Shown: positions 1-64,000 of the stretch, one piece after another
How positions within the stretch are numbered: the first letter of the stretch is position 1
Layout: every line of letters starts with the position of its first letter
Position numbers and translations under genes: made by a program
Notes under the pieces: generated by a model
The model's database searches: none
Told to the model about the DNA's origin: nothing
What the model saw: only the letters and a program-made list of their open reading frames with translations
NCBI RefSeq assembly: GCF_024346755.1
Contig: NZ_AP024861.1
Span: 3,348,001 to 3,412,000 of the forward strand
Source: Vibrio aerogenes
GTDB taxonomy: Bacteria > Pseudomonadota > Gammaproteobacteria > Enterobacterales > Vibrionaceae
DNA: 64,000 nucleotides
Direction of reading: 5' to 3'

Positions 1-255
1 GATCAGCAAGGTTATGGCGAATGGTATCTTGATGCGATGGGATTACTACACGATGAACTGAGCAGTTGTGGGGTAACCTTCCTGGGCTACTGGCCGAATC
101 AGGGCTACGAGTTTGAGTCCTCAAAGGCTCTGACAGAAGATGGCAACCATTTTGTCGGCCTGGCACTAGATGAGGATTCTCAGTATGAACTGACAGATGA
201 AAGGCTGGCAAACTGGTGCGAGCAGATACTGACTGAGTATCGCGACACATTGTAA
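1..255 (+). CDS. fldB: Flavodoxin FldB, C-terminal part (5' truncated by window edge)
   Basis: The frame is open from the first base, so this is the C-terminal ~84 residues of a longer gene. It starts with [14 protein letters not shown] and continues with [25 protein letters not shown] and WCEQIL, which is the FMN-binding and C-terminal half of long-chain flavodoxins and matches the FldB subgroup better than FldA. Flavodoxins are cytosolic FMN one-electron carriers. It is clearly different from the second flavodoxin of the window at 41451-41984, which is NifF-like. A strong hairpin follows directly. Confidence 0.85.
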
Positions 256-271
256 TGGCTGCCAGTTCAAT

Positions 272-303
272 CAGGCGAAAGAAAGTGTCACTTTCGCCTG
301 TTT
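272..303 (+). terminator. Probable Rho-independent terminator of fldB
   Basis: A perfect 10-bp inverted repeat (CAGGCGAAAG at 272-281, CTTTCGCCTG at 291-300) with a 9-nt loop is followed by TTT on the plus strand, 17 bp after the fldB stop. The T-run is short. It also lies between convergent genes and may serve the minus-strand gene. Confidence 0.6.
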
Positions 304-344
304 CGGCCCGTGGTCAAGTCGCCAGATCACCTCAATCAGTATCT

Positions 345-1637
345 TCAGGTCATCCGGGTATATATCCACAACAATGTAAAGCAGAAGCCATACATCAACA
401 GCGCATAACGCCAGTTAAGTTTCAGCAGTGTTCCTGCACTAATCTCATAACGGGACTGTATACTGAGCTGAACGCCGGAAAAAGGTGACAAACTAATCCC
501 CAGCGACCACCCCATCAATAAAGTCAAACCCAGCAGATTTGGATCCGATACCGCGGGCGCCAGGATACTGCCGGCCAACACAACACTGGTTACCGGATGC
601 ATGCCTGTCATGGCCAGAACAACCAGAATCAACAGCGTTATCCCTGCTTCAATATAACCAAAATGTGCCGGTGCCAGATGTAGATCCAAAGACGTCAGTA
701 CACCAGCAACACCCGCCGCCAAAAGTGCAGCCGCAGCAAACAGCACCACTTCCCCGGCAGAGCCGGCAATGCCCGATTCAATATGCCGAATCATTGTCTG
801 ACTCCCGGCCCGGCTGCCGTGATTCAGTAACAGCCACAGCGCAGTGAAAGAGACAGATGTCACCGAAACTAAAGTTAATACACTCAATGATGCAAAGGCC
901 TCATGTGCGAAGATAACCACCAATGCCAGAAAACAAGGCATCCATAATGAGTCCCATGCCATGGGATAACCATGCAGCTCTTTTGCTGATGGCTGCCTGA
1001 GAATTTCCCAGGCGCTGACAGCAATTCCGGCCAGACTCACCGGAATACCAAATAAAACCAGTGTACTGAGCTGAGAACCGGGCGCACTCACCAGCGTCAG
1101 CCCCATGGCTGCAAAAAACGGTGACCAGAAAGCACAGATACAAAATGCCCGCAGCAGCAATAGCCCCTGGACAGGCGTTATTTGCTCATGTTTGGCCAGC
1201 CGGTCTCCGACAATAATCACAGAAGACATATTCAATACAGCACCAAATAAATGCGCACCAAGTAATGTGCGCAGCAATGCCCGTCGCCCTTTCGGCAACA
1301 TGCCTGGTGCCCGCTGCTCCGCGCCGGTACACAGTTTTAAAAAACCGACAGCAATCAGCATATTAATCACTTTCTGATTGGCTTCCAGTGCAGTCAGTAA
1401 ATACTGCCCGCTCATACCGTGAATCACACCGAAAATCAGGCACAGACTCCCGATCAACAACAGGGCGACGATCTGTTTTTTTTGATTGGGTTTAACACAC
1501 GGCAACAACAAAATTGCCGCTAACCAGACAGGAATGCCGGCCCAGAAAGAGCGCAATGGCGTCAGCGCTGAAACAACCGAAAGTACCAGACTCCCAAGTA
1601 ACAGCCAGCCAGATATTTTCGCAACGTTGGAACTCAT
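345..1637 (-). CDS. Polytopic inner-membrane protein, transporter-like, about 12 helices
   Basis: A 430-residue, almost wholly hydrophobic protein with roughly 11-12 predicted membrane helices and no signal peptide. Two similar short segments, CAFWSPFFAAMG in the first half and SLGISLSPFSG in the second, suggest an internal duplication with re-entrant hairpins. That organisation is typical of the ion-transporter superfamily (DASS/ArsB-like secondary carriers). I do not recognise the exact family or substrate. The ATG at 1637 has only a weak ribosome binding site. It is convergent with fldB, and the next gene is divergent across about 340 bp. Being a real gene is well supported; the transport role is inferred from topology alone. 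Confidence 0.72.
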   Translation of the reverse strand: MSSNVAKISGWLLLGSLVLSVVSALTPLRSFWAGIPVWLAAILLLPCVKPNQKKQIVALLLIGSLCLIFGVIHGMSGQYLLTALEANQKVINMLIAVGFLKLCTGAEQRAPGMLPKGRRALLRTLLGAHLFGAVLNMSSVIIVGDRLAKHEQITPVQGLLLLRAFCICAFWSPFFAAMGLTLVSAPGSQLSTLVLFGIPVSLAGIAVSAWEILRQPSAKELHGYPMAWDSLWMPCFLALVVIFAHEAFASLSVLTLVSVTSVSFTALWLLLNHGSRAGSQTMIRHIESGIAGSAGEVVLFAAAALLAAGVAGVLTSLDLHLAPAHFGYIEAGITLLILVVLAMTGMHPVTSVVLAGSILAPAVSDPNLLGLTLLMGWSLGISLSPFSGVQLSIQSRYEISAGTLLKLNWRYALLMYGFCFTLLWIYTRMT

Positions 1638-1977
1638 GGCAGAAATATATTGAAAGATGAGGAAATGATCTCAACGTATCATATTGAGCACACGGTATAA
1701 ATCGATAATCGCTTCACAGTTTTTATTTTCGGCAGGGCTCTGTCTCTCCGACAGACTGTTTTTCTGCATTCTGACCCGCTATGATCCCAAACATCAGTGA
1801 TCGGAACCCGCATAATGCCACTTTCTGCTCACCCAAATAACCCCAGAGCGTGTTTATCTTTCATCGCCTGACCTGTAGTCGCCTGAAAATTGCTCAGTCA
1901 AGGCGCGAAAAGTATTCAACCAACAAAAAACATTCAACCAACAAAAAGTATTCAGTTAATACAAACAGAGAGCAGAA
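1638..1977. other. Gene-free divergent intergenic region
   Basis: There is no credible ORF between the membrane protein and the GH32 gene. It carries AGAGCGTGTTT at 1845-1855, an 11-mer found twice more in the window (16330-16340 inverted, 35599-35609). It also carries two direct copies of a 16-bp unit beginning ATTCAACCAACAAAAA at 1914 and 1932, just upstream of the GH32 start. Confidence 0.6.
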
Positions 1978-3642
1978 ATGACACCAGAAGAATTGATTAC
2001 AGCATGTGGCGGTCAGGATAATCTGTGCCGGGCACTCAAAGTCAACGACACGGTTATTTTAGAGTTAAACGACCCGTCACTGAGAACAGCACCCGCCGCT
2101 TCACTTCCGTTTAATGCTGCACTGTCCCAGGTGACCTGGCACCCCGAGACACCACTGACTCCGGATCAATGGCAGTTTTTCGGCCAATTGATAGATGACA
2201 GTATCCGCCGTCAACTCTCACAACTGAAGAAAACAGAACCTGCTCAGTTCCGGCCTCAATGGCACATTGCACCGGTTCAGGGCATGCTCAATGATCCAAA
2301 CGGATTTATCTTTCATCAGGGAAAATACCATCTCTTTCACGGGCTGTATCAATTCTCCGGAAAGCACAAAGATCGCTGCTGGGTTCACTACACCAGTGAT
2401 GATCTCGTCCACTGGACACCGCAGCCAGTCGCACTGTGTACTGCTGACTGGTTTGACAGCCACGGCGTCTACTCAGGCCATGCCGTCAGTCAGGACAATG
2501 AACTGGTGATCATCTACACCGGTAATGTCCGGATTGGAGAACAGCGCGATCGGATGAGTACACAATGTCTGGCAACTTCAACAGATGGTATTCACTTCAC
2601 CAAACATGGTCCCTTAATTGACGAACTTCCTCCCGGCGTTACCCCGCACTTCAGGGATCCCAAAATTTTCCGTCATCGTGATCACTGGATCATGCTGCTT
2701 GGCGCACAGGAAGAAACCGCTGACGGAACCCTCAGGGCGCGTCTGGCTCTTTACCGTTCAGAGAATTTACGGGACTGGCAGTATTGCGGACTTTACGGGG
2801 AAACACTGAACAACGGACACTTCGGGTACATGTGGGAATGCCCCGATCTGTTTGAGGCCGACGGGCAGTTACTCTCGATGCTCTGCCCACAGGGGATTGA
2901 ATCCCACAGCCCTTTTTACACCATTCCTCATCACTGTGGCTATGTGAAAGCGACACTGGATAGTGAAGATCACCTGTCGCTCAGCGACTTCAGACATCTG
3001 GATCATGGGTTTGACTTTTATGCGCCGCAAACAACTCAGGCAGCCGATGGCCGGCGGTTATTAATCGGCTGGATGGGCATGCCGGATGAAACCCAACGGC
3101 CTTCTGTCCATGAAGGCTGGTTACATCAGCTCACCTGTATCAGGGAACTGACTTATCAAAACAACCAGCTTTATCAGCAGCCAGTCAGGGAACTGTTACA
3201 GCTGCGTGGCACTGAACAAATGGTCAGTTTCTCAGGATTATCGACACGGGAAGTAATCCCGATGACATCCAAAAGCTTTGAACTGCAAACTCATTTCAGC
3301 TGGCCGCAACAGGGGCAAAAAACATTACGTTTAATGGATAACGGTGAATATTATTGTGATTTGATCCTCGATGCCAAAAACCGGCGTATTGTGCTGGATC
3401 GCAGTCATGCTCTGCCTCAGGATGGTGATACATTGCGCGATATTCCCTGGCCGGAGCAGGAAGATGTCAGTATTCAGCTGTTTTCCGATCAATCCTCTTT
3501 GGAAATATTTATCAATGGCGGGCGATATGTGATGACATCCTGCATTTTTACTCCGGCGAATGCATGCCGTCTGCAATTACTGAGCAGCCACCCTTGCACC
3601 TGGCATGACATACAGTACTGGCATTTAAGTTCGGGAAAATGA
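1978..3642 (+). CDS. Glycoside hydrolase family 32 beta-fructosidase (sucrose hydrolase type)
   Basis: A 554-residue cytoplasmic GH32 enzyme without a signal peptide, expected to hydrolyse the fructosyl bond of sucrose, sucrose-6-phosphate or short fructans. All three catalytic signatures are present: the nucleophile motif LNDPNG (Asp106), the RDP motif in HFRDPK (Asp227), and the acid/base motif WECPD (Glu287). A C-terminal beta-sandwich domain follows from about residue 415, with LEIFING near the end. No PTS transporter, permease, fructokinase or ScrR-type regulator lies beside it, so the physiological substrate cannot be fixed; ScrB/CscA-like invertase is the most likely class. The ATG at 1978 follows GAGAGCAGAA. 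Confidence 0.88.
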   Translation: MTPEELITACGGQDNLCRALKVNDTVILELNDPSLRTAPAASLPFNAALSQVTWHPETPLTPDQWQFFGQLIDDSIRRQLSQLKKTEPAQFRPQWHIAPVQGMLNDPNGFIFHQGKYHLFHGLYQFSGKHKDRCWVHYTSDDLVHWTPQPVALCTADWFDSHGVYSGHAVSQDNELVIIYTGNVRIGEQRDRMSTQCLATSTDGIHFTKHGPLIDELPPGVTPHFRDPKIFRHRDHWIMLLGAQEETADGTLRARLALYRSENLRDWQYCGLYGETLNNGHFGYMWECPDLFEADGQLLSMLCPQGIESHSPFYTIPHHCGYVKATLDSEDHLSLSDFRHLDHGFDFYAPQTTQAADGRRLLIGWMGMPDETQRPSVHEGWLHQLTCIRELTYQNNQLYQQPVRELLQLRGTEQMVSFSGLSTREVIPMTSKSFELQTHFSWPQQGQKTLRLMDNGEYYCDLILDAKNRRIVLDRSHALPQDGDTLRDIPWPEQEDVSIQLFSDQSSLEIFINGGRYVMTSCIFTPANACRLQLLSSHPCTWHDIQYWHLSSGK

Positions 3643-3767
3643 TACCAAAGTGATACTGAAATCCGCTTCGTCATCACTAAAATAACAGTGTAAGCCGGCT
3701 TGATAATGCGCATCACGGCAGGAGAAAAAGCGATGATGTTCAGGGCATCTGTTGTTCAGAACATCTG

Positions 3768-3861
3768 TTTTTCCTGAAAATATGGTTTCCCTGAAATATA
3801 GCGTTTCTGAAAATATAGCTTTTCTGAAAATACAGCGTTTCTGGAAATATAGCTTTCCTGT
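3768..3861. repeat. Degenerate short tandem repeat, five-plus 16-18 bp units
   Basis: At least five head-to-tail variants of the unit TTTCTGAAAATATAGC (differing by C/T and single-base insertions) lie about 125 bp after the GH32 stop. An antisense reading frame through them is merely the repeat translated. It is the longest of many such duplications in this window. Confidence 0.8.
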
Positions 3862-3923
3862 CCAAATTCGTTTCAAGACGATTGTACGAAGACTCCTGTG
3901 ATAATCCTGAAAATCTTGAAATG

Positions 3924-3956
3924 GCCCTTGTTTTTCTGTTTGCAGGGGCTTTTTTT
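3924..3956 (+). terminator. Rho-independent terminator
   Basis: GCCCTTG (3924-3930) pairs with CAGGGGC (3943-3949) with one G-U pair, and seven Ts follow. No annotated gene ends just upstream. It may end the GH32 transcript across the tandem repeat, or an unannotated short transcript. Confidence 0.55.
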
Positions 3957-3995
3957 ATGTCCGGACCTCTCAGGCTGGCTCATTTACCAGCAAAT

Positions 3996-4517
3996 TTACC
4001 AGCAAAAGTTCAAAAACCAGAAATCAGTAGTTTCATCACGGATAAAATGTGCATGTTGATCCAGATAAATATCCAGGCGACACACATCGGGCAGATAAGC
4101 TTGTCCGGTATGTCCTATGATATCCATCCGCCCGATACTGTCTTGGTGACGGGTATATGACCAATGGATGACTGCACTCAGATCTTTTGAGAAAATCGTT
4201 TCTACCAGAGGCCGCTTAATCACCATCATCCCGGCTCCTTGAGACAGCAGAATTTTATCTTCACTCTGATCATAATTGCTTAATACAACTTCGATCGGAA
4301 AAGCGGGATTGTCATAATGGATGTATAAACGCTTGGGAAAGAAAAAAGCGATGGCGATGAGCAGAATCAACAGAAAGACCAGAAAATTAACCATCCTTCC
4401 CCGTGATATTCTCACAGGTTTCCGGTGCGCGTTGTCGATGGTTAATTGTCCTGAATAAATAGCAGAGTTTGATGTGGATTGGAAAAGCATGGCTGATGAT
4501 CTCGCTATGAAATACAT
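3996..4517 (-). CDS. Single-span membrane protein of unknown function
   Basis: A 173-residue protein of no recognised family. A hydrophilic N-terminus of about 40 residues is followed by one strong transmembrane helix (NFLVFLLILLIAIAFFF, about residues 44-60) and a C-terminal domain of mixed beta character ending in an aromatic tail. I start at the ATG at 4517, preceded by GAGAG; the longer reading would need a TTG at 4529. This leaves about 170 bp of promoter space to the divergent diguanylate cyclase. The close divergent arrangement hints at co-regulation, but nothing shows what it does. Confidence 0.6.
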   Translation of the reverse strand: MYFIARSSAMLFQSTSNSAIYSGQLTIDNAHRKPVRISRGRMVNFLVFLLILLIAIAFFFPKRLYIHYDNPAFPIEVVLSNYDQSEDKILLSQGAGMMVIKRPLVETIFSKDLSAVIHWSYTRHQDSIGRMDIIGHTGQAYLPDVCRLDIYLDQHAHFIRDETTDFWFLNFCW

Positions 4518-4688
4518 ATTAACTCTCAAATGAGATTTTTAATATTTTATGCTTTTATCAGCCTGAATTCGACAGGTAATAGCAACAGTATGTATATCTT
4601 GGGAAATATCGTCAGGAAAACCAGCCCGGTATTAACAGAACACCACGATACCCAGCCTCTAAAATATCAGTTCTATGCTATTTTTAAG

Positions 4689-5705
4689 ATGTGTTCAATT
4701 CATAACCCATTTTCTATGCTCAAACCTAAACGACCAGAAAACGAACAAAACAGACTCACCGCCCTGCGTCACCTGAATGTGTTGGACACGCCCCCGGAAG
4801 AAAGATTTGATCGGATAACACGGCTGGCCAGACGGCTTTTTGACGTTCCGATCGCACTGGTGAGCCTGGTTGACGAAAACCGTCAATGGTTTAAATCATG
4901 TTTTGGCCTTGATGCACAAGAAACCTCCCGGGATATTTCTTTTTGTGGCCACACAATTCTGGAAAATCAACCATTTATCGTCCCTGATGCATCTAAAGAT
5001 CTCCGCTTTGCCGACAATCCACTGGTCACCGGAGCCCCGCATATACGCTTTTATGCCGGTGTCCCCCTTCATTATCAGGGCTGTGCCGATGAAATCTGTC
5101 ATCTCGGCACACTGTGCATTATTGATCAAACCCCCAAATATATGTCTGAAGCTGAACTTGCAGATTTAATTGATCTGGCGCGGCTTGCAGAGCGTGAACT
5201 TTCAGCCTCCCACATCGCCAGTATTGATGAACTCACTCATATTCAGAACCGGCGCGGCTTTATTTCACTGGCTCAGAAAGCATCATCCTTCTGTCAAAGA
5301 GAAAATAAACCTTACTCGCTTGCTTACATCGATTTAAATCAGTTTAAACCCATCAATGATCAGTTTGGCCATGCCGAAGGTGATAAAGCACTGCAAATGT
5401 TCGCCCAACTCATGCAGGAAAGCTTCAGGGAATCTGATGTCATCGCCCGGATGGGTGGTGATGAATTTGTCGTTTTGATGCCAGGCATCGATGAACACAA
5501 TGCACAGATAGCAATCAACAGGTTCAGGACGCTGGTGAATCAATACAATCAGGATGCCGGCAATGGCTACGATATCATTTTCTGTGAAGGGTTGATTTCT
5601 GTCTCTCCCGGACACCATCAAACGATCGAAGCACTCCTGTGTGAAGCAGATAAGCTGATGTATCAAAACAAAAACATCAAGTCATCCGGCACAAAACCAG
5701 AATAA
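4689..5705 (+). CDS. GAF-GGDEF diguanylate cyclase
   Basis: An N-terminal GAF sensor domain (about residues 20-165, with PIALVSLVDENRQWFKS and SFCGHTIL typical of the family) is joined to a GGDEF domain. The active-site motif GGDEF is intact (RMGGDEFVVL). RESD five residues upstream forms the RxxD inhibitory site, so product inhibition by c-di-GMP is expected. No membrane segment is present, so it is a soluble enzyme making c-di-GMP from GTP. The start is uncertain: the frame extends back to 4530, which would abut the divergent gene, and ATGs at 4689 and 4716 sit where the family usually begins. None has a strong ribosome binding site. Confidence 0.87.
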   Translation: MCSIHNPFSMLKPKRPENEQNRLTALRHLNVLDTPPEERFDRITRLARRLFDVPIALVSLVDENRQWFKSCFGLDAQETSRDISFCGHTILENQPFIVPDASKDLRFADNPLVTGAPHIRFYAGVPLHYQGCADEICHLGTLCIIDQTPKYMSEAELADLIDLARLAERELSASHIASIDELTHIQNRRGFISLAQKASSFCQRENKPYSLAYIDLNQFKPINDQFGHAEGDKALQMFAQLMQESFRESDVIARMGGDEFVVLMPGIDEHNAQIAINRFRTLVNQYNQDAGNGYDIIFCEGLISVSPGHHQTIEALLCEADKLMYQNKNIKSSGTKPE

Positions 5706-5899
5706 AGATCGGTTGATCTTCCATGTCATATCCATCATTGAACCCCACATCGGTGAACGCTTTGATTTCATTCGTCCCGTATTAAAAATCACAATGTCGA
5801 TCCAAGTCATCAAAATAAATGACCATTTCGTTAGTTATCGGCTAGTTTTAATAAAAGACAGACATCAATTGAAGCGGGAATAGATCAAGGGGGCATTCA

Positions 5900-7807
5900 A
5901 TGTTGAATCTGGGCTTTAAAACAACATTATTATTATCGGTGATTGCCATTGTAACGCTGACTGTTGGTTCATCGAATTACCTCTCATATCTCCGCGCAAG
6001 TGAGATTCTGCACGACTCGATTTATGAAGGTATCGAACAGCGGGTCAGTCTTGAAGGTCAGGCGGTGTCTGATTTCATTGGCTCCAAAACCAGTGCCGTC
6101 GTCAATCTGGCCAATGATTACCGGACATACCGGTATACGGACCAGCACGCAGAACGAATGCGGGTGGGAGCAATTTCAGCACTGATACCCACGTTAACGG
6201 TTGGGTTTGCAAACGGGGATGCCTATGCTTCCTATGAAAACAATATCTGGGTAAACGGTAAAAACCCCGACAGCTATGACCCGCGTAAACGGGGATGGTA
6301 TCAGGATGCAATGCGCTCATCCGGCCCGATATTTACTGCGCCATACAATGATGCAACCACCGGAGAATTAATGGTCAGTATCGGTCAGCATGCCGGTGAC
6401 GGAACCGTAATTCTTGCCGATATCCCTTTAACCGTCTTGTCTGAAACGGTCTCTCATATCAAAATTAACGGCGCTGTCGCCTTAATCATGACCGATGATT
6501 CAACAGTACTTGCCAGCACCTCTCCTGTGGTTAAAACCGGAGAAAAACTCACTGATTTTCCTGCACTGGTTCAGGTCGCACGGGGCGTGAAAAATCATGA
6601 GAATAAAATTATTGATTATAGTCTGAACAATGTTGATAAAGTCATGTTCTCCAAGAAAATTAAATACGGGAATAAAGACTGGTACATGCTGATAGGTATC
6701 GATAATGATGTGGTCTTCAGCCAGCTCTATGAGATGAGAACCAAATCGCTGATTCTGACGGTGATATATGTCGTTCTCAGTATTGTCGTCACGCTGCTGG
6801 TACTCAACTTCCTCTATCGCCCGATACTGGCGCTCAAAAAGACGGTCACCGGACTCAGTGAAGGCAATGGTGATTTAACCCAGCGCCTGGATGTGAAAAC
6901 CAGTGATGACTTAGGACAAATTGCCGGTGGCATCAATAAGTTCATCGCCAGCCTGCAAAATATGATGCTCGATATTCAGGCATCTACCCTGACCCTGAAA
7001 GACAATATTGGCAAGCTCAAACTTCAGTCAGAAGATAATGCTTCAATTTTAAATCACCATGTTCAGGAAACTGAACAGATTGTGACGGCCATTGAAGAGA
7101 TGAGTGCAACCGCTGATTCTGTGGCCCAGAATGCCGGTGACGCCGCTCAGTACACCAAAGAAGCTGCTGACATAGGAAGTAACGCACTGACAATTGTGGA
7201 TGAAGCAAAATCCAGAGTCACCAATCTGGTCGATGACGTCGACACAACCGCCAACAGCCTGCAAGCCATGAGTGATGAAACCAAGGATATCAGTACCGTG
7301 CTGAATGTCATCGGTGATATTGCAGAACAAACCAATTTGCTGGCTTTAAATGCAGCCATTGAAGCGGCACGGGCCGGTGAACAGGGACGCGGGTTTGCAG
7401 TGGTCGCCGATGAAGTCCGGGCATTAGCCAGCCGGACCCAATCCAGTACCGAGGAAATAGAACAGGCTCTGAGTCGCCTGCTTTCACGCAACAGTCAGGT
7501 CGTCGAAGCAATGAACGGCACCAAATCAGCCTGTCAGGAAACTTCAGAGACCACAGAGCAAGTCAGTCACAGTATCAATTCATTAACTGAGCAGGTTTCC
7601 GGCATTACCGAGCTCACCATCCAGATTGCCACGGCAGCGGAAGAACAGAGCAGTGTGTCTCAGGAAATCAGCCGCAATATGACGGCTATCAATGATATCG
7701 TGACACAACTGAATAAAAACGGAGAAGAAAGTCTTCACCAAACAGAAAACATTAACGATGTGAATACCAGTCTGGCAGGAATCGTCGGACAATTTAAACT
7801 GCAGTAA
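5900..7807 (+). CDS. Methyl-accepting chemotaxis protein, dCache sensor (copy 1 of 3)
   Basis: A 635-residue chemoreceptor. TM1 spans about residues 9-29, a periplasmic dCache domain follows to about 275, then TM2, HAMP (about 305-355) and a cytoplasmic signalling domain containing the conserved hairpin tip ([19 protein letters not shown]). The sensor holds Y126, R131, W133, Y134 and D174, which match the Y-R-W-Y-D amino-acid-binding signature described for dCache_1AA domains, so an amino-acid ligand is likely. The C-terminus ends FKLQ with no NWETF-type CheR/CheB tether. GGGGG precedes the ATG. Two close paralogues follow in the same orientation. Confidence 0.93.
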
Positions 7808-7818
7808 AATAAAATACT

Positions 7819-7903
7819 GGATAGCTATTCATTTCAGGATAGTTATTCATTTCAGGATAGTCATTCATCTCAGGATAGTCATCTTCATTGATGGCTATCC
7901 TGA
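7819..7903. repeat. 18-bp degenerate tandem repeat ending in a hairpin
   Basis: Four consecutive GGATAG units (18-bp period, GGATAGTYATTCATYTCA) begin 12 bp after the stop of the first chemoreceptor. The last copy, CAGGATAGTCATC (7871-7883), pairs with GATGGCTATCCTG (7890-7902), giving a 13-bp stem. The earlier copies could compete for the same partner. No U-run follows, so a terminator role is uncertain. The rest of the 447-bp gap is AT-rich with no visible gene. Confidence 0.65.
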
Positions 7904-8254
7904 CGTCCCCCGACCCAATCCAAAGTAAACATACAAGCGGTATACAAATTCACCCAACAAATAGATCTAAAGGCATATCACTACAGCTAAATATACAAAT
8001 AAGGTGATATAAACCACACGATATACATCAACACACAACCCCCATCTTTAAATAAAACAAAAAGTTACAAACTTAATCATAATCATAGAAAATTATTTTC
8101 ATAAAAAACATTTCTAAAATCTATTCCATAACAACATTCAAATATGTTATACCAACACTCACGGCGATAAATGAATATTTATTGCTCAATATTAATTTTA
8201 TATGACAAATTAAATGAATAAACATCATTTAAAAATGAGTGAAAGAGGTTATTA

Positions 8255-10168
8255 ATGGTGGGTTTTGGTTTTAAGAAAACACTTCTGTTTTCGATCATTG
8301 CAATCGTGGCAATTACGCTGGGTTCATCCAGCTTCCTGTCTTACCACGAAGCCAGTGATATTTTCAGAGCATCGATTTATGCCGATATGGAAGAACGGGT
8401 TAATATTGAAGCTCAGAAAATTACAGATTTCTTTCAAATGAAAGCAGAAACTGTTTCCAGAGTCGCAGATGACTACCGCCATCATCAATATACCGATGAA
8501 CATATCGAACGCATGCGGGTTGCCGCTGCGGCATCAGGTATTCCGGAGCTCAAAGTCGGGCTTGCCAATGGCGATGCATACGTTTCTTACTCTGATGACG
8601 TTTGGGTCGACGGTAAAAAACCTTCTGGCTATGATCCCCGTAAAAGAGGCTGGTATCAGGATGCACTGAAATCGTCCGGCACAATTTTCACTGCCCCTTA
8701 CCGTGATATCACAACCGGTGAACTGATCATCAGTATCGGTAAACATGCAGGCCATGGCACCGTCATTCTGGGTAACATTCCCCTGAGTGTTTTATCCGAA
8801 GCTGTTTCAGAAATTCACTTAAAAGGTATCGTGGCATTAATTATCGCTGATGACTCAACAATTCTGGCCAGCAGCTCCGCGGTCGCCAAAACGGAAACAA
8901 AACTGTCGTCTTATCCGGATCTGGCAGATATTGCCCGGAAAGTCGTCACACAGCAGGTGGAACATGGTGAATATGACTACACCTTAAACGGTGTCAACAA
9001 AGTGATGTTTGCCCGGAAAATCAACTATGGTGACAAAAGCTGGTACATGATGATTGGCCTCAATAAAGACGTTGTCTTTAAGAAGCTTAATGACATGAAA
9101 TATAAAGCTTTAATTCTGGCCAGTCTTTATATCGCACTGAGTATCATCGTAACGCTGCTGGTCCTGAATTATCTCTATCGCCCGATTCTGGCACTGAAAA
9201 AGACCATAACCGGTTTATCTCAGGGCAATGGTGATCTGACCCAACGTCTCGAAGTGCAATCAAACGATGACCTCGGCCAGATTGCTGATGGAGTCAATCA
9301 GTTTATTGCCAGCCTGCAAAACATGATGCTGGACATTCAAGCTTCAACCCTCAGTCTGAAAGACAACATCTCCAGCCTGAAAACACAATCTGATGATAAT
9401 GCCACCATACTGAACCAGCATGTGCAGGAAACCGAGCAGGTTGTCACCGCGATTGAGGAGATGAATGCAACAGCGGATTCTGTCGCTCAGCACGCCGGTG
9501 ATGCAGCACAACTGACCAAAGAAGCGGAAACGATTGGCAACAACGCGCTAACGGTGATGGATGAGGGTAAAAATAAAGTCGTCAGTCTGGTCGATGAAGT
9601 CGGCACCACGGCCAACATTCTTCAGCTGATGAGTGAAGAAACCAAAGAGATCAACGCAGTTCTGACTGTGATTGGCGACATTGCCGAACAAACAAATTTA
9701 CTGGCTCTGAATGCTGCCATTGAAGCCGCCAGAGCTGGTGAACAAGGACGGGGATTTGCTGTCGTCGCCGATGAGGTGCGGGCACTGGCCAGCCGCACGC
9801 AGTCAAGCACCGAAGAAATTGAACAGGCACTGAATCAGCTGCTTTCAAGAAACACAGAGGTTGTTAACTCAATGAATGCCACCAAATCGACGTGCCAGCA
9901 AACCTCTGACACCACAGAGCGGGTGAGTCAGAGCATCACTTCACTGACCGATCAGGTCACCGGGATTACTGAGTTGAGCATTCAAATTGCAACCGCTGCG
10001 GAAGAGCAAAGCAGCGTCTCTCAGGAGATCAGCCGGAATATGAGTACGATTAACAGCATGGTGAACCAGCTCAATGAGAATGGTGAAGCAACAGCACTGC
10101 AAACCGGGAACATTACCCGGGTGAATAACGACCTGATAGCCATCATCAATCAGTTTAAACTTCAGTAA
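8255..10168 (+). CDS. Methyl-accepting chemotaxis protein, dCache sensor (copy 2 of 3)
   Basis: A 637-residue paralogue of the receptor at 5900-7807 with the same order: TM1, dCache, TM2, HAMP, signalling domain, and the same FKLQ end without a tether pentapeptide. The sensor keeps Y126, R131, W133 and Y134, but the residue equivalent to the ligand-amine aspartate is asparagine (N174, in ILGNIPLS, against ILADIPLT in the other two). This predicts a changed or lost amino-acid specificity in this copy. The start ATG follows AGAGG. The region upstream (about 350 bp) is very AT-rich. Confidence 0.93.
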
Positions 10169-10191
10169 CAACAGATTATCTGGCTGAAAAC

Positions 10192-10226
10192 ATTTGTGGC
10201 GGGACGATTTCACTGCCGCCACAAAT
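10192..10226 (+). terminator. Strong hairpin after second chemoreceptor
   Basis: ATTTGTGGCGG (10192-10202) and CCGCCACAAAT (10216-10226) form a perfect 11-bp stem with a 13-nt loop, 24 bp after the stop codon. No U-run follows, so it may be an atypical terminator or an mRNA-stabilising hairpin. Confidence 0.5.
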
Positions 10227-10404
10227 TGCACAAAAATAAGCAAAACACCCTCGATAAATGTAAATAAACTGTTATATATCAGTGACTAACCAATGTAACA
10301 GACAATAAAAAATCCATATTCTTGAGACACAAGACTAATAATTTGGATTAAAACAAAAAAACAAATGACTAAATCGTCATTTAACTTCAAGATTTACCGG
10401 TATA

Positions 10405-10424
10405 TATACCCATATATGGGTATA
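10405..10424. promoter_or_regulatory. Perfect 20-bp palindrome upstream of third chemoreceptor
   Basis: TATACCCATATATGGGTATA is a perfect palindrome about 40 bp upstream of the chosen start of the third chemoreceptor. The other two receptor genes have no equivalent. Its position fits an operator for a dimeric regulator. It also resembles the TATACCCA end of dispersed repeats elsewhere in the window, so a repeat-derived origin is possible. Confidence 0.45.
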
Positions 10425-10464
10425 CACATATTTTGTTATGCCGAATCGTAAGCAAAGGAGTTTT

Positions 10465-12372
10465 ATGATGAATTTCGGTTTCAAAAAAACACTCTTACTC
10501 TCCATTATTACCATAGTGACCGTAACTGTAGGTTCATCAAATTATCTGTCCTATCTTCGTGCCAGCGATATTTTCAGCACCTCCATCTACAACGGCATGG
10601 AAGAGCGGGTGTCTCTGGAAGCCCAAAAAGTAGCCGGTTATATCAAAACCAAAACAGATTCAGTGGCGAATATTGCCAGTGACTACCAGGCACACCAATA
10701 TAGCAGCGATCACGCAGAGCGCATGCGGGTTGCCGCATTATCGGCTCATATTCCGGCACTGACTGTCGGCTTTGCCAACGGTGATGCGTATGCATCGTTC
10801 TCCAACAGCAATTGGGTTGACGGTAAAAACCCACCAGATTATGACCCCCGGAAACGAGGCTGGTATCAGGATGCGATGCAAACAACCCGTGCTATCTTCA
10901 CACAGCCCTATCATGATGCAACAAGCGGAGAACTGATGGTCAGTATCGGCAAACAAGCCAGTCATGGCACGGTTATTCTGGCTGATATACCACTGACGAT
11001 CTTATCTGATACCGTGGCTCAAATTCAGCTCGATGGCGTTGTAGCCCTGATTATTACTGAGGACTCCACCATACTTGCCAGCACATCTCAGGCGGTGAAA
11101 GTCGGCGATAAACTGATACATAATCAGGATCTTTCTAATATGGTTCACCGACTGACAGCCAGTGATCATGCCATTGTTGACTACACACTGGATCAGGTCG
11201 AAAAAGTCATGTTTTCCCGGAAGATAAAATACGGCGATAAAAACTGGTACATGCTGATCGGTCTGGATAAAGATGTGATTTTCAGTAAGTTAAATGAGAT
11301 GAAATACAAAGCCATGGCACTGACAGCGATTTATGTGGTGCTCAGTATTATCATTACGCTTTTGGTGCTGAATTTCCTCTATCGTCCGATTCTGGCACTG
11401 AAAACCACGATTATCGGCCTTTCGCAGGGAGATGGCGATTTAACCCAGCGTCTTGAAGTGAAAACCAACGATGATTTGGGCCAGATGGCCGACGGTGTCA
11501 ACAAATTTATTGCCAGTCTGCAAACCATGATGTTAGACATACAAGCATCCACACTCACGCTGAAAGACAATATTTCCCGGCTGAAACATCAGTCAGAAGA
11601 CAATGCCTCCATTCTGAATCAGCACATGCATGAAACGGAACAGGTTGTCACCGCAATTGAAGAAATGAGCGCTACAGCAGATTCTGTTGCACAAAATGCA
11701 GGAGAAGCGGCTCAGTTCACCAAAGAAGCAGCAACGATCGGCAGCAATGCTCTGATGGTCATGGATGAAGGAAAAGCCAAAGTCATCAGCCTGGTAGATG
11801 AAGTCGATACCACAGCAAGCAGCTTACTGGCGATGAGTGAAGAAACAAAAGGCATCAATGAGATTCTGAATGTCATTGGCGGCATTGCCGAACAAACCAA
11901 CCTGTTGGCACTCAACGCAGCCATTGAAGCAGCAAGGGCCGGAGAACAGGGACGCGGCTTTGCCGTAGTTGCTGATGAAGTCCGGGCACTGGCCAGCCGG
12001 ACCCAGGCCAGTACCGAAGAAATTGAGCAGGCGCTGACGCATTTGCAATCAAGAAACGCCCAGGTTGTCGACGCAATGAACGCAACCAAAGTCACCTGTC
12101 AGGAAACCTCTGAAAGTACAGAAGAAGTCAGCCATAGCATTACTGCTTTAACCGGTCAGGTTTCCGGTATCACTGAGCTCAGCATGCAAATTGCGACAGC
12201 AGCTGAAGAACAAAGCAGTGTGTCTCAGGAAATCAGCCGCAATATGAATGCAATCAATGATATGGTGACACAACTGAATCAGAATGGTGAAGACACAGTC
12301 CAACAAACAGATAATATCGATCAGGTTAACGCCGGACTCATCAATATTCTCAATCAGTTCAAACTGAAATAA
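10465..12372 (+). CDS. Methyl-accepting chemotaxis protein, dCache sensor (copy 3 of 3)
   Basis: A 635-residue chemoreceptor, collinear without gaps through the sensor with the first copy. It has Y126, R131, W133, Y134 and D174 of the amino-acid-binding dCache signature, then TM2, HAMP and a full signalling domain, ending FKLK. I choose the ATG at 10465 because AAAGGAG lies immediately upstream and the N-terminus ([12 protein letters not shown]) then aligns with the other two copies. An upstream ATG at 10438 would add nine unrelated residues. A strong terminator follows, closing the three-gene block; the gaps between genes (447 and 296 bp) suggest three separate promoters. Confidence 0.93.
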
Positions 12373-12389
12373 CCCCGTATCTTCACAAT

Positions 12390-12422
12390 AAAAAATCCCT
12401 CATAAAAAATGAGGGATTTTTT
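12390..12422 (+). terminator. Rho-independent terminator of chemoreceptor block
   Basis: An AAAAATCCCTCAT / ATGAGGGATTTTT inverted repeat with an AAAAA loop, with A-tract before and T-tract after. It can act in both directions and so may also serve the convergent VOC gene. Confidence 0.85.
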
Positions 12423-12450
12423 CGTCACTGCGCAGGCAAATACCAGTCAA

Positions 12451-12825
12451 TCATGGTGTTATCGCTTTATGACAGACCGCTTCAATATTATGTCCATCCG
12501 GGTCAATCACAAAAGCACCATAATAATTTGCATGATAATGCTCCCGGATCCCCGGCGGACCATTATCTTTCGCGCCGGCAGAAATTGCAGCCTGATAGAA
12601 ACGGTCGACGTCTTCACGGGAGTCCGCAAGAAACGCAATATGCATTGGGTGTTGCACCATTTCACCGGTACCAATCCAAAACTCCGCTTTATTCTCTTTT
12701 CCGAAACCAGCCCAGCCGTACACTTCCTTCACCAGCTCAATGCCTAATGGTGCCAGTGATTTGAGGTAAAATGCTTTACTCTTGCCGAAATCAGAAACCC
12801 CCATACCGATATGATCAATCATCAT
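12451..12825 (-). CDS. VOC (glyoxalase/dioxygenase superfamily) protein
   Basis: A 124-residue single-module protein of the vicinal oxygen chelate superfamily. It has the opening betaalphabeta strand IDHIGMGVSDF, a middle strand with HIAF, and the closing NYYGAFVIDPDGHNIEAV. His and Glu at family metal positions are visible (H5, H72, E116 approximately). These small cytosolic enzymes typically bind a divalent metal; the substrate cannot be told. It is paralogous to 54991-55401, with the same closing motif and similar spacing. It is convergent with the third chemoreceptor. Confidence 0.85.
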   Translation of the reverse strand: MMIDHIGMGVSDFGKSKAFYLKSLAPLGIELVKEVYGWAGFGKENKAEFWIGTGEMVQHPMHIAFLADSREDVDRFYQAAISAGAKDNGPPGIREHYHANYYGAFVIDPDGHNIEAVCHKAITP

Positions 12826-12983
12826 GATGTCACCCCCGTTTTATATTCAGCGATACACAATAAAAATCATCACATAAAGCACTGTATATTCATACAGATA
12901 AAGAATCAAGAGAACGATGCAATGAAATCAGCCAGAAAACAGAGAAAGATATGAGGAAAACAGAGAAAGATATGAGATAGCAG

Positions 12984-13018
12984 CATAAAAAAGTTCAGGG
13001 GCTCGCATACCCCTGAAC
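12984..13018 (-). terminator. Rho-independent terminator of the large secreted protein gene
   Basis: On the minus strand, GTTCAGGGG and CCCCTGAAC form a 9-bp stem with an 8-nt loop, followed by CTTTTTTATG. It lies about 30 bp after the stop of the gene at 13047-16025. Confidence 0.85.
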
Positions 13019-13046
13019 AAAAGATGAAGAAGGATCCAGAATATAA

Positions 13047-16025
13047 TTATTGTTGAACCAGTGTCAGCACGACTTCACCACTGTAAGTTCCCGCTTCAAT
13101 GTCAGTCGCTTCCCCATTGACTGTCATTTGCACGGTATAACCCACAGGCGCTTGTATGGTCGCGCTGTCAGCCAGTGTCAGTTTGCCCAGATAAGAATCA
13201 TGCTGAATCAGCCATGATGATGAAGCATCAAATGAAGCACTGATTCCCCAGTTAGCCGTTGCACCATAATAGTTACCATTCAGGCTGGAATCATCACCAT
13301 TGCCATCGGTATAAGACAGGGATTCAACGTTCCACAAGCCGTTAGAACCATCCGCAAACGAGCCGGTAAACATCGTACTGTTAAATGTCACACTCATTGC
13401 TGAAGAACGCGCTGACGAACGACCTTCCACAGCACGGGTCACATCCCCTTCATTCCAGACCACACCAGACACTCTGGACTGGTTGAACGTAATCACAGGA
13501 CTGGAACCCGCCTCAGAAGAAACCAGATAACGGTAATCTTTCCGGTTCAGGTTCTCAGCTTTACACTGATTCAGCTCAAGATTGATGCCTGATGCTTCAA
13601 ATTCGAAAACAGAGCTCGTCAATCCGCCATAACTGCTGCCCACAGTCAGATAAGGCACATCAGAAAAGTCGGTGCTGCCGGTATATTGGCCTGCAGAGTA
13701 ATTGTAATACGTGTTGTCCAGCACACTACTGCGCAGAGGTGTATTGGCAGTATAATGGCGTCCGGCAAGCTGACTCAGCGTCTGCAGTAATGTGCTCTGC
13801 GCATCGGCAGTCACATCATAATGGTCACACAGCTGGCCGAGAGTCATCTCCGGATCACTCATCATATAATGCATCAGTTCAGCACCACCACTGGCAGTCT
13901 CCCATGCCGCAACCGCTTTGGCTGCTGTCTCTCCGGTCACATAACCAAATGAGTTATTGCTGGCCTGAAACGACACCTTGGTAAACGTTGAGGTTGATGA
14001 ACTGTTAATTCCTCCCCGGTTTCGAAAGCCTATCTGACCGGATATCTGGCTGTTCTTCATGCTGAATGTCCCACCGGAAGCAGAAACGACACCGGCATCC
14101 ATCCGGGAGACAAACGATGAATTTTCTGCGGTGATGATACCGCCACCGATCACGTAAGCACCGGCAGAACGGTTCCCGTAAACCCGGGTGTGGAAGTTCT
14201 TCACTTCAACCACGCCATTGCCGAAGTCATTTGCCAGCGCCGACGCCTGTCCGACCGCATAACTACCGTAGATACCGGTAATCGCATTGACATCTTCCAG
14301 ATACGCATACCCGCCGTACACAACATCAGCCGCATGGTTATTCCAGCCCTGCAGGTTCATATCTGCGTTGTACAGTTTGACAGAAGAAGTATCAAACGGT
14401 GCAGAACCGGTTTCTGTGTCGGTTCCTGATGCACCGGCAATAATCCCGTTGGCACCATCGCCGGTTGCGCTTAACGTACTTCTTGGTCCGGTCAGACTTC
14501 CGACTGTAATTGCCCCCCCATTGGTCGCATACAGCAGCGCATTCATGCCCCATTCCATCACAATTTCATTGTTATAGGTGCTCAGACCGCTTTCATAAGA
14601 CATTTTGGCCCAGTTACCGACAGAAGTAGAGTTTGCATGCAGCTCATCGACTGTCACCGAACCATAGTTTGTCGCCCACAACACACTGCGCTCTTCATTG
14701 ATTGCCGCTTCCAGCGGCTCGCCATCTTTATCTGTATCAGCAAAGAGGACTGTTTTTGTCACCGCATCACTTTCACCATCCGCTTTCACCACGGCATTGG
14801 CAAACGACAAATAAACCGGATTCAGGATATTCCGCGCACTCAATCCGTTCAGGTTATCATTGTCACTGACAATGGAAGTCGAGTTATAAGCATAAGAGAT
14901 CGTATAAGGTGAGTAATAAAGCGTATCAATATCACCATCAGAATCCGTATCCCGCCAGGTCACATATTTATAGTAACCACTGCCGGTTGAAGGGAATAAT
15001 CCGCTGGTGCTGTCCGCTGAGACAGACTCTCCGGTTTTCACATCGTACGCCACGGCTGCGTCATCCACGGTCACCGGATTTCCGTTGAGATAATATCCGG
15101 CAGCAAACTGCAGTTTACTTTTAACCTCGCTGTAAGATGAATCAGCGGCAATTGCGGTATTTAACGTCTCAGCATCTGCTGCTGTCAGAGAACGGAATGT
15201 TTTACTTAACTCATCTTCAGTGACGGTGCTTTCAAATCCGGAATAAATTTCAACAACCTGCGCCTCTGCAACATAATCGGCACCACTGAAGGTGACCGAA
15301 CTGCCATCGACCGCGACATCATCACTCTCGTGGCTGGCACTTTCTGCAATTGCAGTAATCGCAGAAGTCGTCAGTTCATAGCCGGAAGGAGTGGTGACAT
15401 TGAGATAATTCCCCCCTGCAATGGCCGCCGCAGTTGAGTTGGTGAGCGTGACAGATATCGCTTCACTGCCTGTTGTCACCACGGATTTTCCCCCGGCGGA
15501 GGTCTGTGTTGTTGAGGAAGGAAGGTAAAGCGCCGCATTCCCGCTGCTTTGAAATGCAGCATCATCAATGACAACATCCGGATTCGCAAAAGAAATAATC
15601 GCGGCGGTATTCAAATCATAAAATGCCCAGTCTGAAACATCAGTCACGGTATCAGGCACATAAACCGCAGCAATTTCACTGTGGTGACCAAACGCCTGAG
15701 AAGCAAGTTTCGTCACCGGCGCACCACCTAACACACTGGGAACTATCACAACACTATCGGATTTTCCCGCATAGTAAGTCAGAGTACTTGTCACTGTTTT
15801 GGTATCACCGGATGTTGTGGTAATGACATCAAATGACCAGTTACCTTCTGTCGCAGACACCTGGGTCGTTGTGCTGGTTTCTTCGCCACCCGGAGGTGCT
15901 CCCGGTGGGGTGCCCTGAGAAGTATCATCTGTTGAATCTGTTGTCGCCGAATAAGCAGGTAATCCGGCAAAAAGAACACCTAAAAGTAAAACCCGGCAAG
16001 GGTTTAACCGAAAAGTTGGTTTCAT
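13047..16025 (-). CDS. Large secreted protein: BspA-like N-terminal region plus beta-helix-like body
   Basis: A 992-residue exported protein. The signal peptide is clear (MKPTFRLNPCRVLLLGVLFA, cleavage near AYS-AT). A Thr/Ser/Gly/Pro-rich linker follows, then a segment resembling BspA-type leucine-rich repeats (residues about 60-170; SQAFGHH, IAAVYVPDTVTDVSDWAF). The long body is rich in Gly, Ser, Thr and Asn with irregular short beta repeats, like parallel beta-helix adhesin passengers. No autotransporter barrel, LPXTG-like or GlyGly-CTERM anchor is seen at the C-terminus (VVLTLVQQ), so how it leaves the periplasm is unclear. The ATG at 16025 has GGAG six bases upstream; the longer frame would need a GTG at 16037. 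It stands alone, with its own terminator. Confidence 0.8.
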   Translation of the reverse strand: MKPTFRLNPCRVLLLGVLFAGLPAYSATTDSTDDTSQGTPPGAPPGGEETSTTTQVSATEGNWSFDVITTTSGDTKTVTSTLTYYAGKSDSVVIVPSVLGGAPVTKLASQAFGHHSEIAAVYVPDTVTDVSDWAFYDLNTAAIISFANPDVVIDDAAFQSSGNAALYLPSSTTQTSAGGKSVVTTGSEAISVTLTNSTAAAIAGGNYLNVTTPSGYELTTSAITAIAESASHESDDVAVDGSSVTFSGADYVAEAQVVEIYSGFESTVTEDELSKTFRSLTAADAETLNTAIAADSSYSEVKSKLQFAAGYYLNGNPVTVDDAAVAYDVKTGESVSADSTSGLFPSTGSGYYKYVTWRDTDSDGDIDTLYYSPYTISYAYNSTSIVSDNDNLNGLSARNILNPVYLSFANAVVKADGESDAVTKTVLFADTDKDGEPLEAAINEERSVLWATNYGSVTVDELHANSTSVGNWAKMSYESGLSTYNNEIVMEWGMNALLYATNGGAITVGSLTGPRSTLSATGDGANGIIAGASGTDTETGSAPFDTSSVKLYNADMNLQGWNNHAADVVYGGYAYLEDVNAITGIYGSYAVGQASALANDFGNGVVEVKNFHTRVYGNRSAGAYVIGGGIITAENSSFVSRMDAGVVSASGGTFSMKNSQISGQIGFRNRGGINSSSTSTFTKVSFQASNNSFGYVTGETAAKAVAAWETASGGAELMHYMMSDPEMTLGQLCDHYDVTADAQSTLLQTLSQLAGRHYTANTPLRSSVLDNTYYNYSAGQYTGSTDFSDVPYLTVGSSYGGLTSSVFEFEASGINLELNQCKAENLNRKDYRYLVSSEAGSSPVITFNQSRVSGVVWNEGDVTRAVEGRSSARSSAMSVTFNSTMFTGSFADGSNGLWNVESLSYTDGNGDDSSLNGNYYGATANWGISASFDASSSWLIQHDSYLGKLTLADSATIQAPVGYTVQMTVNGEATDIEAGTYSGEVVLTLVQQ

Positions 16026-16462
16026 AGTACGCTCCACTGTGAGTGCTTTTCATGCTGTCCGGCGTAGCGTTAAACCGGTATGGCATTGTCTACAACGCGA
16101 TTATATTTTTATGTAACCCCATGATATGAATAATAAAAATATCAATACGTAAACAAAAAACTGATGAAAAGCTGATTTTATAAAACTGATAGCACACTAT
16201 CACAGCAGGGATGACCACCATAGATTTCAACGGGTAAATGAAAGTAAACGAGTGTCAAGTAGCGTAAATAGACAATAAATCAGGATATTTTCCGGGGTGT
16301 AAGTTCCATTTCAAAGCAAGCTCCATTTCAAACACGCTCTAGTCATTTTTCCGGGTATATAACAAATGAAAAAAGAGACGAGAGGTCCACAGAGTACCAC
16401 TCGTCTCAGGCAGGTATATCAAATTGTTTTTTTATACTTCAAATTGACTGGATCATACGCGA
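16026..16462. other. Gene-free region between secreted protein and acetoin operon
   Basis: This is the promoter side of the secreted-protein gene and the 3' side of the acetoin operon. It holds an 18-bp imperfect duplication (TCCATTTCAAA at 16310 and 16322) running into the inverted AGAGCGTGTTT 11-mer at 16330-16340, then the operon terminator. No ORF is credible. Confidence 0.55.
16369..16407 (-). terminator. Rho-independent terminator of acetoin operon
   Basis: On the minus strand, GAGACGAG (16400-16407) and CTCGTCTC (16375-16382) flank a 17-nt loop with an inner GGT/ACC pair. Six Ts follow at 16369-16374. It lies 55 bp after the SDR stop. Confidence 0.85.
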
Positions 16463-17221
16463 TCAGACAATCTTGGGTTGTCCGTCAGAGGTTGTTGCCC
16501 CTCCGTCTACCGGTAAATTCACCCCGGTGAGGAAAGAGGCATCATCACTGACTAAAAAAGTCACAACCGACGCGACTTCTTCCGGCTCAGCCGCCCGGCC
16601 AAGGGCAATTCTTTCATTAAACTTATCACGAACTTCCTGAGGCCAGCCATTGGTCATATTGGTTTTCACCAGGCTCGGACACACAGCATTAATCCGCACA
16701 CCAGCTTCACCATGATCTAATGCCATTGCCCGTGTCAGGTTCACAACCGCTCCCTTGGCAGCGCAATAGAATGCCGCTCCCCAGTCACCGCCAAGTCCGG
16801 AAACCGAAGCCGTATTCACAATACAGCCCTTGGTTTTCAGCAGTTCCGGCAGAGCAAATTTTGAACAATACACCACACCGTCAATGTCAACACCGGAAAT
16901 TTTCTTCCAGTCTTCAACACTGGTTTCCAGCACAGAGCCCGGTATATGAACGCCCGCATTATTCACCAGAATATCCAGCTGACCAAAGCGATTCACTCCC
17001 TCAGCCACCATCGTTTCGACCTGTTGTGGATCGGAAACATCGACCTTCAGTGTCATCACTCTTTGTACATCAAACTGCTGTGCCGTTTGTGCCAGTTGTT
17101 CCTGATTCCAGTCCACTAAAATCAGTTTTGCACCCTCGGTATACAATCTGCGGGCAATTGCAGCACCAATCCCGTTTGCAGCACCTGTCACAAGTGCTGT
17201 TTTACCCTCAATACCTTTCAT
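16463..17221 (-). CDS. Short-chain dehydrogenase/reductase of acetoin operon
   Basis: A 252-residue classical SDR. It has the cofactor motif TGAANGIG (about residues 12-19), NNAG near 90, and the catalytic set Ser in ASVSG with YCAAK. VDGG in the C-terminal region is typical. As the last gene of the acetolactate synthase/decarboxylase operon it most likely interconverts acetoin with 2,3-butanediol or diacetyl using NAD(H), but it could act on another small carbonyl. The same gene order (SDR, synthase, decarboxylase, divergent LysR) is what I recall from the V. cholerae acetoin locus. GAGGAG precedes the ATG. The gap to the synthase gene is 74 bp. Confidence 0.88.
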   Translation of the reverse strand: MKGIEGKTALVTGAANGIGAAIARRLYTEGAKLILVDWNQEQLAQTAQQFDVQRVMTLKVDVSDPQQVETMVAEGVNRFGQLDILVNNAGVHIPGSVLETSVEDWKKISGVDIDGVVYCSKFALPELLKTKGCIVNTASVSGLGGDWGAAFYCAAKGAVVNLTRAMALDHGEAGVRINAVCPSLVKTNMTNGWPQEVRDKFNERIALGRAAEPEEVASVVTFLVSDDASFLTGVNLPVDGGATTSDGQPKIV

Positions 17222-17295
17222 TTGCTACTCCTCGTAACGTCATTTCTCTTTGATTAATATGAATAATCTCAATAAAACGACGTACAGAATACGCC

Positions 17296-19008
17296 TTAAC
17301 TGAATACAGAATCAAGGGTTCCGACTTTTCTTGGTGCCATTAATTTATGGTTATCTTTATAATCAACTGGTATCGCAACGACAACCGGACCTTCGGTTTC
17401 CATCGCTTCCCTCAGAACCGGCATCAACATGGAAGGCTCAGTAACAGCCATCCCTTTCGCACCGAATGAATCGGCATAAGCTTTAAAATCAATTGGTCCA
17501 AAATCAACACAGGCGTGACGCTGATATTTTTTCAGTTCCTGGATCGCCACCATGTTGTAGCCGTTATCCACCCAGATAATATGTACAATATTGCTTTTCA
17601 GGCGGACTGCAGTTTCAAGTTCCATACTGGATTGCATGAATCCGCCATCACCGGAAACTGAAATCACTTTCTGACCAGGATTCAATAAACTTGCACCAAT
17701 CCCCCAGGGCAGTGCAACCCCCATGGTTTGCTGTCCATTTGAAATCAGCATCTGACGCGCCCGGAAGCAACTCAGATAGCGGGCGATCCAGATATGGAAA
17801 CTTCCCATATCAAGACACAGGGTTGTATCCGGCGTAATCACAGCCTGCATCGCTTTAAGCACTTCCAGAGGATGGAATCCATCCAGATAAGATTTAGACG
17901 AGTAATGAGTGATAATCTCACGCTGTTGTGCAACTTCACTCAAAATAGTACTGGCGGTCAATGAAAGCTGGCTTTTATCGCTCAGTCTTTCTGTCATCAT
18001 ATCCAGTGTTTTTGCGATGTGACCAATCACTTCAACACAAGGCTGATAGCAGCGGTCAAAGTCGGCAGCCATCACATCCAGATGAACCACCGGTGTATGT
18101 TGCTGATTCCACAGCTCCGGATCATACTCAATCGGGCTGTAACCAATGGTCAGAACTAAATCAGCATCTGCCAGCAACAGGTCACCGGGCTGATTATTGA
18201 ATAATCCGATCCGTCCACCAAAACGGTGGTAATAACTGATATCAACTGCACCAGCTGCCTGATAAGTGCCAACAACCGGTAGCTGGGTTTTTTCAAGAAA
18301 ACGACCAATGGCTGATGCATTTTCCGGACGGCTGGCCTGCAATCCAAGTAAAACCACACACCGTTTCGCTTTGCTGATTTCTTTCACCGCATCAAGAATT
18401 GCATCCTGATCCGCTGCCCCCTGCACGGGCTGGTGATTGGGCACAATCATGTCATTCGAGGTCATATCACCCAAAACATCCTGTGGCAGGCTGACGAAAG
18501 AAGACCCGGCTCTGCCATATTCCGCCGCCCGGAAAGCATTTGCCATGACTTCACCCGCAGCATCTACATGCTGAATTTCAGCGCTGTACTTCGTGACCGG
18601 ACGAAAAATATTGACGGTATCCATACTCTGGTGAGTCAGTTTTTCTTTATCTGCCCGTTTCACGGCACCACCAATTGCAACCAGCGGATCACCTTCCGAT
18701 GTCGCCGTTGCCAGACCAGAAAGTAAATTGCCGCATCCCGGTCCTGAAGTCACCATTGTCACACCGGCTTTTCCGGTTAAACGACCGACGACACCAGCCA
18801 TAAATGCGCCATTAGCTTCGTGACGCACCGGGATCATTTGAATATTGGTATCCTCAATCGCATCGAACAGCCGGTCAATTTTTGCACCGGGAATACCAAA
18901 AATGAATTTTGTGCCTTGTTGCTCCAGTTGACGTGCAATTAACTGAGCGCCGTTGATGGATGCTTCAGGCTGAGTTTCATGCATTTTATGTACAGTTGAT
19001 GATTTCAT
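17296..19008 (-). CDS. budB: Catabolic acetolactate synthase
   Basis: A 570-residue thiamine-diphosphate enzyme that condenses two pyruvates to alpha-acetolactate and CO2. The N-terminal Pyr domain ([27 protein letters not shown] with the catalytic Glu), the central domain, and the C-terminal TPP motif starting [15 protein letters not shown] and ending in the DNGYN region are all present. It lacks a partner small subunit gene, as expected for the catabolic, FAD-independent AlsS/BudB type. The start is the ATG at 19008 with GAGG eight bases upstream; the longer frame starts only with TTG at 19035. It is the middle gene of the operon. Confidence 0.93.
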
Positions 19009-19090
19009 AGCGGCAACCTCGTTGATTATCTTCAATATTTTGTATTTATATATGGTGTGTTTGCAGCACCGACGTTTTTGTTAAAGCAAG

Positions 19091-19876
19091 CTATTGCTCA
19101 GTTTTTTCTATTGCTGCCTGAATGTCTTCAGGGTTCAGATTAGCGTCCAGGAAATCCACGGTCGTCGGTGTATCAATGAACAGTTTTGAAACCCGGCCAA
19201 TCTGAATCTTGCCTGATTTCACCTGATATTCCTGAATGTGTCCGCCCCCCAGTCTGTCATCGGTAATAAAGTGCTCGTGATATCCGGGAACATTAATTCC
19301 GGTGAAGTACTCTGGCGTGCGAAAGCCGACAACAACACCTTTCGCATTCTCAAAAGTGAACGTGGGTTGTTCTTCAACGACTTCCACCATGGGCCGGTAG
19401 GGCCGCTCCTGCTTTGGAACTGTTCTGGTCCGGACAAAGTTAAATTCACCATCAATCCGCACCGCACAGAAAAGGTTCTGGCTGGGTGCAAATTCATTCA
19501 CGATCTGATGAATTTGTTCTCTGCTGACCGGACGTACCAAAGGCAGTTCGATTTCAGGTTTGAACCAGGTCATCACAGCAAACGGCGTACACTGTTCATG
19601 GCGAGCGCGATTTGCAGAACCATCTGACTTCAGCTGGAAGACTTCGCTGTCAAAAGCAATCAGCTCTCCATCCAGTTGATTAAATGTCCCTAATCCAAAG
19701 TCGCCATGTTCCAGCAGTTCTTTGATTGTGGTTGTGCCTTCATAAACCCCGGCAATTAAAGCGCTCATGAGTGAGGTCTGATAAATTTCCCCCTCTCCGG
19801 TTTCCTGATGATAACGTTGAAATGCGTTTGCGACATGAACCGGACAATCACAGACCTGTGCTGTTAATCTACTCAT
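19091..19876 (-). CDS. budA: Alpha-acetolactate decarboxylase
   Basis: A 261-residue cytosolic Zn enzyme converting acetolactate to acetoin. Family features seen are [31 protein letters not shown] near the N-terminus, the [12 protein letters not shown] segment, [21 protein letters not shown], and DDRLGGGHI with the metal-binding histidines. It is the first gene of the operon, 82 bp before the synthase gene. I take the ATG at 19876, preceded by GAGGGG; an in-frame ATG at 19918 would add 14 residues and run into the candidate operator. The pathway shifts pyruvate flux to neutral acetoin and prevents acidification. Confidence 0.94.
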
Positions 19877-19903
19877 TATTTTCCCCTCGCTTCTATGCAA
19901 GTT

Positions 19904-19919
19904 AATGTATAAATACATT
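19904..19919. promoter_or_regulatory. Candidate LysR-type operator between budA and its regulator
   Basis: AATGTATAAATACATT is a 7-bp inverted repeat with a 2-bp spacer in the 101-bp divergent gap. A second partial dyad (AATC-N12-GATT) lies at about 19939-19958. Both have the AT-rich T-N11-A character of LysR-family sites. The assignment is by position and symmetry only. Confidence 0.5.
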
Positions 19920-19977
19920 GACTTCTGAGGGCGTCTGAATCCAATATAAATTAGATTAAATTCGATACGGAAAAAAT

Positions 19978-20868
19978 ATGGAACTTCGTTACCTGAAGTA
20001 TTTTGTGGCTGTCGCAGAAACTAAACACTTCACCAGAGCCGCAGAAAGACTGGGAATTGCCCAGCCTCCGCTTAGTCAGCAGATAAAAAAACTGGAACAT
20101 GAAGTCGGTGCACCACTCTTCAACCGGCTGACCCGTGGTGTGGAATTGACACCGGCCGGGGAAACACTTTATCCGCATGCTGTAAGAATTTTATCTTCAG
20201 TTGATGAAGCCCTGAGTAAGGTTCAACAGGTCGCAAGGGGTGAAATTAATAAGATCAAGCTCGGATTTGCCACCTCGACCGGTATGCTGGAAAAAGTTTT
20301 AACACTTGTACACCGGTTTCAGTCACGCCATCCGGATATTCAGATTATTCCGTCTGAAGTACCGATGCCGCAACTGGTCGACAATCTGCTGGACAAAAAC
20401 GTAGATATCGCTTTTCTGCGCCTGCCCTGTTACGCTAGTGAAAAGCTGGAAAAGTGGGAATTGTTTGATGACCCGTTTGTCGCGGTATTACCCGAGTCTA
20501 ATCCGCTGAGCCACCATCATCAGTTGTCACTGCACCAGCTGAAAGATCAGAAGCTGGTTGTTTTTCCCAGAGAAACAGGGCCAGGTTTATTTGATGCGCT
20601 GCACCAGGCTTTGGACAATTTTGACATCAAACCACAAAGTAATATCAGTGCACCACAGCTTCGAGCAACCGTTTCCATGGCGCTGGCCGGTATCGGGATT
20701 GCGTTGGTGCCACAATCTCTGACCGAGCATCTCAGCGGACAGAGTAAAATTATTCCCGTCAGTGATATGCCACTGTCCAGCCGGGTGGTGTTGTCATGGA
20801 ACAAAACATCTTTGAGTGAACCGGTGCGACAGTTTATCGCTCTGACAAAGTCCTATGGTATTGCATAA
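19978..20868 (+). CDS. alsR: LysR-type regulator of the acetoin operon
   Basis: A 296-residue LysR-family protein. The N-terminal winged HTH ([20 protein letters not shown] to [16 protein letters not shown]) is joined to a periplasmic-binding-like effector domain from about residue 90. It is transcribed divergently from the operon across 101 bp containing dyads, the usual layout for a LysR activator of the adjacent genes. In Bacillus and Vibrio the homologous regulator responds to acetate or low pH, which is family knowledge and not visible here. The stop codon lies inside a short imperfect duplication (TATGGTATTGCATAA twice, 20854-20899). Confidence 0.88.
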
Positions 20869-21250
20869 AATGTCCTGTGGTATGTCATCATATGGTATTG
20901 CATAACATAAATCGTGACTCACATTCACCAGGATCAACAGCCTCTTCTGACCACCTCAAAAAACGGGATTCAGCGTGTTACCGTTAATTTCAGGTCAAAA
21001 TACTGAAATTTTACTGTTAGCACGCCCTTTGAATAAGCAAAGATTGTCGTATATCAATGAGATAAATTCCTCCTCTCCCACTGATACGCAACTATACTGA
21101 TATCGACATTTTTCAATGTCCCCTTATAATAAAAACGATGTTTTATTCATCATATTGTCATGCGGGTGACATCAAACTCTCATTAAAAGAGCACAGTATT
21201 GAAATATCACCAAACTAGCATGACTTGCAGAAGACTGAAACGAGGTTGAT
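20869..21250. other. Gene-free region upstream of olsF
   Basis: No credible ORF is present. It begins with the duplication TATGGTATTGCATAA carried over from the LysR stop. It contains an imperfect inverted repeat around TTTCAG-N9-CTGAAA (about 20990-21012), possibly a weak terminator of the regulator gene, and the AT-rich olsF promoter region. Confidence 0.5.
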
Positions 21251-22999
21251 ATGTTATCAAATAGCCCTTTTAAACTGCCGAGAAAGACCCCCTTCGGCCT
21301 TGGCGAACATCTGACAGAGTGGGCAACCGGATTACGTAAGCTCGATAAATTTTATGCCCAGCGTCCTGCAGGTTGCGATACCAGAGAGTTCTTAAGGTTT
21401 ACGCTGGAAATTCTTGGCATTGATTATCAGGTCGTGAAAGGTGGTCTGGGACATATTCCTGCTTCGGGCCCGGCTGTCATTGTCGCGAATCATCCTCTGG
21501 GCTGTGTTGAAGGTGTGATTCTGGCAGAGCTTCTTCTTCAGGTCCGTTCTGATGTACAAATTCTGGCAAACCATTATCTGAAAACCGTCCCTGAACTGGA
21601 TTCACTTTTCATCGGTGTAGACGTGTTTAAACCCAACTCAAATCTTTCTGCTGTACGGGCTGCACACCGGCATCTCGCTGATGGCGGGCTGCTGCTGATT
21701 TTCCCGGCCGGTGAAGTTTCTCACCTTGTCAAAGACAAACAGCAACGTCTGCAGGATATTGAATGGAGCCAGTCGGTCAGTAAACTGGTCCGGAAAAATA
21801 AAGCGATCTCTGTACCGGTATTTATTAACGGGCAGAATTCAAAACGTTTTTATATGGCTGGTAAAATTCATCCGCTGCTCAGAACGCTGATGCTCGGACG
21901 TGAATTACTGAACAAGAAGTCATCCAAACCGATTGAAATTGCCATTGGCCAGCAAATTCAGTTTAAAGAAATGAAATCGCTGACTGATGAGCAGCTGGTT
22001 CATTACCTGCGTTTTAATACATATTTACTCAACCCGGCCACGAAACAGCTGCGGAACAAAGAAATGGGTGATCAAAGCCTGCCACCGATTGCCGGACGCT
22101 TACCCATCGAAGATCTGAAACAGGATATTGACCGTCTGACCCCGGAAGAGCATCTGTTAACCCATAACGAATTTGATGTGTACTGTGCCCGGCCAGAGTC
22201 CATTCCGGCAATCATGCATGAAATTGGCAGGGTTCGTGAGCAAAATTTCCGTCAGGTTGGTGAAGGAACAGGTTTGTCTCTGGATGTTGATAAATTTGAT
22301 CGCGATTATTTGCATCTGTTCATCTGGGATCAGGATAAAGAACAGTTAGTCGGTGCCTATCGCCTCGGACTGGTTGATCAACTGATGGAAAGACACGGCT
22401 TATCCGGTCTGTATTCCAGCACCTTGTTTAATTATGACCCGAAATTCATTCAAAAGATGGGTAAATGCATTGAAATGGGGCGTTCCGTCGTTGCAGAAGC
22501 ATACCAGCGAAATATGACCTCTTTGCTGCTGCTCTGGAAAGGGATCGCCACATATGTCAGCCGTAATCCCGAATATACCCACCTGTTCGGCCCGGTCAGT
22601 ATCAGTAACGACTATAGTGAAGATGCCCGTCAAATCCTGACAGAAAGTCTCTCCGTCAATTACTACGATCAGCAGCAGGCCCAGCTGGTCTCTCCGACCA
22701 ACCCATTACCGAAAAATCATCATTATGACTGGCATAAATCTCTGTTAAATGCCTTGTCTGATTTGCAGTTACTTTCCCGCCTGATCGCCCGGATTGATGA
22801 TGGCAAAGGTGTTCCGGTTTTATTGCGCCAATACCTGAGCCTGAACGGGAAACTGGTCTGTTTCAATGTCGATCCTGACTTTAACGACGCCCTTGATGGC
22901 CTGATTGTGGTTGACCTGCGTCAGGTGCAGGAAAAAACACTGGGCCGGTATATGGGCAACGAACACGCCAAAGAATACCTGACCTGTCATCAAAAATAG
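21251..22999 (+). CDS. olsF: Bifunctional ornithine-lipid synthase-like acyltransferase (OlsF)
   Basis: A 582-residue two-domain protein. The N-terminal half (about residues 70-270) is a PlsC-like O-acyltransferase with ANHPLGCVEG and later FPAGEVSHL. The C-terminal half (about 300-560) is a GNAT-like OlsB-type N-acyltransferase. The fusion corresponds to OlsF proteins of Serratia and Vibrio, which make lyso-ornithine lipid and then acylate it, giving phosphorus-free membrane lipids; older annotation calls them hemolysins. No signal peptide is present, so it is expected at the inner face of the cytoplasmic membrane. GAGG precedes the ATG. It is a single gene, followed by a hairpin. No Pho box was verified. 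Confidence 0.85.
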   Translation: MLSNSPFKLPRKTPFGLGEHLTEWATGLRKLDKFYAQRPAGCDTREFLRFTLEILGIDYQVVKGGLGHIPASGPAVIVANHPLGCVEGVILAELLLQVRSDVQILANHYLKTVPELDSLFIGVDVFKPNSNLSAVRAAHRHLADGGLLLIFPAGEVSHLVKDKQQRLQDIEWSQSVSKLVRKNKAISVPVFINGQNSKRFYMAGKIHPLLRTLMLGRELLNKKSSKPIEIAIGQQIQFKEMKSLTDEQLVHYLRFNTYLLNPATKQLRNKEMGDQSLPPIAGRLPIEDLKQDIDRLTPEEHLLTHNEFDVYCARPESIPAIMHEIGRVREQNFRQVGEGTGLSLDVDKFDRDYLHLFIWDQDKEQLVGAYRLGLVDQLMERHGLSGLYSSTLFNYDPKFIQKMGKCIEMGRSVVAEAYQRNMTSLLLLWKGIATYVSRNPEYTHLFGPVSISNDYSEDARQILTESLSVNYYDQQQAQLVSPTNPLPKNHHYDWHKSLLNALSDLQLLSRLIARIDDGKGVPVLLRQYLSLNGKLVCFNVDPDFNDALDGLIVVDLRQVQEKTLGRYMGNEHAKEYLTCHQK

Positions 23000-23028
23000 T
23001 CATTCAATCGTGATGAGATAACCACCTC

Positions 23029-23066
23029 GCTTCTCCGGTATTACACCGCCAGTGGGCCGGAGAAGC
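23029..23066 (+). terminator. Hairpin after olsF
   Basis: A perfect 10-bp stem GCTTCTCCGG / CCGGAGAAGC with an 18-nt loop, 29 bp after the olsF stop. It has no U-run, so it is an atypical terminator or a 3' stabilising structure. Confidence 0.45.
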
Positions 23067-23191
23067 GCCTTCCCCCTCATTCATTATCAAATAAACCAAT
23101 CCCCCGTGAATCGCCCGGCTCTCCCCGATTAAGACAGCTCAGTTCCGGTTAACTTGACGCATATAATCATCCGGTGACAGGAAAAAATATC

Positions 23192-24091
23192 ATGAAACAC
23201 CTTAACCTGACCGCCCCGGTTGGCGCCGGGGCAGTGAATGAACCTGACGATGTGCTGAATATCCAACGGGCTTTGAATCAGATTGCTGAAAAAATCGGAC
23301 TGACCACACCCCTTGCGGAAGATGGCAGAATCCTGACAGATAATCATGACTCTCCAACCTGCAATGCTATCGGTTTAATGCAGCAGACGCTGTGTCAGTT
23401 TCAACATCCGGACATGCGGATTGACTGCAACGGTAAAACCCACAAAACACTGGATCTGGCGCTGGAACCCGAAGTCAGCTTTGAAGAGATGTTCACCGCC
23501 GGGGGATCACCTCAGCAAGGACTGACAGAAGATGATTTTCACGCGGCGTCTGAAGTACTTCGTTGCGAAACCGCTGCCATTCAGGCCGTTTCCGAAGTGG
23601 AGTCAGCAGGGAGCGGATTCTTCAGTAACAAGCTGCCAATCATCCTGTTTGAAGCCCACAAATTTTCCGGTTTTACCCATCACAGATTTGATGACACTCA
23701 CCCGCACATTTCTTCCCGCAAATGGGACCGCTCACTTTATCTGGGAGGAGAAAAAGAGTATGACCGGCTGAAGCAGGCGATGGCGCTTGACAGCACTGCC
23801 GCACTGAAATCAGCCTCTTACGGACGTTACCAGCTGATGGGATTCAATTACCAAAGCGCGGGCTACGACAATGTTCAGAGCCTGGTTCACAGCATGGTGA
23901 CGTCCGAACGCAATCACCTGATGGCCTTTATTCACTTCATTAAGTCAAACCCGAAACTACATCAGGCCATGCAGCGTCTGAACTGGCCGGAATTTGCCCG
24001 TGAATATAACGGCCCCGGCTACGCCGCCAATCACTATGATGTCCGCCTGCAAACCGCTTATGAGCATTTTAATCAGCATGCGCATAAGTAG
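23192..24091 (+). CDS. Muramidase-type peptidoglycan hydrolase (DUF3380-like)
   Basis: A 299-residue protein with an N-terminal peptidoglycan-binding-like region (about 1-110) and a C-terminal N-acetylmuramidase domain. Its features are AIQAVSEVESAGSGF (with the catalytic Glu of the family), PIILFEAHKFSG, ASYGRYQLMGFNY and REYNGPGYA. This domain is known from phage endolysins and some exported effectors, and cleaves the MurNAc-GlcNAc bond. No signal peptide is visible, so export would need another route, or it may be phage-derived. I use the ATG at 23192 with AGGA upstream; the longer frame would start with GTG at 23174. The following operon begins 77 bp downstream in the same direction. Confidence 0.82.
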   Translation: MKHLNLTAPVGAGAVNEPDDVLNIQRALNQIAEKIGLTTPLAEDGRILTDNHDSPTCNAIGLMQQTLCQFQHPDMRIDCNGKTHKTLDLALEPEVSFEEMFTAGGSPQQGLTEDDFHAASEVLRCETAAIQAVSEVESAGSGFFSNKLPIILFEAHKFSGFTHHRFDDTHPHISSRKWDRSLYLGGEKEYDRLKQAMALDSTAALKSASYGRYQLMGFNYQSAGYDNVQSLVHSMVTSERNHLMAFIHFIKSNPKLHQAMQRLNWPEFAREYNGPGYAANHYDVRLQTAYEHFNQHAHK

Positions 24092-24168
24092 TTGCCTGAT
24101 ACCGATTTTCCTGAATCGATTCTTTCATCAATCAATCATCCCGCAGATCCATGAGAAGGAGCTGAATT

Positions 24169-25014
24169 TTGATTACATCCAATATCCGGGAAACAGCGAA
24201 AGCATACGATAGTTATCATGGCATTGGGCTGTACTGTACCCGTTATCCTCAAGCGAATGCCCGTGTACTGAACACCATTTTTGATGTGTTATCAAAGATG
24301 CCAAAACCGTGTCGGGTACTGGATTATGGCTGTGGATATGGTCGCTATCTCTATCCGATCCTCAAACAGACCCAACACCATGTTTATGGATATGATATCA
24401 GCGAAGTGGCGATTTCACAGGCCTTGACGAACCTGAATGAGTTTCAGGAACGAATGTCACTCTTCAACCATCATGAGACACTGGATGATGCACTGAATCA
24501 TGGTGACCATAACAATAGTAATCATAACAAGAGTGACCATAACAAGAGTGATCATGCAGGAAAGATCGATGCAGGATTACTGCTGTTTGGCGTTTTGTCT
24601 CACCTGAAAGGGAAAGATGAACGATGCCGGTTATTAAAGTGGTTTTATCAGCATCTGCACCCGGATCATGGCCGGTTAATTCTGTCTGTTCCGAACCGGC
24701 GACGGCGTTTTCTGTATCATCAGTGGCAGACAAAACGCCATCATCCGGAAATACCAGCTGGCGATATTACTTATCACCGGCATCAGTCTGGCCGGAAAAT
24801 CCCGCTCTATTATCATCTCTATCAATGCCATGAACTGACATCAGAACTGGAAGAAGCCGGATTTGAACTTGAGCATTTAACTGCCGAAAGTTTTTTTCCG
24901 GAACGGACTGTGCTCAATTCCCCTTTATTAAGCAAGCTCGACCACAGACTCTGTGAATGCCTTCCGGTATCTGCAGGCTACGGTATCCTGGCTGTGGCGA
25001 GGAGGCGGACATGA
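24169..25014 (+). CDS. Class I SAM-dependent methyltransferase, TTG start
   Basis: A 281-residue soluble methyltransferase. Motif I is VLDYGCGYGRYL (about residues 48-59), followed by the acidic motif II region GYDISEVAI and LILSVPNRRRRF further on. The TTG at 24169 is the start I accept, because AAGGAG lies seven bases upstream and no ATG gives the full domain. A short Asn/His/Lys/Ser/Asp repeat (NHNKSDHNKSDH, about residues 115-127) is a recent-looking duplication in a loop. Its stop overlaps the start of the SBP-permease gene (ATGA), so it is the first gene of a coupled operon. The substrate is unknown. Confidence 0.85.
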   Translation: MITSNIRETAKAYDSYHGIGLYCTRYPQANARVLNTIFDVLSKMPKPCRVLDYGCGYGRYLYPILKQTQHHVYGYDISEVAISQALTNLNEFQERMSLFNHHETLDDALNHGDHNNSNHNKSDHNKSDHAGKIDAGLLLFGVLSHLKGKDERCRLLKWFYQHLHPDHGRLILSVPNRRRRFLYHQWQTKRHHPEIPAGDITYHRHQSGRKIPLYYHLYQCHELTSELEEAGFELEHLTAESFFPERTVLNSPLLSKLDHRLCECLPVSAGYGILAVARRRT

Positions 25015-26567
25015 AATATCGTCACACCTTCTTCCTGTGTCTGCTCTGCTGTATCTGGCTACAATCTGCTTATGCCGCTGATTTATTAGAAAAAATCAGA
25101 GACAGGGGCGTCATCGTGATCGGCGTTAAAATCGACTATCCCCCCTGGGGAATGATCGATAAAAACCAGCAACACGCCGGATTTGAGCCCGATATCGGGC
25201 GGCAAATTGCCAAAGAACTGAATGTTAAAGTCAGGTTCAAGGCCGTCACCAGTGCCAACCGCTTTCAAAAACTGAATGAAAAAGATGTTGATATGCTGAT
25301 CGCAACCGTCGGTGATACCCAGAAAAGACATCAACAAGTCCATATGGTTCTTCCTCACTATTTCCGCAGTGGTGTCACCGTACTGGCCCACTACAGCAAA
25401 GAGATCCGGCTCTGGGCTGATCTGATCGGGAAACCGGTCTGTTTAACAGCAGGGGCCTATTTCAACAAAACGCTGGTACAAAACTACCGGATAGAACCGA
25501 TTATTCTGATGAGTAACCGGGATGTAAAGCTGGCGCTGCTCACCAATAAATGTCAGGCATGGGCTTATGACAACAGCAGTCTGTTTCACCTGAGTCAAAT
25601 GCCTCAATGGCAGGATTATGAACTGCCGCTGGAGTCAATTCTGCCCATCCACTGGTCACTGGTTACCCGAAAAGATACGGCTTCAAAATCGCTGGCTTCA
25701 TGGTTATCCGGGTTTCTGATCAAACATATCCGTCAGGGGGATTTACTGACCTGGGCCAAAGGCTGGGATTTGCCGGATCAACACTATCTTCAACAACAAC
25801 ATCAGCTCTGGCTGAGCAAGGATGAAAACGGTCAGCCGGTGTGTAGTCACTTCCCTTCCGCGGCCAACCGGGGGCTCTGTTTCGAACCCACATTGAGCCT
25901 GACAAATCCCTCAACCCATACTTACTGGCCATTTGACAAATTTGACAGCGAGTTACTGGCTCAGTCTTTACTGCATACCGTCTTTTATACCTTACTCGCA
26001 CTGATCATCACTGTGGTCATTGCCATCACCTTTTCGTTCCTGACGCTGTATACACCGGCCTGGTTTGGAAAAGCCATGGCTTTTCTCACCCATATTCAGA
26101 GCACGATTCCCCCGATTCTGATGTTGTATCTGGTGTATTTCGGTGCTCTGTCTTACTGGTACGACGCGGGTCAGGAATCGATTCTGGATGGTGTCAGTAT
26201 CTCTTTGATCGTCCTGTCACTCTATGCTGCCGCCGGCATCAATAATCTGGTCATTTCATCCTCATTAAGTGGCGGCAAACTGATTCATCGATACATGAAA
26301 AATTATACAGGCGTGAAGGCCAACCTGATCAATCTGGCAAAGGCTGCCGGGCTGGCAAGTGTGGTTGCTTCTCCCAATGCCGTACTCGTGATTAACAGTC
26401 TGGTCGCCAGCACCGGTCAACCGGTTTTACTGATGAGCCTGCTGGCTGCATTTTATTACACCGAAGTCATGCTGTTTACAGCACTCACTGAATCCTGCAT
26501 GTCCGCTTTCCGGGCCCGCTATGCCCGCAACACCGTCAGTAAAACATTGCCCGGAGACCCGTTATGA
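25011..26567 (+). CDS. Fused solute-binding protein and ABC permease
   Basis: A 518-residue fusion. It starts with a signal peptide (MKYRHTFFLCLLCCIWLQSAYA) and a family-3 solute-binding domain (about residues 25-265: GFEPDIGRQIAKEL, NRFQKLNEKDVDMLIA), typical of polar amino-acid or related receptors. A membrane domain with about five helices follows from residue ~330, containing STIPPILMLYLVYFGAL and a degenerate EAA-like loop (NLAKAAGLASVV). The start at 25011 overlaps the methyltransferase stop and follows GAGGAGG. Binding-protein/permease fusions normally work with an ATPase, but none is in this operon or window. The neighbouring Cache-channel protein suggests a sensory use of the bound solute. 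Confidence 0.85.
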   Translation: MKYRHTFFLCLLCCIWLQSAYAADLLEKIRDRGVIVIGVKIDYPPWGMIDKNQQHAGFEPDIGRQIAKELNVKVRFKAVTSANRFQKLNEKDVDMLIATVGDTQKRHQQVHMVLPHYFRSGVTVLAHYSKEIRLWADLIGKPVCLTAGAYFNKTLVQNYRIEPIILMSNRDVKLALLTNKCQAWAYDNSSLFHLSQMPQWQDYELPLESILPIHWSLVTRKDTASKSLASWLSGFLIKHIRQGDLLTWAKGWDLPDQHYLQQQHQLWLSKDENGQPVCSHFPSAANRGLCFEPTLSLTNPSTHTYWPFDKFDSELLAQSLLHTVFYTLLALIITVVIAITFSFLTLYTPAWFGKAMAFLTHIQSTIPPILMLYLVYFGALSYWYDAGQESILDGVSISLIVLSLYAAAGINNLVISSSLSGGKLIHRYMKNYTGVKANLINLAKAAGLASVVASPNAVLVINSLVASTGQPVLLMSLLAAFYYTEVMLFTALTESCMSAFRARYARNTVSKTLPGDPL

Positions 26568-27202
26568 GTCACTCAGAATTGTATGCTTTAACGCTGTTAT
26601 TATTACCGGCATTTACCTATAACCTGCTGATTTCACTGCTGGCAACCGTAGCCGGCATTCCAACCGGATGGGTGCTCAGTCTGTTGAGCCTGACCTCCTG
26701 CCGTTGGTTTCATCCGATCGCACGGCTGATACAGTCAGTCTTCTGTAATGTACCCAGTTTTGTCTTGCTGTTTTATCTGACCATGATCATGCCTTCTCAT
26801 CTGGAGTTATTCAGCTTTCAGTGGCAACTCTCCCCGCTCATCAAAACCGTGATTGCGCTGGCCATCCCGGTGACCGGCTACAGCTGTGATGCATTTATAC
26901 AGCAGCATCAGGGACACAAAGCCATCACTCTGGCAGCACTCAAGCAATTCTTTATCGTGATTTTAATGGCCTCAACAACGGCTTCGGTGATTGGTGTGAA
27001 AGAAATTCTGGCAACAGCCAATATGTTTATCGCCTCGGCCGGTCACGCAGGCATCATGCTGCCCGTTTATGGCGTTGTCACATTCATTTTCGTCCTCTCC
27101 GGCCTGCTGATTCAGCTGATTTTTGCCATTCTGAAGCATCGCTTCATTCACAAAATCACGTCCGGGACCACCACGCGCGCTCAGGAGATCAATCATGAAT
27201 AA
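26564..27202 (+). CDS. ABC-type permease subunit (partner of the SBP-permease fusion)
   Basis: A 212-residue inner-membrane protein with about five helices, resembling the membrane domain of amino-acid ABC permeases (NLLISLLATVAGIPTGWVLS, MPSHLEL, TASVIGVKEILATANMF). The expected EAA loop is strongly degenerate (AITLAALKQFF), which makes coupling to an ATPase doubtful. The start overlaps the previous stop (ATGA) and the end overlaps the next gene by 8 bp. This implies translational coupling and fixed stoichiometry across the operon. Confidence 0.78.
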   Translation: MSHSELYALTLLLLPAFTYNLLISLLATVAGIPTGWVLSLLSLTSCRWFHPIARLIQSVFCNVPSFVLLFYLTMIMPSHLELFSFQWQLSPLIKTVIALAIPVTGYSCDAFIQQHQGHKAITLAALKQFFIVILMASTTASVIGVKEILATANMFIASAGHAGIMLPVYGVVTFIFVLSGLLIQLIFAILKHRFIHKITSGTTTRAQEINHE

Positions 27203-29306
27203 CCACATCCTGGCATCGGGGCTGACATCCAGACATCTGCGCCGGATTTCCCTGCTTTTTGCATTCTTTGCCGCCGGATTACTGTTACTCAAATTTCAGT
27301 GGCAAACACAGGTTGATACAAAAATCAGACATGATTTGGTGTATCAGAGCATTCAGGCTGGCACGCAAATCAATCAGCGGCTGGAAACACTGGCCAGTCA
27401 GACCCGGATGCTCAGGTTACAGATCATCCGGAACCATCTCAGCGATCAACAGATCCGGCAAAAAATCCGCGACGTGGTTGAGAATACCGAAGGAGTTTTC
27501 CGCAGCGGTATCGCATTCAAACGCAACCGGTGGTCCGGAAAAACAGTACTTTACTCGCCTTATTATCAGAAAGATCACCACAATACCCCGTCTCAGCAGA
27601 TTACGGACAGCTATGACTATACCCGTCAGGATTCAGCGGAAGGCGTGAGAACGCTTTGGTTCAGTCAACCCATGGAACAGGGCAATATGTGGACTGAGCC
27701 CTATTTTGACAAGCAGGCGGGTGCCTGGCTCATCACTTACGCAATGCCGTTCCGCTCAAATTATGATGGCCAACATGCCAACGGCAATGATGGTGTGGTT
27801 TTCCTCAGTATTTCCTTAAGTGAGCTGACCAATAAAATGTTTCAGCTCCATCTGGGAAATCAGGGATTCGGCGTGCTGATCTCAGGCACAGGGAAGCTGA
27901 TTACGTCTCCCGATCAATCGATTATCGGCCACAGCATTTTTCAGTTGTCACCGAAAGGTTATCCACTGCTCAATGCCATTTCCCCACTGTTACAAAGGGG
28001 AGAACTCTCCACATTCATTCATCCGCTAACCGGTCATGAGCAGTGGATGGTGCTCAGGCGGGTCGATGCGCTGAATGCATGGCTGGCACTGATCATTGAT
28101 GCCAACGAACTACGGCTGAACCGGAGTGTATCCACCTGGTACTGGGATACGGTTCCTTTCTTTGCCATTGCTGCACTGGTCACCTTACTGGCCTCGTATC
28201 ATTTCCCGGCTCAGATTCATCAGGCCACCAACCGGGTTTATACCGCTTTATCCGTTTGTCTGTTTTCCTGCCTGCTTCTGCTCTGGTATCAGGCTCTGAC
28301 ACCAAAACCACTCGCGCAGGGACAAATTCTGCTGGTGGATAAACAAAGTGCACGGATGGCATTAAAAAAAATCAGCGCTCTCTCCGCTCAAAAAGTGACC
28401 TTGCAACATGTCCAGCCGATCCGGATAGAAATTCAGTCGATTGATTTGCTCAAAGCCGATCAAATCAGTCTGATCGGAGAAGTGATTTCCTGGTCGGGAG
28501 AAAGCAGGTATCCGCCATTACAAATCGACTATGTTGAAAATATCAGCTGGTCACTAAAGCGCTCTTACCCGAAAACGCAGGTCTGGGAGTTTGTCGCAAC
28601 CATCAAACAACCTTTTGATTATGGCTCTTTCCCGCTCGATAATGAGATTATCCGGCTGACGTTGCTGCCCCCGCCTCATGACAAAAACACCGTGCTCATT
28701 CCGCAATTCTCCAGCTACCGTTCCATGCGGCCCGAATCCAGACCGGGTGTCGCCATTCAGAAAGATGAGTTCTCCGGCTGGAAATTGCTGCGGACTTACT
28801 TTAACTATCAGCAAGCGGCCTTCACCGGATACGGCGATCAGGTTCACCCGCTCAACCATCTGCCCGCCATTAATCTGGACCTGAACATCGTGATTCAGCG
28901 CAATATAACCGGCCCGATCATCAGCCATATTATGCCTCTGCTGGTGGTCAGTTTTCTGACCTACTGTATGCTCAGGCTCTGGACGAAAGATGAAAAAAAA
29001 CAAGCACTGTGGGGATTCAGCACCGCGACAGTTCTCCAGTACTGTGCATCACTGTTCTTCATCCTGATCATTGCCCATGTTGCTCTGCGGGATGCACTCA
29101 ATGCACACGGCATCATTTTTATTGAGTACTTCTACTTTCTGGCGTACCTGCAGATCATGTTTACAGCGATTGGCGCGTTGGTTTACACCTCCGGCATTCA
29201 TGTGTGGGTGTTTGAATACCAGCAGGGGGCGAGGATTAAACAGTGGTACTGGCCTTTTATTTTGCTGCTGTCTTTGTTAATTACCACGATTTTCATTGAA
29301 AAATAG
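27195..29306 (+). CDS. Cache-type sensor fused to a pentameric ligand-gated ion channel-like domain
   Basis: A 703-residue membrane protein with two halves. Residues 17-35 are TM1; 40-312 form a periplasmic double-Cache-like sensor (FRSGIAFKRN, MWTEPYFDKQAGAWLITYAMPF, FLSISLSEL); TMs follow at about 318-336 and 350-367. Residues ~372-570 look like the extracellular domain of pentameric ligand-gated channels: IRIEIQSIDLL as the first strand, FPLD at 479-482 as the Pro-loop, and LDLNIVIQRN leading into M1. Four helices follow: M1 573-595 with P581, M2 ~602-631 ending LIIAHVAL (H628), M3 with IFIEYFYFLAY, and M4 685-702. The M2-M3 stretch resembles GLIC closely. Channel activity is inferred, not shown. 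It overlaps the upstream permease gene by 8 bp. Confidence 0.78.
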   Translation: MNNHILASGLTSRHLRRISLLFAFFAAGLLLLKFQWQTQVDTKIRHDLVYQSIQAGTQINQRLETLASQTRMLRLQIIRNHLSDQQIRQKIRDVVENTEGVFRSGIAFKRNRWSGKTVLYSPYYQKDHHNTPSQQITDSYDYTRQDSAEGVRTLWFSQPMEQGNMWTEPYFDKQAGAWLITYAMPFRSNYDGQHANGNDGVVFLSISLSELTNKMFQLHLGNQGFGVLISGTGKLITSPDQSIIGHSIFQLSPKGYPLLNAISPLLQRGELSTFIHPLTGHEQWMVLRRVDALNAWLALIIDANELRLNRSVSTWYWDTVPFFAIAALVTLLASYHFPAQIHQATNRVYTALSVCLFSCLLLLWYQALTPKPLAQGQILLVDKQSARMALKKISALSAQKVTLQHVQPIRIEIQSIDLLKADQISLIGEVISWSGESRYPPLQIDYVENISWSLKRSYPKTQVWEFVATIKQPFDYGSFPLDNEIIRLTLLPPPHDKNTVLIPQFSSYRSMRPESRPGVAIQKDEFSGWKLLRTYFNYQQAAFTGYGDQVHPLNHLPAINLDLNIVIQRNITGPIISHIMPLLVVSFLTYCMLRLWTKDEKKQALWGFSTATVLQYCASLFFILIIAHVALRDALNAHGIIFIEYFYFLAYLQIMFTAIGALVYTSGIHVWVFEYQQGARIKQWYWPFILLLSLLITTIFIEK

Positions 29307-29331
29307 CAACGGAGACAGATAACCAGCCCCA

Positions 29332-29356
29332 TAAAAACCACCCGGTATAAGGGTGG
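29332..29356 (-). terminator. Rho-independent terminator of the GNAT gene
   Basis: On the minus strand, CCACCC and GGGTGG with a 7-nt loop are followed by TTTTTAT. It lies about 50 bp after the GNAT stop, between convergent genes. Confidence 0.6.
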
Positions 29357-29404
29357 CAGGATAAATCATTTTCTGATCCGGATTGATATCAGTTTTTTTG
29401 AGGG

Positions 29405-29845
29405 TTACTCTGGCTGAAGCAGCATTTCATATTCAGCTTCCGACTCACCCACTGGCTTAAAGCCCAGACGCAGATAAAGCCGTTGTGCCGGGTTCGATTT
29501 GATCACACTCAGCCCGACACTGGCACCGATTGTCCGGGCTTGATCGATCACCGACTGAATCACCTGCCGGCCAATCTTTCTGTTCTGATAATCCGGGTGG
29601 ATCTGAATCTGAAAAATATACCACTGATGTTGTTCAGTCAGATAAACCGCTTTAAATAAACCAGCGGCAACACCATCACATTCAATGATCCGGGCGTGTT
29701 CAAATTCGTACCGGACTCTTTGCAGATAATCCTCACGCCCGGTTGGCATCCCCACCGCTTCGAGATAACGCCGCATGGTCAGATCTCTCAACTCAATTAA
29801 GAAACCGATATCCGATGACTGTGCTTTTCTGAGTGTCATCTCCAT
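29405..29845 (-). CDS. GNAT-family N-acetyltransferase
   Basis: A 146-residue single-domain acetyltransferase. The acetyl-CoA-binding motif A is clear (IQIHPDYQNRKIGRQVI, the Q-x-x-x-G-x-x type), with SNPAQRLYLRLGFKPVGE near the end as motif B. Such proteins transfer acetyl groups to small amines or protein N-termini; the target cannot be told from sequence. It is convergent with the Cache-channel operon and appears to be transcribed alone. The N-terminus (RKAQSSDIGFLIELRDLTMRRYL) is complete for the family. Confidence 0.88.
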   Translation of the reverse strand: MEMTLRKAQSSDIGFLIELRDLTMRRYLEAVGMPTGREDYLQRVRYEFEHARIIECDGVAAGLFKAVYLTEQHQWYIFQIQIHPDYQNRKIGRQVIQSVIDQARTIGASVGLSVIKSNPAQRLYLRLGFKPVGESEAEYEMLLQPE

Positions 29846-29997
29846 ATTGAGTCCATCCTTTTCCGGGTTAGAAGCCGGTCAAAGTATAGCAAATGTGGCT
29901 GGGGGGCAATTAGCCACATCACATAATACTCACAGATAAAAACAACCAGACATCCGTTGCTTTTTCCGGTAATGACAGACAGAAAAACAAAACAGAC

Positions 29998-30204
29998 TTA
30001 TAAAGCTTTTTGACAGGGAGTAATCTGTTGCTCACCAAAAGCAAGTAATTTAATTTCCATGAGTACCCCGAAGTACTCCACATGAATACAAGGCTCACTC
30101 TGTTGCTTAAGCTGATTGTTTAATTCCACCAGAAGATCCGCGATAAAGTTTTTAACAGATTGGTCGGCTTCTGCCAGATTCGTCGTTAACTGGTTCTGAT
30201 TCAT
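29998..30204 (-). CDS. Small hypothetical protein
   Basis: A 68-residue protein of unknown family. It is supported as a gene by a good ribosome binding site (AGGTGA) five bases before the ATG. It has no signal peptide or membrane segment and a helical first half (TTNLAEADQSVKNFIADLLVELNN). It is divergent from the hydrolase gene across about 95 bp. Confidence 0.55.
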   Translation of the reverse strand: MNQNQLTTNLAEADQSVKNFIADLLVELNNQLKQQSEPCIHVEYFGVLMEIKLLAFGEQQITPCQKAL

Positions 30205-30299
30205 ATTTCACCTGCCCGTTGATTTGAAGCGTATCCGATTACACGATTATTTTTATGGATGATTTATATTGCTTCTTCTACCTAATGATGGAGAAGACA

Positions 30300-31157
30300 A
30301 TGAACATTAATCACATGATTTTAGACGGCAACTTGTTTAGGTATTCATTATATAAAAAAGAGAATTCAGACCAGTCAGACCAATATGTGATATTCCTTCT
30401 GGGTGCATTACAAGATATTGAATCGGTTGACTCCTTTTCCCGTCAATTCTCCCAACATCTTAATTGCCTGACTATTGAAGTTCCCGGAACAGGACGAACC
30501 ACCCCTTTGAATTCAACAATTAGTATTCGGGAGCAATCTAAAATGCTACTTGATTTTATTATGCATTTGGGTATTCCACGTGCACACCTAATAGCTTTCT
30601 CATACGCTACTGCTTTAGCTATAGAACTTTGTGACCTCTGGCCTTATGTTTCCAGCTTATCGATCTGTGGTGGTGTTCCCGGTATTCCTGAATCCGGAAG
30701 GTTATCAACAAAAAAAGCAATTGCCGCAGCAATGACAGATGTAAAAGAATTCGCACATACATTTACTCAATCACTGACTGTAAAGAATCCGAACATTCCC
30801 CGATATAAAGCAATAATAAGAGCGACTGAAAGAAGTATATCTAAATTTGACTCAGTGAGAGTTGACATATTTGTTGAAAATACAATAAGACTATTAGTTC
30901 ACTCTCCATCTGATGTAAATAAAATAAAAATACCTTGCACAATATGTATTGGAGAACATGATCCTTATGTTACCAGAGAAGCCGCGGAAATATTTTCTCA
31001 TCAACTAATAAATAGTAACTTTATTATTATTAAAGATGCAGACCATTTGGTTCACCTTCAACATCCGGAAAAAGTATATTCAGCAATGATAACGTTAGCC
31101 GCTTCATCAGTCGCAATTAAAAATACATTCAAAGAATTAGATGTAATCATTCAGTAG
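30300..31157 (+). CDS. Alpha/beta-fold hydrolase
   Basis: A 285-residue alpha/beta hydrolase. The nucleophile elbow reads AFSYA, a GxSxG variant with both glycines replaced by alanine. The acid is probably Asp in GEHDPY and the histidine lies in DADHLVHLQHPE, so the triad looks complete. EVPGTGRTT marks the usual loop after strand 4. I use the ATG at 30300 because GGAG lies six bases upstream; the frame is open from 30255. Codons and flanks are visibly more AT-rich than the genes to the left, suggesting acquisition. It is convergent with an HTH protein gene. The substrate is unknown. Confidence 0.78.
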   Translation: MNINHMILDGNLFRYSLYKKENSDQSDQYVIFLLGALQDIESVDSFSRQFSQHLNCLTIEVPGTGRTTPLNSTISIREQSKMLLDFIMHLGIPRAHLIAFSYATALAIELCDLWPYVSSLSICGGVPGIPESGRLSTKKAIAAAMTDVKEFAHTFTQSLTVKNPNIPRYKAIIRATERSISKFDSVRVDIFVENTIRLLVHSPSDVNKIKIPCTICIGEHDPYVTREAAEIFSHQLINSNFIIIKDADHLVHLQHPEKVYSAMITLAASSVAIKNTFKELDVIIQ

Positions 31158-31187
31158 GCATATTCTCATACAACATATACAACAAGG

Positions 31188-32135
31188 TCAACTGAAAATA
31201 GTGGGTATTTTGGGTTGACCATGTTCACTCAATATCTCATCAGAATCGTCCTCTTGATTCAGATTCAGAAGCTCAACAACGATTTTTACAATCGACACTT
31301 TTTGCTTCTGAGTCAAATAGCTCAATGCCTCAACAATCAATGAATCCCGTATCTGTTGTGTTTGTCTGAGCTTATGAAATTCAGGATACACCTGCATTTC
31401 ACTGGTAAAGTTAACATGATCTTTTAATTTAAATCCTAATTTGACTCTGGCACCAATTGAAATAGAAAAAGGTACAGTTTTTGTCTCATCCTCCAGAACA
31501 GAATACTGATATTCTGATATCCCAAGCACTCTTGCCAATGTATCTACTGTCAGGTTATGTTTTTTCCTGAATTGTCTTACTGTAAGCGCCACAGAACGAT
31601 AATAATCTTCTGTAAACAGATTATAATCCAGTACTTTGGGTGGAAATAGCTTATTATAATCATCAATAACGCCATATTCTTTTTCAGTCTGCTGCTTAAA
31701 TTTGATGAAATCAGACATAGTTGATGAATCCATATAGCTGCATATAATGCTCAACAATGCTTCAAACTGAACCGATGGTAACTTACCTATACAAACCAGA
31801 ACTTCAACAGCATGATCATCCATCCCACGGTAAAATTCTTTCATTTTAAACCCATAATAAAAAGCGGTCATAGGAACCATCATTACCCACGAATATGCAG
31901 CAACAAAATGAACAGGGCGCATTGATGGATAGCTTTGCTGCATGTAACGCTTTATAGCTTTTTCATTGATACCAGAAAATTTTTCAGCCAACCGGGAAAA
32001 AGTTAATTTTTGAGTTCGTTTGACATAAGACATTGATATTGAAATATTTATATTTATATCTTCCAGAACTTTATCTAAATATAAAACCTCCTCATCAGAG
32101 ATATGAAATGAAATGTTATCTTTTATTTCTGACAT
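31188..32135 (-). CDS. Protein with two helix-turn-helix-like regions (XRE type)
   Basis: A 315-residue cytosolic protein. A Cro/CI-type HTH lies at about residues 190-240 (RQFRKKHNLTVDTLARVLGISEYQYSVLE), and a second, weaker HTH-like region lies near the N-terminus (KLTFSRLAEKFSGINEKAIKRYM). Between them is an acidic, aromatic-rich domain I do not recognise. The C-terminus is acidic (LNQEDDSDEI). A strong hairpin (31186-31220) overlaps the stop codon and separates it from the convergent hydrolase gene. AT-rich codon use and the adjacent repeat array suggest a transferred pair. A regulator is the best guess. Confidence 0.65.
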   Translation of the reverse strand: MSEIKDNISFHISDEEVLYLDKVLEDININISISMSYVKRTQKLTFSRLAEKFSGINEKAIKRYMQQSYPSMRPVHFVAAYSWVMMVPMTAFYYGFKMKEFYRGMDDHAVEVLVCIGKLPSVQFEALLSIICSYMDSSTMSDFIKFKQQTEKEYGVIDDYNKLFPPKVLDYNLFTEDYYRSVALTVRQFRKKHNLTVDTLARVLGISEYQYSVLEDETKTVPFSISIGARVKLGFKLKDHVNFTSEMQVYPEFHKLRQTQQIRDSLIVEALSYLTQKQKVSIVKIVVELLNLNQEDDSDEILSEHGQPKIPTIFS

Positions 32136-32427
32136 ACAAATAACCTAACCACTAAGTTGAGAAACAAAGAATATTTGATTTATCTTATAAGTCAATCTTG
32201 TTATTAAAACCATTGAATAATCAAGTCAGAATATTATTTTTATATAATGCTATTTTAGTGACGGTTTGACTTAATGTTTGTTTTTACGATTATCATTAAC
32301 ATTATTTTCTCCCTCAATAAACCTTTACAGTAATTTACATTAATTAAACCCGACTGTTATCTTGTCCTGTCATTGAACTTATAATTTCCCAGAGACACAT
32401 CAGCTTACAGTTCGACAGCAAGTATTG

Positions 32428-32747
32428 AATTGTTCCCACGCTCCCGCGAGGGAATACATACCAGACTCGATACAATCACAGCGATGTAAGGGGATCACAT
32501 CATCGGAAGTTTTCTGCATCGGTGGACTGTTTGGTGCGCTATTGGATTCATCGATCCAAGCAGCTTTGAGTGCCGCGCCCCAGACGGTTTTTGAAAGACC
32601 AAAAACCGCCGAAAAAGTCTTTTTATCTTTGGCTTAAACGCGCGCGGGACAGGACCAATTTTTATCGCCATCCGTGGCGAGAAAAATTTTGAACACACGT
32701 CGTGTCTGTTCATCCTTTGATTGTTCGTTGATTTGAGATGTTTTATG
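32428..32747. repeat. 320-bp tandem repeat, copy 1
   Basis: First full copy of a 320-bp-period tandem array. It starts at a REP-like hairpin (TTCCCACGC/GCGAGGGAA) and also contains CGGTTTTTG-N6-CAAAAACCG, an AATTTTT..CGCCA hairpin with TGGCG..AAAAATT, and a TGAACA...TGTTCA hairpin. Short ORFs on both strands recur in each copy and are repeat translations, not genes. Confidence 0.85.
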
Positions 32748-33067
32748 AATTGTTCCCACGCTCCCGCGTGGGAATACATACCCGACTCAAAACCATCACA
32801 GCGATGTAAAGGGACATCATCGGAAGTTTTCTGCATCAGTGGACTATTTGGTGCGCTATTAAGTCCATCGATCCAAGCAGCTTTGAGTGCCGCGCCCCAG
32901 ACGGTTTTTGAAAGACCAAAAACCGCCGAAAAAGTCTTTTTATCTTTGGCTTAAACGCGCGCCGGACAGGACCAATTTTTATCGCCATCCGTGGCGAGAA
33001 AAATTTTGAACAGACATCGTGTCTGTTCATCCTTTGGTTGTTCGTTGATTTGAGATAATCAAGATTG
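32748..33067. repeat. 320-bp tandem repeat, copy 2
   Basis: Second full copy, starting exactly 320 bp after the first (TGTTCCCACG at 32431 and 32751). Small internal indels compensate so the period is kept. Its first hairpin is perfect (TTCCCACGC-TCCC-GCGTGGGAA), and its last is a perfect 10-bp stem (TGAACAGACA-TCG-TGTCTGTTCA). Confidence 0.85.
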
Positions 33068-33231
33068 AATTGTTCCCACGCTCCTGCGTGGGAATACATA
33101 CCAGACTCAACACCATCACAGCGATGTAAGAGGTCACATCATTGGAAGCTTTTCGCTTCTGTGACCTGTTTGGTGCGCTATTGAATCTATCGATCCAAGC
33201 GGCTTTGGGTGCCTAAGCCCCAGACGGTTTT
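33068..33231. repeat. 320-bp tandem repeat, copy 3, truncated
   Basis: Third copy, again offset by 320 bp (TGTTCCCACG at 33071). It matches until CAGACGGTTTTT and then diverges into a different sequence, so only about half is present. It is somewhat more diverged than copies 1 and 2. Confidence 0.8.
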
Positions 33232-33281
33232 TTTAAGGATTGGCTGAGCTGGTTCCACTCCACACCAGATGCATAACAGAC

Positions 33282-33412
33282 TGATACCAATCTGGTCAAT
33301 TCGCTGATCATCCGGATGTGTCTGGTGAAGCAAACATACAAATACATGGATGGCTTGAGCGGTTCATGGAACCAGATATATCCGGATCAGAAAATGACTT
33401 CGTTTGGTATGA
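33282..33412. mobile_element. MITE-like palindromic element, copy A
   Basis: About 130 bp bounded by TGATACCA and TGGTATGA. The two arms are imperfect inverted repeats over about 45 bp (CTGATCATCCGGATGTGTCTGGT on the left, the complement of a similar CTGATCCGGATATATCTGGT on the right). A second copy with the same internal sequence (CATGGATGGCTTGAGCGG) lies at 41218-41347. No ORF is inside. Confidence 0.75.
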
Positions 33413-33413
33413 C

Positions 33414-33872
33414 TCAAAACGACGACGTATACATCTTTATATACAGATAACGCATCGCACGGCCAAGGACGACAATCACAACGGTGCCCAGTAATACCGG
33501 GGTGATCAGAAAGTCCCAGCTTTGGCCGGTCAGCATAATCAACAGTGGGTTGGCACCGGCTGGCGGATGAATGATCCGGGTCAGCAACATGGTTGTCACC
33601 GCAATACCGGTCGCTAATGCGAGATAAAAAGAAGTTACGCCGATAAACTCCACAAATGTCAGCCCGATCACAGCGGTCATCATATGGCCGAGAATGACAT
33701 TTTTAGGTCTGGAAAACGGACTGGCTGAAACGCCAAACACCAGTGCCGCTGTCGCACCAAATGGCGCCATCAACAACGCTGACTCCCCAATAGCTTTCTC
33801 AGAAAGAGACAAGATTCCAATTGCGATAGCTGCACCAAAACCGGCAAAAAATGCAAACATCAAAAAGCGCAT
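33414..33872 (-). CDS. HPP-family integral membrane protein
   Basis: A 152-residue protein with about five membrane helices. It carries the family's signature HPPAGANPLL (about residue 103) and the earlier conserved APFGATAALVFGVSASPFSRPKN. HPP-domain proteins are inner-membrane proteins; plant members have been linked to nitrite transport, but the bacterial function is not established. I use the ATG at 33872 with GGAG six bases upstream; the longer frame would need a GTG at 33884. Its 3' end touches the MITE-like element, so the element may supply its transcript end. Confidence 0.85.
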   Translation of the reverse strand: MRFLMFAFFAGFGAAIAIGILSLSEKAIGESALLMAPFGATAALVFGVSASPFSRPKNVILGHMMTAVIGLTFVEFIGVTSFYLALATGIAVTTMLLTRIIHPPAGANPLLIMLTGQSWDFLITPVLLGTVVIVVLGRAMRYLYIKMYTSSF

Positions 33873-34008
33873 CAGTTTCTCCACACTATCGCAATTGTTA
33901 TTTATATCATGGTTGATAAAAGTACGGATTGCGACGTCATATCCATACAGTGAGCAGGGTTAGTGAGCTGTATCAACAATGAAGTAAAAACAGCCTGCCC
34001 GGTTGGGG

Positions 34009-35004
34009 CTATTGAGCCTGATAAGCTGACATCCAGTCTTGCAGCGTCGCATATACGGTACTGGTTAAACGCGTTCCGCAATTGCGGCTGGACGATCCTG
34101 TTGTGTGAATTCCCCGGACCACATTGCTGTTATCCCGGATGGCGCTCCCGCTTTCACCACCAGCGGTATCCAGTGTATAACAAATACGGTAATCAGAAAT
34201 CGCCGATGTCGTGCCCGAATCTGTCCACATGGTGCCAAAAGGTTTATCCCCCGGATAACCGGTCACGGCATGGGTTCCTCCGGAATAAATACCCCATGAT
34301 GCATGTCCACCATTCGGCGCTTCATCGAGCACGATCAGTGCGTAATCGTAATTGGAATTCCCGTTATTAAGCCATGCAGAGGTTGTCACGGCAGTTTTCC
34401 AGCTGCTTGTTCCCCACGGTTTGGCTGAACCATTTTGTCCGGCGGAAAAGCCAAGTTCCCTGTACCAGCTACCGGCACCGTTCGAAACGCAATGTCCCGC
34501 TGTTAAAACATATTTATCGCCAATTAAGGTGCCTGTGCAGCCAATATCAATCCGGCCAATATACTGATACGGGGCGGATGTGGTATTGGTCACCCGGGTC
34601 CGGCTGTCTTCGGCACCAATCACCACCCCCTGAGCATCCCGTGTTTTAGAAGAGAATGGCGCTATCGTGGCGGCCTTTTCCGGGGAGTAAAAAAGCTTTT
34701 CATCCAGCCCATACCGATGCAGGCCCTGTGCTGCCTGTTCCAGTGCTGTCAGCGCTTCCACCGAAAGCGAAAGAGCAGACTGTGAGCCATCCCGGTTCAC
34801 TGCTACGGCAGACATCGCCTGAGCACGCTGCGCTACAGACTCCGCAAATGTTGCGGTCTCATCAGCGATGGGAGGCTGAACGATATTGACGCCTTCAATA
34901 AAGTTTGCCTTCTGATCCATCTCAACAAATTGAGACAATTCATTGGCAGACACACCAAGAGAAAAAAGACCGGCGAATGACAGACAAATCATATTCTTTT
35001 TCAT
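34009..35004 (-). CDS. Secreted V8/glutamyl-endopeptidase-like serine protease
   Basis: A 331-residue exported protease. Signal peptide (MKKNMICLSFAGLFSLGVSA), propeptide to about residue 125, then a chymotrypsin-fold domain of the S1B/V8-like type. The catalytic triad is visible: His in TAGHCV, Asp in YDYALIVLDE, Ser in GESGSA. Two cysteines around the His loop (GCTGTLIG, GHC) probably form a disulphide. Export by the type II system is likely by analogy with other Vibrio proteases. The start is the ATG at 35004 with AGGA upstream; an in-frame ATG at 35019 lacks a binding site. It is a single-gene unit. Confidence 0.9.
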   Translation of the reverse strand: MKKNMICLSFAGLFSLGVSANELSQFVEMDQKANFIEGVNIVQPPIADETATFAESVAQRAQAMSAVAVNRDGSQSALSLSVEALTALEQAAQGLHRYGLDEKLFYSPEKAATIAPFSSKTRDAQGVVIGAEDSRTRVTNTTSAPYQYIGRIDIGCTGTLIGDKYVLTAGHCVSNGAGSWYRELGFSAGQNGSAKPWGTSSWKTAVTTSAWLNNGNSNYDYALIVLDEAPNGGHASWGIYSGGTHAVTGYPGDKPFGTMWTDSGTTSAISDYRICYTLDTAGGESGSAIRDNSNVVRGIHTTGSSSRNCGTRLTSTVYATLQDWMSAYQAQ

Positions 35005-35273
35005 TTTTATTCCTTTCATTTCTGGTTACACAAAGAACAGCTGCATGACGCTGTTCTGATGGGCTTATGCTGCCTCATCAGCAATAAGCAACTAAATGTA
35101 TATACAGAAAACAATACGGATTAAATCGCCAATTTCTATTGATGGAAGAGAAATCATAAATAAAAGGAATGATTATTGATAATATGCAATTGAGTTTATA
35201 TTGTTATGGGTTAAACAAAAATTGAATGATTGCGGAAGCTCCCGCGACTCAGGGAACAACACTGCCAGACATG

Positions 35274-35298
35274 AAAAAAAAGCCGGCAAATGCCGGCT
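35274..35298 (-). terminator. Rho-independent terminator on the minus strand
   Basis: AGCCGGC-ATTT-GCCGGCT followed by seven Ts on the minus strand. No annotated minus-strand gene ends just upstream; the nearest stop is about 385 bp away and has its own terminator. It may end a small RNA. Confidence 0.75.
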
Positions 35299-35521
35299 CG
35301 AAATCAGGAGAACAAATTAAGATAAAAATAACAAGTTAAAGAATACTCACAAGATTAGAGAGACATATCACATAAAAGTTCATCAAAAATATGACGCTAT
35401 TCATAGGGGAAACGGGCATTATTGCATTTCCAAACCACCTCATCCCTTACCATACAAGGCCTGATGCCGTGTTTCGGTTTTGATTGCAAAGTTATGTCAA
35501 TTTATTGTCAATGCATGTCAG

Positions 35522-35571
35522 TAAAAAAATATGCCCGGAAAAACATGCACATACAGTTTCTCCGGGCATAT
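35522..35571 (-). terminator. Rho-independent terminator of the AAA+/AraC regulator gene
   Basis: A perfect 11-bp stem (ATATGCCCGGA / TCCGGGCATAT) with a 21-nt loop, followed on the minus strand by seven Ts. It lies about 110 bp after the regulator's stop codon. Confidence 0.7.
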
Positions 35572-35682
35572 CTGAACGCTTCAGGATCTGTTGACCCTAG
35601 AGCGTGTTTCATCTGAGAGACTCAAGTGAGATCATAATGCAGAATTCACTCTGTCAGATTTTCCGGGATTTCAGCCAGCAGA

Positions 35683-36870
35683 TTACGCAACGTACTGTTC
35701 TGATGACAAATCATGTTTCTCCGCCCGTTGACTGTTCCGGTATTGCCGCGGTGTACATCCGATATAACGCTTGAACATTTTCTCAAAGTGGCTGAGATCA
35801 CCAAAACCACAGCTCATGCAGACATCTGTAATTTTTATATGGGTATTCTCGGATATTAATTGCTGAGCAAAACGTACCCGTACCTGACAAAGTATCGTTT
35901 TAAACGACACTTTAAGGTGTTTACGAAACAAATAAGATAGATGAGAAGCACTGGTATAACTGGCTTCTGACATCAGGGTCAGCGAGATATCTTCCTGATA
36001 ATTCTGGCTGAGAAAGTGGAGTGCCTTGATCAGAGCCGGATGATAATGCCGGAAAGGTTCAAGATGCTGATTCAGCAGGCAATCAATAATATCGGCAGTC
36101 CTGGACTGCCGCGGCCTGACACCACAACTCAAGACATCATGAACCGTTACAACTGGCTCAGGCAGTGAAGCCAGAGATAGCAGCACATGTTGTAATTGCT
36201 CAATGTTACCCGGCCATTCATAATGCCGCATTAAATGCATCGCTTCTGGTGTCAGATGCATTTTTTTATTCAAAGAGCGGCTGATAAATTCGATATGATA
36301 TTCAATATCTTCAGCCCTTTCCCGTAAAGGCGGTAAATGAAAGTTCAGCTGCAGCACTGAAGGTCCCAGTATTTTTGACAGATACTGAGGTTGCAGCACA
36401 AAAGATTCGAGCGATTCGGTACAGGAGACCATCAACCGAACCTGATTTTTCCTGAGTTTTTCCTGAATCACATCCATTGAAAACAGAAAAATCAATTCAT
36501 CTTTAAAGACGGATTTCAGACTATCAATTTCTTCAAAATAAACAGCACCACCTTTGGCCAGTTCGATACATCTCAATACGTTTTCCCGGTAAGTTCCCGG
36601 ATTATGAACATTGGCAGGAATACAGATAAAGGGGTGTAAGCGGTGGCTGCTGTTCTGGTGAATCAGGTAAGCGATATCCCGTTTTTCACATCCTGATTCG
36701 CCTGAAATAAATACAGGAAAATTCACTTCAGAGGCAAACATCATTTTTTGCCGGAGACGTTCTGCGGTGTCTGAATGTCCCAATATGGGGTAACATAACT
36801 GACCGGATGAAATAACATCCTCTTTATCTATATTTGAAATTTGCTCTGATTGCTTCGTTTTATTTATCAT
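35683..36870 (-). CDS. Fusion regulator: degenerate sigma-54-activator-like AAA+ domain plus AraC-type HTH
   Basis: A 395-residue protein. Residues ~25-250 align with the AAA+ domain of enhancer-binding proteins (FPVFISGESGCEKRDIAYLIH, LPPLRERAEDIEYHI, YEWPGNIEQLQHVL). Walker A is degenerate (GESGCEK instead of GESGTGK), Walker B reads VYFEEID, and the GAFTGA loop that contacts sigma-54 is deleted. The C-terminus (~285-385) is a double AraC/XylS HTH (ASYTSASHLSYLFRKHLKVSFK, KITDVCMSCGFGDLSHFEKMFKRY, TPRQYR) where a Fis-type HTH would be expected. It therefore probably cannot activate sigma-54 and acts as a conventional AraC-type factor. AAGGA precedes the ATG. It is monocistronic; the targets are unknown. 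Confidence 0.82.
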   Translation of the reverse strand: MINKTKQSEQISNIDKEDVISSGQLCYPILGHSDTAERLRQKMMFASEVNFPVFISGESGCEKRDIAYLIHQNSSHRLHPFICIPANVHNPGTYRENVLRCIELAKGGAVYFEEIDSLKSVFKDELIFLFSMDVIQEKLRKNQVRLMVSCTESLESFVLQPQYLSKILGPSVLQLNFHLPPLRERAEDIEYHIEFISRSLNKKMHLTPEAMHLMRHYEWPGNIEQLQHVLLSLASLPEPVVTVHDVLSCGVRPRQSRTADIIDCLLNQHLEPFRHYHPALIKALHFLSQNYQEDISLTLMSEASYTSASHLSYLFRKHLKVSFKTILCQVRVRFAQQLISENTHIKITDVCMSCGFGDLSHFEKMFKRYIGCTPRQYRNSQRAEKHDLSSEQYVA

Positions 36871-37454
36871 TATCTAATTCCTTTTATCACTTATTGACGT
36901 TGAAATTCATGCTAAACGGGTCAACAAGACTGAAGATTGGAATTTATAATGATGTTTACGGTCAAATGAATGACCATAATGTTTCCCTGACTATCTTAAT
37001 AAAAAACAAGTAACATACCAATTAATTAATCAGTTGAAATAAAAGCAATAATTACCTGTAATTTTAGTCAGTTATAATATTAACATTATCATCAGAAAAG
37101 AGTGTCCAGCTTTGGTTAATATTCATATCAGCAAAACTACGTGTTAAATTTTAAATTGTTCAAAATTCAAAAAAATAACCATACGAAAAACTTGATAAAT
37201 ATTAAATATATTCTACGCGCAAAAGTGAAATATCTGAAAAAGCCAAATGAAAACTATTTATTAAAATGAAAACCATTTATTAAAATAAAATACCTTCGGA
37301 AAAATAAATTGATATATACCCAGATGACCTCAAGATGCATGTTCAGCGAAAATTAACTGGTTTCAGAGCCAGGCTAAAACCAAACTCACATGCTGGCATC
37401 AATACAGGCCGGGAACCCGGCCGGAAGAATAAACCTGACGCCCAAGGCCGGGCC
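36871..37454. other. AT-rich gene-free region
   Basis: Promoter side of the regulator gene and 3' side of pqiC. It contains a 19-bp duplication (GAAAACTATTTATTAAAAT and a one-base variant, 37247-37288), a dispersed repeat at 37312-37348, and a palindrome GGCCGGG-AA-CCCGGCC at 37407-37422 that may end the pqi transcript. No credible ORF is present. Confidence 0.5.
37312..37348 (+). repeat. Dispersed intergenic repeat TATACCCA..AAGATGCA, copy 1
   Basis: The core TATACCCA-N2-TGACCTCAAGATGCA followed by GTTCAGCG recurs inverted at 53762-53804 with few changes, and in rearranged form at 58273-58318. I recall similar strings being common between genes in Vibrio genomes. Confidence 0.65.
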
Positions 37455-38033
37455 TCAGAGCTGACTGGACAGAGAATCCGTAAATTGCCCCACCCCTTCA
37501 GACAATGCACTCACTAACGCTGCATATCCGGATTCTTTCAAAGCAATATGAAGATCAAAATAATGATTCCGGATGCGCTGCCCGGTTGGGTTTAATAGTG
37601 TCCATTCTCCGGCAATCTCAGCTTCACCGGTATAGACTCCGTTAAACTTCTGAATCCGGACAATTAAACGCAAAGGCTTACCGGTCAAAGGATCATTACT
37701 CATGGCTTCCGGCCAGTAACGGGTTTGCTTTGAGCGTAAATCCTGAATGATCCGGGACGTAATCTGATCTGAAATCCGCTGGGCCCACTGATTATGGCGG
37801 GCCTGAATCACCTGCGTCTGTGACGTCCGGTAAACCAGGCCGGGTTGATTGAGATAATCCGCCAGCTCGGTTTTAACCACCAGCAGCGGCGCGGTTTGCT
37901 GCGCAACCGGCGGCAGCGGATTGACCGGCAACAGAAACATCTGGTTTGAAACATTCTCCTGATGACTGCAACCCGTGACCAAAACCACCAGCCCACAGAT
38001 CAGAAAGCACTGCCGAATCCAATCTCTGATCAT
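37455..38033 (-). CDS. pqiC: PqiC-like outer-membrane lipoprotein
   Basis: A 192-residue lipoprotein of the ABC-type transport auxiliary family. A lipobox (VLVTGC) follows a short signal peptide, giving a mature lipid-anchored periplasmic domain with the family's repeating pattern (LVVKTELADYLNQPGLVYRT, HNQWAQRISDQITSRI). In E. coli PqiC sits on the outer membrane and docks the PqiB tunnel. The ATG at 38033 overlaps the PqiB stop by 4 bp and follows GGAG. It is the last gene of pqiABC. An inverted repeat at 37407-37422 downstream may end the transcript. Confidence 0.88.
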   Translation of the reverse strand: MIRDWIRQCFLICGLVVLVTGCSHQENVSNQMFLLPVNPLPPVAQQTAPLLVVKTELADYLNQPGLVYRTSQTQVIQARHNQWAQRISDQITSRIIQDLRSKQTRYWPEAMSNDPLTGKPLRLIVRIQKFNGVYTGEAEIAGEWTLLNPTGQRIRNHYFDLHIALKESGYAALVSALSEGVGQFTDSLSSQL

Positions 38034-39676
38034 TTCTTCGCTCCTTTTGCCGGTACAGGATCCTGTTTTTGCTCATCGCCGAAAACCAGCGAATTCGGTT
38101 TATTTTTAATTTGTCGTAAAACGGGCTGCAGCTCAACCATCGCCTGCTCAAATTGCTTGAGTGCACCATCCAGATCCTGATAAACCGTGGAATCGGGACT
38201 AAAACCATCCAGCGTTTGCTGAATCTTTTGTAAACTGGCCTGCACTTCAGCCGGAAGCGATTGGGTCTCTTTCTTATCAATCAGCTTTTGCACACTTTGT
38301 GTCGCCTGATTAAATGATGCCAGCGATTTCTCCAGCGTTTTCAATGATCGGTTCAGTGAGTCAGCCGTTTCGTCCAGCGGCAGATGATTGAGCTTTTTCA
38401 GCAAATCGGTAAACTGCTTCTGTACTTCGGTAAAACCGCCGGGTTTGGTCGGGAAAATTTCATACCCTTCAAAAAATGACGGTTTGTATACTTTATCCGG
38501 TTCATTGTAATCAATACCGATATACAACGCCCCCGTCAGCAGGCTGCCGGTTTTCAGCTCGGCCCTCAGTCCGGCGGAAAACTCTTTGCGAATCATATTC
38601 TTAAACCGTTCAACCGGCAACGTCTGACGCGCCGCATAGATGCGTTCCAGTTCAATCCGGATTAACACCGGAATTTGCGTTGAATGAAAATCATAATCTT
38701 GTCTCGCCCGGCTGAACGGCACCTTTTTCACGGTTCCGATACGCAGGCCCCGGTATTCGACCGGCGCACCGGCATTCAGTCCCCGAATCGATTCATTGAA
38801 GAACATCAGATATTCGATATATTGATTATAACGCTCTTCATTCATCTGCTTCTGATCATCGAATAAACGAAAACGGGTGCGTTGCTCTGTCACCACCTCA
38901 CCGGGGTCTTCCCCTTCAGGCACCCCAAAACTGACCCCGCCGGAAATCAGGCTCTCAATCGAATCAAAATGAAGCTTCACCCCTTCAGTTCCCATATCAA
39001 GACTGAGACCTGAATTAATCCAGAAACGGGTATTTTTACGAATCAAATCATCGTAAGGCTGGAAGACAAAAATCTCATAAAAGGCCTTTTGCCGGGCGAC
39101 ATCAAATGTCACTTTTTCCACCCGGCCGGCAGTAAAACCTTTATAAATCACCGGATCACCAACCGTCAGTTTGCCAGCCAGTTCATGGGTCAGCACGATC
39201 CGCAAGCCTTTGGCGTCTGCCGGAGCAACCGGCGGTTGCTCCAGAATTGTAAATTCACGCTTTTCTTTTTCAGCCCGGCCGGGCTGAAGCTGAATATAAG
39301 CACCGGACAGCAAGGTATCCAGCCCGGAGATGCCTTCGCTGCCCACCCGTGGTTTGACCACCCAGAACAAAGAATCTTCTTTCAACATCCGCCGGGCATC
39401 TTTATTCATACGGGCTGTGACCAGAATCGAATCATAATTTTCGTTCAGTTTTACCCCGGTCACGATCCCGACTTTTACATTCAGTGAACGAATTTCAGTT
39501 TTACCGACTTTAATCCCTTCGGCTGTCTGCATCTTCAGAGTTATTTCCGGCCCCGTACTATAGATGAACTGAAATAGCATCCAGGCACCAATCAACATCG
39601 CAATCACCGGAATAATCCAGATAGCGGATATCTGAGTCTGATTTTTTACTTTGCCCTGTAACTGTTTATCGCTCAT
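38030..39676 (-). CDS. pqiB: PqiB, MCE-domain periplasmic tunnel protein
   Basis: A 548-residue protein with an N-terminal anchor helix (IWIIPVIAMLIGAWMLFQF) and three MCE domains. The repeated MCE signatures are seen at about residues 45-125, 160-220 and 285-390 (EGIKVGKTEIRSLNVKVG, KLTVGDPVIYKGFTAGRVEK, LNAGAPVEYRGLRIGTVKK). A long C-terminal coiled-coil region follows (~430-530). PqiB hexamers form a tunnel across the periplasm for lipid movement between membranes. The start overlaps the PqiA stop by 11 bp. Length and domain count match the E. coli protein. Confidence 0.93.
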   Translation of the reverse strand: MSDKQLQGKVKNQTQISAIWIIPVIAMLIGAWMLFQFIYSTGPEITLKMQTAEGIKVGKTEIRSLNVKVGIVTGVKLNENYDSILVTARMNKDARRMLKEDSLFWVVKPRVGSEGISGLDTLLSGAYIQLQPGRAEKEKREFTILEQPPVAPADAKGLRIVLTHELAGKLTVGDPVIYKGFTAGRVEKVTFDVARQKAFYEIFVFQPYDDLIRKNTRFWINSGLSLDMGTEGVKLHFDSIESLISGGVSFGVPEGEDPGEVVTEQRTRFRLFDDQKQMNEERYNQYIEYLMFFNESIRGLNAGAPVEYRGLRIGTVKKVPFSRARQDYDFHSTQIPVLIRIELERIYAARQTLPVERFKNMIRKEFSAGLRAELKTGSLLTGALYIGIDYNEPDKVYKPSFFEGYEIFPTKPGGFTEVQKQFTDLLKKLNHLPLDETADSLNRSLKTLEKSLASFNQATQSVQKLIDKKETQSLPAEVQASLQKIQQTLDGFSPDSTVYQDLDGALKQFEQAMVELQPVLRQIKNKPNSLVFGDEQKQDPVPAKGAKK

Positions 39677-41057
39677 TCTCTTTCATCCCGTTAAACTCTC
39701 CCATACTCGACGTAACATGGTATCCGGTGGCATGCTCTCTGGTGGCATCGTCTCTGGTAACATGCTCTCCACTGTCTTTTTCAGAAGGGTTCTGCCATAA
39801 ATCTCTCGGGTCAAACACCATCGCTGACAGCATGGTAAAAATGACAACAATTGCAAATGAGACCGCCGCTGGCCCCGGATAGACAGCCATCAGGTTCTGC
39901 AACTGAACCAGTGCAGCCATCAGTGACACCACAAAAATATCCACCATCGACCAACGGCCGATAAATTCAGTCATCCGGTAAATTTTTATACGTTGCATGA
40001 CGTCTTTGCCCGGTAACGACTGCGCTTTTTTTGCCGACAGGAATAACCACCCCAAGATAAACATTTTTGCCAGCGGAATGAACATACTGGCGATAAAAAT
40101 CACCACAGCAACCGGATAAGAGCCCATATCCCACAGTAACAGAATCCCTTCCAGAATTGTCGTCGGGGTATTGGAACCAAAACTGACGGTATTCATCATC
40201 GGATACAGGTTGGCCGGAATATAAAAAATAACCGATGTCACCAGCAAAGCCCAGGAACGCTGCAGATTGAGTTCCGGATGATAAGGATGCAGCAGACTGC
40301 CACAGCGGATGCAGCCGGTATGTTTCCCTGCGGATTCAGGATTAATCTGATGGCAGACATGACAAGACGTATGATTGCCATCCAAATGCGTATCACCAGC
40401 TTTCACCCCTTCAACCGGCTGAGGCGGAATAAACTGGTTCCACAGCCAGAAGCGATCAATCAGCGAAACACATTTCACCACCAACACACTATAAACACAA
40501 AATGCCCAGAAAGAGCTGCCTAAACCGATATCTGCCAGCGAAGAAATTTTCACCAGACTAACTAACACCCCAATCAGAAAAACATCCACCATCAGCCAGG
40601 GTTCAACCCGGAAAAGCACCCGGCAAAGTAACCGGATACGCCGGCGCTGACGCTCTGAGCAAAGATGAGAAGACGCACTCCCCGCTTTGAGATACAGATA
40701 CAAAATCAGGCTGATATAAATGGCCGGTAAAATAAGAACGGTTGCCAGCAGCACAAAGGCAATCAGGAAGTATTTGAACTGGTCAAGCATTTCCACCGCA
40801 TGAAACAAGGTAATTTCCTGCGATAGTCCTTTGACACTAAACGACATAAACGGAAATGAGATACTGAGAATCAGCATCATCAGACAGGAAACCGAATACG
40901 CAACCACCCGCTGGGATGGCTGAAGTACCCTGAATGTCAGCCGGTGACGGCATCGCGGGCAAAGCAGCTTCTGACCTTCATCAAGCGCTGTCGCCTCCAC
41001 AACAAGGCCGCACTCCTGACAGGCAATTAATGGCGGGCTGATCCTTTCAGCTGTCAT
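39666..41057 (-). CDS. pqiA: PqiA, polytopic membrane protein of the Pqi lipid-transport system
   Basis: A 463-residue inner-membrane protein with two homologous halves, each of about four helices and each preceded by a cysteine-rich motif (CQECG...CPRC near the N-terminus; CHVCHQ...CIRCGS at about 245). This is the PqiA family, the membrane partner of PqiB. The ATG at 41057 has AGGA very close; otherwise the frame begins with TTG at 41072. The last ~30 residues are an unusual His/Thr/Asp-rich tail encoded by imperfect direct repeats (39705-39772), which looks like a recent expansion. It is the first gene of pqiABC. Confidence 0.9.
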   Translation of the reverse strand: MTAERISPPLIACQECGLVVEATALDEGQKLLCPRCRHRLTFRVLQPSQRVVAYSVSCLMMLILSISFPFMSFSVKGLSQEITLFHAVEMLDQFKYFLIAFVLLATVLILPAIYISLILYLYLKAGSASSHLCSERQRRRIRLLCRVLFRVEPWLMVDVFLIGVLVSLVKISSLADIGLGSSFWAFCVYSVLVVKCVSLIDRFWLWNQFIPPQPVEGVKAGDTHLDGNHTSCHVCHQINPESAGKHTGCIRCGSLLHPYHPELNLQRSWALLVTSVIFYIPANLYPMMNTVSFGSNTPTTILEGILLLWDMGSYPVAVVIFIASMFIPLAKMFILGWLFLSAKKAQSLPGKDVMQRIKIYRMTEFIGRWSMVDIFVVSLMAALVQLQNLMAVYPGPAAVSFAIVVIFTMLSAMVFDPRDLWQNPSEKDSGEHVTRDDATREHATGYHVTSSMGEFNGMKENER

Positions 41058-41217
41058 ATTCCTAACCGGCAATCAATCCAATTGTTATAATCTAACATAT
41101 CAGATATAAAGCCGGAAACTTTGCTTTTGTGTCAAAATCAGACATCACACGACACGACCCCGTCCGTCTCCGGATTGATCAAAATACATCTGATGGTTTC
41201 ACTCGTGTGGGCTGCGT

Positions 41218-41347
41218 GATACCAATCTGGAAAATAAACTGATCATCTGGATATGTCTGGTGGAGCAAACATACAAGGGCATGGATGGCTTGAGCGGTTT
41301 GCGGAACCAGATATATCCAGATCAGAAAATTACTTAGAATGGTATGA
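41218..41347. mobile_element. MITE-like palindromic element, copy B
   Basis: Same element as 33282-33412: it starts GATACCAATCTGG, carries CATGGATGGCTTGAGCGG in the middle, and ends CAGAAAAT..TGGTATGACA. The arms are long imperfect inverted repeats. It sits upstream of pqiA, between pqiABC and nifF. Confidence 0.75.
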
Positions 41348-41370
41348 CATGAAATCAAACAGGAAGTCAG

Positions 41371-41393
41371 ATAAGCGGCAGATTGCCGCTTAT
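41371..41393. terminator. Strong hairpin between nifF and pqiA
   Basis: ATAAGCGGCA-GAT-TGCCGCTTAT, a perfect 10-bp stem with a 3-nt loop, 58 bp past the nifF stop on the minus strand. No U-run is present on either side. It is probably the end of the rnf-nifF transcript. Confidence 0.55.
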
Positions 41394-41450
41394 ATGTCAT
41401 GATGAAATTATTCTGGTTTTTATTGATGACCTGAGTGGGTGATGATTCGT

Positions 41451-41984
41451 TTACAACACCATCTCTGCCCTGATTTGTTCAATCCAGCCGGTCACCCGCT
41501 GATCCGTCATTCCGGACTGATTGTCTTTATCAATCACCAGCCCGACAAACTCGTCTTCATCGACCGCATTGGAAGCATTGAACGTATAGCCTTCAGTTGG
41601 CCAGAATCCATAGATTTCCGCCCCACAGTTGGCAACATAGTCATACAGCTCTCCCAGACCATCAACAAATTCATCCGGATAGCCGACCTGATCACCTAAT
41701 CCGAACAAAGCGACCTTTTTCCCTGATAAATCCAGCCCTTCAAAATTGGGCAGAAACTCTTCCCAGCTTTGTTCCTGACAATCGACCGATAATCCGGGCA
41801 GTTGTCCGTCTCCCAATGTTGGTGTCCCCAGAATCAGATACTCATACGCTTCTAAATCTGAAGCCTCACACCGGTTAATGTTTTTAGGTTTGTCGGCAAG
41901 ATCACCTAACAGTTTTGCCATCTGCTTTGCAACTTTGCGGGTACTGCCTGTATCTGTTCCAAAAAATATTCCAACCTTTGCCAT
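41451..41984 (-). CDS. nifF: Nitrogenase-type flavodoxin NifF
   Basis: A 177-residue long-chain flavodoxin. The phosphate-binding loop is GIFFGTDTGSTRKVAK; LGTPTLGDGQLPGL and ALFGLGDQVGYPDEF line the FMN; GFWPTEGYTF and FVGLVIDKDNQ close the domain. These stretches match NifF, the FMN carrier that reduces the nitrogenase Fe protein, better than FldA or FldB. Its place at the end of the minus-strand rnfABCDGEH unit, about 140 bp past rnfH, supports this. It probably shares the sigma-54 promoter upstream of rnfA, although the gap leaves room for a promoter of its own. Confidence 0.92.
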   Translation of the reverse strand: MAKVGIFFGTDTGSTRKVAKQMAKLLGDLADKPKNINRCEASDLEAYEYLILGTPTLGDGQLPGLSVDCQEQSWEEFLPNFEGLDLSGKKVALFGLGDQVGYPDEFVDGLGELYDYVANCGAEIYGFWPTEGYTFNASNAVDEDEFVGLVIDKDNQSGMTDQRVTGWIEQIRAEMVL

Positions 41985-42123
41985 AATGCTTCACTCCTTG
42001 AAAAAAAGGTTCTGAAAAACTGTGTCTGTAAAGATACTTTGCAAGCGCCGTACCTGACATAACCTCATGAAAAATAAGAACATCAATTCATAAAAACCAA
42101 CAAATTGTCGTAAACCGGACAAT

Positions 42124-42387
42124 TTATTCGTCATCATCGTCATCTTCATCATCCGGCTTCCATGTGATGGGACGATAAATTTCAACCCGGTCGCCGGGCG
42201 ATAGCAGATTATCCAGCGGCTTAACCTTGCCAAATACGCCAACCTTCTGAGTATCCAGCTGAATATCCGGAAACATGTTGAGAATATCTGACTGATGAAT
42301 CGCACTCAGCAATGTGGCTTCATCGTCGACTTCAACCGGAATCCAGACCTGTTCCGAGGGCATTGCATAAACCACACTCACTTTCAT
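42124..42387 (-). CDS. rnfH: RnfH-family protein
   Basis: An 87-residue protein of the UPF0125/RnfH family with a ubiquitin-like beta-grasp fold. It starts KVSVVYAMPSEQVWIPVEV, has KVGVFGKVKPLDNLLSPGDRVEIYRP in the core, and ends in an unusually acidic tail (DDEDDDDDE). RnfH is often encoded with nitrogen-fixation rnf operons; its biochemical role is not settled. The start overlaps the RnfE stop by 4 bp (ATGA type), so it is co-translated with the electron-transport complex. Confidence 0.9.
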   Translation of the reverse strand: MKVSVVYAMPSEQVWIPVEVDDEATLLSAIHQSDILNMFPDIQLDTQKVGVFGKVKPLDNLLSPGDRVEIYRPITWKPDDEDDDDDE

Positions 42388-43079
42388 AGCCGGTCTCCTT
42401 CTGCCGTTAATGCAGCCGTGGCTTTCATCTGACGCACCAGAATTTCACCTTTTTGCTTCACCGCTAACAACAAACCCAGCATCAGAAACCCGCCTGGCGG
42501 CAGGATAATCAACAGCAATCCCCGGTAATCTGGTATCACCGTCATTTCAAGAAATGCAAAATGATGGCCGAGCAATAAGCTGGCATTGGAAAACAGAGTC
42601 CCGCTGCCAAGCACTTCTCTTACGCCGCCAAGAACAGTCAGCACCCAGGTAAAACCAATGCCCATAAACACACCGTCGGTCACCGAAGGGAGTGGGGCAT
42701 TTTTACTGGCAAAGGATTCCACCCGGCCCAGAATGGCGCAGTTGGTCACAATCAGCGGAATAAACAACCCCAGCACTTTATGCAAAGGATGCAGCCAGGC
42801 ATTTAAAATCGCATCAATCAGGGTCACCAGAGTCGCAATAATGATCACATTCACCGGAATCCGCACCGCTTTACTGATCAGGCCACTGGCCAGCGAATTC
42901 AGCAGATTCGCCATGATCATCACCGCCGTGGTCGCCAGACCGAGTCCGAGCCCGTTGGTCGCACTGCTGGTCACCGCCAGCAGAGGACATAACGCCAGTG
43001 ACTGTTTCAGCACGATATTGTTGTGCCACAGTCCATCCTGAATAATCGGAGAATAGACGCTGCGTTTATCTTTATTCAT
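42384..43079 (-). CDS. rnfE: RnfE, membrane subunit of the Rnf complex
   Basis: A 231-residue integral membrane protein with six helices. Family signatures are GLWHNNIVLKQSLALCPLLAVT and the mid-membrane FIPLIVTNCAILGRVESFASKN, where the paired cysteines hold an Fe-S cluster with RnfA. RnfA and RnfE are related inverted-topology partners. I use the ATG at 43079 with GGGAG upstream; the longer frame would start 13 residues earlier. It overlaps the RnfG stop by 8 bp, showing translational coupling. Confidence 0.94.
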   Translation of the reverse strand: MNKDKRSVYSPIIQDGLWHNNIVLKQSLALCPLLAVTSSATNGLGLGLATTAVMIMANLLNSLASGLISKAVRIPVNVIIIATLVTLIDAILNAWLHPLHKVLGLFIPLIVTNCAILGRVESFASKNAPLPSVTDGVFMGIGFTWVLTVLGGVREVLGSGTLFSNASLLLGHHFAFLEMTVIPDYRGLLLIILPPGGFLMLGLLLAVKQKGEILVRQMKATAALTAEGDRL

Positions 43080-43698
43080 GGCTCTCTCCCTGCGCCTGAT
43101 GCATTCCCTGATACTCACTCAGCGCTGACATGGCTTTGTGAATCCCTCTGACCACACTTCTTGGTGTAATCGTTGCCCCGCTGAACTGATCAAAATCTCC
43201 GCCATCTTTTTTGACGGCCCATACCGGGGTGTTGCGCAGCGAACGCTGATTAAAGCTCAGCACCCAGTTGCTTTTTTCCAGCTCAATTTTATCTCCCAGC
43301 CCCGGCGTTTCGGTATGACTGATGATTCTGACGCCCTGAATCACACCATTCAGGTCGACGCCAATCAAATACTTGATCGGGCCACTGTAACCTTCTTCAT
43401 CTCCCTTGATCACATGATGTGTCAGCTGCCCCTGAGCATTTTTGACCTCATAAATATGAAAGATCTGCCCTTGAAAGGTCACCTGATGGTCATCCCGGAA
43501 GACATCATTGGCGTACAATTTTCCGCCCAAAACCTGATCAAGCAGCGCATTCTGGTCTTCTGAAATTCTCATGGCGATCACCGGCCGGGTCACAACCTCA
43601 GTCCCGACCAGCAGCAGCGCAGCCAGCCCGCAGGCGGCGGCAAGCAAGCCACTCTGATAACTGATTTTATCTTTCCACTGTTCTACTCTGTCCATCAT
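43072..43698 (-). CDS. rnfG: RnfG, FMN-binding subunit of the Rnf complex
   Basis: A 208-residue protein with one N-terminal anchor helix (GLLAAACGLAALLLVGTEV) and a periplasmic FMN-binding domain. The covalent flavinylation motif is SGATITP near residue 173; FMN is linked to the Thr by ApbE in characterised Rnf/Nqr complexes. SHTETPGLGDKIE is the usual substrate-side loop. The motif's last position is Pro where Ser or Thr is more usual. It lies three bases after RnfD and overlaps RnfE. Confidence 0.93.
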   Translation of the reverse strand: MMDRVEQWKDKISYQSGLLAAACGLAALLLVGTEVVTRPVIAMRISEDQNALLDQVLGGKLYANDVFRDDHQVTFQGQIFHIYEVKNAQGQLTHHVIKGDEEGYSGPIKYLIGVDLNGVIQGVRIISHTETPGLGDKIELEKSNWVLSFNQRSLRNTPVWAVKKDGGDFDQFSGATITPRSVVRGIHKAMSALSEYQGMHQAQGESHE

Positions 43699-43701
43699 GA
43701 C

Positions 43702-44697
43702 TTACTTCCCCGCGGTTGAATGGCTGCCAAAAATCCCCGGCCGCAGGTAATGATCAATCAGCGGACTGGCGGAGTTCATGATTAACACGGCAAACGCCAC
43801 ACCTTCGGGGTAGCTGCCAAACGCCCGAATCAGCCAGATCAAAAAGCCACATCCGGCACCATATAACATTTGCCCTTTCACACTGGTTGGTGATGTAACC
43901 AGATCGGTCGCGATATAGAACGCACCCAACATGGCACCGCCACTGAAAAGGTGGACCAGCACCGGCAGTGCATGCTGCGGGTCAATCACATGAGCAATTG
44001 CGGCAGGAATCAGTAATCCCAGCAAAAAGGTGACCGGAATCGCCCAGTGAATGATGCCTTTGTAAATCAGCCAGATGCCGCCCAGCAGAATCAACAGACT
44101 GCTGGTTTCTCCCAGACTACCGGCCTGCTGACCGAAAAAAACGTGTGATAACAGAATCGGATCTGTCCGCTCAGAACTCAGCGCTGTCGCTGAAGTCATT
44201 CCATCAAAGTGCAGCCATCCGGCTGACACCCGGACCAGATTATCGCTGAAATCGACGGGTGCCGGCGTCGCCCAGCGGGTCATCTCCACCGGAAAGCAAA
44301 TGATCAGCATCACCCGCGCCAACATCGCCGGATTAAACAGGTTCTGCCCCAGTCCGCCATAAATCTGTTTACCAATCACAATGGCAAATGCACTGCCAAA
44401 CACACACATCCATGGCGGCAGAGAAGCCGGTAAACTCATCGCCAGTAACAGCCCGGTTAATGCCGAAGAACCATCCATACAGGCACTGCTCTTTTTCTGC
44501 ATCACCACCAAACATGCCCACTCAGTGAGAATCGCCGCAGCCATACAGGTTGACACCACAAGGATGCTGTTTAATCCGAACTGATAAAAGCCAAACAGCG
44601 TGGCAGGAAGCAGCGTCGCAATCACCGTATACATGATCCGGATGCTGCTGTTTTTATTGTGGGCAAAAGGCCCGGTTGCCGGTTCAAAATTAATCAT
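43702..44697 (-). CDS. rnfD: RnfD, membrane FMN subunit of the Rnf complex
   Basis: A 331-residue protein with about nine helices, related to NqrB. The flavinylation site is in the segment FDGMTSATALSS (SAT at about residue 160), and GLGQNLFNPAMLARVML is the family's conserved loop. GSYPEGVAFAVLIMNSASPLIDHY lies near the C-terminus. RnfD forms the membrane part of the ion-pumping path that drives reverse electron flow from NADH to ferredoxin or flavodoxin. It overlaps the RnfC stop by 8 bp. Confidence 0.94.
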   Translation of the reverse strand: MINFEPATGPFAHNKNSSIRIMYTVIATLLPATLFGFYQFGLNSILVVSTCMAAAILTEWACLVVMQKKSSACMDGSSALTGLLLAMSLPASLPPWMCVFGSAFAIVIGKQIYGGLGQNLFNPAMLARVMLIICFPVEMTRWATPAPVDFSDNLVRVSAGWLHFDGMTSATALSSERTDPILLSHVFFGQQAGSLGETSSLLILLGGIWLIYKGIIHWAIPVTFLLGLLIPAAIAHVIDPQHALPVLVHLFSGGAMLGAFYIATDLVTSPTSVKGQMLYGAGCGFLIWLIRAFGSYPEGVAFAVLIMNSASPLIDHYLRPGIFGSHSTAGK

Positions 44698-46471
44698 TGT
44701 TGCCCTCCATGGCGGTTACTTCTTCTGGCTGAGTCACAGCTTCCAGCTTCATCCGGTTCCGGGGATGACGCGGGGGACGAGGTGGCCGGGCCGGGCGTGG
44801 CGACACAGTCACTGTTTCTTTTTCCGTTTCTGTCACCTCAGCCTCTGCCGCAGAAGGTGTGGCTGTGGCTTGTATTTTCTCCCCTCTGGGTTTTCTCGCC
44901 GGGCGTGCCGGTCTTACCGGGCGCTGTGGTGCAGCCGTTAGTTCGGCGACAGCCGTTGGTTCGGCGACAACCGTTTCAGCACTGGCAGATTGGCGGGCCG
45001 GACGTTTTGGCCGGGCTGCTGGCTTTTTCTGCGCTGCTTTCTTTTTCTTCGCCGCTTGTTTTTCGGCTTCCTCTTTTTCCAGCCGCTGTTTCCTTGCCTC
45101 GGTCAGTTCTTTGGCGCGGGCTGATTTTTTCTCCTGTTGATGATTGGCCCAAATTGCACCTTTGGCATGCATAAAGTATTGCACCAGCGGAATATGTGAC
45201 GGACAAACGTAGCTGCATGCGCCGCAGGATAAACAGCTCAACACCCCCAGCTCTTTCGCCATGGCAAAATCAGACACCCGGGTGTGAGCCGCCAGCTGAA
45301 AAGGCATCAGCCCCATCGGACAGGCACGGACACACTGCCCGCAGCGGATACATTCCTGATGCTGATGACTGTTCACCACTTCATCTTCTGTCAGTGCCAG
45401 TAATCCGCCGACGGTTTTATCAACGGGGACATGCGGCGATGAAATCACCTGCCCCATCATCGGTCCGCCGAAAATTAGTCTCTCGGTCTCCTGAGACATA
45501 CCGCCACAGTAGGCAATAATTTCATTGACCGGCGTCCCGACCGGCACTTCCACATTGCGGGGTTCACCAATCCCTTTGCCGGACACGGTAATCACCCGCG
45601 TCACCAGCGGGCGACGGAAACGTACCGCATGATAAACCGCACGGGACGTCGCAATGTTATTGACCAGCACACCAATCTGATTGGAGCTGCCACCTTTTGG
45701 CACCTCTTTTCCTGTCAGCGTTTTGATCAACTGTTTGGCAGATCCCATCGGATAAATGCTCGGGACTTTCTGCACATGGATATCTTCATCCTCTGATGCC
45801 GCATAAAACATTGCCTGAAATGCCAATGGTTTGTTATCTTCAATACCGATTAACACCCGTTTGGCACCGGAAGCTTTTAAGATAAGCCGGGCACCCACAA
45901 TGATTTCAGCCGCATACTCCTGCATGGTCAGATCATCGCTGGTCAGGTATGGCTCACACTCCCCGCCATTTAAAATCACGGTATCCACCTGATTACGTTT
46001 TGCCGATCTCAGCTTCAGCCCGGTCGGAAACCCCGCCCCGCCCAGTCCGACGATCCCGGCTTCACTGACCCGCTCGATAATGGTTTCATCATCCACCGTT
46101 GCCAGATTAGCACCGGTAATCAGCTCCCCCCACGAGCGATCTTCATTCGCCCGGATCACAATAGTGTCACTTTTAACCCGTGCCGGATGCGCCGTAATAT
46201 GCGCCGTAATTGCGGTCACAATGCCATTCACAGAGCTATGAACCGGTGCCACCCGGTCAGAGCGCGAGACAGCAACCAGCTGTCCCCTTTTCACTTTGTC
46301 GCCCACCGCAACCAGCGGCGTCAGTCTGGCTCCATTTCGCTGTTGCAGCGAGAGATAAACATGCCGCGGCCAGAACCCACGATCAATGTGCTTATCATTG
46401 GTCAGAGATTTAAAAGATTCCGGATGGACGCCGCCGGAAAAAGGACGGCGGAGGTGAAGTAAATTCATCAT
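44690..46471 (-). CDS. rnfC: RnfC, NADH- and Fe-S-binding subunit with Ala/Pro/Arg-rich tail
   Basis: A 593-residue peripheral subunit. It begins FSGGVHPES, has GLGGAGFPTG and NGGECEPYLTSDD in the flavin/NADH domain, and carries two 4Fe-4S motifs, CIRCGQCVRACP and CLSCGACSYVCP, at about residues 365-415. A ~160-residue tail follows, rich in Ala, Lys, Arg, Pro and Glu (KKKKAAQKKPAARPKRPAR and similar), of low complexity, as found in some gamma-proteobacterial RnfC proteins. RnfC accepts electrons from NADH. The ATG at 46471 has GGGAG five bases upstream; TTG at 46474 is the only longer start. Confidence 0.93.
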   Translation of the reverse strand: MMNLLHLRRPFSGGVHPESFKSLTNDKHIDRGFWPRHVYLSLQQRNGARLTPLVAVGDKVKRGQLVAVSRSDRVAPVHSSVNGIVTAITAHITAHPARVKSDTIVIRANEDRSWGELITGANLATVDDETIIERVSEAGIVGLGGAGFPTGLKLRSAKRNQVDTVILNGGECEPYLTSDDLTMQEYAAEIIVGARLILKASGAKRVLIGIEDNKPLAFQAMFYAASEDEDIHVQKVPSIYPMGSAKQLIKTLTGKEVPKGGSSNQIGVLVNNIATSRAVYHAVRFRRPLVTRVITVSGKGIGEPRNVEVPVGTPVNEIIAYCGGMSQETERLIFGGPMMGQVISSPHVPVDKTVGGLLALTEDEVVNSHQHQECIRCGQCVRACPMGLMPFQLAAHTRVSDFAMAKELGVLSCLSCGACSYVCPSHIPLVQYFMHAKGAIWANHQQEKKSARAKELTEARKQRLEKEEAEKQAAKKKKAAQKKPAARPKRPARQSASAETVVAEPTAVAELTAAPQRPVRPARPARKPRGEKIQATATPSAAEAEVTETEKETVTVSPRPARPPRPPRHPRNRMKLEAVTQPEEVTAMEGNND

Positions 46472-46486
46472 CAATGCTCCCGCTGA

Positions 46487-47020
46487 TTATACCAGTGCCA
46501 CTTGTTTTGGCTTCGGCCAGTACCAGGTCGCAGAATCTGGTTCAATTTCCTGTATCGTCAAACAAGCCTGAGGACAGGACTGGCTGCACAGCTTGCAACC
46601 GGTACAAATGTCCTGAATCACGGTATGCATCTGCTTGGGTGCACCGACAATGGCATCAAAAGGACACGCTTTAAAACAGCGGCCACAGCCCGAGCAGCCT
46701 GATTCATCGATCACCGCCACCCACTGTTTATCTTCCTCGCTCATCTCGACAGATACGCCCAGAATATCCGCCACATTCAGTGCCAGCGAAGCCCCGCCCG
46801 GAGGACAGCAATCGGGACTCAGTTCCCCGGAAACCATTTTTTCAGCAGCCTGGCGACATCCCGCCTCACCACACTGCCCGCACTGACCGCCGGGCAACAG
46901 GTTTTCAATTTGATCCACCAGCGGATCACTTTCGACTTTAAAAACGATTGCAGCAAAACCGAGCGCAGTTCCCAGCATGCCGCCCATAATCACGAAAAAT
47001 ATAAATGACGATAAGATCAT
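46487..47020 (-). CDS. rnfB: RnfB, polyferredoxin subunit of the Rnf complex
   Basis: A 177-residue subunit with an N-terminal membrane anchor (ILSSFIFFVIMGGMLGTALG), a 4Fe-4S domain with GGQCGQCGEAGC...CCPPGG, and a two-cluster ferredoxin domain (CSGCGRCFKACP, CTGCKLCSQSCP). It passes electrons to ferredoxin or flavodoxin. GGAGG precedes the ATG at 47020; the frame is open 35 codons further but that would run into RnfA. The gap to RnfA is 13 bp. Cysteine spacing is complete. Confidence 0.94.
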   Translation of the reverse strand: MILSSFIFFVIMGGMLGTALGFAAIVFKVESDPLVDQIENLLPGGQCGQCGEAGCRQAAEKMVSGELSPDCCPPGGASLALNVADILGVSVEMSEEDKQWVAVIDESGCSGCGRCFKACPFDAIVGAPKQMHTVIQDICTGCKLCSQSCPQACLTIQEIEPDSATWYWPKPKQVALV

Positions 47021-47033
47021 ACCCACCTCCCTG

Positions 47034-47609
47034 TCAGGCCATTCCTGAAAAACCCATAAAGGCCATCGATAAAATGCCTGCGGTAATAAACGCGATTGGC
47101 GTTCCTTTAAAAGCAGCCGGCACATGACTGAGCCTTAACTGGCTGCGCAACCCGGCGAACAGCGTAATCACCACCAGAAACCCAAATGCAGATCCGGCAC
47201 TGAACATCACCGCTGAGACAAAAGAATAATCCTGCTGAACCGCCAGCAAAGCCACACCGAGTACCGCACAATTGGTGGTAATCAATGGCAGATAAACCCC
47301 CAGCGCCTGATATAAACCCGGAAAAGCTTTTCTGACATAAAGCTCGGTGAACTGCACCACGGCAGCGATGACTAAGATGAAAGTGATGATGCGCATAAAT
47401 TCCAGCCCGAGCGGTCTTAAAACAGCGAACTCCAGAATCCAGGTCGTTGCGGCAGCAAACGTCAGCACAAATGCCGTGGCGATGCCCATCCCGAGAGCGC
47501 TGTCGACCTTGCCTGAAACGCCCATAAACGGACATAAACCTAAAAACTTGGCCAGAACCACGTTATTTACGAATGCCGCACTGAGCATAATGATCAATCC
47601 ATCGGTCAT
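47034..47609 (-). CDS. rnfA: RnfA, membrane subunit of the Rnf complex
   Basis: A 191-residue protein with six helices, the first gene of the operon. FVNNVVLAKFLGLCPFMGVS and LPLITTNCAVLGVALL carry the two cysteines that share a 2Fe-2S cluster with RnfE within the membrane. The ATG at 47609 is preceded by AAGGA; a longer frame to 47696 would overlap the sigma-54 promoter and is rejected. The operon rnfABCDGEH-nifF is driven by that promoter, about 30 bp upstream of the start. Confidence 0.95.
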   Translation of the reverse strand: MTDGLIIMLSAAFVNNVVLAKFLGLCPFMGVSGKVDSALGMGIATAFVLTFAAATTWILEFAVLRPLGLEFMRIITFILVIAAVVQFTELYVRKAFPGLYQALGVYLPLITTNCAVLGVALLAVQQDYSFVSAVMFSAGSAFGFLVVITLFAGLRSQLRLSHVPAAFKGTPIAFITAGILSMAFMGFSGMA

Positions 47610-47648
47610 GCTGATAGTCCTTGCGATGTTCGTTCTCAGGGACATTTC

Positions 47649-47664
47649 TGCACGAGCTGTGCCA
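47649..47664 (-). promoter_or_regulatory. Sigma-54 promoter of rnfABCDGEH-nifF
   Basis: On the minus strand TGGCACAGCTCGTGCA has the -24 GG and -12 GC exactly ten bases apart and a full TGGCAC -24 element. Transcription should start near 47638, giving a leader of about 28 bases before rnfA. Two NifA-type sites lie about 100 and 140 bp upstream. Confidence 0.85.
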
Positions 47665-47755
47665 TTGTGCATGAATGCACCATCAAGTCGCGTCATCGCC
47701 TGAAATCACGTTGGGTTGCATAAAAACAGACAGGGTTGCCGCGAATATTCAGAAT

Positions 47756-47771
47756 TGTCGTAAAGCAGACA
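47756..47771. promoter_or_regulatory. NifA upstream activator site 1 (rnf side)
   Basis: TGTCGTAAAGCAGACA fits TGT-N10-ACA. It lies about 100 bp upstream of the rnfA sigma-54 promoter, within the usual range for a NifA enhancer site. Confidence 0.8.
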
Positions 47772-47794
47772 AAAACGGATAGGTGATGAAGATT

Positions 47795-47810
47795 TGTCCT
47801 GAATCAAACA
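47795..47810. promoter_or_regulatory. NifA upstream activator site 2 (rnf side)
   Basis: TGTCCTGAATCAAACA is a second TGT-N10-ACA, 39 bp from the first centre to centre, close to four helical turns. The same intergenic region also serves the divergent nifLA, so nifL could be influenced too, although I see no sigma-54 promoter on that side. Confidence 0.7.
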
Positions 47811-47894
47811 AAGCTTCACTTTAAGCCTTGTTATCAGCACTGGTGCGGCACAGAAGCCAATCCGTGCATTGAGTGGAATAAGATATGCATAGTG

Positions 47895-47967
47895 TAATAA
47901 ATAGACAGAGAAATAAATATACAGAAAAATAAATATGCAAAGAGATAAATCAACAGAGCAATAAACA
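47895..47967. repeat. Short AT-rich tandem repeat between rnfA and nifL
   Basis: About five variants of a 15-17 bp unit around AATAAATAtaCAgA run head to tail in the divergent region. It is one of the window's many degenerate duplications. Confidence 0.6.
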
Positions 47968-48082
47968 ACCACTTTATACCATTCACACTCAACACAATTC
48001 AGGAGAGCGAATACCAGTCAGGAAAACAGACAGATCATCTTGAGGTCACTCAGGTTAATCATCATTGCTAAGGAAAGCTTCT

Positions 48083-49612
48083 ATGGGACAACCAGATACG
48101 CTTATGTTACAGACCCCTTCCCCGGCATTCGGCGAAGAAGTCTTTGCGCAGATTGTTTCCAACGCCCCGGTTGCCATCAGCATCACGGATGAGTCGGGAA
48201 ACATTCTTTTTGTGAATCAAACTTTCTGCAACATCACGGGCTACAGTCATGAAGAGCTGACAGGCCAGCATTCTTCAAAGCTTTCTTATAAAGCAACGCC
48301 CCGTTCTGTGTATGAAAAACTCTGGTCTGCCATCACACAGGGACACCACTGGCAGGGACAGCTCCTCAACCGGAAAAAAAACGGCGACCCTTATATTGCT
48401 GATATGTCGGTTTCACGCATCAACAATGGCCATGGAGAGATCCGCTACTACGCCATCCACAAAGACATTACCGAAGAACATCATCTGCAACTCCACCAGA
48501 AAAACCAGTCACTCATGTTTGAAGCGGTGCTGCATGCCGCTCCGATGGCGATTGCTTTAGTTGACCAGCAACACAGGGCTATTTTCAAAAATGAACGTTT
48601 TGAGAAGATGAAGGATAATATTCATACCTCGCCGGTTCAGTTGCTGCTCGATACACTCAATGATGATTACGGGTATGACTCGCTGGAAGAGTTTATGGGA
48701 AGCGACACCCAGAAATATAAGGGTATTCATATCGGTAATCAGGGACCAGCCCATGAGCGGTGGTTTGATTTCATACTGGTAAAAATACCGGTTTCAGATA
48801 CCACCGCAGAAACCTATTTCAACCGGGAACAGGGCTTCTATATTGTGGTTGCCATTAATGAGCGAACCCGTGAAAAGTTGCTGGTCGAGGAAAGGCGTAT
48901 TAACTCGGTCAAACTCATGACCCGTGATAACAAATATGTGCATGCAATGCAGGAAGCACTGATGGCAACCCTGCACCAGCTTCAGGGGCCGTTTAATATG
49001 ATTGAGTCGGCGATCAATATTCTCAAAAGAACCAACGCCGCCTGCCCCGGACTGGTTGCGATGGATGAAGCGATGAACACCGCAGTTCATGCCATGGATG
49101 ATATCAAACAGGCGATTCCGGAACGGACATCCGAAGCCTTTCAGCCGGTCAATCTCAACCTGATTGTCAAAGATGCCACCTCCATCAGTACCGACGAGCT
49201 GCTGATGTCTTCGACGCATCTCAATCTGAACCTCGACCCGTCACTACCGGTGATTCATGGCATGCCTCACCGCCTGGTGCTGGCCCTCAAACAGCTGATC
49301 GATAATGCAATCGACGCCATTCAGGTAGCGAATCCGCAGGAACGTATTTTACAGATCACAACCTATGTTGAAGATCATGACGTCCATCTGGCAGTTGAAG
49401 ACTCAGGCGGCGGCGTTGCCAAAGCGATTCAGATGAAAATCTTTCATCCGTTTTTCAGTACCAAGCCCAAACACCAGTCCGGTTGCCGGGGGATTGGTTT
49501 ATCTATCGTTCAGCAGGTATTAAACGAACATGCAGCAACCATTGCGATGACGCACAGCACGCAGCTGAGCGGTGCCAAAGTACTCATTACATTTCCGGTG
49601 AACGGGTGGTAA
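48083..49612 (+). CDS. nifL: NifL, redox- and nitrogen-sensing anti-activator of NifA
   Basis: A 509-residue cytosolic protein. PAS1 (about residues 25-135; NITGYSHEELTGQ) should bind FAD, a second PAS-like domain spans ~150-265, and a histidine-kinase-like half ends in a GHKL ATPase domain (NAIDAIQ, EDSGGGV, GCRGIGLSIVQQVLNEH). No clear phospho-acceptor H-box is seen, as expected for NifL, which works by binding NifA and not by phosphotransfer. The ATG at 48083 has AAGGA nine bases upstream; the longer start would be TTG at 48065. nifA follows after six bases. Confidence 0.92.
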   Translation: MGQPDTLMLQTPSPAFGEEVFAQIVSNAPVAISITDESGNILFVNQTFCNITGYSHEELTGQHSSKLSYKATPRSVYEKLWSAITQGHHWQGQLLNRKKNGDPYIADMSVSRINNGHGEIRYYAIHKDITEEHHLQLHQKNQSLMFEAVLHAAPMAIALVDQQHRAIFKNERFEKMKDNIHTSPVQLLLDTLNDDYGYDSLEEFMGSDTQKYKGIHIGNQGPAHERWFDFILVKIPVSDTTAETYFNREQGFYIVVAINERTREKLLVEERRINSVKLMTRDNKYVHAMQEALMATLHQLQGPFNMIESAINILKRTNAACPGLVAMDEAMNTAVHAMDDIKQAIPERTSEAFQPVNLNLIVKDATSISTDELLMSSTHLNLNLDPSLPVIHGMPHRLVLALKQLIDNAIDAIQVANPQERILQITTYVEDHDVHLAVEDSGGGVAKAIQMKIFHPFFSTKPKHQSGCRGIGLSIVQQVLNEHAATIAMTHSTQLSGAKVLITFPVNGW

Positions 49613-49618
49613 ACAGTT

Positions 49619-51211
49619 ATGACAGTCTCTTATTCATCATTAGATTTAGAGCGTCAGCTGCTTGCAGCCATGTACAATATCAGTTGCGTTCTGAACAGTA
49701 GCCTCAATTATTGTGACACGACAGATAACGTGTTGAAAATCCTCCATGAGGAGTGCCAGCTCAAATGCGGCATGCTGACCATTCTCGACCAGTCCAGGGA
49801 TATCCTGCTGGTTAAATCCGTTCATTCCCCCGCTTCCGGGGTGAATATCAGCCAAAAGCCCGTGCACTACAAAGTCGGTGAAGGAATTGTCGGCGAAGTG
49901 TTCCGTCAGGGCAGCTCCATGGTGATCAGAAATCTGGGGCAGGATATGCGTTTTGCAGACAAACTGGCCCTGTATGACTACGATAAGCCTTTTGTCTGCG
50001 TTCCCCTCAAAGATGCCAATAATCAGGTAATTGGTGCCCTGTCTGCCCAGCCACCGAATCTCGATGATCAGGCCATTACCATGCTGACCCGGTTTCTCGA
50101 TATGGCCGCCAATCTGATTGCCCGCAACGTGCAGTTAGCCCACCAGATAGAGACCCAGCAACAACAGCTGGTCAGTGAGCGCGACGGGCTCAGGCGTAAA
50201 GTCAGAAACAATTACAGCTTTAAAAATCTGGTCGGACACACCAAGTCAATGCGGCAGATTTTCGAACAAATCCGGCTGGTTTCCCGCTGGGATTCAACCG
50301 TGCTTGTCCGGGGAGAATCAGGCACGGGCAAAGAGCTGGTCGCCAATGCCATTCATTATAACTCACCACGTGCAGCCAACCCTTTTATCAAACTCAATTG
50401 TGCTGCACTGCCGGACAACCTGCTGGAATCTGAACTGTTCGGCCATGAAAAAGGCGCATTTACCGGTGCAGTCAAACAGCGGAAAGGCCGATTTGAAATG
50501 TCGGATCACGGCACTATTTTTCTCGATGAAATCGGTGAAACCAGCCCGGCGTTTCAGGCCAAGCTGCTCCGGGTATTACAGGAGAAGGAATTTGAGCGGG
50601 TCGGCGGTTCCTCCACCATTTGTGTTGATGTGCGGATTATTGCAGCCACCAACAGAAATCTGGAACAGGAAGTCGCCAACGGCAATTTCCGTGAAGACTT
50701 GTATTACCGGCTCAATGTGATGCCGATGCATTTACCGGCATTACGGGAGAGAATTCAGGATATCCCCGAACTGACCGAATTTATGCTGCAAAAAATCGGC
50801 AAAGCACAACGGCGTAAACTCACGATTACCGACAGCGCCATCCGGACCATGATGACTTACGGCTGGCCCGGTAATGTCCGGGAACTGGAAAACACGCTGG
50901 AACGGGCTTCTGTGTTAAGTGAATCCGGAGAAATCAGCCCGGAACTGATCATCTTTAATCAGGTTGAACCTATGTTCCCGGCGCAAACCAGACCGGCTTC
51001 CCCCGCGCCACAGTCATTCACTTCAACGCCGCTGAATGAGCTGCCCAGTATCAATAAAGAAAAGCAATTTAACGATGAACGGGAAATGGTGATTGATGCA
51101 CTGGAACGTTCCGGATGGGTCAAAGCTAAAGCAGCCCGGCTGTTGAATATGACCCCCAGACAAATTGCTTACCGGATTCAAATCATGAATATTGAAATGA
51201 AACAAATCTGA
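49619..51211 (+). CDS. nifA: NifA, sigma-54-dependent activator of nif genes
   Basis: A 530-residue enhancer-binding protein. A GAF domain (about residues 25-180) is followed by a full AAA+ domain with Walker A GESGTGKE (232-239), the sigma-54 contact loop GAFTGA (279-284) and GTIFLDEIGE as Walker B. A C-terminal Fis-type HTH ends it (KAKAARLLNMTPRQIAYRI). The oxygen-sensing cysteine cluster of rhizobial NifA is absent from the linker, in keeping with control by NifL. It is co-transcribed with nifL. Its predicted sites are found upstream of rnfA and nifB. Confidence 0.95.
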   Translation: MTVSYSSLDLERQLLAAMYNISCVLNSSLNYCDTTDNVLKILHEECQLKCGMLTILDQSRDILLVKSVHSPASGVNISQKPVHYKVGEGIVGEVFRQGSSMVIRNLGQDMRFADKLALYDYDKPFVCVPLKDANNQVIGALSAQPPNLDDQAITMLTRFLDMAANLIARNVQLAHQIETQQQQLVSERDGLRRKVRNNYSFKNLVGHTKSMRQIFEQIRLVSRWDSTVLVRGESGTGKELVANAIHYNSPRAANPFIKLNCAALPDNLLESELFGHEKGAFTGAVKQRKGRFEMSDHGTIFLDEIGETSPAFQAKLLRVLQEKEFERVGGSSTICVDVRIIAATNRNLEQEVANGNFREDLYYRLNVMPMHLPALRERIQDIPELTEFMLQKIGKAQRRKLTITDSAIRTMMTYGWPGNVRELENTLERASVLSESGEISPELIIFNQVEPMFPAQTRPASPAPQSFTSTPLNELPSINKEKQFNDEREMVIDALERSGWVKAKAARLLNMTPRQIAYRIQIMNIEMKQI

Positions 51212-51222
51212 CAACTTCCGGC

Positions 51223-51258
51223 TGTCAATCATTGTCTTAAACCAGACAATGATTGACA
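51223..51258. promoter_or_regulatory. NifA site of nifB embedded in a 14-bp perfect inverted repeat
   Basis: TGTCAATCATTGTC (51223-51236) and GACAATGATTGACA (51245-51258) are perfect inverted arms with an 8-bp spacer. TGTCTTAAACCAGACA (51233-51248), a TGT-N10-ACA, lies at the centre. It is about 85-100 bp upstream of the nifB sigma-54 promoter. As RNA it would form a hairpin 11 bases after the nifA stop, so it may also end the nifLA transcript. Confidence 0.8.
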
Positions 51259-51280
51259 AAACCTGCTGACACAAACCATA

Positions 51281-51320
51281 CAATTCACTTTAAAACCATG
51301 CAATTTACTTTAAAAACAAT
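51281..51320. repeat. 20-bp imperfect direct duplication upstream of nifB
   Basis: CAATTCACTTTAAAACCATG is followed directly by CAATTTACTTTAAAAACAAT. It lies between the NifA site and the nifB promoter and so sets their spacing. Confidence 0.65.
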
Positions 51321-51331
51321 CAATTAAGCCA

Positions 51332-51347
51332 AGGCACAAGGTTTGCA
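51332..51347 (+). promoter_or_regulatory. Sigma-54 promoter of nifB-fdxN-nifQ
   Basis: AGGCACAAGGTTTGCA has GG and GC separated by ten bases and both GGCAC and TTGCA elements. The start site should be near 51358, about 38 bases before the nifB ATG. Confidence 0.88.
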
Positions 51348-51395
51348 ACAGTCCAGAGGTTACTCTTTGGATATGGATTAATTATTGAGGTGTTT

Positions 51396-52760
51396 ATGGA
51401 AGCAAACACACCCGTGCGGGCAAGGGATACGCATTCTTCTGAAATCCGCCATTTTCTGTCAAAACAGGTGCAGGAAAAAATAGCGCAACACCCGTGCTAT
51501 TCGAAAAACGCTCATCAGTACGCCCGGATGCACCTCCCTGTAGCCCCGGCATGTAATATTCAGTGTCATTACTGTAACCGTAAATACGATTGCAGTAATG
51601 AATCCCGGCCGGGCGTGGTTTCCCGCGTTGCCTCTCCTGATATCGCACTCAAACAATTTGCCACGATAAAAAAACGGGCACCCAACTTAACCGTGGTCGG
51701 TATTGCCGGTCCCGGCGATGCACTGGCGAATCCGGACGCAACTTTCAGCACACTGACCGCAATCAGGCAGGCAGATCCTGACGTACAGTTATGTATTTCA
51801 ACCAACGGACTGATGCTGGCCCCTTATGTTGACGAACTGGTTGCCGTGGGCGTCAGTCACCTGACCATCACGATCAACTGCACCGACCCGGACATCGGCA
51901 GTCAAATCTATCCGTGGATTTACTTCAATCATCAGAGACTCAGAGGCAGAGAGGCCGCAAAAACGCTGATTGAACAACAGTTTGCGGGTTTAAAAGCAGC
52001 GGCAGATGCCGGCATGCTGGTGAAAGTCAATACCGTGCTGATTCCGGGTGTCAATGATCATCACATCAAAACCGTCTCCGAAGCAGTCAAAGCACATGGC
52101 GCGCTGCTGCATAATATCATGCCGCTGATTTCAGACCCGGCTCACGGCACCTGGTTTGGTCTGACACATCAAAGAGGCCCCACCGACGAAGAGCTGGCGC
52201 AAGCCCGGACTGAGTCAGGTGACTATATGCCGCAAATGACACACTGCCAGCAATGCCGGGCAGACGCAGTTGGCGTGCTCGGCGGTTGCTCCTCATCCAG
52301 TGAATCCCCCGAACATCCGGAGATGGCAGAGAACACGACATCATCGCCCCGGCTGCGGATTGCTGTCGCCGCCAGTGATGATTCAGGCCTGATCAACACG
52401 CACTTCGGTCATGCAAAGTGGTTTGAAATTTATGAGTATTCTGCACAAAGCGGCCACTTCGGTTTTATCGAAAACCGTTCCACCAGCCAGTATTGTAGCG
52501 ATCAGCACTGCGACGATGACTTTGATGAAAAAGAACGCATCATCCGGTCAGTCTCTGATTGCGATATGGTGCTGTGTGCCCGCATGGGAATCACGCCATG
52601 GCGTCAGCTGGAAAAACTGGGCGTCCGGCCCAATGTCGATTTTGCTTATCAGGCCACGCATGAAGTGTTACCGCAAATGATTCAGGATCAGATAAACCAG
52701 TCACAGCAAAACACAACGACATCCACAGAACGAGGTGATCATGAAGTATGCAATTACTGA
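51396..52760 (+). CDS. nifB: NifB, radical SAM enzyme for nitrogenase cofactor
   Basis: A 454-residue protein. The radical SAM cluster motif is CNIQCHYC (Cys53, 57, 60), followed by SAM-binding features (GIAGPGDALANP, STNGL). HCQQCRADAVGVLGG is the cluster-binding region. A C-terminal NifX/NafY-like domain (about residues 310-430) starts LRIAVAASDD and contains THFGHAKWFEIYEY. NifB makes the 8Fe-9S-C NifB-co precursor of FeMo-co. The ATG at 51396 has GAGG upstream; the frame also permits GTG at 51390. It overlaps fdxN by 20 bp. Confidence 0.96.
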   Translation: MEANTPVRARDTHSSEIRHFLSKQVQEKIAQHPCYSKNAHQYARMHLPVAPACNIQCHYCNRKYDCSNESRPGVVSRVASPDIALKQFATIKKRAPNLTVVGIAGPGDALANPDATFSTLTAIRQADPDVQLCISTNGLMLAPYVDELVAVGVSHLTITINCTDPDIGSQIYPWIYFNHQRLRGREAAKTLIEQQFAGLKAAADAGMLVKVNTVLIPGVNDHHIKTVSEAVKAHGALLHNIMPLISDPAHGTWFGLTHQRGPTDEELAQARTESGDYMPQMTHCQQCRADAVGVLGGCSSSSESPEHPEMAENTTSSPRLRIAVAASDDSGLINTHFGHAKWFEIYEYSAQSGHFGFIENRSTSQYCSDQHCDDDFDEKERIIRSVSDCDMVLCARMGITPWRQLEKLGVRPNVDFAYQATHEVLPQMIQDQINQSQQNTTTSTERGDHEVCNY

Positions 52761-52998
52761 TAAATGTGTCGGATGCCATGCCTGTTCTCTGGTTTGTCCA
52801 AGTCAGGCTGTCTATCAGGACTGCGACAACGACAATCAGTTCCACATTCACAGCAAACGCTGTACCGGCTGTCTCGGAAAATTTGATACACCGCAGTGCG
52901 CCACAATTTGTCCGGTTGAAGAGGCGATTATTGACAGCCATGCCCGCCCGGTCAACCCGGCCGGCAGCTTAACCGGCATTGTCAGGGAGATGCGTTGA
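52741..52998 (+). CDS. fdxN: 2[4Fe-4S] ferredoxin of FdxN type
   Basis: An 85-residue ferredoxin. The first cluster motif is CVGCHACSLVCP; the second (CTGCLGKFDTPQCATICPVE) has the enlarged spacing between the second and third cysteines typical of the nif-associated ferredoxins found beside nifB. In Azotobacter FdxN supports cofactor synthesis or electron supply to nitrogenase. GAGG precedes the ATG, which lies inside the end of nifB, so the two are translationally coupled. The stop overlaps the nifQ start (TGATG). Confidence 0.92.
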   Translation: MKYAITDKCVGCHACSLVCPSQAVYQDCDNDNQFHIHSKRCTGCLGKFDTPQCATICPVEEAIIDSHARPVNPAGSLTGIVREMR

Positions 52999-53591
52999 TG
53001 AACACAGAAGCCCTTATGGTCACAGAAGCCATTATGGTTACAAAAGCCCATACTGAAACCAAGACCGGTGCAGGACAATTCTGGTCGCCGGTCATTCAGG
53101 CTTACCTGAGTGACAAGACCGCACTGCCGCCATATATGGGGCTGTCGCCCGGAGACTTTTCACGAACATGCCACATCTTTCACATCTCCCCGCCTGCAGA
53201 ATTCAGTCATCAGCATCCGCAACGTCAGCTGCTCGCTGAACTGGCCGAACTACGGCAGACCGAGCGGCAGGATCTGGTCGCTTTACTCAATCAATACCGA
53301 AACCAACAGGAACCACTTTCAGCACTGATGACAACTGTTCTCAGCTTCGCCTGCCTCGGGACGCAACACCTGTGGCGGGATCTGGGTATGCCAGAGCGCC
53401 CAAAGCTGACACAGCTATTTGGTTTTTATTATCCGCAGCTGCAGGCACGCAATGATAAAAACATGCGCTGGAAACGTTTTTTATATCGTCAGCTCTGCAG
53501 CAGCGGAGGCGATTACGTCTGCCGCTCCCCCAGCTGCGACACCTGCACCAGCTTTGCCGAATGTTTTGAGGTGGAAGCCAGTCCGCAGTGA
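52998..53591 (+). CDS. nifQ: NifQ, molybdenum donor for FeMo-co synthesis
   Basis: A 197-residue protein with the NifQ cysteine signature C-x4-C-x2-C-x5-C near the C-terminus (CRSPSCDTCTSFAEC). Upstream are family stretches such as MTTVLSFACLGTQHLW, LGMPERPKLTQLF and RNDKNMRWKRFLYRQLC. NifQ carries an Fe-Mo-S cluster and delivers Mo to the cofactor scaffold. The first ~25 residues (EALMVTEAIMVTKAH) are a short duplicated extension not typical of the family. The start overlaps the fdxN stop. No terminator is evident after it. Confidence 0.93.
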   Translation: MNTEALMVTEAIMVTKAHTETKTGAGQFWSPVIQAYLSDKTALPPYMGLSPGDFSRTCHIFHISPPAEFSHQHPQRQLLAELAELRQTERQDLVALLNQYRNQQEPLSALMTTVLSFACLGTQHLWRDLGMPERPKLTQLFGFYYPQLQARNDKNMRWKRFLYRQLCSSGGDYVCRSPSCDTCTSFAECFEVEASPQ

Positions 53592-53761
53592 TAGCGGGAT
53601 TATTGATGTGACAAATCTGACATTTAATCATACTCATTCGTGACGGTTCAAAAGGATACAGCAAAAGATATCCCACAAACTCAAGCACAATACCCGGACA
53701 TCGATGATTCAACTGATTATCATGAACCAATGATTCGGTATCCCCAAATGATCTGTTGATG

Positions 53762-53804
53762 AAGCGCTCTGAACCCTGCATCTTGAGATCACATGGGTAT
53801 ATAA
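53762..53804 (-). repeat. Dispersed intergenic repeat TATACCCA..AAGATGCA, copy 2
   Basis: Read on the minus strand it gives TATACCCA-N2-TGATCTCAAGATGCA followed by GGGTTCAGAGCG, closely matching 37312-37348. It lies just upstream of a small hypothetical gene. Confidence 0.65.
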
Positions 53805-53836
53805 TGCTCGCAACGAACCATCAGGATCAGGATTTT

Positions 53837-54142
53837 ATGATGACAATCAGATTTGAAGATACAGGTTGTCCACCATCAGTATCAGGTGGATATCTGCTGA
53901 TAACCCGTAATGGAAAAGAAATAGCAACTGTCAGTATCCCTTCTCCTGTATTTACAGGAAGAATTCAGGAAATTACAAACCAGAACAGTGATAGTATTGA
54001 AGATCATGACGGCAACAGATACTCAGTTCAGGTCTCCTCCACACCATCCGGGGTTGACTGGGAAATGACCGTCACAGCAGCAGGCGACGAAAACCAGCTT
54101 AAGTGTGAAATAGCCGTAGAGTATCAGCCAAATGATTACTGA
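53837..54142 (+). CDS. Small hypothetical protein
   Basis: A 101-residue soluble protein of unknown family with alternating beta-strand character (YLLITRNGKEIATVSIP, RYSVQVSSTPSGVDWEMTVTA). The ATG at 53837 is preceded by AGGA; the frame is open further upstream but that part runs through a dispersed repeat. Its end overlaps the next small gene by 11 bp, so the two are probably translated together. Confidence 0.6.
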   Translation: MMTIRFEDTGCPPSVSGGYLLITRNGKEIATVSIPSPVFTGRIQEITNQNSDSIEDHDGNRYSVQVSSTPSGVDWEMTVTAAGDENQLKCEIAVEYQPNDY

Positions 54143-54326
54143 TAGCGATTCTTATTCACCAAGTCATCGCCACCATTTAGTACATCGAAATGGCTTTGAC
54201 TTTGATGGACATGAAATATGTATCTCCGACCATGCACTTATCGAATGTATCGAGCAAATTACATTCCTGATAGAAAACGTTGACAGGAAATACCATATCT
54301 ACAAATCAAAACAGTCAGGTAATTAA
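54132..54326 (+). CDS. Very small hypothetical protein
   Basis: 64 residues, His-rich at the N-terminus (SPSHRHHLVHRNGFDFDGHE), with no known family and only a weak ribosome binding site. It is supported mainly by the overlap with the preceding gene, which suggests a coupled pair. Confidence 0.45.
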   Translation: MITDSDSYSPSHRHHLVHRNGFDFDGHEICISDHALIECIEQITFLIENVDRKYHIYKSKQSGN

Positions 54327-54437
54327 ATAACCACAAGTATCCCGGCATCAGCGTTTTCGGACGATATCGAAATGAAAAGACTGATACCATTTACCCGGAC
54401 GGCGTCAGCCCCTCTTCAAATACTTTCGTCCGACACG

Positions 54438-54734
54438 TTAACATGGTAAAGAGTTACCAGGTAAAGGGATGTGCTTTTTTCCGGGTTTAACCTTTTTACT
54501 CTTTTTAAAACCGGCTTTATAGCTGGGGCAGACCAGACAACACTGTTTATTCGCTTCAGACTGAATCGTTGCAATATGTGCTTCTTCACCAATCATGCGC
54601 ATCGCTTTGATCATACTGTCAGCATAAGAGCGCACCAGTGATGCCGCAAACTCACTGGTATAGACACCTCTTTTGACATCATTTTTCCGACGCTGGGAAA
54701 AATGGCGCAGAGAACCGATTAATTGCTTGAGCAT
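54438..54734 (-). CDS. Conserved-looking small basic protein with CxxC motif
   Basis: A 98-residue basic protein (FKKSKKVKPGKKH at the C-terminus) with CCLVCPSYKAGF, a possible metal or redox CxxC site. I do not recognise a family. The ATG at 54734 has an excellent ribosome binding site (AGGAGG, seven bases upstream), so it is very likely translated. The longer frame to 54809 has no such signal. It is monocistronic. Confidence 0.65.
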   Translation of the reverse strand: MLKQLIGSLRHFSQRRKNDVKRGVYTSEFAASLVRSYADSMIKAMRMIGEEAHIATIQSEANKQCCLVCPSYKAGFKKSKKVKPGKKHIPLPGNSLPC

Positions 54735-54990
54735 AGCTTTACCTCCTGCACTACATCCGGAACCACCGGTTAATTTTGAGCAAAAAATAACCTGCAAGTT
54801 ATATTCCAATCAGACAGTGTTTTTTATTTTTTGTTTCCGTTTGATGACAAGTGCATGATCAATAAGATGATCTTTATCGCATATATACGGTTAAATTGAG
54901 GACATTGACGGAAATTCGTCACCTGTTAGAAGAAGATCGGTAAAAAGTGACGATTTTTTGCCATCTCTGAATTGCCGGGCGGCAACATAG

Positions 54991-55401
54991 TTACAGCAAC
55001 GAATTCAATTCTGGCGCATGGCAGACCGCCTCTACATTATTGCCGTCCGGGTCAATGACAAACGCACCGTAGTAATTTTCATGATACATCGGCCGCAATC
55101 CCGGTTTGCCGTTATCTTCTCCACCGTGCGCCATAGCCTGCTCATAAAATCGCTCAACTTCAGCACGGGATTTAGCAGAAAAAGCCGTGTGCCGCGGGGT
55201 AAATTCTTTTTTCGTTTCGATAATCCAGAAGGCCGGTTTATCTTCCGGACCAAAGGCACACATTCTCTGGGTCGGAAAGCTTTGGTTCCATTCAGCAACA
55301 AATTCCATCTGTAATGAGTAACCCAACGGAGCAAAAGCAGCTTCATAAAATGATTTTGTCGCATCAAAGTCAGTGGCATACGTACTGAGGTGATCAATCA
55401 C
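54991..55401 (-). CDS. VOC-superfamily protein, GTG start
   Basis: A 136-residue VOC module. It opens IDHLSTYATDFDATKSFYEAAFAPLG and closes with ENYYGAFVIDPDGNNVEAV. It is a paralogue of 12451-12825, and the shared closing stretch is nearly identical. The GTG at 55401 has AAGGAG eight bases upstream and no in-frame ATG precedes the first strand. It is a probable metal-dependent small enzyme of unknown substrate. Confidence 0.83.
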   Translation of the reverse strand: MIDHLSTYATDFDATKSFYEAAFAPLGYSLQMEFVAEWNQSFPTQRMCAFGPEDKPAFWIIETKKEFTPRHTAFSAKSRAEVERFYEQAMAHGGEDNGKPGLRPMYHENYYGAFVIDPDGNNVEAVCHAPELNSLL

Positions 55402-55581
55402 AATTCATTCTCCTTTTGTCATACTATCAATCATGAATGTTTTCCGTTAAATCAACCAAATATCATTCACTTCCCTTAAAGCATAGTATGAAAAAAGCAT
55501 AGTATGAAAACTTCGGCCAGCGCCGTGTTTGTTGGCCTGATATTGAAACAGTCTGAGAAAGCCAGCAGAAAAGCTGGCTGA

Positions 55582-55839
55582 TTATCGTTGCTCGGTCACT
55601 TTATCCGCCACATGCTGAGCAGTTTGGGCCAGCACCCGGCAGCTCTGTGCCAGAGCAGCTTTCTCTTCCGGAGTGAGAATATTACCATCTGCCGGAACTG
55701 CGCTGCGAAGCACGACTTCAAACCAGAATTTAAGTTCTTCGAAATCCATATTTCCCATGCCCGACCAGTGAAGTTTAAAGTGATTACTTAAGTTATCACG
55801 ATTATATTTTTCATCACACTTAATATCAACCAGATTCAT
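55582..55839 (-). CDS. Small hypothetical protein
   Basis: An 85-residue soluble protein with a largely helical C-terminal half (TPEEKAALAQSCRVLAQTAQHVADKV). No known family and no clear ribosome binding site. It is divergent from a CI-like regulator gene 92 bp away, an arrangement often seen for small regulated genes. Confidence 0.5.
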   Translation of the reverse strand: MNLVDIKCDEKYNRDNLSNHFKLHWSGMGNMDFEELKFWFEVVLRSAVPADGNILTPEEKAALAQSCRVLAQTAQHVADKVTEQR

Positions 55840-55931
55840 ATGATATAATTAATTTTCTGATTCAATGCTGCATTTCAGATGCGACCTTCTTAAAGAGTTC
55901 ATTAACCACATGAATATGTTAGAGATTTCCG

Positions 55932-56852
55932 ATGGAACGTGCTGAATGTCAAACCATGGCTGAACGCTTTTTATGGGCGCTCGAACAAAAAGGCATTTCT
56001 CAGCGGGAACTGGCCCGCAGGCTCGATACGAATCCGGTTTTTCTGAGCAAGCTCGGTACAGGCAAGTCAAAGAAAACCAGAATGGTGGTTGATATCGCGC
56101 TGGCACTGGATGTCACACCGGAATGGCTGGAATACGGCATTGAAGATAACCGGGCCCTCACCGGACTTACCAAAGAAGACCTGCATGCCGCCAGTCAGAC
56201 TTTTATCACCAAAGTCATCGATAAGATCAGCGCGGCCTCACTCAGTGCAGATGAGATACACCAGAAAACCGGGCTTCCCAGACAGGTCATCTCCCGTATT
56301 CTGTCGGGTCAGCATGAATTATCTCTGGTTGAAGCCATGCTGCTGTGTGACCTCTTCAAGACCTCGCTCTATGAAATGATTAAAAAAGAGCCGGGTGGTA
56401 CTCAGATTCCTTTAATCAGTGGTCAGGATATCATTCATCACGTCATTGCCCCTGGATTCGTGATGACGGTTGACTTTATTCCGGACAGCAAACATCTGAT
56501 CGGTATCCGCAATGATGGTGCTTTTACCGGCCAGTACCTGAATCAGGGCAATGTGGTGATTGTCGACCCGGATGTGAAATCATTTAATATGAAAAACGGC
56601 GATACCTGCCTGTTTGTGGTGGATAACAAAATTGATATCGGGCTGAAGAATCCGACAGAAATCAGAAGCCTGAACTTTTTCAAAAATGTGTATGATCTTT
56701 CCCGGATTGACATGATCGGTAAGGTTGCCTTCTTAGAGCTGAATCCGGCGACCTCTGACACCAGTCACATGGTCAAAGAAGAAAAAGAGCAGTTAATCGA
56801 AACGATCCAGCGAATTATTCCCGGCGGTACATTAGTCCCTCAATACAGTTAG
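55932..56852 (+). CDS. CI-like transcriptional regulator with degenerate S24 domain
   Basis: A 306-residue protein. It has an N-terminal XRE HTH (GISQRELARRLDTNPVFLSKLGTG, about residues 20-43) and a second HTH-like segment (ADEIHQKTGLPRQVISRILSGQHELS, ~100-125). The C-terminal domain (~165-290) is shaped like phage-repressor/S24 folds (NQGNVVIVDPD, NGDTCLFVVDNKIDIG). The catalytic Ser expected in a GDSM-type motif is replaced (IRNDGAFTG), so self-cleavage is unlikely. The last codons and the stop lie inside a 17-bp tandem repeat (56832-56900). It is divergent from a small hypothetical gene and could be of prophage origin. Confidence 0.78.
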   Translation: MERAECQTMAERFLWALEQKGISQRELARRLDTNPVFLSKLGTGKSKKTRMVVDIALALDVTPEWLEYGIEDNRALTGLTKEDLHAASQTFITKVIDKISAASLSADEIHQKTGLPRQVISRILSGQHELSLVEAMLLCDLFKTSLYEMIKKEPGGTQIPLISGQDIIHHVIAPGFVMTVDFIPDSKHLIGIRNDGAFTGQYLNQGNVVIVDPDVKSFNMKNGDTCLFVVDNKIDIGLKNPTEIRSLNFFKNVYDLSRIDMIGKVAFLELNPATSDTSHMVKEEKEQLIETIQRIIPGGTLVPQYS

Positions 56853-56900
56853 TCCCTCATTACGGTTAGTCACACAATACGGTTAGTCACCCCATACAGT
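56832..56900. repeat. Four 17-bp tandem units crossing a stop codon
   Basis: The unit TTAGTCMCNCAATACRG is repeated four times head to tail. The first copy encodes the end of the CI-like regulator, and the second supplies its stop codon TAG. Expansion or loss of a unit would not shift the protein end by more than a few residues. Confidence 0.8.
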
Positions 56901-56931
56901 GAACACCGCCATATAGCTGCCATATAAAAGC

Positions 56932-56968
56932 TAAAAGCCCCGCCGCGCCGAAAACGACGCGGGGGCCT
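56932..56968 (-). terminator. Terminator-like hairpin of the YhhQ-family gene
   Basis: A GC-rich stem (GGCCCCCGC against GCGGGGC with one bulge) is followed by TTTTAG on the minus strand, 28 bp after the stop of the gene at 56996. Confidence 0.55.
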
Positions 56969-56995
56969 TCAGGCAGAACCGCTCTGATCAGCGCT

Positions 56996-57861
56996 TCAGG
57001 CTTTAAACAGGTTATTCTCTTCACTGTAATCAATCTCCCACCGGAAGGGTGAAAAATTGGTCTGGCTGTCGAGCATGTCACTTTGTTCAGCACGCTTAAA
57101 CCAGAGAATTACCCGCTTGGTCACAATGGGGTACATGATGATTTCATACAATACCTTGGTACAGAAAGAGAACACCAGAAAATGCAGCATATCAATCATG
57201 GGCCAAACACCATAAAAGGCAATAAAACAGAATAACCCAACAGCAATCATTTCTGAAATGAATAGCGAACGAAAGATACGCTGAAATAAAAAGCCACGCT
57301 TCTTCACCTTAATCTTCTGAAACACATAGCTTGAAATCATAAACGAAATTACGAATGTAATAGCCGAAGCGATATAGGTTCGGATCATATTACCAAACAC
57401 GATCTCATAGGATTCCTGCAGGTGCCAGAATTGAGAAGGAGGCAGAATCAGTACCAGCCAGATACAAAAGGGGAAAAAACCATGGAGAAAAATGCACTCC
57501 ATACCACTCTGCGGGCATATTGAAATCCATAAACATCGGTAATGATATAATCAAAAATATAAGATAAGGGGTAAACAAACATACCACCGGTAATGGTAAA
57601 TCCATTCAGTGAGACTAATTTACTCGATAATATATTACTGGTAATCATCACCATCACTAACATAACTGTCAGAGGAAGTATGTATTTATATTCCTGTTTC
57701 CTAATCGTGTAATTAATTTTTTCAAGGTCATAACAGCCTCTGGCACGGCCAGCAAAATAAGCTGACTTCCCATCTATTTTATTAAGAATATCCGGATTTT
57801 CATCAATCAACTCTTGTGTAAGACGAATTTTCTGTCCATTGACATCAATATATTTCTCCAT
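56996..57861 (-). pseudogene. YhhQ/VUT-family queuosine-precursor transporter, split by a frameshift
   Basis: Two overlapping frames together make one membrane protein of about 288 residues. The first frame (57861-57448) has an unusual hydrophilic N-terminal extension of ~55 residues, then SNILSSKLVSLNGF, YPLSYIFDYIITDVYGFQYARRVVW. The second frame (from before 57502 to 56996) continues with LPPSQFWHLQESYEIVFGN and IASAITFVISFMISSYVFQKIK. These are consecutive parts of the VUT/YhhQ family, which imports queuosine precursors. A -1 shift in the 55-bp overlap, which holds T6 and T5 tracts on the coding strand (57474-57479, 57488-57492), would join them. It could be a mutation, slippage or a sequencing error. 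Confidence 0.75.
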
Positions 57862-58041
57862 GATTTATCTCTATTTATTGGTTACTAAATAAAAATATAG
57901 TGAATCCATATATTCATCAATAGAAAAATTAACTTTTATAATAAATGCCTTCAAATCTAGCTTTATTTTATCAGTTGAAACCTGTCGCTTCATGGTATCG
58001 GAGATACCAGTACACATCCTCCACAATCAGAACAATGCTCT

Positions 58042-58215
58042 TCAGTAATACCTGATGATGACCACCTTCTTTTTCTGGCGGCGATCTAATGCCCGTCCGG
58101 GATTTAAATTCAGCGCTTTAATTAATTGACCGATATCCCGGTAGGCGAGATAACCGGTTCCGGACACGGTGCTGTGGGAATATTTATCCACGTCCGGTTT
58201 TGAAAATTCAACCAT
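58042..58215 (-). pseudogene. N-terminal remnant of a class I methyltransferase
   Basis: A 57-residue frame resembling the start of SAM methyltransferases (VDKYSHSTVSGTGYLAYRDI, then NPGRALD). It breaks off exactly where motif I (LDxGCGxG) should follow, continuing instead into basic, unrelated residues (RRQKKKVV) and a stop. The rest of the gene is absent downstream. It is best read as a truncated relic, not a functional small protein. Confidence 0.6.
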
Positions 58216-58272
58216 ATTATTATTTCATCCTGACATATAAAACTGACGTATATTTAAAGACATATTATATAC

Positions 58273-58318
58273 CGATATAACCTGAAGATGCATTACTCAG
58301 GTCACCTGGGTATATTTA
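58273..58318. repeat. Dispersed repeat, rearranged copy 3
   Basis: ATATAACCTGAAGATGCAT is followed by TACTCAGGTCACCTGGGTATAT. The two halves match opposite strands of the repeat seen at 37312-37348 and 53762-53804, giving a palindromic arrangement. Confidence 0.5.
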
Positions 58319-58352
58319 TAAAAAGATGAGTAAGTACGGTTTTATTTTATCA

Positions 58353-58375
58353 ATAGCCAGTCAGACACTGGCTAT
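58353..58375 (-). terminator. Hairpin after the trypsin-like protease gene
   Basis: ATAGCCAGT-N5-ACTGGCTAT, a perfect 9-bp stem, 20 bp after the protease stop on the minus strand. It is followed by TGATAAAAT, so the U-run is poor. Confidence 0.5.
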
Positions 58376-58394
58376 ATTATTTACAGAAGGGTCA

Positions 58395-59501
58395 TTACTG
58401 GGCAAAAATTAAATTCATTTTCAATTCATCTGCTTTTGAATGGCTGGTATAAACCTGAACAGAGATTGTATTTACATCCGGATCAACCAGATCAGGATTC
58501 ACTTTCACATCGATCTCACAATCGCTGTTTTGATAAAGTGTCGAGAAACATGAATTACCGACAATAAATACCCCTTCCGGTGCTTCGATCCGGGTAATCT
58601 CAAACGGCTCCGAACCCAGGTTACGAACAGGTAATCTCAGTGCAGAATTAATATTTCTGGCGGTCAATCTTGTTTTTTGCGTAAAGCTGACCCCACTGGT
58701 AAATTTCCCCAGCCATCCATTGCCGGAAAAGTACCCCACATTGGTATATACACCATAAGCATCAGGCTGCGCGCAACCCGCGCCCCAGCTGACGATACCA
58801 AACTGTTTATAATGACCATTCACTTCACGAACCAGCGGGCCGCCACTGTCTCCCTGACAAGCATCTTTACCACCTTGTTTCAGGCCCACACACAATGAAT
58901 CTTCACCGATACCGGCATAATTACCGCCCAACGCCTGACAGGTGCTTAAATCAACAAAAGGCATGGAGACATAGTTTAAAGTTTCCGGAAAGTCGCTGCC
59001 GGTCGCTGATTTATTTCCCCATCCGATCACGGTCATCGCATCCCCGGCGATAAGCGCACCGGCATCAGCCTGACTGGCCAGCGCAATACTGCTGGCATCA
59101 ACGGTTTCTTCCAATTCGAGCACAGCAATATCGTTCGCGCTGTTACCATAGTCATCATGCGTATAGATGGCCTGAACGCCCACACGCCGGGCTTCAGTTT
59201 TTTCCTGACTCAAATGCGTGAGACCGATCGACACGTCGATCTCCCCGGCTTTTAATCCTTCAACACAGTGCGCCGCCGTTAACACGTAACGCCCGCCGAT
59301 AAAGCTCCCGCCACAAAACTGGCTCATAGCTGCACTCGTGTCTTTCATCACCAGCGCAGTCATAAAGGGCCACTGGCTGGTGGATGACTCCGAGCCATTG
59401 ACGATCCTTGCAACTTCAGAATGAATATTGCCAGCGGATGCCGTCTGTGTCGCTGCCAGAATACTGCCAGCCAGTATGGAAATGGTTCGTTTGATTCTCA
59501 T
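58395..59501 (-). CDS. Secreted trypsin-like serine protease with C-terminal beta domain
   Basis: A 368-residue exported S1A protease. A signal peptide (about residues 1-23, ending TASA-G) and short propeptide lead to IVNGSESS, the zymogen activation site. The triad is complete: His in LTAAHCVEG, Asp in NDIAVLEL, Ser in CQGDSGGPLV. The primary-specificity position in GKDACQGDSGG is Asp, so cleavage after Arg or Lys is expected. Residues ~265-368 form an extra beta-rich domain with a Cys pair (NSCFSTLYQNSDCEID), as in Vibrio Ves proteases. The GlyGly-CTERM anchor of VesB/VesC is absent. Type II secretion is likely. Confidence 0.92.
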   Translation of the reverse strand: MRIKRTISILAGSILAATQTASAGNIHSEVARIVNGSESSTSQWPFMTALVMKDTSAAMSQFCGGSFIGGRYVLTAAHCVEGLKAGEIDVSIGLTHLSQEKTEARRVGVQAIYTHDDYGNSANDIAVLELEETVDASSIALASQADAGALIAGDAMTVIGWGNKSATGSDFPETLNYVSMPFVDLSTCQALGGNYAGIGEDSLCVGLKQGGKDACQGDSGGPLVREVNGHYKQFGIVSWGAGCAQPDAYGVYTNVGYFSGNGWLGKFTSGVSFTQKTRLTARNINSALRLPVRNLGSEPFEITRIEAPEGVFIVGNSCFSTLYQNSDCEIDVKVNPDLVDPDVNTISVQVYTSHSKADELKMNLIFAQ

Positions 59502-59766
59502 ATAAAGTTACTCTTTTATGCATTTGGTTTTATATAAAATAATCTGAACGAAAGCATTCCGTCAATATCCGGCACAGCACGCGCTTCTATTGATAATTCT
59601 ATGATGTAACGCATACAAAACTTTTGGGGTGAGTATCAATTTACGACGTCAATTCATAAGGAAATGATAGACATAAAACTTGTTGATAAATAAAATAGGA
59701 CCATTTTCCAAAATATGAGACACAAGTCATATAGCACACATCACCATTAATAGTGAAAAACAAGGC
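59502..59766. other. AT-rich gene-free region
   Basis: Upstream region of the protease gene and left border of the AT-rich accessory array. No credible ORF, repeat or element end was recognised. Base composition becomes visibly poorer in G and C from here to the window end. Confidence 0.5.
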
Positions 59767-59910
59767 ATGATTTCCAGCGGTTATAACACAAAAGATTCAA
59801 TGGGCAACAAATATCAGGAAACTCATGCGGATGAGATTACTGTATTGGCTTGCAACCAAATGATTGCAGAAGGTGCACAACAACATAGCTATCTGAACGA
59901 AACTCCTTAA
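59767..59910 (+). pseudogene. Orphan reading-frame tail, possible toxin C-terminus (tail A)
   Basis: A 47-codon frame (MISSGYNTKDSMGNKYQETH..., ending YLNETP) with no good start signal, immediately before a secreted-protein gene. By position it parallels three other short tails in this array, though its sequence is different. I read it as the remaining end of a displaced toxin or effector gene. Confidence 0.4.
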
Positions 59911-59927
59911 AGATATAACAAGTCAAC

Positions 59928-60673
59928 ATGAAAAACATTTATATATATATCAGTTTTTTATTATTAACTTTCTGCAATAACTCTTTCAGTGCATTATCTG
60001 ATCATACATTTTTATTCATTAACCCAGTAGTCAGTGTAAAGTCTTATATCGCTGACACAACCAAAGTTAATTACTTACAAGACCAGATTACCGCTCCATG
60101 GAATATGAATGTCCATGTAAAAAAGAAGAACGATAAAAAAGTTGTTAATAGCTGTCAATCCACATTACAGGCTTATACTCAAGTTTTTTTCCGGTCAGGC
60201 AATCAGAGTTCAGTGCTTACCAATATTCTTACATTCAATGTCGCGCCATTGATCTAGTCACTAAAATGACACAACCAAAAATATCTTATATACAAGAATT
60301 CATTCTGGATAAAAATTCAGTTCAGTTGTTTCCGGCTTCTGTAGGAGAAGTCATTTCAAATGATGATCAACGACGTATTGATAAGAATCCAGACATGACA
60401 TTTGGAGAATTCACCCAAATAAAAAACTTTGCAAAACAGGATAAATACTCAGTCAGTATTGAGGATAATAGTGGTGGAATCCAATATATGACAATCTTAG
60501 CCAAGGGTGATTTTAATGGTGATCAAGTAGAAGATTTATTACTGAGTGTAAACAATCAGGTTAAGGAAGGAACATATAATACATATAATTTATACGTATT
60601 AACAAAGACTACTCAAAATGGATTATGGAAAATTATAAATTCATATCCAAAAAAATACAAAAATCTAAGATAG
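59928..60673 (+). pseudogene. Exported protein split by a frameshift in a T7 tract
   Basis: The first frame (59928-60257) starts with a signal peptide (MKNIYIYISFLLLTFCNNSFSA) and reads to NSCQSTLQAYTQVFF. The second frame, ending at 60673, is open from 60152 and carries QCRAIDLVTKMTQPK and the GDFNGDQVEDLLLSVNN stretch, like FG-GAP/VCBS-type calcium loops. The two join naturally at the seven-T run 60184-60190, giving about 248 residues. The homopolymer could be a phase-variable switch, a decay mutation or a sequencing error. Position suggests an accessory or immunity role, unproven. The family was not recognised. Confidence 0.6.
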
Positions 60674-60727
60674 AAGAATAATTACTCTCTTATTTTTTTC
60701 ATTCACTGTCTACTAATACTTAGTTAA

Positions 60728-60889
60728 TCAGAATTATTAAATATTATCGATGATTATTTTGATTTAACTAACAAATTAGCAAATAAATTAGATAAAACAG
60801 AAAGTAACATGATTAATGACTTTAATAACTCTATAAGTAATGAAGTAAACAAGCAATGGATACAACAGATAAAAAGGATTTCTTGGTGA
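60728..60889 (+). pseudogene. Orphan reading-frame tail overlapping an immunity-like gene (tail B)
   Basis: A frame open from a stop at 60725 to TGA at 60887-60889. It reads SELLNIIDDYFDLTNKL near the start and ends NSISNEVNKQWIQQIKRISW. It resembles the ends of tails C and D (NKQW/KQW/NQQW, then QI). The stop overlaps the GTG of the next gene (GTGA). This is the pattern expected of a toxin 3' end coupled to its immunity gene, with the rest of the toxin gene missing. Confidence 0.55.
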
Positions 60890-61368
60890 ATTCCAACAAG
60901 TTAATCCGAGTGAAAAGTGAGGTATCTCTAACTAAAAGAGTACTTGGCTCTTTATTTTTTTTGAGTCTTGCAATGATATCACTCATTATATTTTGCTATA
61001 CATTATATCACTTAATTGAGTCTATGATTAATCATCAGCCTGTTATTGTATTTAGTCAATCTCCAATGTATTTTCTGGGTTGTATACCTGTAATGTTTAT
61101 TGGTTTCTTTGTTGTATTATTTTCAAACAAAATTAATTTTAGTTCAAAAGTTTTTTCTATAAAAATTGCTGGATTCTTCTTGGTAATATCATTCATATTT
61201 CCTCAGATTATGGATTATATTGTCAGCTCTTATATTAAGGACAATCATTACTTATACTGCAAAAAAGCTTCAGAACATAGAGCCAGATACTCAAAAAAAA
61301 TATATACAATTGATAAGCAGGTTTGTGAATCTGAAATTGAAAAAAGGATAAAAAGAATCGAAGGATAA
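60886..61368 (+). CDS. Small membrane protein, immunity-like (member 1 of a paralogous family)
   Basis: A protein of about 160 residues with three to four membrane helices. Its C-terminal signature is shared with two neighbours: P-x-IM, then NHYLYCKKASEHRARYSKKIYT and a final Cys. The GTG at 60886 overlaps the tail-B stop, and the N-terminus then aligns with its paralogues; an ATG at 60856 would lie inside the tail. It resembles DUF1240-type small membrane proteins (low-confidence recollection). Repeated coupling to similar upstream tails suggests immunity to a membrane- or periplasm-acting toxin. AT-rich. Confidence 0.65.
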   Translation: MNSNKLIRVKSEVSLTKRVLGSLFFLSLAMISLIIFCYTLYHLIESMINHQPVIVFSQSPMYFLGCIPVMFIGFFVVLFSNKINFSSKVFSIKIAGFFLVISFIFPQIMDYIVSSYIKDNHYLYCKKASEHRARYSKKIYTIDKQVCESEIEKRIKRIEG

Positions 61369-61410
61369 CAATTTATCATTTTTATTAATTTAAAATGTGA
61401 ATATGAGTAA

Positions 61411-61491
61411 AAGGTGATTATAGGCATGAATAGTTCTGTTAATGAACAAACAAGTAAACAATGGACTTATCAAATTTGGAATAAGTTTTAG
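61411..61491 (+). pseudogene. Orphan reading-frame tail (tail C)
   Basis: A short frame after a stop at 61408 that contains MNSSVNEQTSKQWTYQIWNKF and ends TAG at 61489-61491, overlapping the next GTG by one base. The KQW..QI core and position match tails B and D. Confidence 0.5.
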
Positions 61492-61937
61492 TGAACAATA
61501 AAAACTCAGACTACTTTACAATCCGGCGAGTAAAGCCATTAGTTATTTTAGGCGTTTTAATTTTAGGTTCTTCAGCTTTATTTATTCCAAATTTTTTTGA
61601 GTTAATCAATGGAATGCAAACAATGAACCCAATCATTGAACTTGAAGATGGTTTAATGCATTTATTGGGGTGTATCATTGCACTTTCATGCTTATTTATA
61701 ATCACATTATTACCTGAAAAAAAAGCCCAAAGCGCTAAGAGTTTTTTAATGGCTGGCTCTATTGCTGGCATTATATTGATCTTTATCTTTCCAGGTATAA
61801 TGAAATTTCAAGTAGATGAGTTTATAGATAAAAATCATTATCTATATTGTAAAAGAGCATCCTATCACTCAGGTAAATATGATAGTTATGTCTATACATC
61901 TAATGAAGAAATATGTAGCTCTTTATCTAAAAAATAA
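61491..61937 (+). CDS. Small membrane protein, immunity-like (member 2)
   Basis: A 148-residue protein with three to four helices (PLVILGVLILGSSALFIP, LLGCIIALSCLFIITLL, SIAGIILIFIFPGIM). The shared C-terminus is DKNHYLYCKRASYHSGKYDSYVYT with a final Cys. LLGC aligns with FLGC in the other members. The GTG at 61491 overlaps the stop of tail C. It is paralogous to 60886-61368 and to the split copy at 62119-62594. The repeated cassette structure, not homology to a known protein, is the basis for the immunity proposal. Confidence 0.65.
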   Translation: MNNKNSDYFTIRRVKPLVILGVLILGSSALFIPNFFELINGMQTMNPIIELEDGLMHLLGCIIALSCLFIITLLPEKKAQSAKSFLMAGSIAGIILIFIFPGIMKFQVDEFIDKNHYLYCKRASYHSGKYDSYVYTSNEEICSSLSKK

Positions 61938-61960
61938 ATTAATAATACCATTAAAAATAG

Positions 61961-62122
61961 CTATTTATTAAGGTGGTGTTCAAATTTCTGTGTCATTTCA
62001 ATATAACAGAAAAATTGCTACAAAAGATGAGCGATGAAGAAATAAGAAGAGAAGCAATGGAGTCAATCAATGATAAAATAAACCAGCAGTGGATCCCTCA
62101 AATCAGAGGTATATGCTGGTGA
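61961..62122 (+). pseudogene. Orphan reading-frame tail (tail D)
   Basis: Open from a stop at 61958 to TGA at 62120-62122, ending SINDKINQQWIPQIRGICW, clearly similar to the end of tail B. The stop overlaps the following GTG (GTGA), exactly as in tail B. There is no full-length toxin upstream. Confidence 0.55.
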
Positions 62123-62594
62123 ATAATAAAAACACACAAATAGAAATAACTCTAACAAAAAGGATAGCAACGATAATTTTATCTGGTGCGATGTCGATTA
62201 GTAGCCTAGTTTATTTTTTTACAGTTTTTATGATCTTATCTACTCTATGAATACTCACTTGCCCGCTATTTATTTTAATAAATCGCCAATGATATTTTTA
62301 GGATGTGGGTTATTTGTCTTCGCGTTATTTTTGATGTCTCTTTTTACAAACCATCTTAATTTAATATTCATGTCAATTATAAGAGTTATGTTTCTTGTTG
62401 GTTTTATAATGATATTTGCATTTCCTTATATTATGAATGTATATGTAGAAGATTTTATGAGTGATAATAATTACATTTATTGCTCAGATGCATCTACTCA
62501 CCGAGGTAAATTCATTGAATACGTTTATACTCGTGATACGCTCACATGTAAGACTGAAGCTGACAAAAAACGTAGAGAATATAAGCCATATTAG
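62119..62594 (+). pseudogene. Small membrane protein, immunity-like (member 3), split by a frameshift
   Basis: The first frame starts GTG at 62119 and encodes VNNKNTQIEITLTKRIATII and a helix, ending at TGA 62248-62250. A second frame starts ATG at 62247 and continues the family pattern (IYFNKSPMIFLGCG, then DNNYIYCSDASTHRGKFIEYVYT). Alignment with members 1 and 2 is continuous across the junction, so one base has been lost. Stop and start overlap as ATGA, so two-part translation by re-initiation is conceivable. Classed as a pseudogene with that caveat. Confidence 0.6.
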
Positions 62595-62640
62595 AAAGTA
62601 AATTAAATTTTACCATGGATCTTATAATCTAAAATAAAAC

Positions 62641-63228
62641 ATGTTAAAAACACAACCAAGCTACAAAATTATAATTTCATACCTACTTGAAATAATTCTG
62701 CTATCATTTTTCAATGGCTTTATATTTCTCGGGCTATTCATATCTTTCATTTACGACACTCTTCTAAAAAACAATCAGACAGGATCAATTTTTATTCCTG
62801 TAATGACCAGTATACTGACCTTGATTTATTTATCGTTTCACCGATATAGAAAATATAAAAATGAAGGAATATGGTTATTAAAAAATGATACATTACACCA
62901 AGGTGATACGATCAATTTTTCAATTGAATTAAACAAAATACAAGCACTGATCACTTGTCGACCTTCGAAGAAAATGACCAATTATATCGGTCGAAAAGGA
63001 AATAACATTGGAGCATACAATTTTATAGAAGATGGAAGACTTATCATAAAAATTGATTCTCATACATATTTACCTTTATATCTCCATGAGTATAAAAATG
63101 GTAAATTAATCATGGATACATTAGTTCAGTCATTTCAACCGAAGTTAATTGAAAACTATCAATTTAATCTGGAAGAGTGTCATAACTTAACGATGAAAAA
63201 TAGAAATAAATTAGTTAGAACTAATTAG
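62641..63228 (+). CDS. Membrane protein of unknown function (second family of the array)
   Basis: A 195-residue protein with two N-terminal helices (about residues 8-32 and 47-62) and a cytosolic or periplasmic C-terminal domain (GDTINFSIELNKIQALITCRPSKKMTNYIG). The C-terminal domain resembles that of the next, partial gene (CGKPVIFSVKLDDIDTIIVGTPVKK). No known family. The ribosome binding site is weak. AT-rich, part of the same accessory array. Confidence 0.6.
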   Translation: MLKTQPSYKIIISYLLEIILLSFFNGFIFLGLFISFIYDTLLKNNQTGSIFIPVMTSILTLIYLSFHRYRKYKNEGIWLLKNDTLHQGDTINFSIELNKIQALITCRPSKKMTNYIGRKGNNIGAYNFIEDGRLIIKIDSHTYLPLYLHEYKNGKLIMDTLVQSFQPKLIENYQFNLEECHNLTMKNRNKLVRTN

Positions 63229-63268
63229 TAACTGTTCACATATGAAAAAACAGTAAAAACGATTAATT

Positions 63269-64000
63269 ATGGAACATCTACTTTTTTGGCCAGTATCAAT
63301 ATTTTTATTTTTCTTTATACATAATATGAGAAAGTTAAATTTTTCAAACTGGTTTTTAGAGTGCATATATATCGTAACCCTTATTCAATTAGGTTCAACA
63401 TATTACATCATATTTAAAGATGATGGAGATGTTGTCTTTTTATTACAGCATGTTTATACAATAAAAAGTGACCTGATTAAATTAGTTTCAATATTAATGC
63501 CTTTTTATATTGTATTTTGGGGATTGCTAGGTATTAAAAACACAGAGAAACACAACAAAAAAATCCCATCTCCCTCCCTGCTTAATCAAAAAGTATTAAA
63601 GACCAAAATACAGCCAAAAAATTTATTAATACAATGTATTATATCTGTACCTCTATTCATTATTTTTATCTTTATTCTACATTTCCTCTCTTTAATAATC
63701 GGTAAATCTTCATTATTGAATGAATTCTACGATGATAAGATTACATATATCTATACTTATTTTATATTTTGTCCATTTTATTTTTACCTATATTACAATC
63801 ACCATAAAAAAACAGAAAAGTGGCGATTAGATGAAAAGCAACTCTCTTGTGGGAAACCTGTTATCTTTTCAGTTAAACTTGATGACATAGATACAATTAT
63901 TGTTGGCACACCTGTTAAAAAATTATCAGATAATATATTGTTCAGACTATATAGTAAAAAGAATAGTAAAACATTTTCTACACGTATAGATGGAAGTATT
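63269..64000 (+). CDS. Membrane protein of unknown function, 3' truncated by window edge
   Basis: The frame is open from ATG 63269 to the last base, 244 codons with no stop. It has about five hydrophobic helices (first near residues 3-17, then IVTLIQLGSTYYIIF, PFYIVFWGLLGI, CIISVPLFIIFIFILHFLSLII, YFIFCPFYFYLYY). The domain after them, KWRLDEKQLSCGKPVIFSVKLDDIDTII, is related to the end of 62641-63228. It is therefore a second, longer member of that family. Function unknown. Confidence 0.6.
   Translation, partial: MEHLLFWPVSIFLFFFIHNMRKLNFSNWFLECIYIVTLIQLGSTYYIIFKDDGDVVFLLQHVYTIKSDLIKLVSILMPFYIVFWGLLGIKNTEKHNKKIPSPSLLNQKVLKTKIQPKNLLIQCIISVPLFIIFIFILHFLSLIIGKSSLLNEFYDDKITYIYTYFIFCPFYFYLYYNHHKKTEKWRLDEKQLSCGKPVIFSVKLDDIDTIIVGTPVKKLSDNILFRLYSKKNSKTFSTRIDGSI

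Follow-up and report, generated by a model that had tools for sequence, protein, structure and literature searches.

The window analysed here, a 64,000-nucleotide stretch of Vibrio aerogenes DNA, carries a compact run of four genes on the forward strand (24169-29306; Table 1). They encode a methyltransferase, an SBP fused to an ABC-permease-like membrane domain (permease A), a second membrane protein of this kind (permease B) and a 703-aa protein that joins a Cache sensor to a pLGIC-like channel. All four are present as the preliminary description had them, overlapping or nearly so. The genome is 5.37 Mb in three contigs and belongs to the same genus as genomes G020 and G001. ATGA overlaps join the methyltransferase to the SBP-permease gene at 25011 and recur at 26564, and eight nucleotides are shared at 27195; translational coupling is likely, given these three overlaps. 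A signal-peptide-like sequence (MKYRHTFFL...) begins at 25011, which makes this the most likely start of the SBP-permease gene, rather than 24957. Upstream lies a muramidase gene, with which a five-gene cassette opens in those Vibrio loci that were read and in G380, a genome of another family; it was unmatched in the three Enterovibrio loci. A role of the operon in defence found no support, as PADLOC returned only methyltransferase-type matches, and these to the first gene (methyltransferase) alone.

Table 1. Genes and features of the operon and its upstream neighbour (window positions)
Feature	Position	Strand	Basis or remark
N-acetylmuramidase	23174..24091	+	PF11860, E 1e-62; directly 5' of the four genes
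SAM-dependent methyltransferase	24169..25014	+	Methyltransf_23, E 1.7e-17; TTG start; conserved in cassette
SBP_bac_3 + ABC-permease-like membrane domain A, fusion	25011..26567	+	Start 25011 preferred over 24957
SBP_bac_3 domain (residues 53-262, numbered from 24957)	25113..25742	+	E 2.3e-23
Shortened EAA-loop region, permease A	26250..26324	+	~17-21 residues missing relative to four genuine permeases
ABC-permease-like membrane protein B	26564..27202	+	Homology
Shortened EAA-loop region, permease B	26888..26938	+	27 residues missing relative to four genuine permeases, also relative to the 4yms permease chain
Cache-pLGIC fusion, 703 aa	27195..29306	+	Domain matches and model
Periplasmic Cache domain (~residues 51-300)	27345..28094	+	Domain match
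Two middle transmembrane helices (319-337, 350-368)	28149..28298	+	Hydropathy and model
pLGIC extracellular beta-sandwich domain (~residues 405-569)	28407..28901	+	Model
Pro-loop FDYGSFPLD	28614-28640	+	Inside pLGIC extracellular domain
pLGIC M1-M4 (572-595, 610-635, 642-666, 671-702)	28908..29300	+	DSSP on model; model residue + 339

The C-terminal half of the 703-aa protein is almost certainly a pLGIC. It had been described as pLGIC-like from short motifs, and that assignment is now carried by a fold model, by structural matches and by sequence matches to GLIC. The model of this half folds, as had been anticipated, into a beta-sandwich followed by four helices, with the extracellular domain (ECD) and M1-M4 in the pLGIC arrangement and only 12 residues below a pLDDT of 50. 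Structural matches to pLGICs span model residues ~61-364. In a profile search of the PDB, the best 60 of 74 matches were all GLIC chains (best E 5.7e-5); a five-row profile gave a weaker result, with a GLIC-GLRA1 chimera as its best match (E 0.012). Pfam pLGIC models were listed neither for the full protein (E up to 1) nor for five members scanned (E up to 10), in searches where the HMMER filters drop most weak matches. A structural comparison with GLIC, ELIC and DeCLIC had been suggested; it brought out a likeness to pLGICs of the GLIC/ELIC type, and the absence of DeCLIC among the matches listed has no bearing on the assignment. The structural alignments to GLIC and ELIC that were listed share 14-16% identity with the window channel half, which differs from both in a longer M1-M2 linker containing a short helix (model residues 261-267). 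GLIC and ELIC also lack an extra N-terminal domain. The Cache-pLGIC presumably assembles as a pentamer.

Conserved residues agree with this fold. P480 and D482 of the Pro-loop (window numbering) are invariant in all 27 aligned rows, and the basic residue that closes the ECD is Arg (R569 in the window) in at least 90% of the same alignment; the main text of PMC549065 calls a charge pair between the Pro-loop acidic residue and the basic residue at the ECD end universal. The motif FPLD had been identified correctly as the Pro-loop. The segment LDLNIVIQRN had been likened to the M2-M3 region and is instead the last ECD strand preceding M1; the stretch near it that resembles GLIC is the start of M3. 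Two further observations concern M2, where the alignment register is unsure. An invariant Phe (F622 in the window) would fall near 13', and an E-K pair (E600-K601) would lie at the inner mouth by alignment to GLIC. Motifs of the E-K type are linked to cation channels in the main text of PMC549065.

The periplasmic Cache-like domain and the two middle helices seen in the N-terminal half were both borne out. The former matches MCP-like_PDC_1 / dCache (PF22673) at E 3.7e-13, above the cut-off, and the latter span residues 319-337 and 350-368. Hydropathy places TM1 at 18-36 and the C-terminal hydrophobic regions after the middle helices, a hairpin that brings the chain back to the periplasm. Seven of nine relatives scanned had a Cache-family match, five of the seven at the curated cut-off; the two without were a short 402-aa protein and a 751-aa form. 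The amino-acid-binding dCache motif includes an Asp. At this position the window has Ser, close relatives have Ser, Asn or Asp, and other members vary. The same layout, with a Cache-type sensor leading into a pLGIC ligand-binding domain and four helices, occurs in the Cache-fused ART-LGICs of PMC549065, as set out in its main text.

The SBP_bac_3 domain is nearest in sequence to amino-acid-binding proteins, e.g. 1xt8 and 2v25. R124 and D205, which align with the Arg and Asp of these proteins, are invariant across seven aligned members. Both permeases resemble ABC permeases of the amino-acid type. Permease A matches TIGR01726 at E 4.3e-4 and permease B gives an amino-acid-permease match at E 4.1e-7, each below the curated cut-off, and neither is among the genome's 74 PF00528 matches. 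In the PDB, permease B matches a single entry, the 4yms permease (E 2.4e-4), which we take to be ArtQ; a profile search of the PDB with permease A gave no match.

Both membrane proteins appear to have lost much of the EAA loop. Four genuine permeases from the same genome, each pair of them encoded beside an SBP and an ATPase, served as controls, and all four retain the loop. Against the control profile, permease B (E 4.6e-9) has 27 gap columns at the EAA loop and permease A (E 9.5e-7) has 17; in a MAFFT alignment the gaps are 27 and 21, respectively. The match of permease B to 4yms likewise falls into two stretches, between which lie 39 chain residues and only 12 profile positions. Permease A of G380 holds eight residues more in this region than the other six rows. 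The EAA loops had been called degenerate, and they are, but the change goes further, to an actual shortening by ~17-21 residues in A and 27 in B. An AlphaFold model of the SBP-permease fusion, built from seven close sequences, was poor (pLDDT 55.9) and no fold claim is drawn from it; the loss of the EAA loops is therefore based on alignment with the four controls. In ABC importers the ATPase docks onto the EAA loop, which forms the coupling helix. Given their shortened loops, we infer that the permeases are not driven by an ATPase. Fusion of the SBP to a permease is in itself familiar from amino-acid ABC importers, and one such protein (6h30) was among the SBP matches. In contrast to these importers (6h30, 4yms), the coupling loops in the window are ~17-27 residues shorter and the operon has no ATPase gene.

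Purifying selection acts on the operon genes. In a comparison of the window with L083, its closest relative, dN/dS came to 0.063 (channel), 0.081 (SBP-permease gene), 0.077 (permease B), 0.128 (methyltransferase) and 0.119 (muramidase). Thus, the shortened EAA loops are no sign of decay.

The absence of an ATPase from the SBP-permease pair, as first described, held at every locus screened. Two amino-acid ABC ATPases used as queries found no relative among the 131 window open frames of at least 90 aa. A wider screen took in open frames up to 8 kb from the channel at 35 channel loci, the window and nine further loci (L105-L113), and none had an ATPase in the operon. ATPase matches appeared only at L036, L037, L038 and the ordinary transporter locus L113. 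The L036 ATPase (PF00005) is on the opposite strand, between a large two-part permease gene and that system's own binding-protein gene (labels assigned by eye), and the L037 and L038 ATPases have a like position and strand. The open-frame lists of L029, L031 and L083, inspected by eye, contain no ATPase gene. Taken with the loops, the SBP-permease module is very probably not an ATP-driven importer.

A contig scan of 84,980 species with patterns from a five-row alignment yielded 35 channel loci; the scan with a single protein as query found no relative. The loci come from Vibrionaceae, other Gammaproteobacteria, Methanosarcinales and another euryarchaeote, Cyanobacteria, Chloroflexota, Armatimonadetes, a Clostridiaceae MAG and a Dependentiae genome. 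In 25 of the 35 the channel open frame has the length of the Cache form (666-770 aa); the others comprise one of 1276 aa and nine shorter ones, of which some are cut by contig ends or broken. The channel domain is found in 10 of 227 genomes of the genus and in 10 of 295 order-wide genomes, the latter including the window's own genome and one match of only 42 residues (E 1e-4). A 51% relative is present in three Vibrio plasmid records, and THAF64, the record that was read, carries the same cassette.

Within the genus, permease B was found in 7 of 227 genomes (E 1e-20; in many genomes only the best 13 candidates were scored), and all seven also bear the channel at adjacent coordinates. The tenth channel-bearing genome, G158, has a Cache-less channel of 379 aa. 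The other nine have a long-form channel (697-738 aa), adjoined in every case by an SBP-membrane fusion or at least a partner permease; for those of the seven without an SBP gene read, adjoining permease B alone was counted as the partner. The proposed search for the same neighbourhood elsewhere succeeded in further Vibrio loci and in G380, of the same order, where muramidase, methyltransferase, SBP-permease, permease B and channel are all present. The 569-aa channel of G380 has no Cache match and has lost most of that domain. The SBP-permease module is retained there, which hints that what the channel of G380 cannot do without is the module rather than the distal Cache part. Permease B was also sought at order and class level, with scoring of only the best 8-13 candidates in each genome. 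Apart from the window and G380, this gave one partial match in G412, where an SBP and an ATPase are encoded at the locus itself, and four further partial matches that were weak (positions ~10-105) and lay in open frames of 297-346 aa.

Other kinds of SBP also adjoin the channel. Stand-alone SBPs of three families lie beside it, Peripla_BP_6 upstream at L045, SBP_bac_5 upstream at L052 and Peripla_BP_5 downstream at L106. On a 46-row channel tree, which has weak deep forks and long branches including L105, the six neighbour labels require five changes. The nine SBP-permease rows group together as a single clade (support 100/100), and co-occurrence inside the genus is therefore partly common descent. 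All nine of these loci keep the two permease halves in separate genes. For 32 of the 46 rows the label is 'none', meaning no match to seven SBP queries in the fetched stretch (for L030 and L082, by annotation or open-frame list), and contig ends truncate several of these loci. Since these rows are so labelled, the SBP partner of the channel is recurrent, not general.

In two genomes of the genus the SBP is fused to TRIC instead of to a permease. V. mexicanus (G001) and G226 encode an SBP_bac_3-TRIC fusion directly downstream of the channel gene, whereas the module lies upstream in the window; in G226 the fusion gene begins at the base right after the channel gene ends. The TRIC part matches Gly_transporter (PF03458, E 4e-18), with TRIC 5h36 as its best PDB match (E 6.7e-10). 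This protein was found in 2 of 227 genus genomes, with two open frames in G001. At 212-249 aa, the solved TRIC-type chains listed leave no room for an additional SBP. TRIC, represented by 5h36, is thus the membrane partner of the SBP in two channel-bearing Vibrio genomes, and its presence there suggests that an SBP on a membrane module may be a general companion of Cache-pLGICs.

We think it rather likely that the locus is a sensory operon in which the ATPase-free SBP-membrane module acts as co-receptor of the Cache-pLGIC. The permease pair would derive from an amino-acid ABC importer that lost its EAA coupling loops, and the tethered SBP would capture an amino acid or a related small molecule. 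It may then pass the ligand to the extracellular part of the channel or affect that part allosterically, and the channel would respond with an ion current across the inner membrane. In this scheme the captured solute would gate the channel; we infer the identity of the ligand, the contact between module and channel, and the output of the channel. A stronger form, which we put forward only tentatively and do not expect to hold, makes the former importer, stripped of ATPase and coupling loops, a permanent subunit of a channel of the neurotransmitter-receptor type. The SBP would dock on the dead permease dimer, the permease would relay its occupancy or release the ligand to the Cache-pLGIC pentamer, and TRIC could stand in for the permease. 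If true, a single complex would unite an ABC importer with a Cys-loop receptor as a hybrid of the two.

Several other accounts of the module deserve consideration. The SBP-permease could be a passive, SBP-gated pore (a facilitator or ion channel), with the Cache-pLGIC as a parallel channel for the same stimulus and no contact needed between them. The SBP-TRIC fusions of V. mexicanus and G226 speak for this account. TRIC proteins are cation channels, and so the common element may be an 'SBP on a pore'. We nonetheless regard it as unlikely, since we know of no ABC permease without an ATPase that behaves as an open pore. Somewhat less probable again is an ordinary operon of the 2004 type, in which the SBP only raises the ligand concentration at the channel and what remains of the permeases serves only as an anchor in the membrane. 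Stand-alone PBP-II proteins are proposed for this role in ART-LGIC operons in the main text of PMC549065, and the stand-alone SBPs at L045, L052 and L106 fit the same picture. However, an anchor has no need of two separate permease genes, yet these are kept in the nine tree loci and evolve at a dN/dS of ~0.08 between the two closest.

Finally, the module could be a working amino-acid importer that borrows an ATPase encoded elsewhere, next to a functionally unrelated channel. The two SBP pocket residues do look intact, and the genome has 16 SBP_bac_3 and 74 BPD_transp_1 matches, so ATPases of other systems are at hand. This is very improbable all the same: the EAA loop is shortened in both permeases but retained in four genuine ones of the same genome, and within the genus every genome in which permease B was found also bears the channel.

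The channel type is not new. The preliminary description knew of no comparable system, a claim that did not stand, because Cache-fused pLGICs, and operons that pair a pLGIC with a stand-alone SBP, were described in 2004 (PMC549065). Its main text reports ART-LGICs fused to MCP-N and Cache domains, with a proposed chemoreceptor role, and stand-alone PBP-II or Cache genes as operon partners. It names Cache-fused forms in Methanosarcina, Cytophaga and Microbulbifer; Methanosarcina homologues are also among the channel loci found here. The words 'permease', 'methyltransferase' and 'Vibrio' each have no occurrence in that main text. What sets the window apart from those Cache-fused ART-LGICs is the fusion of its SBP to a pair of ABC-type permeases whose coupling loops are shortened. 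Relative to the main text of PMC549065, the sole comparison made, this SBP-tied permease pair and the SBP-TRIC fusion look new.

A co-inherited SBP offers a direct handle on the channel, as its ligand is a candidate for the channel as well. To our knowledge, few bacterial pLGICs have an identified native ligand or partner. The permease pair would also stand as a plain example of an ABC transporter core turned to a use other than ATP-driven transport. Human Cys-loop receptors belong to the same superfamily as the window channel, and an accessory subunit for ligand delivery would therefore bear on how such receptors began.

In two loci from the genus of the window, L081 (genome G226) and L032 (V. 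mexicanus), the gene for the Cache-fused pentameric channel (Cache-pLGIC) is accompanied by an SBP_bac_3-TRIC channel fusion (SBP-TRIC) and a decarboxylase gene (see table). The ligands of ELIC include amines, and because of this precedent the decarboxylase may, by analogy, make the ligand of the neighbouring channel. SBP-TRIC is a single open frame in G226 whereas V. mexicanus has two (L032:6570-8146), through either a natural split or a sequencing error.

In several Vibrio, a gene set without assigned function adjoins the channel (L029:10181-16249, L031:40-6116 and L081:8289-9831), and one of its members carries Lamin Tail Domains. By eye, two genes of this set look similar whether the locus carries the SBP-permease module or SBP-TRIC.

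Features of the window and of channel-bearing loci in other genomes
Feature	Location	Remarks
Gene resembling bifunctional ornithine lipid synthase OlsF	window 21251-22999	E 2.9e-126, under NCBI's cut-off
Cache-pLGIC, SBP-TRIC downstream, then PLP-dependent amino-acid decarboxylase	L081:2745-8146	PF00282 (decarboxylase)
Same arrangement	L032:5089-10353	decarboxylase by eye
DUF2589 gene near SBP-TRIC/Cache-pLGIC pair	L081:889-2286	
DUF2589 gene near SBP-TRIC/Cache-pLGIC pair	L032:11969-12568	
Channel without most of Cache domain	L105:5228-6934	another family; remaining cassette kept
1267-aa channel protein, two Cache-like regions	L040:5088-8888	two PF22673 stretches
eCIS_core-domain gene directly upstream of Cache-pLGIC	L039:4981-6597	Methanosarcinales MAG

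Several cyanobacteria have a tandem pair of Cache-pLGIC-type genes (L051, L053, L054 and L058). At three further loci, the channel has a hybrid histidine kinase adjacent to it (L107:4715-10419), is flanked by GGDEF and GGDEF/EAL genes (L110:3903-8226) or lies near a Na+/H+ antiporter (L111:5439-9697). These neighbours are possible outputs of the channel current.
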